Assembly (NCBI GenBank): GCA_905214225.1
Contig: CAJMLL010000031.1
Span: 1 to 28,527, forward strand
Source of the DNA: an uncultured bacterium
Lineage (GTDB): Bacteria > Bacillota > Clostridia > Peptostreptococcales > Anaerovoracaceae
Reading direction: 5' to 3'
DNA: 28,527 nt
Shown here: piece after piece, positions 1 to 28,527 of the stretch
How positions within the stretch are numbered: position 1 is the stretch's first letter
Layout of the letters: every line of letters begins with the position of its first letter
Notes under the pieces: model-generated
The model's input: the letters and a program-made list of their open reading frames with translations, nothing else
Told to the model about the DNA's origin: nothing
Databases searched by the model: none
Made by a program: the position numbers and the translations under genes

Positions 1-469
1 GGAAGGCATCTTCCAGCACATTCGGGTCAAAATCGTATTCCGGCGGATTGAGCGGAACGTAGACAGGAACCGCGCCGGACAAAATCGCATCTGCTCCGTA
101 ATTCTCATAAAACGGTGAAAATACAACGACCTTGTCGCCCGGATTGACGACGGACATCATGGCCGCCATCATTGCCTCCGTAGAGCCTGCCGTAATCACA
201 ATCTCCGACTCCGGATCAATATCCATGCCCATATAATGCGACTGCTTGGCTGCAAGCGCCTCACGCGTGTCTTTTGCGCCCCAGGTGATGGAGTACTGAT
301 GGAAGTCCTCCTCGGTTACCTCTCTCAGTCTCTTCAGGATCTCTTCCGGCGGTTTAAAATCCGGAAATCCCTGCGACAGATTGACCGCGCCGTATTTATT
401 TGAAATACGTGTCATGCGCCGGATCACTGAATCTGTGAAATGCGCAGTACGTTCTGATAATGGTCTCAT
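1..469 (-). CDS. Class I/II pyridoxal-phosphate aminotransferase, 5' part only
   Basis: This is the N-terminal 156 or so residues of a fold-type I aminotransferase; the gene runs off the left edge. The protein starts MRPLSERTAHFTDSVIRRM and contains the family signatures NLSQGFPDF (about residues 29-37), a QYSITWGAKDTREALA segment, and GSTEAMMAAM (the phosphate-binding loop region), followed by NPGDKVVVFSPFYENYGADA. This pattern is typical of the aspartate/kynurenine/methionine aminotransferase-like group that transfers an amino group between an amino acid and a 2-oxoacid. The PLP lysine would lie beyond the window. The start ATG at 469 overlaps the TGA of a small upstream reading frame (ATGA) and has AGAGG and GGGAAG upstream. 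The substrate cannot be told from the visible part. Confidence 0.9.
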   Translation of the reverse strand, partial: MRPLSERTAHFTDSVIRRMTRISNKYGAVNLSQGFPDFKPPEEILKRLREVTEEDFHQYSITWGAKDTREALAAKQSHYMGMDIDPESEIVITAGSTEAMMAAMMSVVNPGDKVVVFSPFYENYGADAILSGAVPVYVPLNPPEYDFDPNVLEDAF

Positions 470-675
470 TCTTCCCAAGCCTCTTTTCTGTCAGCGGACA
501 CGCGGCATCTTAGCTGCAGAACCTGCAGCAGTAAGGATTTACTTTGTGCCGGCAGCCGTCCTGCACGCTGTTTCCGCTCCAGAGCGGCAGCCTGCCAGAC
601 TGAAAAATCCGGCTTGCTTCGGCTGCTGATGGTTTCGGCACCTTCTCTCTTCTCTGCCGCAGAATTCTGCCACAT
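466..675 (-). CDS. Possible 69-aa leader ORF coupled to the aminotransferase
   Basis: This small frame begins at an ATG at 675 with a good AGGGGAG ribosome site about 6-9 bases upstream. It ends in a TGA that overlaps the ATG of the downstream aminotransferase (ATGA), the usual layout of translationally coupled genes. The predicted protein is basic, rich in Ala, Arg and Glu, with no recognisable domain, signal peptide or membrane segment. It could be a short leader or the remnant of a degraded regulator. The good ribosome site and exact coupling are the only evidence in favour; composition bias argues for a chance frame. Confidence 0.3.
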   Translation of the reverse strand: MWQNSAAEKREGAETISSRSKPDFSVWQAAALERKQRAGRLPAQSKSLLLQVLQLRCRVSADRKEAWEE

Positions 676-724
676 GGTGTCCGCTCCCCTTTTATTCTTT
701 ATTACATAAAATTACACGAAAAAA

Positions 725-797
725 TGGAGCATATGGGATTCGAACCCATGACCTCTTGACTGCCAGTCAAACGCGCTCCCAGCTGCGCCAATGCCCC
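725..797 (-). tRNA. tRNA-Ala (anticodon GGC)
   Basis: The complement folds into a full cloverleaf of 73 nt. The acceptor stem pairs GGGGCAT with ATGCTCC (one G-T pair), the D arm is GCGC-AGCTGGGA-GCGC, the anticodon arm carries loop CTGGCAG with anticodon GGC, and the T loop is GTTCGAATC. The discriminator base is A, as expected for alanine. CCA is not encoded. A run of six T follows the 3' end at once (complement of 719-724) and probably ends transcription. Confidence 0.95.
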
Positions 798-963
798 AAA
801 ACAAATTCTTTCTTATTCACTTTTCTCTGCTGCCAGATCACAGCCTGCCTCCATGGGATATTCTGTTTTTCCGGCTGCCAGCATCACTGAATATGTTCTT
901 ATTATATCGAAAAAACAGTCCCAGATAAAGTGCGGATTGCAGGAAAGTGAGGTGAAAAAGCGA

Positions 964-987
964 GGTATACTGTATTATAATCGCGTT
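964..987 (+). repeat. 24-bp element, left copy of a distant inverted pair
   Basis: The complement of 964-987 matches 15571-15594 at 23 of 24 positions, with the copies pointing towards each other 14.6 kb apart. Each contains the core ATACAGTATACC and the nine-base ATAATCGCG. Homology does not extend beyond the 24 bp on either side and no target-site duplication is seen. It may be an operator, a recombination site or the end of an old mobile element. Confidence 0.6.
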
Positions 988-1027
988 TGACAAATTCTGC
1001 TGGTCGAGATTTCCATACTAATCCGAG

Positions 1028-1438
1028 GGTTTCCCGACTCTCATTTCCTACAGTCGGGAAACCGGTCCTTTCACGGCAAATTCCCGAGCTTATTTTTCAG
1101 GACCTCGGGAAAATCAACTTAATCGTGTTTTTTCCCGAGCCTGCCAAAAGCAGCAATATACTCATATACGCCCAAATAAATATATATTATCTTATACACA
1201 TATTTATTCATATATTCTATTTAATAATCGCGATATTTTTACTATAAAATAAATATATCCCTCATGCATGAGACTCTCCCGAACTTCTGCATCTGGAAGT
1301 TCGGGAGACTAGCTTTAATAAGGTATTTTCCCGAAGGCTCTGCTGTCAAAAGTTCGGGAACACCCCCTGATATGAAAGAATTCCCGAACTGCGTGCAATA
1401 CGTCTCGGGAATTCCACATTTATAAGCTGTTTTCCCGA
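1028..1438. repeat. Ordered array of TTCCCGA / TCGGGAA inverted repeats around an AT-rich core
   Basis: Left half-sites (TTCCCGA, once CTCCCGA) start at 1031, 1081, 1132, 1276, 1328, 1381 and 1432. Right half-sites (TCGGGAA, once TCGGGAG) start at 1054, 1105, 1301, 1354 and 1405. Left to right within a pair is 16-19 bases, while right to the next left is exactly 20 bases in all five cases (1061-1080, 1112-1131, 1308-1327, 1361-1380, 1412-1431). Five pairs can fold into hairpins with stems of 7-13 bp: 1028-1063, 1081-1111, 1275-1308, 1328-1360 and 1378-1414. Paired positions change together: the base after CCCGA pairs as C-G, G-C, A-T and A-T in different units, and the outer pair is T-A or C-G. 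Left half-sites without a mate end each block. The sequences between the half-sites are unrelated. Confidence 0.85.
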
Positions 1439-1507
1439 CCTTTAGGAAGTGCATCGTATCAATATCCGCACAATTTAACGTGAATATTTTATGAATGCTG
1501 CATGTTA

Positions 1508-1524
1508 AAGTATACAGTATACTT
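1508..1524. repeat. 17-bp perfect palindrome around TACAGTATAC
   Basis: AAGTATAC-A-GTATACTT is a perfect dyad with a single central base. The same TACAGTATAC core is present (complement) in the element at 964-987 and at 15571-15594, so two copies flank the half-site array. It looks like an operator, but no promoter can be assigned with confidence. Confidence 0.5.
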
Positions 1525-1727
1525 ATATCAATCTATCAATCCGTCTATCTGCCCGTTAATCTGCCTTCTGCCCGTCGTTCTCTCTGAAACATCAAAAGCT
1601 GCCAACCGGCCTGTTTTCACCCCACCGACCGAGTCCTCGCCTTCCCTGCACCGGCCACCGGCCATCTGAAGTCACAAACAACGCCAGCCAAACTGTACAT
1701 TCTGCCGCCGCCACCTATAGGCACGAA

Positions 1728-1771
1728 AGCCGCCGGCCGGGCTGGCAATCTGCCTTTTCCGGCCGGCGGCT
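1728..1771 (-). terminator. Long GC-rich hairpin downstream of cysN
   Basis: AGCCGCCGGCC (1728-1738) and its complement (1761-1771) form an 11-bp perfect stem with a 22-base loop, about 230 bases past the cysN stop. On the minus strand it is followed only by TTTCG rather than a long T run. It could end the sulfur operon transcript or simply protect its 3' end. Confidence 0.4.
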
Positions 1772-1998
1772 CCTTGTGAAGGAATATGTTGAAGTATTGT
1801 AAATTGCATTGATAGGCCGGCAGCAGTGCTCTGACTGCGGCAGGATCAGCTGAACGCGACTGCTTCTCTTTCGCCTCGTCGGGAGGCTGATCGATCCTCA
1901 GCCGCAAAACTGTGTGTACCGCATCAGCTGCCCGGAGCCCTGCTCCGGCAGTCTGCTGCGTATGCTGGCTGTATGGCATAAAAGTAAATTATCTTCTC

Positions 1999-3675
1999 TT
2001 AAATTACCCAGTTATTGTATTCGATGGTCACGTTGGCATTGGTGATCTGGAAGATCTTCTGGGCGATTTCTGCGGCTGTCGCTTCATGCGCTGCTGCGCC
2101 GGAAGCTGCGCCATTTCCGCTCAGTTCGGACCACAGCTTATAGTGCTCGTCGGAGCTCAGGCTGTCGTCTGGCTCCTGGTCGCTGTCGAGGACAAGCAGG
2201 ACGATGATTCCTGTCTCTTTCAGGTGCTTCAGGACGTTGACATAGTCTTCACCCTCCTGTGGGTGATACAGATAGGTGTGGCGTCCGTTTCTGACCAGAT
2301 TGAACTCTGCCTCTTCAACGGCCTCCAGCGTGGAACCGTCTTCTCCCGGACGGAACTCGACGATGCCGGAAGTCTGCCAGTTCAGCGAACTTCTCATCTG
2401 ACGGGTTGCCTTTGGATGCTTCTTCTCCGACTGATCATTGATTTTTGTAACAATGCCGCAGGCGGAAGTCATGTGGCTGATACGGTCGATCAGGATCAGC
2501 TCGCCCTGGGTTCTGTGATCCTTGAACTCGGAGAGGATGATCGGCTCTGTAACAGCGATTTCACAGACAGCGATTTCATTCTTTTTCAGCGTGTCTGCGT
2601 TCTGCTTTTCGCCGGTGTTGATATCGATCTTGTACTTGATTTTTGTCAGGATTCCAGGAATCTTCTTGGTGCCAAGCTTGATCAGGAAGTTCTTTCCGAT
2701 GCTCAGCGACTGGTCGTCCATCCAGAGAAGTTCGGTCTCAAAGGAATCGGATGCTCTCAGGCCGCTTCCGGACTCCAGTACGCAGCCTCTGGATACGTCG
2801 ACTTCACGGTCCAGCTGGATGGTGACCGGCTGTCCGGTGACGGCGGACTGCTCCTCATGATCGGCAACGAGAATGCTCTTTACGTGTGCCTGCTCACCGC
2901 TTGGAAGGGAAGTCAGTTCATCGCCGACTTTCACGCTGCCGCATTCGATCTGGCCCTGGAAACCACGGAACTCGTGGCTCGGACGGCAGACACGCTGAAC
3001 CGGCATGTAGAAGCCCTTTTCTTCAGCAGCTGCGTCGCCCACATCGACCGTTTCCAGCTGGTGCAGAAGGGTCGGCCCCTTGTACCAGTCGAAATTTGTC
3101 GTCGGCTTGGTGATGTTATCGCCCTCGGTCGCGGAAACCGGGATAATCACAACGTCCTGCAGACCCAGCTCGTCTTTCAGCTCGCCGATCTGCTTTTCAA
3201 TCTCACGGAAACGGTTCTCGTCGTAGCCGACCAGATCCATCTTATTCACTGCGAAGATGAAGTGGCGGATGCCCATCAGAGCGCAGATTCTTGCGTGACG
3301 CTTGGTCTGGATCAGCACGCCCTGGGAAGCGTCGATCAGGATGACGGCCAGGTCTGCAAATGACGCACCGCAGGCCATGTTTCTGGTGTATTCCTCGTGA
3401 CCCGGTGTGTCCGCACAGATGAAGCTGCGGTTATCCGTCGTGAAGTAACGATATGCGACGTCGATGGTGATGCCCTGCTCACGCTCGGCAATCAGTCCGT
3501 CCAGCAGCAGAGAGTAGTCGATCTTTCCTCCGCGGCTTCCTACCTTGGAATCCAACTCCAGGGCATTTTTCTGATCTGCGTAGATCAGCTTGGCATCATA
3601 CAGCAGATGCCCGATCAGCGTGGATTTTCCGTCGTCCACACTTCCGCATGTAATAAATTTCAGTAAACCGCTCAT
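1999..3675 (-). CDS. cysN: Sulfate adenylyltransferase large subunit (GTPase) CysN
   Basis: This is the GTP-hydrolysing subunit of ATP sulfurylase, which with CysD makes adenylylsulfate (APS) from sulfate and ATP. All G-protein motifs are present: P-loop GSVDDGKS at residues 11-18, DTPGHEEY from residue 89, and NKMD at 144-147, followed by EF-Tu-like domains 2 and 3 to about residue 415. The protein is 558 residues, clearly longer than the usual 475 or so. The C-terminal 120-140 residues (for example NGRHTYLYHP near 463 and ETGIIVLLVL near 487) do not carry a P-loop, so this is not a CysNC fusion with a functional APS kinase. Its ATG shares one base with the TAA of cysD, so the two are translationally coupled. 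It is the last gene of the sulfur operon. Confidence 0.97.
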   Translation of the reverse strand: MSGLLKFITCGSVDDGKSTLIGHLLYDAKLIYADQKNALELDSKVGSRGGKIDYSLLLDGLIAEREQGITIDVAYRYFTTDNRSFICADTPGHEEYTRNMACGASFADLAVILIDASQGVLIQTKRHARICALMGIRHFIFAVNKMDLVGYDENRFREIEKQIGELKDELGLQDVVIIPVSATEGDNITKPTTNFDWYKGPTLLHQLETVDVGDAAAEEKGFYMPVQRVCRPSHEFRGFQGQIECGSVKVGDELTSLPSGEQAHVKSILVADHEEQSAVTGQPVTIQLDREVDVSRGCVLESGSGLRASDSFETELLWMDDQSLSIGKNFLIKLGTKKIPGILTKIKYKIDINTGEKQNADTLKKNEIAVCEIAVTEPIILSEFKDHRTQGELILIDRISHMTSACGIVTKINDQSEKKHPKATRQMRSSLNWQTSGIVEFRPGEDGSTLEAVEEAEFNLVRNGRHTYLYHPQEGEDYVNVLKHLKETGIIVLLVLDSDQEPDDSLSSDEHYKLWSELSGNGAASGAAAHEATAAEIAQKIFQITNANVTIEYNNWVI

Positions 3676-4586
3676 TAGAAATACCCCTCTCTCTTACGCT
3701 TCTCCATACTTCCTGCTCCGCCGTCTTTATCGATGACACGGCTGGTACGCTCAGATTCAACGGCGCTGAGCGTCTCCTGGACGATCTTGTCCAGGGTGTC
3801 TGCCTCTGACTCGATTCCGCCGGTCAGAGGATAGCATCCAAGCGTGCGGAAACGGATTTTCTTATGCATGATGTCTTCTGGCTTCAGATTCAGGTGGTCA
3901 ATGATTCTGTGGTCGTCTACCATGATCAGATTTCCTTCGTAATTGATGCATGGACGTTCTTTCGCGAAGTAGAGCGGCACGATCTCAATGTGCTCTCTCT
4001 GGATGTACTGCCAGATGTCTTTCTCCGTCCAGTTGGAGATCGGGAACACACGCATGCTCTCTCCCTTGTTGATTTCTGTATTATAGAGTTTCCACATCTC
4101 CGGACGCTGGTTTTTCGGGTCCCAGGCCTGCGCAGAATTTCTGAAGGAGAAGATTCTCTCCTTGGCTCTCGATTTTTCCTCATCACGGCGGCCGCCTCCG
4201 AAGGCTGCTGTAAAGCCGTAATATGTCAGGGCCTGTTTCAGCGCCTGCGTCTTCATAATATCCGTGTAAGAAGCGCCATAGTCGAACGGATTGACCCCGG
4301 CTTTGACGCCTTCCTCATTCTTCCATTCCAGCATTTCCAGGCCGTATTTCTTCGCCTGCTCGTCTCTGAACTTGATCATTTCATGGAATTTCCAGGTGGT
4401 GTTGACATGCAGGAACGGGAACGGCGGCTTTTCCGGATAGAACGCCTTCAGTGCAAGATGCAGCATGACGGAGCTGTCCTTTCCGATTGAATAGAGCATT
4501 ACCGGTTTCTCGCATTCCGCGGCAACCTCACGGATGATGTAGATCGCTTCTGCTTCCAGAGCGTCCAGATGTGATAAATTACTCAT
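3675..4586 (-). CDS. cysD: Sulfate adenylyltransferase small subunit CysD
   Basis: This is the catalytic subunit of ATP sulfurylase, a PP-loop ATP pyrophosphatase-type enzyme that adenylates sulfate. The PP motif [19 protein letters not shown] lies near residue 33. [30 protein letters not shown] and [16 protein letters not shown] are the usual CysD blocks. With the start at 4586 the protein has 303 residues, matching E. coli CysD (302). An in-frame upstream extension to 4724 is rejected because AAGGAG sits at the right distance from 4586 and homology begins there. The 177-bp gap to aprB holds no gene and no clear terminator. Confidence 0.97.
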
Positions 4587-4763
4587 TGCTGACTCCTTCT
4601 GTCTCCGGCTTTCCGGAGCTTCCTTCATATTCCTTCTGGACAAAAGCCACACGCGCAAGGGATTTCCCTGCCTCTGCGGGCTCCGCCCGGTGCCGGCTGA
4701 AGCCTCTGGCCAGACCATTTCCATTCCGGCCGCTTCAATTTCCGGCTGTCCGATCCTCCCGGA

Positions 4764-5078
4764 TCAGTACTGGTTTGCGTTTTTCCGGTTGACGGTAATC
4801 ACCGTCTCTTCCCCGGATGGACGATGCACAATCCAGTTGTATAAATCTCCGTCCTTTTCGATCCGCATGGCAGATCCGGCTCCTCCGATGTCTGCTCCCA
4901 GGAACAGGCTGATGGCCGATACCGGACAAACCTTCATGCAGGATGTACATCCCCAGCAGTCTTCCAGAATCCGGATTTCTGCTTTTTTCTCTTCATTCAG
5001 GCGGATCAGGTTTCCCGGACAGGCTTCCGTGCAGCGTCCGCAGCCGATACATGTTTTCTTATCGATCTGTATGCTCAT
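4764..5078 (-). CDS. aprB: APS reductase beta subunit (ferredoxin-like) AprB
   Basis: This is a 104-residue protein with two [4Fe-4S] cluster motifs, CIGCGRCTEACP (about residues 11-22) and CWGCTSCMKVCP (about 41-52). A short beta-rich tail follows, ending near VITVNRKNANQY, as in the beta subunit of adenylylsulfate reductase. It should pass electrons to the FAD of AprA for reduction of APS to sulfite and AMP. Its start overlaps the end of aprA by 20 bases, typical of a tight two-subunit pair. A generic ferredoxin is less likely given this position. Confidence 0.9.
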   Translation of the reverse strand: MSIQIDKKTCIGCGRCTEACPGNLIRLNEEKKAEIRILEDCWGCTSCMKVCPVSAISLFLGADIGGAGSAMRIEKDGDLYNWIVHRPSGEETVITVNRKNANQY

Positions 5079-6771
5079 AACTGCCTCCTTTCACCAGATC
5101 CCGGTAGATGATCTCGATCTTCCCGTCCTTCAGTCTGGAATTGACGTAACGGAGGCCTTTATCGGACTGCTCCGGGTAATCCGCGTTTTCTCCGAATGTA
5201 TGCCAGCGGGTTTCTTTTCTTGCCCGCATGTGGGCGATCAGTGTGCGGCAGACGGTCATGCGTTCTCTGACCTCATAGACATGAAGCAGATCGAACATGT
5301 CTTCTGCAGGAAGTGTTTTAACCAGTTTCTGCAGTTTTTTGATTTCCTCATCGGCTTTCTTCAGCCGGCTTTCGTTGCAGCGGTAATCTGTACGGATGCC
5401 TCCCGCATACTCGTCCATGACTTTCTGCATGGCTTCCTCCAGCTGATGCCAGTCTAAAATGCCGGCCGGCTGATTCAGATGATCCTGCATTTCCCGGATC
5501 GCGGAAGCGGCTTCCTTTTCATTAATCTCCTGCTCCGAACCGTTATCAGAGTCTTTTTTGTCCCTGAACCTTCTGGCGATGGATTCTGCGGCGATTTCCC
5601 CTTCCGCAAGGGCTCCCGTTACGTACTTCTGAGGCGCGCCCCCCGCTGCGTCTCCGGCTGCGTAGAGCCCGTGTACGGTGGTTTCCCTTGAGGTGTCGAC
5701 CCAGAAGCCGCTGGCAGTGTGGCCGCCGACTACATACGGTTCTGTGCCCTCGACCTCGACATTCTGCTCAGACGGTCCCTTTCCGGATTCCAGCCATTTC
5801 AGGGTCTGCGACGGCGCCATGTTCAGATAGGCCTTGTACAGATCCTCTTCCTGCTGCTTTGTGATTCCGGAAGTGGCCAGGTAACAAGGTCCGCGCCCCG
5901 CCCGGTTCTCTTCCACGGTTCCGTAGATTCTCTGCGGAGTAGTCAGGCCGTATTTCGTTTCGTAAACCTCGCCCTTGGAGTTAACCTGCTTTGCGTGAAC
6001 CCCCTGGGCGATGGTTCCCGTCGGCGCGATGGTGTCCTTACAGCGCAGCGCCACAAAACGGTTTTCAAACGTGGTCATCTCTGCGCCGGCCCGGATTCCC
6101 ATGGAAAATCCCGCGCCGGTATTAAACGGCGGATACCACATCTTATGACGGGAGAATCCCGGGTTGTTCGGCCGGTACAGTCCTGCCGCGCCCCCTGTGG
6201 CGATCAGCACGGCTTTCGCGTCGATGTCATAGGCAGTCTTTTCTCTTACGGAGAAACCGACCGCTCCGGTAACGGAAGTCTTCCCATCGGCTTCCTCTGT
6301 TTTCAGATCCGTGATATTCACGTGGTTCAGAACCGTGACATTCGGCTGGGCTTCCGCCCCTTTTGCCAGCAGCGGTTTGATGTTCTCCCCGTTGATCTTC
6401 ACGTTTCTCCAGCCCCGGGTGACGTACTTTCCGTTTTCATCCTTCAGGATGACCAGACCGCGGCGCTCCAGGTCTTCGGTGACCTCATTCAGCCGTTCGG
6501 AAATCGTCATCAGAAGGTCGTCTCTGACGATGCCCTCGGCGTCTTTTCTCGCATATTCCACGTAATCGGAAGGGGTGTGCCCTTCCGAAATATATGCGTT
6601 CAGTGCATTGACTCCCGCCGCGAGACATCCGCTGCGGATGATGTTGGCTTTCTCCGCGATGAGGACCTTCAGCTTTTCGCCGCCCAGTTTGATGGCGGCG
6701 TAACAGCCTGCCGTTCCTCCTCCGATAATCAGCACATCGGTTTTGATTTTCTTTATCTCCAGGTTTTCCAT
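5059..6771 (-). CDS. aprA: Adenylylsulfate reductase alpha subunit AprA (FAD)
   Basis: This is a flavoprotein of the fumarate reductase/succinate dehydrogenase superfamily that reduces APS to sulfite and AMP. The dinucleotide-binding motif IIGGGTAGCYAAIKL starts near residue 15. AprA-typical blocks include GVNALNAYISEGHTPSDYVEYARKD given here by position only (about residues 53-77), VLIATGGAAGLYRPNN (near 186) and the second FAD block GLYAAGDAAGGAPQKYVTGA. At 570 residues it is shorter than the roughly 650-residue subunits of dissimilatory sulfate reducers. There are no qmo or dsrAB genes nearby, so an assimilatory role is inferred. The ribosome site is weak (AAAGAG). The gap to chrA is only 49 bases. 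Confidence 0.93.
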   Translation of the reverse strand: MENLEIKKIKTDVLIIGGGTAGCYAAIKLGGEKLKVLIAEKANIIRSGCLAAGVNALNAYISEGHTPSDYVEYARKDAEGIVRDDLLMTISERLNEVTEDLERRGLVILKDENGKYVTRGWRNVKINGENIKPLLAKGAEAQPNVTVLNHVNITDLKTEEADGKTSVTGAVGFSVREKTAYDIDAKAVLIATGGAAGLYRPNNPGFSRHKMWYPPFNTGAGFSMGIRAGAEMTTFENRFVALRCKDTIAPTGTIAQGVHAKQVNSKGEVYETKYGLTTPQRIYGTVEENRAGRGPCYLATSGITKQQEEDLYKAYLNMAPSQTLKWLESGKGPSEQNVEVEGTEPYVVGGHTASGFWVDTSRETTVHGLYAAGDAAGGAPQKYVTGALAEGEIAAESIARRFRDKKDSDNGSEQEINEKEAASAIREMQDHLNQPAGILDWHQLEEAMQKVMDEYAGGIRTDYRCNESRLKKADEEIKKLQKLVKTLPAEDMFDLLHVYEVRERMTVCRTLIAHMRARKETRWHTFGENADYPEQSDKGLRYVNSRLKDGKIEIIYRDLVKGGSYEHTDR

Positions 6772-6820
6772 AACTCTTTATCCCTTGTAACGTTCATTTT
6801 TGCCGGCAAAAAGTAATGCG

Positions 6821-8341
6821 CTAGACGGTGAGCAGCAGTGCGCCCGTCAGAGCGGATGCCGCAATCAGAATACCATTTCCCGCATGTTTTCTGTTCATGA
6901 GGAAGAGGTTGGCTGCGGTGAGGACTGCAGTGATGATCACGGTGGCTGCTGCGCTGTTTCCGAGCGCTGCGCCGGTGTCGATGTTGGTTCTGATCATGGT
7001 CAGGGTTACGTTCAGCAGAAGTCCGCTGATGATCGGACGGATCCAGCGGCTGATCTCGCGGAATACTGTGACTTCCTCAAACTCGGACAGCAGCCAGCGG
7101 ATCCAGCAGAATACGAGGCCGGAAGCCGATACGCTGACGCCCAGGCATGCCAGAGCGGTCAGCCAGCCGCCTGCAGCGGTTCCGCTTACGTCCAGGCCTG
7201 TGAAATAGCCGATGCCGGTCAGGATCTTGCAGAGGATGGATCCCGGAAGCACATTGGCTGCCGGAACCAGAGTTCCGTAGAAATCATGGGCGCTGACCAT
7301 GCCGTGTCCGACGAACATGCCGTCTGCCACGGACAGGTAGGCATCTCCGCCGCCGAAAGAAATCAGCGAAGAAAGAATTCCCTTTCCCAGAAGAAGTGCA
7401 GAACCTTTAATGTAGAGCAGTGCCGGAAGTGATGTAACCGTAAGCAGAAGCAGCCATGCACCGGTCTGCTTAAGCGGTGTTTTCCAGCTGATCTCTGCCT
7501 GTGCATCGATGCGGCTGTGCTTTCTGTCATTCTGGATGCTTTCCGCAATTCCCTTCACGGAAAGGAGCACCATGAACAGATACAGCGCGACACGCAGCAT
7601 GCCCGGAACGGCAGCTCCCGTCCTTCCAGTGAAAACCAGGTAAAGGACCGCGGTAATAATGCAGACTGTGCTCTTCAGCTTTGTGAACCTGCATCCGGTA
7701 TAGAAAATACCGAAGAAGGCCAGTCCCAGAACCTCAACGGTGGACAGGCTGAGTACCGGATTTCCGCTGATTTCCAGAATCCCGAACAGATTTTTCCCAA
7801 AGGTCAGCAGGAAGACGGCAATCATAATCAAAAGTGAAACTCTTCCCGTCTTCTTCCCCTCCAGGGAAGATGTCTTCTGTGTTTTTGCCGCATAATTGAT
7901 CAGAAGACTGCAGATGAACGCACCCAGGCCCACGGACAGATAACGGACAAAGTTCAGTGACTTGACACTGGATCCGGAGAAAACCGTCAGAAGAAGGACG
8001 GTGAGAAGAGCGCCCGGTGCTGCCATCGCGGCAGCGGCCAGAAGCATTCCTTTCAGGCCGAATGTGGTCAGTCCGTTTCCAGCGGCAATCTCAACCGGAA
8101 GAGCGCCAGGAGTCACGCAGGCTGCAATGACGTCCTCATCGTAGTCTTTCTTGGAAATGATGTTCTGCTCCTGCACAACTTCTTCTTCGATCACCGGAAT
8201 CAGTGCGCTTCCGCCGCCGAATCCGATCACGCCGATTTTCAGCATGGAGAGAATCATCTTCCAGAATCTGCGTGATTCAGAACGGGCAGGAACCTGTACG
8301 GTCTGCTCTGCCTTCATTGTCTGTTCTGCTGTCTGACTCAT
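6821..8341 (-). CDS. chrA: CHR-family (chromate transporter-like) anion transporter, probably sulfate uptake
   Basis: This is a 506-residue membrane protein with two CHR domains. The first has GVIGFGGGSALIPVIEEEVV near residues 37-56, and the second has ISFGGGDAYLSVADGMFVGH near residues 323-342. About ten hydrophobic segments follow these motifs. The family is named for chromate efflux, but chromate is a sulfate analogue and several members sit in sulfur operons. Here it is the only transporter in a sulfate assimilation operon, so sulfate import is the likely role (inference). The start at 8341 is chosen because AAGGGGAA lies 7 bases upstream; an in-frame extension to 8422 is not hydrophobic and lacks a site. 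It is the first gene after a probable terminator, so it heads the second half of the pathway. Confidence 0.9.
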   Translation of the reverse strand: MSQTAEQTMKAEQTVQVPARSESRRFWKMILSMLKIGVIGFGGGSALIPVIEEEVVQEQNIISKKDYDEDVIAACVTPGALPVEIAAGNGLTTFGLKGMLLAAAAMAAPGALLTVLLLTVFSGSSVKSLNFVRYLSVGLGAFICSLLINYAAKTQKTSSLEGKKTGRVSLLIMIAVFLLTFGKNLFGILEISGNPVLSLSTVEVLGLAFFGIFYTGCRFTKLKSTVCIITAVLYLVFTGRTGAAVPGMLRVALYLFMVLLSVKGIAESIQNDRKHSRIDAQAEISWKTPLKQTGAWLLLLTVTSLPALLYIKGSALLLGKGILSSLISFGGGDAYLSVADGMFVGHGMVSAHDFYGTLVPAANVLPGSILCKILTGIGYFTGLDVSGTAAGGWLTALACLGVSVSASGLVFCWIRWLLSEFEEVTVFREISRWIRPIISGLLLNVTLTMIRTNIDTGAALGNSAAATVIITAVLTAANLFLMNRKHAGNGILIAASALTGALLLTV

Positions 8342-8465
8342 GATCGTTCCCCTTCCGGTAAATTGAACCAATAACTTTCTGTTCCCCTGAATTGAAAGGT
8401 CCGCCCGGGATGCGCTCGTCACACTTTATCCTTTCATCCTGCTGAGCGGACATTTTATTACCACA

Positions 8466-8479
8466 ATTCTAGTAGGAAT
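8466..8479. promoter_or_regulatory. Possible operator, CTAGTAGG-containing dyad upstream of chrA
   Basis: ATTCTAGTAGGAAT is an imperfect palindrome just downstream of the likely -10 box of the chrA promoter. The same CTAGTAGG octamer occurs in the promoter of the sulfur LysR gene (13936-13944), there as the perfect dyad CCTAGTAGG. A common sulfur repressor, for example an Rrf2/CymR-like protein, is a guess; the two sites alone are weak evidence. Confidence 0.35.
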
Positions 8480-8610
8480 ATATCTTTATTAGTTATTATC
8501 ATACCGCATTCTGTCCAGTTTGGATAATACGGATTCCTGATAGCCGGTTCTATGTTTTTACTTATGACGGGAAAACCAGTGACGGATGACAGGGAAACAG
8601 AAGGACAGCA

Positions 8611-8654
8611 GGAGGCCGCCCACCTGTTCATCTGAACCCGGTGCGGCGGCCTCC
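8611..8654 (-). terminator. Hairpin terminator after the tusA-like gene
   Basis: GGAGGCCGCC (8611-8620) pairs with GGCGGCCTCC (8645-8654), and an inner GGTTCA/TGAACA pairing extends the fold. It lies 22 bases past the stop of the tusA-like gene. The following minus-strand bases are T-rich (TGCTGTCCTTCTGTTT) but not a clean T run. It probably separates metY-to-tusA from chrA-to-cysN. Confidence 0.65.
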
Positions 8655-8675
8655 CATAAAAGACAGCGGATACTC

Positions 8676-8933
8676 CTACTCTCCAACCTTTCTCACGATC
8701 AGATCGTAAGTTCCGTCTTCATTATCGATCAGTTTCAGAATCTGGTGTCCCTCTTCCTTTACGCTGCGCGGAACGTTCTGCACCGGCTCGCCGTCGTTCA
8801 TGTGAACAGAAAGGATCTGTCCCTCGTCCAGCTCCTCCAGCGCAACCTTTGCCTTAACAAAAGTTACCGGGCAGACAACGTCTGTAATATCCACGGTGTC
8901 ATCAATCTTTATTCCTGCTTTTTCCTCAGCCAT
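8676..8933 (-). CDS. TusA-family sulfur carrier/relay protein
   Basis: This is an 85-residue protein of the TusA (SirA/YedF) fold. The key cysteine is C21 in DVVCPVTFVKAKVALEEL, followed by the usual strand and helix pattern and a GHQIL segment. Family members pass persulfide sulfur between partners using a CPxP motif. Here the second proline is replaced by threonine (CPVT), a variant also common in anaerobes. It lies 20 bases downstream of the sulfite reductase gene, so it probably carries sulfur from that enzyme or towards HcyS (inference). The ribosome site AAGGGG and the ATG at 8933 are clear. Confidence 0.88.
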   Translation of the reverse strand: MAEEKAGIKIDDTVDITDVVCPVTFVKAKVALEELDEGQILSVHMNDGEPVQNVPRSVKEEGHQILKLIDNEDGTYDLIVRKVGE

Positions 8934-8953
8934 TTCAATCCCCTTTTCTCTTA

Positions 8954-9895
8954 CTACTTCTTCTGCAGATCCGGACGAAGCTTCCAGTCCGTCAGTTCCA
9001 GCGGTTTGGAGGCCTGTGCATGTGCCTCTTCCTCGCTTGCTGCATAAACCTTCCGGATCATCGCGTCAAACTTATCCTCGCCTTCTCTTGCGATCGCAAA
9101 CTGCAGACGGTCTCCCGGCTGTGCGTGATCATGGAAGAACTGGATCGTCGCATCGCACATCTGAATCAGCTTATCGTGACTCTCTACAAACGGTGTGAGC
9201 TGACGTCCCTTATGGAAGTGATTTCCGTACATTCCGCCAAAGCTCATGATGTATCCCGGATGCTCCTCATAAGCATCCATCGGACATGACTTTGCGCAAC
9301 GGCCGCAGTATGTGCACTTATCCTGGTCGATGGAAATCTTTCCGTCCTCCAGCGAAACCGCGCCCTCACGGCAGGCTTTTACACAGACACCGCACTGAAT
9401 GCATTTATCCGGAATCCACTCAACACGCTCCGCGCCTTTGATTCCGATATCGTTTTCCTCAGTCTTCAGACAGTTATTCTGGCATCCGGTGATACCAAAC
9501 TTGAACTTTCCCGGAAGCTCCTTCGCAAAATATCTCTGGTCAATTTCCTCTGCCAGCTCATAAGTGTAAATGCATGCACTCGGACAGGTATCCGCACCCT
9601 GACAGGCTGTCGTTGTACGGACACGCGGGCCGCAGACAGAAGGCTCTACGTTATACTTTGCCAGCTCTTTCTTGATCTCCTCGATATCCTCCAGCTTCAT
9701 ATATGGAATTTCCAGGGACTGACGCGCTGTCAGATGTACATAGCCCTGGCCGTATTTCTCTGCGACCTTAGAAACTCCAAGCAGCTGTTCCTCCGTCATC
9801 TTTCCGCCGATGACATGAACTCTCAGTGCAAACCGGTTCTTCTGCTTCTGGCGCATCCATCCGCCTTTTTTCAATGCTGCATAATCTGTTGCCAT
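8954..9895 (-). CDS. Small siroheme-type sulfite (nitrite/sulfite) reductase with two ferredoxin clusters
   Basis: This enzyme reduces sulfite to sulfide with six electrons. It is a 313-residue protein. The N-terminal half holds the ferrodoxin-like domain with YVHLTARQSLEIPY near 52-65. The siroheme-[4Fe-4S] ligands follow: C98-x5-C104 and C138-x3-C142 (GCQNNC). A ferredoxin insert with CIQCGVCVKAC (165-175) and CTYCGRCAKSC (194-204) comes next, then the C-terminal siroheme domain. This architecture is that of the compact DsrA/AsrC-like reductases of clostridia and methanogens. The start at 9895 has AAAGGAA in front; the in-frame extension to 9940 is rejected. Its place between hcyD and tusA fits sulfide supply for the HcyS route. 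Confidence 0.93.
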   Translation of the reverse strand: MATDYAALKKGGWMRQKQKNRFALRVHVIGGKMTEEQLLGVSKVAEKYGQGYVHLTARQSLEIPYMKLEDIEEIKKELAKYNVEPSVCGPRVRTTTACQGADTCPSACIYTYELAEEIDQRYFAKELPGKFKFGITGCQNNCLKTEENDIGIKGAERVEWIPDKCIQCGVCVKACREGAVSLEDGKISIDQDKCTYCGRCAKSCPMDAYEEHPGYIMSFGGMYGNHFHKGRQLTPFVESHDKLIQMCDATIQFFHDHAQPGDRLQFAIAREGEDKFDAMIRKVYAASEEEAHAQASKPLELTDWKLRPDLQKK

Positions 9896-9945
9896 ATTCG
9901 GTTCCTTTCTCTTCTTCCGTGACAAAAAGCAAACGGCCAAGGGGA

Positions 9946-10368
9946 TCAGCCCTCAACGATCTGCAAATCTTCCTTTGTCGATACCTTATCCTCAACGTGG
10001 AAGGAATTCAGCACCGGATGACTGTCATCCATCAATGATAATATTAGATAACTTGCTTTGCCGTCAAATGCCAGACGGATATCTTCCTGAGAAGATCTGG
10101 ACGGGCTCTCCGGATGAGAATGCCAGTTTCCCAGCGGCTTCATGCCGTTTTCTCTCATGTCCTTTACAGCCTTCAGCTGCTCCTTCGGATCCAGAGAAAA
10201 ATGCTCGTTGCTGTGGTCCAGATTGGTCAGAAGGTAAACCTTCTGAATTTCTCTGCTGCCGTCTTCATGGTCAATTCCTCCAATCAGGCCGCAGGCTTCA
10301 TCCGGTTTTTCTTTTCTGGCATGCTCCAGTATTTTTTTATAATCGCTTTTTTTCAATGTGATTTTCAT
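9946..10368 (-). CDS. hcyD: JAMM/M67 metalloprotease, sulfur-carrier processing (HcyD)
   Basis: This is a 140-residue Mov34/JAB1-type zinc peptidase. The catalytic Glu is E24 in DEACGLIGG. The zinc motif is H83-x-H85-x7-S93-x2-D96 (WHSHPESPSRSSQED). Relatives such as Mec+ (Mycobacterium) and HcyD (Wolinella succinogenes) remove the residue that caps the Gly-Gly end of a ThiS-like carrier, or release amino acid from it. The carrier hcyS two genes upstream ends in GGGR, so removal of a capping residue is expected. The start at 10368 begins the homology; the extension to 10425 overlaps hcyF and is rejected. Confidence 0.88.
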   Translation of the reverse strand: MKITLKKSDYKKILEHARKEKPDEACGLIGGIDHEDGSREIQKVYLLTNLDHSNEHFSLDPKEQLKAVKDMRENGMKPLGNWHSHPESPSRSSQEDIRLAFDGKASYLILSLMDDSHPVLNSFHVEDKVSTKEDLQIVEG

Positions 10369-10384
10369 TTCACTCTTGCCTCTT

Positions 10385-11203
10385 TTAATTTTGTCCCGGC
10401 TTCCACTCGCAGGCTGGCTGCTCATAATCGATCAGTTTGGTAATGGTCGGATGATCGGAGCATACAGCGCATCCTTCTCCGCGCGGCGGAAGGTTGATGG
10501 TGTGGAATTTCATTTTCAGTCCGTCAAAGGTCAGAAGCTTTCCGACCAGAAGATCTCCGGCTCCGGTCAGATACTTGACAGCTTCCAGGGCCTGCAGAGA
10601 TCCGATGGTTCCGGCCATCGCGCCGATGACTCCGGCGGACTTGCAGGTCGGAATTGCGTCCTTCGGCGGCATGGTCTTGAATACGCAGCGGTAACACGGT
10701 CCCTCGTGTGGAATGACGGTCATCAGCTGGCCGCTGAAACGCAGGATTCCGGCGTGAGAGAATGGCTTGTTGGCCATGACGCAGGCATCGTTGATCAGGA
10801 ATTTGGCCGGGAAGTTGTCTGTTCCGTCCAGAATGAAATCATAATCCTTGATGATGTCCAGGATGTTGCTGCTGTCGATGAACTGATGGTAGGTGACAAC
10901 CTCGACATCCGGGTTGATGGCACGCATCGTTTCTGCAGCGGATTCCACCTTCGGACGGCCGACATCCGCCGTTGTGTGAATGACCTGACGCTGAAGATTG
11001 GACAGGTCCACAACATCTGCATCGACGATACCGATTTTTCCTACTCCTGCTGCTGCAAGATATAGAGCGGCAGGTGCTCCGAGGCCGCCCGCGCCGATGA
11101 TCAGAACACTTCCGTTCAGGAGCCTTTTCTGGCCCTTGACGCCGATTTCTTTCAAAATGATATGTCTGGAATAACGCTCCAGCTGTTCATTGGTGAAACC
11201 CAT
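10385..11203 (-). CDS. hcyF: E1-like sulfur-carrier adenylyltransferase/sulfurtransferase (HcyF, MoeB/ThiF family)
   Basis: This is a 272-residue ThiF/MoeB-type enzyme. It starts with RYSRHIILKEIG (10-21), then the ATP-binding loop GAGGLG (37-42), DADVVDLSNLQRQ (61-73), the Asp-loop ILDGTDNFPAKF (124-135), zinc cysteines C170-x2-C173 and C245-x2-C248, and a conserved cysteine in PTCKSAG (C187). It adenylates the C-terminal glycine of a ThiS-like carrier and helps convert it to a thiocarboxylate. Position beside hcyS, hcyD, metY and sulfite reductase matches the homocysteine route of Wolinella. Its ATG overlaps the TAA of hcyS by one base. Confidence 0.9.
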   Translation of the reverse strand: MGFTNEQLERYSRHIILKEIGVKGQKRLLNGSVLIIGAGGLGAPAALYLAAAGVGKIGIVDADVVDLSNLQRQVIHTTADVGRPKVESAAETMRAINPDVEVVTYHQFIDSSNILDIIKDYDFILDGTDNFPAKFLINDACVMANKPFSHAGILRFSGQLMTVIPHEGPCYRCVFKTMPPKDAIPTCKSAGVIGAMAGTIGSLQALEAVKYLTGAGDLLVGKLLTFDGLKMKFHTINLPPRGEGCAVCSDHPTITKLIDYEQPACEWKPGQN

Positions 11204-11409
11204 TATCTTCCACCTCCCATGAAGTACAGGAACTCAACGACATCGCCGTCGTGCAGCTGCTGTGTGTCAAAATCCGCGCTCTTTGCGAACTCTTCGTTGA
11301 CGGAAACGCTGACGTACACCGGCGTCTCGACATTTTCCTGTGCGATGAGTTCGGAAATCGTGATTCCGTCCTTAACTTCCTTCTGGTCTCCTGAAACTGT
11401 GATCTTCAT
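11203..11409 (-). CDS. hcyS: ThiS/MoaD-like sulfur carrier for homocysteine synthesis (HcyS)
   Basis: This is a 68-residue beta-grasp protein with the ubiquitin-like carrier pattern: DGITISELI, VYVSVSVNEEF, and LHDGDVVEFLYFMGGGR at the C-terminus. It ends in GGGR rather than a free Gly-Gly, so at least the arginine must be cut off before activation, which explains the neighbouring JAMM protease. As a thiocarboxylate it would donate sulfur to O-acetylhomoserine through MetY. AGGAGG precedes the ATG at 11409 at good spacing. A role in thiamine or molybdopterin synthesis is less likely, as no thi or moa genes are near. Confidence 0.88.
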   Translation of the reverse strand: MKITVSGDQKEVKDGITISELIAQENVETPVYVSVSVNEEFAKSADFDTQQLHDGDVVEFLYFMGGGR

Positions 11410-11466
11410 GATTTTTCCTCCTGAACCTTATGTTTCTCTATTTCTGAATTGAATCCTTGTTATCTC

Positions 11467-12702
11467 TTACTGGTCCGCCTGCTTTACGGCCTGCGTGAAA
11501 TCTTCAATCAGGTCTTCCGGATTTTCGATTCCCACGCTGACCCTCACCGTATCTTCAAAGACACCGGCGGCTTCTTTCTGTTCTTCTGTATTATGAATAA
11601 ATATCGTGGAAGAAGGATGAATGGCCAGCGTCCTGAGATCGCCGATGTTGCTGGCGATCACCACGCACTTCAGCGCATCCAGAATGCGGAATGCCTTTTC
11701 CTTTGATCCCGCACGGAAAGTCAGGATGCCTCCGCCTCTTCCGCGGAACTGCTTTTCCACAATGCTCCGACAGGGATGTTCCTCAAGGCCCGGATAACAG
11801 ACCCTGGAAATTCCCGGAAGCTTCTCAAGAGCCTCCGCAAGTTTCTGCGCATTGCTGCAGATTCTCTCCATCCTCAGCCCCATCGTTTCCATGCCGACGA
11901 TATTCATGTAAGCATTTGCCGGCGCCAGACAGCAGCCCAGGTTTTCCCCGAGATCCGTCCGGATCCGCACTAAATACGCCATCGGGCCGTACCTCTTAAA
12001 CGGCGCCAGTGCCGGATACCGCTTTTCATCCCAGCGGAAATGCGTGCTGTCCACAATCACTCCGCTGATGGAATTCCCCCCGCCATTAATATATTTAGAG
12101 GAAGAATGAACAACAATATCTGCACCAAGCGAAATCGGATTGACCAGATACGGCGTCGCGGTTGTATTATCCACCACAAGCGGAAGTCCGTGCGCATGAG
12201 CCGTTTCCGCCACGGACTGAATATCCATGACATCCAGCCCCGGATTTCCAATCACTTCTCCGTAAATGACCCGTGTCTTCTCATTAATCAGCGGCTCGAT
12301 CGTTTCCGGAGTCAGTTCCTTCACAAACCTGGTGCGGATACCAAAATTCTTAAAATCGTCGAACAGACCGATTGTCCCGCCGTACAGGCCGCTGCAGGCA
12401 ATAATCTCATCGCCGCTGCTGAGCATATTCAGAAGCGACAGCGCTACCGCAGCCATTCCAGAAGAACAGGCCGCTGCTCCGCCGCCGCCTTCCAGCTCAT
12501 TAATCCGCTGCTCAAAGGCAGAAACCGTCGGATTTCCGACCCGGGTGTAGGCATAGCCCATCGCCTTGTGTGAGAACACCGCCGCGTGCTTCTCTGCAGA
12601 CTCAAACTGAAATGCGCTGACCTGACTGACCGGCGGAAGCGTCGCACCGTCCGCATACGGCTTTACCGACTTCCCGTGCAGAAGTTTCGTATCAAAATTC
12701 AT
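11467..12702 (-). CDS. metY: O-acetylhomoserine sulfhydrylase MetY (PLP)
   Basis: This is a 411-residue Cys/Met-metabolism PLP enzyme that makes homocysteine from O-acetylhomoserine and a sulfur donor. Family blocks are AYTRVGNPTVSAFEQRI (51-67), the cofactor-binding CSSGMAAVALSLL, VVDNTTATPYLVNP, and the PLP lysine K203 in VVHSSSKYINGGGNSISG. It is the first gene of the sulfur operon, with AAGGAGG ahead of the ATG. The 57-bp gap to hcyS and shared strand suggest co-transcription, and in Wolinella the partner of HcyS is also a MetY. Cystathionine synthase activity is possible but less likely in this context. Confidence 0.95.
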   Translation of the reverse strand: MNFDTKLLHGKSVKPYADGATLPPVSQVSAFQFESAEKHAAVFSHKAMGYAYTRVGNPTVSAFEQRINELEGGGGAAACSSGMAAVALSLLNMLSSGDEIIACSGLYGGTIGLFDDFKNFGIRTRFVKELTPETIEPLINEKTRVIYGEVIGNPGLDVMDIQSVAETAHAHGLPLVVDNTTATPYLVNPISLGADIVVHSSSKYINGGGNSISGVIVDSTHFRWDEKRYPALAPFKRYGPMAYLVRIRTDLGENLGCCLAPANAYMNIVGMETMGLRMERICSNAQKLAEALEKLPGISRVCYPGLEEHPCRSIVEKQFRGRGGGILTFRAGSKEKAFRILDALKCVVIASNIGDLRTLAIHPSSTIFIHNTEEQKEAAGVFEDTVRVSVGIENPEDLIEDFTQAVKQADQ

Positions 12703-12785
12703 GCTTCCTCCTTTCCTTTTGCTTTTTGTCTATAAAACAATACCATCTTACCACTGCATCTGTATACATGGTTATATGAACTCTC

Positions 12786-12822
12786 GATGCCTTGTTATAA
12801 CCCGGGATTATAACGAAGCATC
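12786..12822. terminator. Inverted repeat spanning the LysR stop, between LysR and metY
   Basis: GATGC-x-TT-x-GTTATAA on one side pairs with TTATAAC-x-AA-x-GCATC on the other (13 of 16 positions), around the loop CCCGGG. It covers the last codons and stop of the LysR gene and lies about 85-115 bases upstream of metY. No T run follows. It may be a terminator for LysR, or the operator to which LysR binds at the metY promoter. Confidence 0.45.
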
Positions 12823-13713
12823 CTGGTAGTGCTCCAGCTTATCAAGATAAATCTCGCCCAGCCGCGAAAGCTTGGCGCCCTTATGCCTGAGATATCCGAT
12901 CGTCATCTGCTCCGATTCTTTCAGCGGAATCGCCGCATAATCCGTACCATTCAGCTCCTCACTGATGATGCCCGAACACAGGGTGTAGGCATTCAGCCCC
13001 ACCATGAGATTCAGCATCGTTGCCCGGTCATCGCCCTTGATCAGCTTCTTATACTCATACGTACTCTTCATCTCTTCCGCAAGATAGAAAGAACTGTGAC
13101 TGCCCTGCTCGAAAGCCAGGCACGGATAATCCTGCAGATCCTCCATCGACAAAATCTTCCGCCCGGCAAGAGGATGTCCTTTCCATAAATATACGTAAGT
13201 GTCACAATCCAGAAGCGGCTCAAACACCAGATCATTCTCCCGGAACATCTGCTTCAGCACCGCCTCGTTGAACTCCGAAAGATAGAGAATCCCAAGCTCA
13301 CTCTTGAAATTGTGGACATTGCGGATAACCTGATACGTCGTCGTCTCATGGATCGCAAACTCATACTCCGCCATGCCGACTTCCTTCACCAGCTCCACAA
13401 AAGCCTTGACCGCAAAGCTGTAATGCTGGCAGGACACAGAAAACTTCTCCTTGCTGTCCTGTTCCAGATAACGCTTCTCCAGAAGCGCATACTGCTCAAT
13501 GACCTGACGCGCATAACCCAGAAACTCTTCCCCGTCCGGCGTCACCTTGATGCCCCGGTTCGACCGCAGAAAAATCGTGATTCCCGCTTCTTCCTCGATC
13601 TCCCTGACCACCGCCGAAAGATTCGGCTGCGAAACATAGAGCTGCTTCGCGGCCTCATTCATCGAGCCCACATCCGCAATCGTAATAATCTGCCTCAGCT
13701 GCTGCAGCGTCAT
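12808..13713 (-). CDS. LysR-family regulator, probably of the sulfur operon
   Basis: This is a 301-residue LysR-type activator. The winged helix-turn-helix is at the N-terminus (MTLQQLRQIITIADVGSM..., with AAKQLYVSQPNLSAVVREIE near 19-38), and the periplasmic-binding-like effector domain covers about 90-295. It lies directly upstream of metY on the same strand and is therefore likely to be its regulator, as CysB, CysL and MetR are elsewhere; the effector is unknown. The ATG at 13713 is preferred to the TTG at 13719 because GGGAGGG lies 8-9 bases upstream of the ATG. A TATAAT box (complement of 13922-13927) suggests a leader of about 200 bases. Confidence 0.9.
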   Translation of the reverse strand: MTLQQLRQIITIADVGSMNEAAKQLYVSQPNLSAVVREIEEEAGITIFLRSNRGIKVTPDGEEFLGYARQVIEQYALLEKRYLEQDSKEKFSVSCQHYSFAVKAFVELVKEVGMAEYEFAIHETTTYQVIRNVHNFKSELGILYLSEFNEAVLKQMFRENDLVFEPLLDCDTYVYLWKGHPLAGRKILSMEDLQDYPCLAFEQGSHSSFYLAEEMKSTYEYKKLIKGDDRATMLNLMVGLNAYTLCSGIISEELNGTDYAAIPLKESEQMTIGYLRHKGAKLSRLGEIYLDKLEHYQDASL

Positions 13714-13921
13714 CCGCAATCCCTCCCTTCATGATTTTCCCTCCCGGGATCTACTTCCCAGAGCCTGTTTTCATGATCTTCCAGCCCTTCCTGGCATCTC
13801 GGCCTTTCCAATATTCCCGGTCCCTCCGATTCACCCAGACTTTCAAATTTTCTTGTTTTCCAGGATCCACCCGGCTTTCCCGACTGATCACTGACCATTT
13901 ATAAACCCGGTAAACCGTAGT

Positions 13922-13950
13922 AATTATACATACTTTCCTAGTAGGTAATT
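13922..13950 (-). promoter_or_regulatory. Probable promoter of the LysR gene with embedded dyad
   Basis: On the minus strand a TATAAT box (complement of 13922-13927) lies 18 bases after a TTAATT stretch that could serve as a -35. The perfect dyad CCTAGTAGG (13936-13944) sits in the spacer between them, a classic position for a repressor site. The same octamer is found in the chrA leader. Confidence 0.45.
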
Positions 13951-14133
13951 AACTATTAGGGCTAGATTACTACAAAGCCAGGGAAAATTCAACCGTAAAA
14001 CCCAATTTTTTATCAGAAAAGTTGTTTTTACCTCTGTCCTTCTCCAGAAAGAAAATAATCGTTACCAATCTTAACGTGTAACAGGAGCGGCAAAATCCTC
14101 ACCTGTCAAGATGATGAAACGCCAATGCTGCCT

Positions 14134-14177
14134 GATGACGAGTTTTGAGTTGATGGATGACGGGTTCTAAGTTAATG
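14134..14177 (+). repeat. Two tandem 22-bp imperfect repeats
   Basis: Units 14134-14155 and 14156-14177 are 18 of 22 identical, each beginning GATGACG and ending AATG or GATG. A third partial copy (GATGACGG) starts at 14179. They lie in the spacer downstream of the PrsW-like gene and upstream of the LysR promoter. Function unknown. Confidence 0.6.
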
Positions 14178-14245
14178 AGATGACGGATACCAAATATTCG
14201 GATAATTAGCTGACGCTCTTCCATACCTCTTTCCTTCAGCACTTC

Positions 14246-14287
14246 GCCCTGCCGAAAGGAAATTCATTACTTTCCTTTCGGCAGGGC
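14246..14287. terminator. 17-bp perfect inverted repeat behind the PrsW-like gene
   Basis: GCCCTGCCGAAAGGAAA (14246-14262) is followed by its exact complement at 14271-14287, with an 8-base loop. It starts 34 bases past the stop of the PrsW-like gene. No T run follows on either strand, so it may be a weak or factor-assisted terminator or a 3'-end stabiliser. Confidence 0.6.
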
Positions 14288-14321
14288 ATCATCCACGGCA
14301 GAAGGAACAACTCATTTTCTC

Positions 14322-15053
14322 CTAATACATAATCTCTCTGTCCGACCAGGATTCATGGCGGATCAGGTTGAAGATGACGATGTACATGAGAATGACAAAG
14401 CCTATGAAGAAGCCGGTGGAGCGGGCTGTTCCCCGCATGGCGCAGAAATCGTAGCTTCCGTGAAGAAAGACAGCCAGAATGTAGCCAACAATCAGGTTGA
14501 CGGTTCGTTTAACTGGCTGGCGGCGGTTTGCGGCATATCTGGCTCTTCCGTAAAATACGCCGAAAACAACTGCGAATCCGAGATGCCCCGGGATAGAAAG
14601 CACGGCTCTTGGAAGTGCAACAGAAAGTCCGAAAGAGAAAACGCATTTAATATTTTCGAGGGCGGCGAATCCGAGAGAAGTAAACGCCGCGTAGACGATG
14701 CCGTCAAAACGATAGTTGAATTCCGGATTTCGCCAGGTCAGACGGGCCATGAAGAAGTATTTTGTTCCCTCTTCAACGACCGCAACGACCAGAAAGGCCA
14801 GAACCGCAGTATAAGCCGGCGTGTTGGCCTTCAGCCCACTGGTGTTCAGAACCGCTTCGCCAATTGTTTCTAATACAATAGAAGCGATGACGGCCAGAAC
14901 GCCGCGGCCTACGCATGCCCACAGCAGCCGCGGCGATTCTTTTTCCACAGTATCTTTTTTATAAATATAGCGCATCAGAAATACCGCCGGCAGAACCGCC
15001 GCGGCGACATAAAGAGCAATAATCTGGTTCGTCAGTGAAATTACAAAAAACAT
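14322..15053 (-). CDS. PrsW-family glutamic intramembrane protease
   Basis: This is a 243-residue integral membrane protein with seven or eight hydrophobic segments. It carries the PrsW/CPBP-like motifs: EEGTK at 94-98 in AVVEEGTKYFFMAR, FDGIVYAAFTSLGFAALENI, PGHLGFAVVFGVFYG and HGSYDFCA. Such proteases cut membrane proteins, for example anti-sigma factors in Bacillus, to send envelope signals. There is no anti-sigma or sigma gene next to it, so the substrate is unknown. GGAG lies 7 bases upstream of the ATG at 15053. A small frame (15041-15283) overlaps its start by 13 bases. Confidence 0.88.
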   Translation of the reverse strand: MFFVISLTNQIIALYVAAAVLPAVFLMRYIYKKDTVEKESPRLLWACVGRGVLAVIASIVLETIGEAVLNTSGLKANTPAYTAVLAFLVVAVVEEGTKYFFMARLTWRNPEFNYRFDGIVYAAFTSLGFAALENIKCVFSFGLSVALPRAVLSIPGHLGFAVVFGVFYGRARYAANRRQPVKRTVNLIVGYILAVFLHGSYDFCAMRGTARSTGFFIGFVILMYIVIFNLIRHESWSDREIMY

Positions 15054-15283
15054 AATAAATCTCCATGTTTTGTCTGCTTCATGCAGCGAATCTGTCTGTC
15101 TTTCCGCTTACAGATTCGCAGCATTTTCGGATTATTCCGGTTTTGGCAGCGGCGGTTTATTATCGGGCAGCAATGTCCAGGCCGTTCGCCGTGGAATAAG
15201 CCCGCTTCATTACCGTCATCATTCGTCAGTGCGCCGAAATCTTCTTCCATTTCTTTCAGCACACTTTCCGTCTTCTCATCCAT
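15041..15283 (-). CDS. Possible 80-aa small protein upstream of the PrsW-like gene
   Basis: The frame starts acidic (MDEKTESVLKEMEEDFG) and becomes basic and cysteine-rich (HCCPIINRRCQNR, RICKRK, RCMK). It overlaps the PrsW-like start by 13 bases. The N-terminal helix looks protein-like, but the ribosome site in front of 15283 is poor and the C-terminal half looks like random or frameshifted sequence. It may be a genuine small partner of the protease, or the degraded front of a longer gene. Confidence 0.3.
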   Translation of the reverse strand: MDEKTESVLKEMEEDFGALTNDDGNEAGLFHGERPGHCCPIINRRCQNRNNPKMLRICKRKDRQIRCMKQTKHGDLLCFL

Positions 15284-15469
15284 GTTACCGGGAAATACAG
15301 TGTATCATATCCTGTCCCCGTACACAAACAGCCCGGCGAAAAACGCGCAGGCTGGCCGTCCTTAAAATCGTGTTTTCAGACATTGTGATTTGCAAACGCA
15401 TCAGAAATACAGAGTATACACAGGTTATCCTCTCACTCAGCCACAATTCACCAGATGCATTTTTTCAAT

Positions 15470-15522
15470 AAAAAAGCCTGAGCAGAAGAGGAGCGGACAA
15501 GCAGCTCACCTTCTGCCCGGCT
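15470..15522 (-). terminator. Rho-independent terminator after the MFS gene
   Basis: On the minus strand, AGCCGGGCAGAAG pairs with CTTCTGCTCAGGCT and is followed at once by a run of six T (complement of 15470-15475). It lies about 145 bases past the MFS stop. This is one of the cleanest terminators in the window. Confidence 0.8.
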
Positions 15523-15570
15523 GATTTTATGGAAACATTAAACTATGTTTTTCAGCGGCGTTGTTTATTG

Positions 15571-15594
15571 AACGCGATTATTATACAGTATACC
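15571..15594 (-). repeat. 24-bp element, right copy of a distant inverted pair
   Basis: It is identical at 23 of 24 positions to the complement of 964-987, and contains CGCGATTAT and ATACAGTATACC. It lies between the MFS stop and the MFS terminator. The two copies face each other and bracket the sulfur region, LysR and the PrsW-like gene. Confidence 0.6.
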
Positions 15595-15666
15595 GGAGTC
15601 ACAGTCCCCGCCACTCGTTTCCCACACACTCGCCAATGCACTTACCGACTTGTTTCCCGGCACATG

Positions 15667-16896
15667 CTACGCAGTCTCGCCCTTGCGGGCAGCTTTTGGC
15701 GAACGGATGAGAATCGTCAGGACCAGCGCGGCGGCGGAGAAGAGCAGGATCATGAAGAAGGTCCGCATGTAGGAGCCGTTTCCGACCATTGGTCCCAGGT
15801 AGGAGGCTGCGATCAGGTTCAGGTTGATGACGCTGAAGTTCAGGGCGTAATTCTGTCTGCCGAAGAAATGCGCGGTGAAGGCGGAGTTGGTCGGGGTTAC
15901 ACCGCCGTAGGCCAGGCCCACGACGATGAATGCTGCTGCCAGTGCGGCAAAGGATCCAGTCTGCCAGGAGAGCATGAGCAGGAGTGCCGCGGCTGCGGTT
16001 ACGATGCAGACGGAGACCATGGTGACCCGATAGCCTTTCATGTCGAACAGCTGGCCGAAGATCACGCGGCCGATTCCGTTGAACACGGAGACGATGCCGG
16101 CGATTGCGGCTGCTGCGGTCAGGCCGGTGTGCAGGACTTCCTGTGCGTATACGGTCGAACTGTTGATGATGGAAAGGCCTGCGGCGCTGAGAACGATTGC
16201 CCAGAGGAAATACAGCCAGAAATTCTTTCTTTTCAGCATCTGCTGCGCTGGAATTTCTTCAACGGCGGCATCGGTGCGCTTTCCGCTTCCGGACAGCTGT
16301 TTCAGGAAGTCTTCGCCGGCCGGTCTTAAGATGAATGCGCCGGCAATCATCATGATGCCGAACACGATGCCGAACAGGCGGAAGGTCGCCCGCCAGCCGA
16401 GGGCGGAGATCATGGATGCGCCTGCTGTTCCGAGCAGCATGCCGCCGAAGCCGAATCCCATCAGGGTAATTCCGGAGATCAGACCCTGCTTATCCGGGAA
16501 CCATTTTACAACGGTGCTGATTACTGTGTTGTAGCCAAGACCGACGCCGAATCCGCACAGTCCGCCGTAGGTCAGATAGATTCCGGCAAGGCTGTGAATC
16601 GTCGAAGCGCTGAGAAATCCTGCAGCCAGAAAGGCTGCGCACAGGATCATGGTCAGTTTTACTCTGCTTTTCCGGTTGATGATTCCGGAAACCAGACCGC
16701 CCAGACAGAACATCATCATGGAAATGGAGAAGGTGACGGACAGCTGCGCACTGTTCCAGCCGAATTCTTTTGCCAGCGGAACACGGAAAACCGACCATGC
16801 GTAAATCAGTCCCAGGAAGAGGAGCAGTACAACTCCGGTGATGAGATAAGCCCACCTTTTTTTCATAGTTTTACTATAATTTTCTGTAATATTCAC
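15667..16896 (-). CDS. MFS transporter, OFA (oxalate/formate antiporter-like) family
   Basis: This is a 409-residue carrier with twelve hydrophobic segments. The first segment (WAYLITGVVLLLFLGLIYAWSVF) and the following FGWNSAQLSVTFSISM block are typical of the OFA family, as is GFGVGLGYNTVISTVVKWFPDKQGLISG between segments 4 and 5. Members exchange small carboxylates. The substrate here is unknown; neighbourhood with a CoA-transferase suggests an organic acid (inference). A GTG start at 16896 is preferred, with GGGAGG 7 bases upstream. The in-frame ATG at 16866 has no site, and the extension to 16977 is not protein-like. Confidence 0.9.
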   Translation of the reverse strand: MNITENYSKTMKKRWAYLITGVVLLLFLGLIYAWSVFRVPLAKEFGWNSAQLSVTFSISMMMFCLGGLVSGIINRKSRVKLTMILCAAFLAAGFLSASTIHSLAGIYLTYGGLCGFGVGLGYNTVISTVVKWFPDKQGLISGITLMGFGFGGMLLGTAGASMISALGWRATFRLFGIVFGIMMIAGAFILRPAGEDFLKQLSGSGKRTDAAVEEIPAQQMLKRKNFWLYFLWAIVLSAAGLSIINSSTVYAQEVLHTGLTAAAAIAGIVSVFNGIGRVIFGQLFDMKGYRVTMVSVCIVTAAAALLLMLSWQTGSFAALAAAFIVVGLAYGGVTPTNSAFTAHFFGRQNYALNFSVINLNLIAASYLGPMVGNGSYMRTFFMILLFSAAALVLTILIRSPKAARKGETA

Positions 16897-17130
16897 TCTT
16901 TTACCTCCCACTGAGGGTTTTCTAAATGCCCTCTGACGGTTGACAAAAACGGTCTCAGGCCTCTCACAGGCAGACATCTGCAGGCTTGCGGTTTACGACG
17001 CGTCTCAGGGCGTTTTAGAAGCCGTGTGAGAGCTGTCCCCGCGGGAATGCGGTTTACGGGGTTCCTCCGCCTTTCTGCGGCCTGTCTGTATTCAGGAATC
17101 CTGTTTTCTCTGCACTCCTGCAGGTAACAG

Positions 17131-17161
17131 AAAAGAGTCTCCGCATCCGGAGGACTCTTTT
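17131..17161 (-). terminator. Hairpin terminator between CoA-transferase and MFS
   Basis: AAAAGAGTCTCCG (17131-17143) pairs with CGGAGGACTCTTTT (17148-17161), one bulge, 4-base loop. The T tract is part of the stem on either strand, so it can work in both directions. It lies about 100 bases after the CoA-transferase stop. Confidence 0.7.
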
Positions 17162-17214
17162 CCATTACTCACACTTCGTATTTTGATTAATTCTATCTAT
17201 CTTAATAATGTATG

Positions 17215-17251
17215 TATAGAAGACGGCATTCTGTCTTCTATATAGAAGAGT
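17215..17251. promoter_or_regulatory. Overlapping palindromes of ATAGAAGA just past the CoA-transferase stop
   Basis: ATAGAAGAC (17216-17224) pairs with GTCTTCTAT (17233-17241) as a 9-10 bp hairpin. That same right arm also forms the 16-bp perfect palindrome TCTTCTATATAGAAGA (17234-17249) with a third copy. The two structures exclude each other. It starts 13 bases after the CoA-transferase stop. Confidence 0.5.
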
Positions 17252-17263
17252 TATCTGTTATGT

Positions 17264-18607
17264 TTAACGCTTGTTGGAACGTCTCCAGATTTTCTGTTCT
17301 TCTGCCGCGGCGATCAGTTCGTCTCTGACTTCCGGATGGGCAATGGCAATCAGCCGCTCAGCGCGCTCCCAGGTGCTGTGTCCCTGCAGCTGCGCGGTTC
17401 CGTATTCGGTCACGATGATCGGGGCCTGCGTACGCGGCGTAGTGATCACATTTCCTTCTGTGAACTTAGGGATGATGTTGGAGTGCTTCTTCCCTTTCTT
17501 ATCCGTAAATACGGATGGAAGCGTCAGGAATGCCTTTCCGCCTTTTGAGCGGTAGGCGCCGGTGACGAAGTCCAGCTGCCCGCCGGTTCCGCTGATCTGG
17601 CGTGTTCCGACCGTTTCTGAGCAGACCTGTCCATACAGATCGACATTGATGCATCCGTTGATGGACACGAAGTTGTCGATGGACGCGATGGTTTCCGGTT
17701 TATTGACAAAAGCCATCGGGGCAGAGAGGATATCTGTATTCTCGTTCAGAAAATCGTACAGCTCACGGGAGCCGTTGCAGATGGAGAATACACCTTTGCC
17801 GCGGAGAAGTGTCTTTTTCTTATTGGTAATCTTACCTGCCTGATAAAGCTTCAGATATCCGTCGCTCATCAGCTCGGTGTGCATGCCCAGGTCTTTCAGA
17901 TCGGATTCGGCGATCAGTGTTCCCAGGGCATTCGGCATTCCGCCGATTCCAAGCTGCAGGGTGATTCCATCATGCAGGAATGGAAGAATCTGTCCGGCAA
18001 TCTTCTTATCAATCTCGGTCGGAGCAGGGCTGCCGACTGTAGCGATATGGCTCTTGCTTTCAACAATCATATCCACGTCACGGACGTTAATATGGTCATT
18101 TTCCATGCCGTAGATGAACGGCATCTTCGGATTAACCTCAGCGATAATCGTCTTTGCCGCATCCAGCATCTCCTGCATGCAGCAGTTGGTCAGGCCAAAG
18201 CTGAAGTTGCCGAAACGGTCCATCGGGGATACGGTAACCATGGCGACATCGACCGGTGCAAATCCGTTCTGATAATAGGATCCGCAGTCCCGGAAGAGCA
18301 TCGGCATATGATATGCGCGTCCCTGATCTACGTAATGGCGATCGATGCCCGAACAGTGCCAGAGATTGTAGGTAAAGGCCTTCTGCTCCGGATCCTGTTC
18401 GACCACCTGAACCGGCTGCATGGAGATGGCGTTTCTCACCTTGACATCCGTCAGTTCGTCTTTTCTTTTTGCGAGGGCGGCATCCAGATCTGTCGGGAAA
18501 GAACAGGTCTGGCTGTAATCTACCCAGTCGCCGCTTTTTACGCACTTGACGGCTTCATCAGCCGTGCGCAGTTTTTCCTGATAAATCTTCTGAATGTCTA
18601 CACCCAT
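17264..18607 (-). CDS. Acyl-CoA:acetate CoA-transferase (butyryl-CoA/4-hydroxybutyrate CoA-transferase family)
   Basis: This is a 447-residue family I CoA-transferase of the acetyl-CoA hydrolase/transferase group. The oxyanion-hole motif [10 protein letters not shown] lies at 220-229. The likely catalytic glutamate is E245 in HTELMSDGY, which forms the glutamyl-CoA intermediate. The block [20 protein letters not shown] precedes [10 protein letters not shown]. The layout closely matches butyryl-CoA:acetate CoA-transferases of gut clostridia. As last gene of the 2-oxoacid oxidoreductase operon it probably swaps CoA from the acyl-CoA product onto acetate, so the acid can be released and acetyl-CoA saved (inference). 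The ATG at 18607 begins 2 bases after the gamma-subunit stop. Confidence 0.92.
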
Positions 18608-18609
18608 GA

Positions 18610-19170
18610 CTATTTCTCCTGTTCTCTTGCAGCCTGTCCGATTTTCAGTCCCTTTTCAAAGGCCTCATTATTTAACGGAACCAAATGCGGTCTCTTGGCA
18701 CCGATCTTATGCTCAATCGCGTGAAGAATGACGTCCTTGGAAATCACCTGTGTATATCCGACGTACACACCCAGCATGATGATGTTCAGCACCTTGGAAT
18801 TTCCCATTTCCAGGGACATTTCGGTAACCGGGGCTTCTACGATATGAATATCGTCTCTGTCCGGACAGGACTTTACGATGGATGTGTTCAGGAACAGTGT
18901 GCCGCCCTTCTTCAGCTTTCCAATGAACTTCTCCAGGGAAGCGTCATTGAAAATAACGAGGTCGTCGACCTGATCCATAACCGGCGCGCCGATTTCATCA
19001 TCAGAGATTGCGACATAGCAGTTGGCTGTGCCTCCACGCATTTCTGCGCCGTAGGAAGGGAAATAGGTGACCTTCTTATCGGTTGCATCTGTCGTTCCCT
19101 GCGCAAGCAGAGTTCCGAACATCATGACTCCCTGTCCGCCGAATCCGGCGGCAATCAAATCTCTTTCCAT
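18610..19170 (-). CDS. 2-Oxoacid:ferredoxin oxidoreductase, gamma subunit
   Basis: This is a 186-residue subunit of the POR/KOR/VOR family. The N-terminal [18 protein letters not shown] (7-24), [17 protein letters not shown] (35-51) and the segment from [12 protein letters not shown] are the hallmarks of the gamma domain, which helps bind CoA. The ATG at 19170 shares one base with the TAA of the beta subunit. Together with the other three genes it forms a four-subunit enzyme. Confidence 0.94.
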
Positions 19171-19937
19171 TACTCTGCCTCCTTCTCATCTTTTGATCTG
19201 TCTCTGTAAACTCCCAGCGGATATTCTTTCAGCATGTCGTCCTTAAGGAAATCCAGTGCCTTCAACGCGCTGAGTCCCCAGTTGGTCGGACATGATGTGA
19301 CAATCTCTACCATGGAGAAGCCTTTTCCGTCAATCTGATTCTGGAATGCCTTCTTGATGGCTGCCTTTGTCTTTCTGACGTGAGCCGGATCGATGCAGGT
19401 TGTACGCTCCAGATAATATGGTCCAGTCAGCTGGTTCAGGATTTCGCACATATGCATCGGGTAGCCCTGGCCCTTTTCCGGATCTCTTCCGCCCGGCGTG
19501 GTTGTGGACTTCATGCCCAGAAGTGTTGTCGGAGCCATCTGGCCTCCGGTCATTCCGTAAATTCCGTTGTTGATGAAAATAACGGTGATGTTCTCGTTAC
19601 GGTTAGCGGCATGCATGGTCTCTGCCAGTCCGATGGACGCCAGATCTCCATCACCCTGATAGGTATAGATAATGGAATCCGGGTTGGAGCGCTTCATGCC
19701 TGTTGCCATGGCGCAGGCTCTTCCGTGCGGGGAAATTGTTGTGTCGTAAGAAACGTAATTCTGTCCCAGTCCGCAGCAGCCAACGCCTTCTGCACGGACG
19801 AGTCTATCCATAATTCCCAGTTCTTCAGCAACTTCACCGATCAGCTTATGAACGGTGCCATGCATGCAGCCCGGACAGAAACCAGATACTACATCCTTCT
19901 GAATACCCTCTGTTCTTGCGTAAACTTTTTTCATCAT
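19170..19937 (-). CDS. 2-Oxoacid:ferredoxin oxidoreductase, beta subunit (TPP-binding)
   Basis: This is a 255-residue thiamine diphosphate-binding subunit. FCPGCMHGTVHKLI (20-33) and GCCGLGQN hold conserved cysteines, and the TPP/Mg motif runs from GDGD (95-98) to NN (123-124) in FINNGIYGMTGGQ. It decarboxylates the 2-oxoacid and passes electrons on. AAGGAGGT precedes the ATG pair at 19934-19937; the first ATG is used. The substrate may be 2-oxoglutarate, branched-chain or aromatic 2-oxoacids, not fixed by sequence alone. Confidence 0.94.
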   Translation of the reverse strand: MMKKVYARTEGIQKDVVSGFCPGCMHGTVHKLIGEVAEELGIMDRLVRAEGVGCCGLGQNYVSYDTTISPHGRACAMATGMKRSNPDSIIYTYQGDGDLASIGLAETMHAANRNENITVIFINNGIYGMTGGQMAPTTLLGMKSTTTPGGRDPEKGQGYPMHMCEILNQLTGPYYLERTTCIDPAHVRKTKAAIKKAFQNQIDGKGFSMVEIVTSCPTNWGLSALKALDFLKDDMLKEYPLGVYRDRSKDEKEAE

Positions 19938-19939
19938 GT

Positions 19940-21016
19940 CTACAGCACCTCCTTAACCAATGCGTGAGCTTCTTCCATGACTTTTTCCTTGGTCATAATC
20001 TGTCCGCCGGAACGCAGGCACTCATGAATCGGAAGTCTGTCCTGAACGGCGTATTCCACATCCCACTTCATCTGTGCAGGAATGGACATCTCTACGTCCA
20101 GAATGCCCTTTACGCGGCTGTAGTCCAGATTCTTGAAGACGTCATACGGGAACGGGGAAACAGTGATCGGACGGATCAGTCCGGCCTTGATTCCTTCTGC
20201 ACGCAGATCTTTTACGGCTGCCTTGGAGATTCTGGCGGAAATGCCATAGCTTGCCAGAATAATCTCTGCATCGTCTGTCATGTATTCTTCGCAGCGGATG
20301 TCCTTATCCCAGGTCTTGTACATCGCTGCTGCTTCGATATTGCGGATTTCCTGTCCGCCGCCGATTCCGCCCGGTTTTCCGAGTTTTCTGTCGGTAATCG
20401 GATGGCCTACGATGGCCTTCTCATAATACTTTGCCTTCAGAGCGGCAACTTCTTCATCGCTCTTCATGTCCGGAAGAACGACCGGCTCCATCATGGTTCC
20501 GAGGACGCCGTCTGCCAGGATCATAACCGGGTTGTCGTCGCGCTCTGCCAAGTCGAAGGCTTCGTAAACCATGTCTACACATTCCTGAACCGTGGACGGT
20601 GCCAGTACGATCATGCGGAATCCGCCATTTCCGGATGCCTTGGTTGCCTGCAGATAGTCCTGCTGTGCCGGCTGGATGGCTCCGATTCCCGGGCCTCCTC
20701 TTACGACGTTGACGACAACTGCCGGAATTCTTGCAGATGCCATAAAGGAAATGCCCTCACTGTACAGGCTGATTCCTGTACTGGAGGAAGAACTCATGGA
20801 ACGTGTTCCGGTCTGTGCGGAACCGTACAGCATGTTTACGGACGCAACTTCACTCTCGCCCTGAACAAAGTTTCCGCCGACTTCCGGAAGTCTTCTCGCA
20901 AAGTATTCCGGAATTTCGTTCTGCGGAGTAATCGGATAACCTGCGAAGAAACGGCAGCCTGCTCGAACGGCGGACTCTGCAATGGCTTCGCAGCCTTTCA
21001 TGAATATTCTTGCCAT
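19940..21016 (-). CDS. vorB: 2-Oxoacid:ferredoxin oxidoreductase, alpha subunit (VorB-like)
   Basis: This is a 358-residue alpha subunit. AGCRFFAGYPITPQNEIPEY (19-38), QGESEVASVNMLYGSAQTG and TRSMSSSSSTGISLYSEG, then VVNVVRGGPGIGAIQPAQQD (about 101-120), match the VorB subunit of 2-oxoisovalerate:ferredoxin oxidoreductases best, with KorA of 2-oxoglutarate synthases close behind. The enzyme converts a 2-oxoacid plus CoA into acyl-CoA, CO2 and reduced ferredoxin. It lies 14 bases after the delta subunit with a good ribosome site. Confidence 0.94.
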   Translation of the reverse strand: MARIFMKGCEAIAESAVRAGCRFFAGYPITPQNEIPEYFARRLPEVGGNFVQGESEVASVNMLYGSAQTGTRSMSSSSSTGISLYSEGISFMASARIPAVVVNVVRGGPGIGAIQPAQQDYLQATKASGNGGFRMIVLAPSTVQECVDMVYEAFDLAERDDNPVMILADGVLGTMMEPVVLPDMKSDEEVAALKAKYYEKAIVGHPITDRKLGKPGGIGGGQEIRNIEAAAMYKTWDKDIRCEEYMTDDAEIILASYGISARISKAAVKDLRAEGIKAGLIRPITVSPFPYDVFKNLDYSRVKGILDVEMSIPAQMKWDVEYAVQDRLPIHECLRSGGQIMTKEKVMEEAHALVKEVL

Positions 21017-21030
21017 GATTATGCCCCCTC

Positions 21031-21249
21031 TTAGTTTTCTTCTCTGTATACTTCAATTGCTGCGTCCGGACATACGATTCCGCACTGCGCGCATCCGATG
21101 CAGTCTTCCGGACGTGCCGCAACTGCATACAGATAACCCTTGGCGTTTACTTCTTTTCCAAGCTCCAGTACATTCTTCGGACAGTATTTCACGCAGTAGC
21201 CGCAGCTCTTGCAGCTCTCGATCCGGATTTCGACCTTGCCTTTTGCCAT
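21031..21249 (-). CDS. 2-Oxoacid:ferredoxin oxidoreductase, delta subunit (2x[4Fe-4S] ferredoxin)
   Basis: This is a 72-residue ferredoxin with [16 protein letters not shown] (13-28) and [16 protein letters not shown] (50-65). Such a small ferredoxin ahead of alpha, beta and gamma is the normal delta subunit that conducts electrons from the TPP site to external ferredoxin. GAGGAGG is 8 bases upstream of the ATG. Confidence 0.94.
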
Positions 21250-21320
21250 TTTCCAAGCCTCCTCGTCTCACACATTGAAGATTATTCATCCTTCCGGACG
21301 CTTTCGTCCATTGGATAGTT

Positions 21321-22034
21321 TTAATGATCCGCCGGTTTCTGATCCCAGTCATAGGTCATCATCAGGGACATCGGAAAGACCGGAAGATCACTCTGTTTTA
21401 TTACCTGCTCCGCGCAGTCCTCTCTGACTGCCAGGAAAGATACCGGAAGAATGCTGCCGATCATTTTTTCTGATTTTTCAGCGCCCTCCAGAATTTCCTC
21501 CGCTGTCGTGGTCCTTCCCAGATTCGGATTGAAGATAACCGATGTATTTTCCAGCCCGATTCTGGCCGCGCGGTAGATCATGGTCATGGTCTGATCAATC
21601 TCTCCGATTTCTCCTGACCACGGCCGATACACATTCAGCATGAAGAACACCTGCGTGCCCGGCTGACTCATCCAGCCGGAGTATTCTCCGACCAGTCTGG
21701 AACCGGTGTCGTTTCCACCGACATCCAGAATTGCTACGGCATTTGGATCGGACAGCGTTTCATTCACGCCTCCGGTCGAGGTCGGCGCGTCCTGAAACTG
21801 CTCTTCATAATGAAAGAAGATCTCCTCAGCTTCCAGAGCCTTGCGGACATCTCTTGAGCGGAACAGGGGTTTCGTCTGATCCAGATCGAAGAAATGCACT
21901 TCCTTATCGGTCATCTCTTTCACCTTCAGGGCAAAATTCAAAGCCGTCTCGGATTTTCCGCTTCCGGCTTCCCCAAGGAAGATAAAATTGTTTCTGCTGT
22001 TCAGCATCTGCTGAATTCTTTCTTCCGCCTGCAC
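21321..22034 (-). CDS. P-loop ATPase of unknown role, first gene of the 2-oxoacid oxidoreductase operon
   Basis: This is a 237-residue soluble protein. Walker A is GEAGSGKSE (about residues 21-29) and a Walker B-like strand is AVAILDVGGND (about 93-103). VHFFDLDQTKPLFRSRDV (about 46-63) could be a switch-like segment. It has no helicase, kinase or ABC signature, and looks like a SIMIBI-type NTPase distantly related to nucleotide-dependent metal or cofactor loading proteins, which is a guess. A GTG start at 22034 follows GAAAGGAGAG at good spacing. It is 71 bases ahead of the delta gene with no terminator, so it is probably co-transcribed and may serve assembly or regulation of the oxidoreductase. 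Confidence 0.75.
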   Translation of the reverse strand: MQAEERIQQMLNSRNNFIFLGEAGSGKSETALNFALKVKEMTDKEVHFFDLDQTKPLFRSRDVRKALEAEEIFFHYEEQFQDAPTSTGGVNETLSDPNAVAILDVGGNDTGSRLVGEYSGWMSQPGTQVFFMLNVYRPWSGEIGEIDQTMTMIYRAARIGLENTSVIFNPNLGRTTTAEEILEGAEKSEKMIGSILPVSFLAVREDCAEQVIKQSDLPVFPMSLMMTYDWDQKPADH

Positions 22035-22210
22035 AGCTCTCTCCTTTCTTTCATTTTGGAATGTTATCTAACTTTTTTTCTGTTTTCGAGGTCATTATAA
22101 ACTCATGCAGAACGTATGTCAAACTTATTTTTAGAAAATTATACTTTTTGTTTTTCCAATTTTTTATGATAGAATGGTTTTCAGAAGCACACGTTACTCG
22201 TCAACATCTG

Positions 22211-22240
22211 ACTTTTTGTCAGATTACTTTTTGTCAGAAA
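22211..22240 (+). repeat. Tandem 15-bp repeat just upstream of the YheO-like gene
   Basis: ACTTTTTGTCAGATT (22211-22225) is repeated at once as ACTTTTTGTCAGAAA (22226-22240), 13 of 15 identical. The second copy runs into the AAAGGA ribosome site. In a divergent promoter region this may be an operator for one of the adjacent regulators. Confidence 0.55.
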
Positions 22241-22252
22241 GGAACAGCCGAA

Positions 22253-22897
22253 ATGGAAAGAGATATAAAAGAAGTTCTGAGCGACGCCGCGGATGTGATC
22301 GCCGCGCAATTCGGTCCGGACACGGAGGTTGTAGTGCATGATTTCACCCGGGATCTGGATCATACAATTGTACACATCGTCAACGGCCATGTTACGGGAA
22401 GGAAGGTCGGCGACGGCCCGACCAAGTCCTTCCTGCGCGACCTGACGGAAAACAGTAATTTCAAGAAGCATCCGCGCACCATCTCCCTCACGGATGACGG
22501 ACGGACGATCCGCTCCTCCACCGTCAATTACTGCAATGACGACGGCACGCTGGCCTATTCCATGTGCATCAATCAGGACATTACGAACCTGATCACGCTG
22601 GAACAGGCCATTCAGGGAATGACAAAAGACAAATATTTTGAAACATCGATTCAGCAAGAGGCCGAAGAGAGTGGAACCATTTCCATCCAGGACGTAATGG
22701 AAAGCCTGATTTCTGAGGGTATCCGCAAGATCGGCATGCCGCCGGACCAGATGAACCGCGATGCGAAAATTGAGTTTATCCGTTTCCTGAACGAACGCGG
22801 AGTGTTCAAGATTCAGAAATCCGGTCAGGAAGTCTGCTCCCTGCTGAACATTTCTAAATTTACCTTATATAACTATATGGAAGAGGCGAAGAAATAA
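22253..22897 (+). CDS. YheO-like PAS-domain DNA-binding regulator
   Basis: This is a 214-residue protein with an N-terminal YheO-like PAS domain (about 1-120; FGPDTEVVVHDFTRDLDHTI, then the NYCNDDGTLAYSMCINQDIT block) and a C-terminal helix-turn-helix (about 165-212, ending SLLNISKFTLYNYMEEAKK). Relatives regulate purine, amino acid or aromatic metabolism in response to unknown small ligands. The ATG at 22253 is used because AGAAAGGA lies 9 bases upstream; the longer frame from 22061 is hydrophobic noise. It overlaps the following LysR gene by one base and is divergent from the 2-oxoacid oxidoreductase operon, so it probably regulates one or both. Confidence 0.88.
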   Translation: MERDIKEVLSDAADVIAAQFGPDTEVVVHDFTRDLDHTIVHIVNGHVTGRKVGDGPTKSFLRDLTENSNFKKHPRTISLTDDGRTIRSSTVNYCNDDGTLAYSMCINQDITNLITLEQAIQGMTKDKYFETSIQQEAEESGTISIQDVMESLISEGIRKIGMPPDQMNRDAKIEFIRFLNERGVFKIQKSGQEVCSLLNISKFTLYNYMEEAKK

Positions 22898-23799
22898 TGA
22901 ACAGCCAGCAGATCAACTTTTTTATGGCCGTCGCATCCAATCTGAGCTTTACCAAAACTTCAGAAGAATTGTTCGTCTCGCAGCCTGCTGTTTCCCGGCA
23001 GATTTCCATGCTGGAAAAGGAACTCGGAGTCCGGCTGTTCAACCGCAGCAACCACCGGACGGAGCTGACCGACGCGGGAAAACTGTATTACGACTTCTTC
23101 AGCCAGGCAAAAGCGCAGCTCAGAAACATTCAGCAGAAAATCGGTCTCCTGGAAAACGGCATACGGGAGCCTGTCCGTCTCGGGATCCTGGAAGGCTGGG
23201 ATATCGATGCCCTGCTGTTTCCGCTTCTTCAGCAGTTCGACCAGAAGCATCCGGATGCCGAGCTTTCCTTTAACTTCTTCGGACTGAAAGAAATCCGGAC
23301 CATGCTGCTGACCGGCGGAATCGATCTGGCATTAACACTCAGAAGCCGCCTTCTGGATGCGGAAGAAATCCAGTGTCTGGACGTCGCGTCTCCGAAGAAA
23401 CTTCTGATCTGCTCCAAAAATCACCCGGTCGTGATGCAGGCAGAGCATATTGAGGAGCTGACTCCCTACGACTTCCGCAATGTTACTTTCTATGCGCCCT
23501 GGGACAGTGCGGAAGAAAACATTGCGAAAGATATAGAAGGTTATCTGTCTCCTTACGGATTTACTCCTCATCTTCAGTTTGTTCACAACGCCGCAAGTAT
23601 GCTGACGGCTATACACTGCGGTCAGGGTGCCGGAATCATAAACACCTGGTCTTATGCAGCGCACGATCCTTCTGTTTTCTCCCTTCCTATGGAGATCTAT
23701 GACCATATCTGCCTGGCCTGGATGAGAGAATCTGAAAATCAGCATACGCAGAAAGCGGTCAGTATATTATCGGAAATCATCCGTTCCGAGGGAAAATAG
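22897..23799 (+). CDS. LysR-family regulator
   Basis: This is a 300-residue LysR-type protein: winged helix-turn-helix at 1-60 (NQINFFMAVASNLSFTKTSEELFVSQPAVSRQIS by position 3-36 region) and effector domain from about 90. Its ATG overlaps the TAA of the YheO-like gene (TAATG), so two different regulators are made from one transcript. The target is unknown; the downstream 24049-28469 genes and the divergent operon are candidates. A strong hairpin follows the stop. Confidence 0.9.
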   Translation: MNSQQINFFMAVASNLSFTKTSEELFVSQPAVSRQISMLEKELGVRLFNRSNHRTELTDAGKLYYDFFSQAKAQLRNIQQKIGLLENGIREPVRLGILEGWDIDALLFPLLQQFDQKHPDAELSFNFFGLKEIRTMLLTGGIDLALTLRSRLLDAEEIQCLDVASPKKLLICSKNHPVVMQAEHIEELTPYDFRNVTFYAPWDSAEENIAKDIEGYLSPYGFTPHLQFVHNAASMLTAIHCGQGAGIINTWSYAAHDPSVFSLPMEIYDHICLAWMRESENQHTQKAVSILSEIIRSEGK

Positions 23800-23822
23800 A
23801 GCCACAAAATAAAGCCATCAGG

Positions 23823-23859
23823 AAATGCCTGCCTTACGATGAATGCAGGGCAGGCATTT
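23823..23859 (+). terminator. Hairpin terminator after the LysR gene
   Basis: AAATGCCTGCC (23823-23833) pairs perfectly with GGCAGGCATTT (23849-23859) with a 15-base loop, 24 bases after the LysR stop. The T tract is short (ATTTCTGCTAT). Confidence 0.7.
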
Positions 23860-23883
23860 CTGCTATATAAACAGAATCAGACC

Positions 23884-23907
23884 GTACATAACAATATGGT
23901 TATGTAC
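23884..23907. promoter_or_regulatory. Operator-like inverted repeat upstream of the membrane protein gene
   Basis: GTACATAAC (23884-23892) and GTTATGTAC (23899-23907) form a perfect 9-bp dyad with a 6-base centre. The ATAAC-N6-GTTAT core resembles the interrupted palindromes of LysR proteins. It lies between the LysR gene and the 24049 gene, in an AT-rich stretch with several TATAAT-like boxes (for example 23953-23958). Confidence 0.5.
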
Positions 23908-24048
23908 AGTATGTCAGACAAAATATTATACATCCACAGAAGACTTTGATATTATAATAACAGGAAAACGCAGAGGACGTTCTCACGTACCAGGTAAGTT
24001 TCCGATGCATCAGAATAACAATTGAATTATACCATTCAGGAGAGTACT

Positions 24049-24522
24049 ATGCAGAAGAGTAAAAAACTTACGGCGGTCTATGCACTGATCATGGATCTGC
24101 CCCTCAGTATTGTGATTACACTGATTGCGATTAACCTTGCACACAATTTCACTTTGCAGATGTTTGTAATGAATACAATCATTGCATATATTCTAACCTT
24201 TCTGATTAACATGTTTATTCCCGCTCCAAAATGGGGATTTACATTTGCTGTAAAACACGCGAAGCCGGGAACATTCAAGTTCGGCCTGCTGCTGAACATG
24301 ATTGTGGCTGGAGTATTCGTCATTGTCCTGGATTTCACCATGACCGGTATCGGCGTGCTCGGTTTTCAGCATCTGGGAATGAAGGTTTACCTCATTTCCG
24401 TACTCGGAGGATTCATTCCATGCTATCTTCCGACACTGATTATCGCCATGCTGTGGAACGGTCCGTCAGACAGAATGTCAAGAGCCATCTGCAGAGAGCC
24501 GGTTCCGGAAATGCCGGAATAA
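24049..24522 (+). CDS. Small four-helix membrane protein of unknown function
   Basis: This is a 157-residue protein with four predicted membrane segments, near residues 8-30, 36-56, 83-106 and 117-140, and short polar loops (APKWGFTFAVKHAKPG between 2 and 3). I do not recognise it with certainty; the length and pattern are a little like DUF2798 proteins. The start at 24049 is chosen because AGGAGAG lies just upstream; the TTG at 24022 is not needed. It is the first gene after the LysR terminator and 48 bases ahead of the flavoprotein gene, so they probably share a transcript. Confidence 0.75.
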   Translation: MQKSKKLTAVYALIMDLPLSIVITLIAINLAHNFTLQMFVMNTIIAYILTFLINMFIPAPKWGFTFAVKHAKPGTFKFGLLLNMIVAGVFVIVLDFTMTGIGVLGFQHLGMKVYLISVLGGFIPCYLPTLIIAMLWNGPSDRMSRAICREPVPEMPE

Positions 24523-24570
24523 CAGAAGATGCATAGCAGAATATAATGTAACTTTAATGGAGGAATAATA

Positions 24571-25512
24571 ATGAAAGTATTAGGAATTTCCGGCGGAACG
24601 CCGAATGGAAACAACGACGCGATGTGCAGAGAAGCTCTGATGGGCGCTAAAGAAGCTGGTGCCGATGAGCTGCAGTTCATCAACTTAAATAAACTTCATA
24701 TCGAACACTGCACAGGATGCACAGCATGCGTTGTCAGCCTGATGACCGGAAAGGGCGGAAAATGTGTCCTGAAGGATGATTTCGACTGGCTGAGAGATAA
24801 GATGATGGATGCAGACGCAATCGTTTTCTCCATTCCGATTTTCGAAAAAGGCGCATCCGGCCTCTTCCATACACTGATGGACCGCATGGGACCGAGAAAC
24901 GATACAGCGATGAATATCGTTGGTACAGAGATTGCAGAGAAAACAGGCGGCACCGCTCCGGACCAGAGAATCCTGAAGCCGAAGACGGTTGCTTACATCG
25001 GTGTCGGCGGATCAGACTGGGCGACCAGAATTGAGTGCGACTTTAGAAACCAGGCCCTCACCCCAATGTGGAAAATCGTTGACACTGCCACATTCTCCTG
25101 GTCCAAGTCCATTATCATGGACGATGAAAAGGTTGCCCGCGCTCATGAAGTCGGATACAATCTCGTAAAGGAAACCCTGAAGGGATACGATGACGCACAG
25201 TATGTCGGTGATCCTGGCGTATGTCCTCACTGCCACAACCGCAACTTCTTCCTGAACGACGATGCGACCAAGGCAGTCTGCTGCGCATGCGGCCTTGAGG
25301 GAGAAATTAAGGTCGTTGACGGAAAGATTAAATTCGTCTTTGATCCTGAAGATGAACGCAAGGCACACGACACCCTGTCCGGAAAGTTCATCCATGCCGA
25401 CGACATTAAAGAAAACGAAGGAAAGCTGAAGGATTTCAAGTCCGATCCGGAGTTCAAGGCCCGCAAGAAAGCCTACAACGACTTTATCCAGCCGATCGTT
25501 CCAGAAAGATAA
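24571..25512 (+). CDS. Iron-sulfur-flavoprotein-like NAD(P)H-dependent oxidoreductase with zinc ribbon
   Basis: This is a 313-residue protein. Residues 1-195 form a flavodoxin-like FMN reductase domain (LGISGGTPNGNNDAMC at the phosphate loop, DADAIVFSIPIF near 79-90). A cysteine cluster C47-x2-C50-x2-C53-x11-C65 resembles the compact motif that holds a [4Fe-4S] cluster in iron-sulfur flavoproteins. A C-terminal zinc ribbon follows (CPHC near 218-221 and CCAC near 237-240), then a charged tail. It would move electrons from NAD(P)H or ferredoxin through FMN to an unknown acceptor. GGAGG-type site, ATG at 24571. A strong terminator follows, so the next genes are at least partly separate. Confidence 0.85.
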   Translation: MKVLGISGGTPNGNNDAMCREALMGAKEAGADELQFINLNKLHIEHCTGCTACVVSLMTGKGGKCVLKDDFDWLRDKMMDADAIVFSIPIFEKGASGLFHTLMDRMGPRNDTAMNIVGTEIAEKTGGTAPDQRILKPKTVAYIGVGGSDWATRIECDFRNQALTPMWKIVDTATFSWSKSIIMDDEKVARAHEVGYNLVKETLKGYDDAQYVGDPGVCPHCHNRNFFLNDDATKAVCCACGLEGEIKVVDGKIKFVFDPEDERKAHDTLSGKFIHADDIKENEGKLKDFKSDPEFKARKKAYNDFIQPIVPER

Positions 25513-25533
25513 TTTTTTTAAACCTATACCGCC

Positions 25534-25570
25534 GGCGCCGGAAAGCAGTTTCCGCGCTCCGGCGCCTTTT
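25534..25570 (+). terminator. Rho-independent terminator after the flavoprotein gene
   Basis: GGCGCCGG (25534-25541) pairs with CCGGCGCC (25559-25566) and is followed by TTTT (25567-25570), 22 bases after the stop codon. Confidence 0.8.
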
Positions 25571-25645
25571 CATACCCGGCCTCTTTCACAGCAGACCGCC
25601 GGACAGACAAAAAACAATCCGCAAGGAAGAAAGGAACTAGAATAA

Positions 25646-26518
25646 ATGAGAAAACCAGATTTTTACCCTGTAAGAAGCATCATCTACGTCGACCTCGCCC
25701 ACGAAGACTACCGTATCAAGCTGGAAAACTGGCTCTACCGCTATCATGTTCCGGACAGCATTTCCCAGTTCGGTCCATACGTATCCAAATACGCATTTTA
25801 TCAGGCCCTGCCGACTCCTCCGGGCGGCGAGCGCTTCGGAACCGTCCGCATGCAGATGACCGAGCACTACTGGCTGGCCAATCCGAATGACCTCCGCGAA
25901 TTCACCCATCACAAGGCCCTGACCGAATATTTCCCGAAGGACGTCCTCATCTGGCAGAACAATCTCCCGGATACCGGCCATTCCCATAATATCGTCAAGG
26001 CAGAAGAAGAGAACATGGAAGGAGACGATGCTCGTTCCGTAAAGGGAAATGAAGCCCTTGGCACGGTACCTTTTGTCTTCGCCTTCATCCCGGTCTGGTG
26101 GGAAGACGACTTCAAGGGTGAGGGACGCACAGTCGAGGACGGTCCGAACTACCGCTGGCAGTTCATGGTCCGCTATCCGGAAGGCGTATCCAGAGAAGAA
26201 GGCGACCGCTGGCTGAAGGAAGAGTTCATCCCGGCATTCACCGCTCAGGATGAGGTCACCCGCTGCCTGTCCAGCCACATCATGAAGGAAGTCAACAATT
26301 GCGACTTCGACCGCATCGTGGAAATGTGGTTCCCTTGCCAGAGCGCCTGGGTCACTGCTGTTCAGAAGGCCGCAGAGGCCGTAAAGAAGCCGGACTGGGC
26401 TGAGACAGAGGACTTCCCTTACCTGAAGAAATCCTACGGATTCGTCGGCATCTTCCTGTCCGACATCGCCCGCTCCGACAATATGACCCAGTACCACGGC
26501 TATATCACCATGCGTTAA
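25646..26518 (+). CDS. Tandem ferredoxin-like (EthD/dimeric alpha-beta-barrel type) protein, function unknown
   Basis: This is a 290-residue soluble protein that looks like two fused alpha-beta-barrel halves. The first half has ENWLYRYHVPDSISQFGPYV (27-46) and YAFYQAL (49-55), like the EthD pattern W..-H-x-P. The second half has a matching YRWQFMVRYPEGVSREEGDR (169-188) leading to WLKEEFIPAF (189-198). Candidate active residues are H34, H74, H88-H89, H112 and H114. EthD-like barrels act on hydrophobic or aromatic compounds as monooxygenases, isomerases, lyases or binding proteins; in this anaerobic setting an isomerase or hydrolytic lyase would be more likely (inference). AAAGGA precedes the ATG. 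It is co-oriented with the next two genes, only 14 bases from the next. Confidence 0.7.
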   Translation: MRKPDFYPVRSIIYVDLAHEDYRIKLENWLYRYHVPDSISQFGPYVSKYAFYQALPTPPGGERFGTVRMQMTEHYWLANPNDLREFTHHKALTEYFPKDVLIWQNNLPDTGHSHNIVKAEEENMEGDDARSVKGNEALGTVPFVFAFIPVWWEDDFKGEGRTVEDGPNYRWQFMVRYPEGVSREEGDRWLKEEFIPAFTAQDEVTRCLSSHIMKEVNNCDFDRIVEMWFPCQSAWVTAVQKAAEAVKKPDWAETEDFPYLKKSYGFVGIFLSDIARSDNMTQYHGYITMR

Positions 26519-26532
26519 GGACAGCGGACAAA

Positions 26533-27042
26533 ATGAAATCATCAAGGAAAGACATTTTATCTCTTGCCTTCCTGGTCGCTCTGCTGCCGCCGGTCTGGGC
26601 TGTCCTGGCACCGCACCTGAACATCAGTGTGGGACCGACCGCCCTGATCTGCGCCGGCATTTACGGTGCCAACGGAAACAAGTTCAGCGACGCCCTGAAA
26701 ATTTCCCTGGGCTATCTCGCGGGAGACCTCTGGGCCCTGCTCAGCGCGGTCATTACCGCATCTTCCGCTGCTGATAAGCTCGGACCGTCACTGCTCCTGT
26801 TTCTGACCCTGTTTGTCTTAGGCTTCCTCGCTGTTGTTATAGCAGCGAACCTGCCGAAGCTGTTTTTCCTTCCGGCATGGCTCAGCGGATGGGCCATCGG
26901 AATGCTGACAAACACCCTGTCACACGGCACTTCCCTGCTGAGCCTGACCATCCAGACCGGCGCCGCTATGCTCGTGGGTGTCTTCTACGTCGGCGCCCTG
27001 GTGGACAAACTGCAGAAACTCATGGCCGGAAAACAGTCATAG
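26533..27042 (+). CDS. DUF1097-like small membrane protein, possible transporter
   Basis: This is a 169-residue integral membrane protein with about five hydrophobic segments. The order of short motifs (LPPVWAVLAPHLNISVGPTALICAG by position near 18-42, then GYLAGDLWALL, and LPAWLSGWAIGM) is like DUF1097, whose members often sit beside permease or catabolic genes. It starts 14 bases after the barrel gene. Transport of the substrate or product of the neighbouring enzymes is a reasonable guess. Confidence 0.7.
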   Translation: MKSSRKDILSLAFLVALLPPVWAVLAPHLNISVGPTALICAGIYGANGNKFSDALKISLGYLAGDLWALLSAVITASSAADKLGPSLLLFLTLFVLGFLAVVIAANLPKLFFLPAWLSGWAIGMLTNTLSHGTSLLSLTIQTGAAMLVGVFYVGALVDKLQKLMAGKQS

Positions 27043-27119
27043 ACAGAAGGAACTTCAGGAGTACCGTAATATTAGTGACAAAAGCAATTGGGACAAGAGA
27101 TTACAGAAAGGAATATGAA

Positions 27120-28469
27120 ATGAGTCGAAGAACAGAAATGCTGATGAAAAACATGGAATACATCGGCTACACCGATCTGAACAAGAAACCGGGATTCCAG
27201 ATGGCCATGTATAAAAGCCCGGAAGGAAAGTATTACATCTATACTGCCTGCTTCCGCGATAACGGATTCAATATCGTCGATGTAACCGACCCGAAGAACC
27301 CGACTTCCACATGGGTGGAGGGTGACTGGATCGGCGAGATCCACGACGGACAGAGCCTGGCAAAAATTCAGGCCGCTGACGGAAAACTCCTCTGCTTCTA
27401 CGGCGGAACTATGCGCGTTCTGCACGGAACCCACGAAGTTCCATACTGGGGAGGCATGAAAATCTACGACATCAAAACCGATCCGATGCACCCGAAATTC
27501 CTGGGGCAGTTTGAATGCGAAGACGGACCTGGCGCCCACCGCTCCTTCTATAACGGCGGCGACTACGTCTACGTCCTCGGAAGCAAGCGCAACTTCATCG
27601 GCTACATTCTCCGGATCGTGGACATTTCCGATCCGACACACCCGGTAGAAGCCGGAAGCTGGTGGGCAGACGGCCAGTACATCGGAAACAAAAAAGCATC
27701 CGATATTCCGGAAGTTGGAACCGAGCCGTTCATGAAACTTCCAAACGGCCACGCCGTCACCGTAAAGAACGACATCGCCTACGCCGCATTCCCGAACGTC
27801 GGCTTCTGCCTGATCGATGTAAAGGATAAAACCCGTCCGCATCTGATCGGAAATATTCCGCTGAATCCGCCTTTCGCAAACGGACAGTCCGGCGCAGCCG
27901 TTCACACGGCTATGCCTCTCGGCGACCGCCCGTTCGCCATCGTAACCACAGAAGGCGAACGTCCGTGGTACTTCGACCCGAACCGCGAGACCGGCATGTT
28001 CCATAAAATCACCAGCCAGCCGATGAACATCATCGGAATGGTAGAAACCAGCGACATGGAAAACCCGAGCCTGATTTCCATTTTCCCGTATCCGGAAGTC
28101 CCGGAAGGCTATAAAAAATGCCACGGCGATAACTTCAACATCATCGACGGACAGCGCGTCGTCTTCGGCCCGCACAACATGTTCGACGCCTTCGGCCAGG
28201 ACTGCTACGAAAACCGTGACGACCGCGTTTACAACTGCCATTTCCAGGCCGGCCTCCGCGTATACGACGTCAGTGACCCATTCGTTCCAAAAGAAATCGC
28301 CTACTTCATGCCGCCAGACCCAGAAGGCACCTGGTTCGACATCGAAGACGGCACCCTCTTCCCTGGCCCGCACATCGGCATCGCAGAAGACTGCCTGGTC
28401 GACGACCGCGGATACATCTACGTGGATACCTATCAGGACGGTATGTATATCGTAAGGTGCACGGTGTAA
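27120..28469 (+). CDS. LVIVD-repeat beta-propeller protein with histidine in most blades
   Basis: This is a 449-residue protein with clear LVIVD-type repeats: FNIVDVTDPKNP (50-61), MKIYDIKTDPMHP (113-125), LRIVDISDPTHP (164-175), FCLIDVKDKTRP (229-240) and LRVYDVSDPFVP (379-390), suggesting a six- or seven-bladed propeller. Histidines recur at similar places between repeats: H75 (EIHDGQ), H140 (GAHRSF), H211 (NGHAV), H262 (VHTAM), H335 (KCHGDN), H352 (GPHNM) and H418 (GPHIG). That is the way metal sites are built on the axis of carotenoid-oxygenase and selenium-binding-protein propellers. No signal peptide is seen, so it is cytoplasmic. The start at 27120 follows AAAGGA by 7 bases; the longer frame from 26877 overlaps the membrane gene and is rejected. 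Exact function unknown. Confidence 0.82.
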   Translation: MSRRTEMLMKNMEYIGYTDLNKKPGFQMAMYKSPEGKYYIYTACFRDNGFNIVDVTDPKNPTSTWVEGDWIGEIHDGQSLAKIQAADGKLLCFYGGTMRVLHGTHEVPYWGGMKIYDIKTDPMHPKFLGQFECEDGPGAHRSFYNGGDYVYVLGSKRNFIGYILRIVDISDPTHPVEAGSWWADGQYIGNKKASDIPEVGTEPFMKLPNGHAVTVKNDIAYAAFPNVGFCLIDVKDKTRPHLIGNIPLNPPFANGQSGAAVHTAMPLGDRPFAIVTTEGERPWYFDPNRETGMFHKITSQPMNIIGMVETSDMENPSLISIFPYPEVPEGYKKCHGDNFNIIDGQRVVFGPHNMFDAFGQDCYENRDDRVYNCHFQAGLRVYDVSDPFVPKEIAYFMPPDPEGTWFDIEDGTLFPGPHIGIAEDCLVDDRGYIYVDTYQDGMYIVRCTV

Positions 28470-28527
28470 AAGAAGAACCCCACCCTTCCACGACGCTGAA
28501 TGATATGCTCCCCTTATGAGAGACAGT

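What the first reader, a model, noticed from the sequence alone, without database searches (positions are those of the whole stretch)
1028..1438. Phased array of alternating TTCCCGA and TCGGGAA half-sites with an invariant 20-bp linker
Twelve 7-bp half-sites alternate in orientation. The distance from TCGGGAA to the next TTCCCGA is exactly 20 bases in all five cases, while the other gap varies from 16 to 19. Left half-sites repeat about every 51 bp (five helical turns). Bases flanking the core change in a paired way (C-G, G-C, A-T; outer T-A or C-G), so dyad or hairpin structure is conserved rather than sequence. The intervening sequences are unrelated. The array is split in two blocks around a 140-bp AT-rich core. 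Possible roles: a protein-binding lattice (partition site, replication or condensation centre), a multi-hairpin non-coding RNA, or a guide-like array of short alternating repeats, loosely like TIGR arrays, though no tas or cas gene is in the window.
Basis: seen in the sequence. Interest (0 to 1): 0.85.

Follow-up and report, generated by a model that had tools for sequence, protein, structure and literature searches.

The report
Phased dyad array around AT-rich core
A stretch of bacterial chromosome carries a real, highly ordered cluster of short mirror-image DNA sites around a very AT-rich centre, most likely a landing array for an unknown DNA-binding protein; related bacteria that could be checked lack it, and what it does is not known.

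Summary
Ten exact and two one-base-variant half-sites lie in window 1031-1438, alternating except across the core. No 7-mer exceeded 6 copies in 30,551 shuffles. The R-N20-L spacing is exactly 20 in 5 of 5 cases. A 13th, degenerate half-site at 1004 also keeps N20. The array is thus two blocks of three 34-bp dyads, plus an orphan L4, around a 137-bp core with the window's least stable DNA. A+T in the N20 spacers is symmetric about the dyad and helically phased; the L-R gaps show nothing. This favours DNA bent around a protein dimer. Against it, L-R arms are more complementary than expected, with one compensatory change, so hairpin, RNA or palindromic-repeat readings stay open. A Nitrospirales genome has equally dense TTCCCGA/TCGGGAA clusters of dispersed hairpins. 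The array is absent beside the four nearest full-length cysN loci reached and two tRNA-Ala(GGC) loci, and from 397 sampled family genomes by pattern. A TIGR-like guide array is not supported. Best reading: a lineage-specific protein-binding array resembling iteron origins or centromeres, member of neither; role unproven.

The parts
1004..1037 (.). Dyad unit 1: TCGAGAT (R0, degenerate) - N20 - TTCCCGA (L1)
   Evidence: R0 found here, 2 mismatches, exact N20
1054..1087 (.). Dyad unit 2: TCGGGAA-N20-TTCCCGA
1105..1138 (.). Dyad unit 3: TCGGGAA-N20-TTCCCGA
1139..1275 (.). AT-rich core, 26% GC; holds the lowest-GC 100 bp (from 1155, 17%) and least stable 60 bp (from 1199) of the window
   Evidence: duplex energies recalled
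1192..1200 (+). TTATACACA, a DnaA-box-like 9-mer (consensus recalled); 1 in the window, 0.56 expected, so not significant by itself
1276..1282 (+). Orphan variant half-site CTCCCGA (L4), no R at N20; pairs with R4 in a 13-bp perfect stem
1301..1334 (.). Dyad unit 4: TCGGGAG-N20-TTCCCGA
1354..1387 (.). Dyad unit 5: TCGGGAA-N20-TTCCCGA
1405..1438 (.). Dyad unit 6: TCGGGAA-N20-TTCCCGA
1028..1063 (.). L1-R1 perfect inverted repeat, 12-bp arms, 12-nt loop
1275..1308 (.). L4-R4 perfect inverted repeat, 13-bp arms, 8-nt loop, with the compensatory T-to-C / A-to-G change
1378..1414 (.). L6-R6 perfect inverted repeat, 10-bp arms, 17-nt loop
724..798 (-). tRNA-Ala (GGC), neighbour on the left; the array lies on its 5' side
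1999..3675 (-). cysN-like gene (sulfate adenylyltransferase large subunit), neighbour on the right; the array is about 560 bp beyond its 3' end

Best explanation
The array is a double-stranded DNA site for an unknown protein that binds as a dimer (or higher oligomer) to the 34-bp dyad TCGGGAA-N20-TTCCCGA, bending the 20-bp spacer so that its AT-rich centre faces the protein. Six such dyads, in two blocks of three, flank a 137-bp easily melted core. Shown: the sites, their number, the fixed N20, the symmetric and helically phased A+T of the N20, the melting-prone core. Inferred: that a protein binds at all, that neighbouring dyads are filled cooperatively into one nucleoprotein complex, and that the complex acts on DNA (replication start, segregation or condensation) rather than on a nearby promoter. 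The layout of sites / AT-rich core / sites makes an origin-like or centromere-like site, perhaps left by a mobile element, my preferred role; the role is much less certain than the binding.
For: Array far beyond chance. N20 invariant in 5 of 5 plus degenerate R0, while L-R gaps spread over 16-19. N20 A+T counts per column of 6 sequences: 5 4 2 1 3 3 3 4 5 6 6 5 4 2 2 2 4 3 5 6. Mirror correlation 0.657, p 0.007 (0.545, p 0.025 without R0); 10.25-bp cosine centred on the dyad, 0 of 20,000 shuffles; still 0 of 3000 when maximised over period and phase, and p at most 0.0002 at 10.25 bp after dropping the end columns. L-R gaps (5 sequences, 16 central columns) give p 0.35 and 0.34. Spacer identity 104 of 300 against 79 in shuffles, p 0.002; without R0 67 of 200 against 53, p 0.018. 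Core holds the least GC-rich 100 bp and least stable 60 bp of the window. The densest TTCCCGA/TCGGGAA cluster among the 23 viral stretches (L031) lies just 3' of a primase-helicase-like gene.
Against: No binding protein, replication or partition gene found among the window ORFs scanned. Complementarity beyond the 7-mers and the one compensatory change favour the L-R pairing (L-R 16 against 8.0 permuted, 4 of 120; R-L 8 against 6.2, 34 of 120). L4 has no R partner at N20. The A+T statistic was chosen after looking at the columns, and the shuffles assume six independent spacers; common descent of the units would weaken it. Both flanking genes run in one direction, so there is no strand switch as at a chromosomal origin. 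The array is on the 5' side of the tRNA, not the 3' side where islands usually integrate (recalled). No relative with the array was found, so nothing shows selection across species. In a Nitrospirales genome, clusters of 10 alternating half-sites of the same sequence are made by dispersed hairpin repeats, so density and alternation alone prove no binding array.
Confidence: 0.47

Rival explanations
1. A decayed tandem/palindromic repeat cluster of the REP/BIME or small dispersed repeat kind, kept palindromic by replication slippage, without present function.
For: L-R perfect palindromes; about 51-bp period; weak residual likeness of the N20 sequences. In a Nitrospirales genome (G003) the same half-sites form dense clusters: 10 alternating sites in about 410 bp of L033 and 10 in about 430 bp of L034, made of dispersed CATTCCCGA-type hairpins, some at N20 from each other. 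A near relative of the window's organism (G750) has another non-coding hairpin array with different, tandem units.
Against: Not dispersed within the window: one cluster in 28.5 kb and 5 other exact half-sites. Here no repeat body surrounds the 7-mers, as it does in G003, and L-R gaps show no likeness (p 0.09 and 0.08). Exact N20 is not expected from decay.
Confidence: 0.2
2. A structured non-coding RNA, or precursor, made of tandem L-R hairpins (stems 8-13 bp) joined by 20-nt linkers.
For: Both strands fold much better than shuffles (z -7.12 and -6.98). L-R arms extend beyond the 7-mer more than permuted (4 of 120), with a compensatory change at L4/R4.
Against: Promoter-like sites 3 against 2.3 expected; one terminator-like site against 1.6 expected, at 624-640, outside the array. 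No Rfam family at gathering score but the tRNA; weak matches only below it. The AT-rich core splits it. The arms are interchangeable and the predicted folds mix long-range and local pairs. Helical A+T phase of the linkers has no evident reason in RNA.
Confidence: 0.2
3. An operator cluster (or titration decoy) for a transcription factor acting on the tRNA-Ala promoter or the sulfur-assimilation genes.
For: Non-coding position; two LysR-type genes and a PAS-HTH gene lie in the window.
Against: The array is beyond the 3' end of cysN and upstream of tRNA-Ala, more than 11 kb from those regulators. No other dyad in the window within 2 mismatches; of exact half-sites only one (13877) lies upstream of a regulator gene. 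Six dyads over 430 bp is more than an ordinary operator.
Confidence: 0.1
4. A guide array like TIGR (dual-repeat or stem-loop type).
For: Alternating short repeats with non-repeated interiors; a TIGR stem-loop array is described from a gut microbiome contig (PMC12045711, section 9 read).
Against: No Nop-domain gene among 28 window ORFs scanned with Pfam or in 6 near genomes, though only 1 kb left of the array is visible. L-R interiors of 16-19 nt cannot hold two 8-12-nt spacers with boxes. No exact viral match for 3 of 11 gap sequences, the three that were tested.
Confidence: 0.03

Closest known systems
F plasmid sopC / parS(F) centromere (PMC9178275, passages: twelve 43-bp repeats, each with a 16-bp inverted repeat bound by a ParB dimer)
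   Same: Array of short inverted-repeat units at a period of 43 bp (here about 51), each fit for a dimer
   Different: The whole 43-bp unit is a repeat and the inverted repeat is compact; here only 7-mers recur, half-sites are 20 bp apart, there is an AT-rich core, and no parA/parB was found
SaPI-type and SCC origins with initiator iterons (PMC7581432, passages; the two-blocks-around-an-AT-rich-region layout of SaPIbov1 is recalled, its papers were not held)
   Same: Short repeats in a short non-coding stretch, here with an easily melted region
   Different: There the origin sits just downstream of its helicase gene; here no such gene was found
RepA_N iterons (PMC7145576, passages: inverted repeats converging on a poly-A tract, 8-9 bp in pSK41 and pTZ2162)
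   Same: Inverted half-sites converging on an AT-rich centre
   Different: Those are direct repeats of an iteron at a RepA_N replicon; here the spacer sequence is hardly conserved and no repA was found
pSM19035 parS heptads for Omega (PMC9499535, passages)
   Same: 7-bp sites in mixed orientation forming a centromere
   Different: Heptads there are contiguous; arrays interrupted by a gap fail to activate the ATPase fully
TIGR arrays (PMC12045711, section 9 and passages)
   Same: Alternating short repeats or tandem stem-loops with variable interiors
   Different: Spacer lengths, no Nop protein found, no terminator at the end
REP/BIME-like dispersed palindromes (recalled; a REPIN paper was seen only in the listing)
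   Same: Short palindromes in alternating orientation; dense clusters possible (G003)
   Different: No conserved repeat body here; one cluster in the window

Membership tests
Iteron-type replication origin (SaPI / RepA_N like) | Repeated initiator sites next to an AT-rich melting region | tested here: met
   Layout only: two blocks of three dyads around a 137-bp, 26% GC core with the window's least stable 60 bp; that the sites bind an initiator is not tested
Iteron-type replication origin (SaPI / RepA_N like) | Cognate initiator gene adjacent | tested here: not met
   No initiator or helicase family among 31 window ORFs scanned; only 1 kb is visible on the left side
Plasmid-type centromere (parS/sopC/parC) | Array of repeated sites fit for a dimer | tested here: met
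   Layout only: six dyads; binding not tested
Plasmid-type centromere (parS/sopC/parC) | Partition NTPase and adaptor genes in cis | tested here: not met
   None among 31 window ORFs scanned
Chromosomal oriC | Several DnaA boxes and dnaA/dnaN-type neighbours (recalled) | tested here: not met
   One TTATNCACA, 0.56 expected; no such genes among the ORFs scanned
TIGR-Tas | Adjacent Nop-domain protein | tested here: not met
   None among 28 window ORFs scanned with Pfam; 0 of 6 near genomes with PF01798, while 4 of 14 control genomes ring
TIGR-Tas | Units with two 8-12-nt spacers between box motifs | tested here: not met
   L-R interiors 16-19 nt, in L4-R4 largely self-complementary; definition from PMC12045711
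TIGR-Tas | Array transcribed and processed | not testable with these tools
   No RNA data
Known Rfam RNA | Match at gathering score | tested here: not met
   Only the tRNA; sub-threshold sRNA41 24.7 bits against 45, E 0.22, and two weaker
REP/BIME dispersed repeat | Many copies over the genome | tested here: inconclusive
   One cluster in 28.5 kb; the window's own genome is not held

The most novel reading that the evidence does not exclude
A new class of chromosomal nucleoprotein-assembly site in bacteria of the Clostridia kind: wide dyads (7-20-7) with a helically phased, bendable spacer, in two symmetric blocks around a melting core, whose half-site sequence turns over between species together with an unknown cognate protein.
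Probability: 0.2. Interest if true: 0.75.

Novelty: new variant of a known kind. Interest (0 to 1): 0.5.

Why it matters
If the array is a protein-assembly site, it is an ordered one with no known binder, and it differs from the centromeres and iteron origins compared here in its wide dyad with fixed N20 and little-conserved spacer. It would give a direct handle, a DNA bait, to fish out a new DNA-organising or replication protein. If it is only a decayed palindrome cluster, it still shows how fast such arrays come and go between related genomes.

Tried and rejected
Same half-sites elsewhere. The three-half-site pattern in genome contigs gave 30 loci over many phyla. In one search none of the 30 fetched stretches shows this regular array; the densest are L008 and L028 (8 sites in 600 bp each, irregular). 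But the genome behind L009 (Nitrospirales, G003) holds clusters of 10 alternating sites (L033, L034). One Oscillospiraceae MAG (L019) has L-19-R-20-L between ORFs of one strand, though long ORFs of the other strand cover it; it may be chance. Viral contigs: 1 locus, and 23 stretches with a 6-mer version, of which only L031 is dense (11 sites in 450 bp, the next 6). Exact unit: 0 of 61 genomes. Three-half-site pattern: 0 of 397 genomes sampled from one family.

Kinship. The tool tells no names or kinship for G genomes; that G528 and G749-G753 are the nearest group is my reading of the order. The named CysN relatives are mixed (Anaerovoracaceae 77%, Eubacterium sp. 78%, Lachnospiraceae 72%), so the window's family is not settled.

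Synteny. The operon up to cysN is kept in G528 (DNA 69-77%) but downstream of cysN there is neither tRNA nor array in the 19 kb fetched. The same holds for G812, G767, G758 (CysN 75, 73, 70%) and G639 (68%, partial) in 10-20 kb each. The aminotransferase of the left end (Pfam PF00155) has close relatives in 7 of 61 genomes, none beside a tRNA or array within 1.5 kb, two of the seven cut by a contig end. tRNA-Ala(GGC) of G749 and G753 has no array within 1.5 kb; the third hit, G752, is a CGC tRNA, and 3 of 6 genomes gave no hit.

Units with up to 2 mismatches against the reversed-pattern control, forward counts: G528 17/12, G749 9/8, G750 10/6, G751 25/7, G752 6/5, G753 7/8, G001 11/3. G751 and G001 exceed the control; the places listed do not cluster, but the list was cut.

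Generic alternating 7-mer detector over about 1.6 Mb of G528, G750, G751 and G752: one other array, in G750, of a tandem kind. Blastn of 800-1800: 4 plasmid records at E 0.08-0.9, no phage record at E up to 1. Literature: 218 papers hold both 7-mers, of which I saw 20 titles and abstract starts and opened none; the listings named no such array. That is the whole basis for saying I saw none in print.

Dropped without a call: a CsrB-like sponge (loops read by eye). Integration at the tRNA 3' end was rejected because the array is on the 5' side.

Full report
What is there. Between tRNA-Ala(GGC) (724-798, minus) and the end of cysN (1999-3675, minus) lies about 1.2 kb without a recognised gene; the ORFs 987-1247 (+) and 1617-1979 (-) have no Pfam match. 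Inside it stand ten exact and two one-base-variant 7-mers TTCCCGA (L) and TCGGGAA (R). R to the next L is 20 bp in 5 of 5 cases; L to the next R is 16, 17, 18, 19, 17. A thirteenth, degenerate R (TCGAGAT, 1004) stands again exactly 20 bp before L1. With it, the left block reads R-L, R-L, R-L and the right block L4, then R-L, R-L, R-L. Between them lie 137 bp with 26% GC, holding the lowest-GC 100 bp and the least stable 60 bp of the 28.5-kb window.

Chance. Four exact dyads with gaps 15-25 against 0.00 expected. Ten copies of one 7-mer/complement in 820-1990 against a maximum of 6 in 30,551 shuffles. The five equal gaps fall just on the R-L class: 1 in 252.

Which pairing matters? Two lines disagree. 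For R-N20-L: fixed spacing; block ends; and the N20 sequences, which share more than shuffles (104 of 300 matches against 79, p 0.002; 67 of 200 against 53, p 0.018 without R0) and show A+T that is mirror-symmetric about the dyad (p 0.007; 0.025 without R0) and helically phased (0 of 20,000 shuffles). The phase survives removal of the end columns (p at most 0.0002 at 10.25 bp) and a search over period and phase (0 of 3000). The L-R gaps show none of this. I chose the statistic after seeing the columns, and common descent of the units would inflate it. For L-R: arms extend beyond the 7-mers (16 bases against 8.0 permuted, 4 of 120), while R-L arms do so less (8 against 6.2, 34 of 120), and the variant pair L4/R4 (CTCCCGA/TCGGGAG) changes on both sides. 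I read this as a DNA array whose operators are R-N20-L, with L-R palindromy either secondary (slippage-made) or used for cooperative contacts. That is inference.

RNA. Both strands of 985-1460 fold well below shuffles (z -7.12, -6.98), as any array of interchangeable palindromes would. Promoter-like sites are at background and the only terminator-like site in 480-2100 is at 624-640, outside the array. Rfam gives the tRNA at gathering score and three weak matches below it.

Relatives. CysN proteins of 90% and 82% exist, but I could not reach their contigs. The nearest genome reached, G528 (80%), shares the operon at DNA level but not the array. G812, G767, G758 and G639 lack it beside cysN too. 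Pattern searches: exact unit in 0 of 61 genomes, three half-sites in 0 of 397. The aminotransferase of the left end has close relatives in 7 of 61 genomes, none beside an array or tRNA within the 1.5 kb seen. Two tRNA-Ala(GGC) loci, in G749 and G753, have no array. So the array belongs to the window's own lineage, or its half-sites change quickly. About 1.6 Mb of DNA from near genomes, searched without regard to sequence, gave one other alternating array, in G750, made mostly of 63-bp tandem GCACCGC hairpin units; its units are alike, so it is another kind.

A warning against over-reading. In a Nitrospirales genome (G003) the very same half-sites form clusters of 10 alternating sites within about 410-430 bp (L033, L034). 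There they are arms of dispersed, conserved hairpin repeats with mostly 9-bp loops. Dense alternation alone therefore does not prove a binding array; the fixed N20 and the missing repeat body are what set the window apart.

What it works like. Short binding sites around a melting core recall satellite and RepA_N origins and plasmid centromeres (passages seen in PMC7145576, PMC7581432, PMC9178275, PMC9499535). By chance or not, the one dense TTCCCGA/TCGGGAA cluster among 23 viral stretches, L031, ends next to a 678-aa primase-helicase-like gene. Membership fails: no initiator, partition or Nop gene among 31 window ORFs scanned (28 of them with Pfam), and one DnaA-like box (0.56 expected). TIGR arrays (PMC12045711, section 9 and passages) need two 8-12-nt spacers per unit and a Nop protein: neither was found.

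Verdict. Real, ordered, unexplained, so far seen in one lineage. Most likely a DNA site for an unknown oligomeric binder; its role (replication, segregation, condensation) is open. Confidence 0.47.

Noticed in passing
L095 1084-1450 (genome G750): Another non-coding hairpin array: GCACCGC-3-GCGGTGC hairpins in mostly 63-bp tandem units, GCGGTG-to-CACCGC linker 24 in 5 of 6 cases and 23 in one, linkers alike with TTTCCACAACTT or a variant in most.
   Followed up: partly
L031 250-550 and L028 5640-5920: Dense TTCCCGA/TTCGGGAA cluster just 3' of a primase-helicase-like gene in a viral contig; the same site spacing occurs in an Aquariibacter contig: a candidate phage origin.
   Followed up: partly
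L033-L037 (Nitrospirales genome G003): Dispersed CATTCCCGA...TCGGGAATG hairpin repeats in dense alternating clusters (up to 10 half-sites), some at N20 from each other.
   Followed up: partly
window 1728-1771: Perfect 13-bp inverted repeat with an 18-nt loop 3' of cysN, possibly the operon's terminator but without a T run.
   Followed up: no
window 14246-14287: Perfect 17-bp inverted repeat with an 8-nt loop in the gap between the LysR-type gene and a PrsW-like protease gene.
   Followed up: no
window 965-975 and 1512-1522: 11-bp perfect inverted repeat (GTATACTGTAT / ATACAGTATAC) outside both ends of the array; not tested for significance.
   Followed up: no
window 1999-13719: Sulfur-assimilation cluster: CysN- and CysD-like, adenylyl-sulfate reductase alpha and a ferredoxin, chromate-transporter-like, sulfite-reductase-like, JAB-domain, ThiF-family and O-acetylhomoserine sulfhydrylase-like proteins, LysR regulator.
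   Followed up: no
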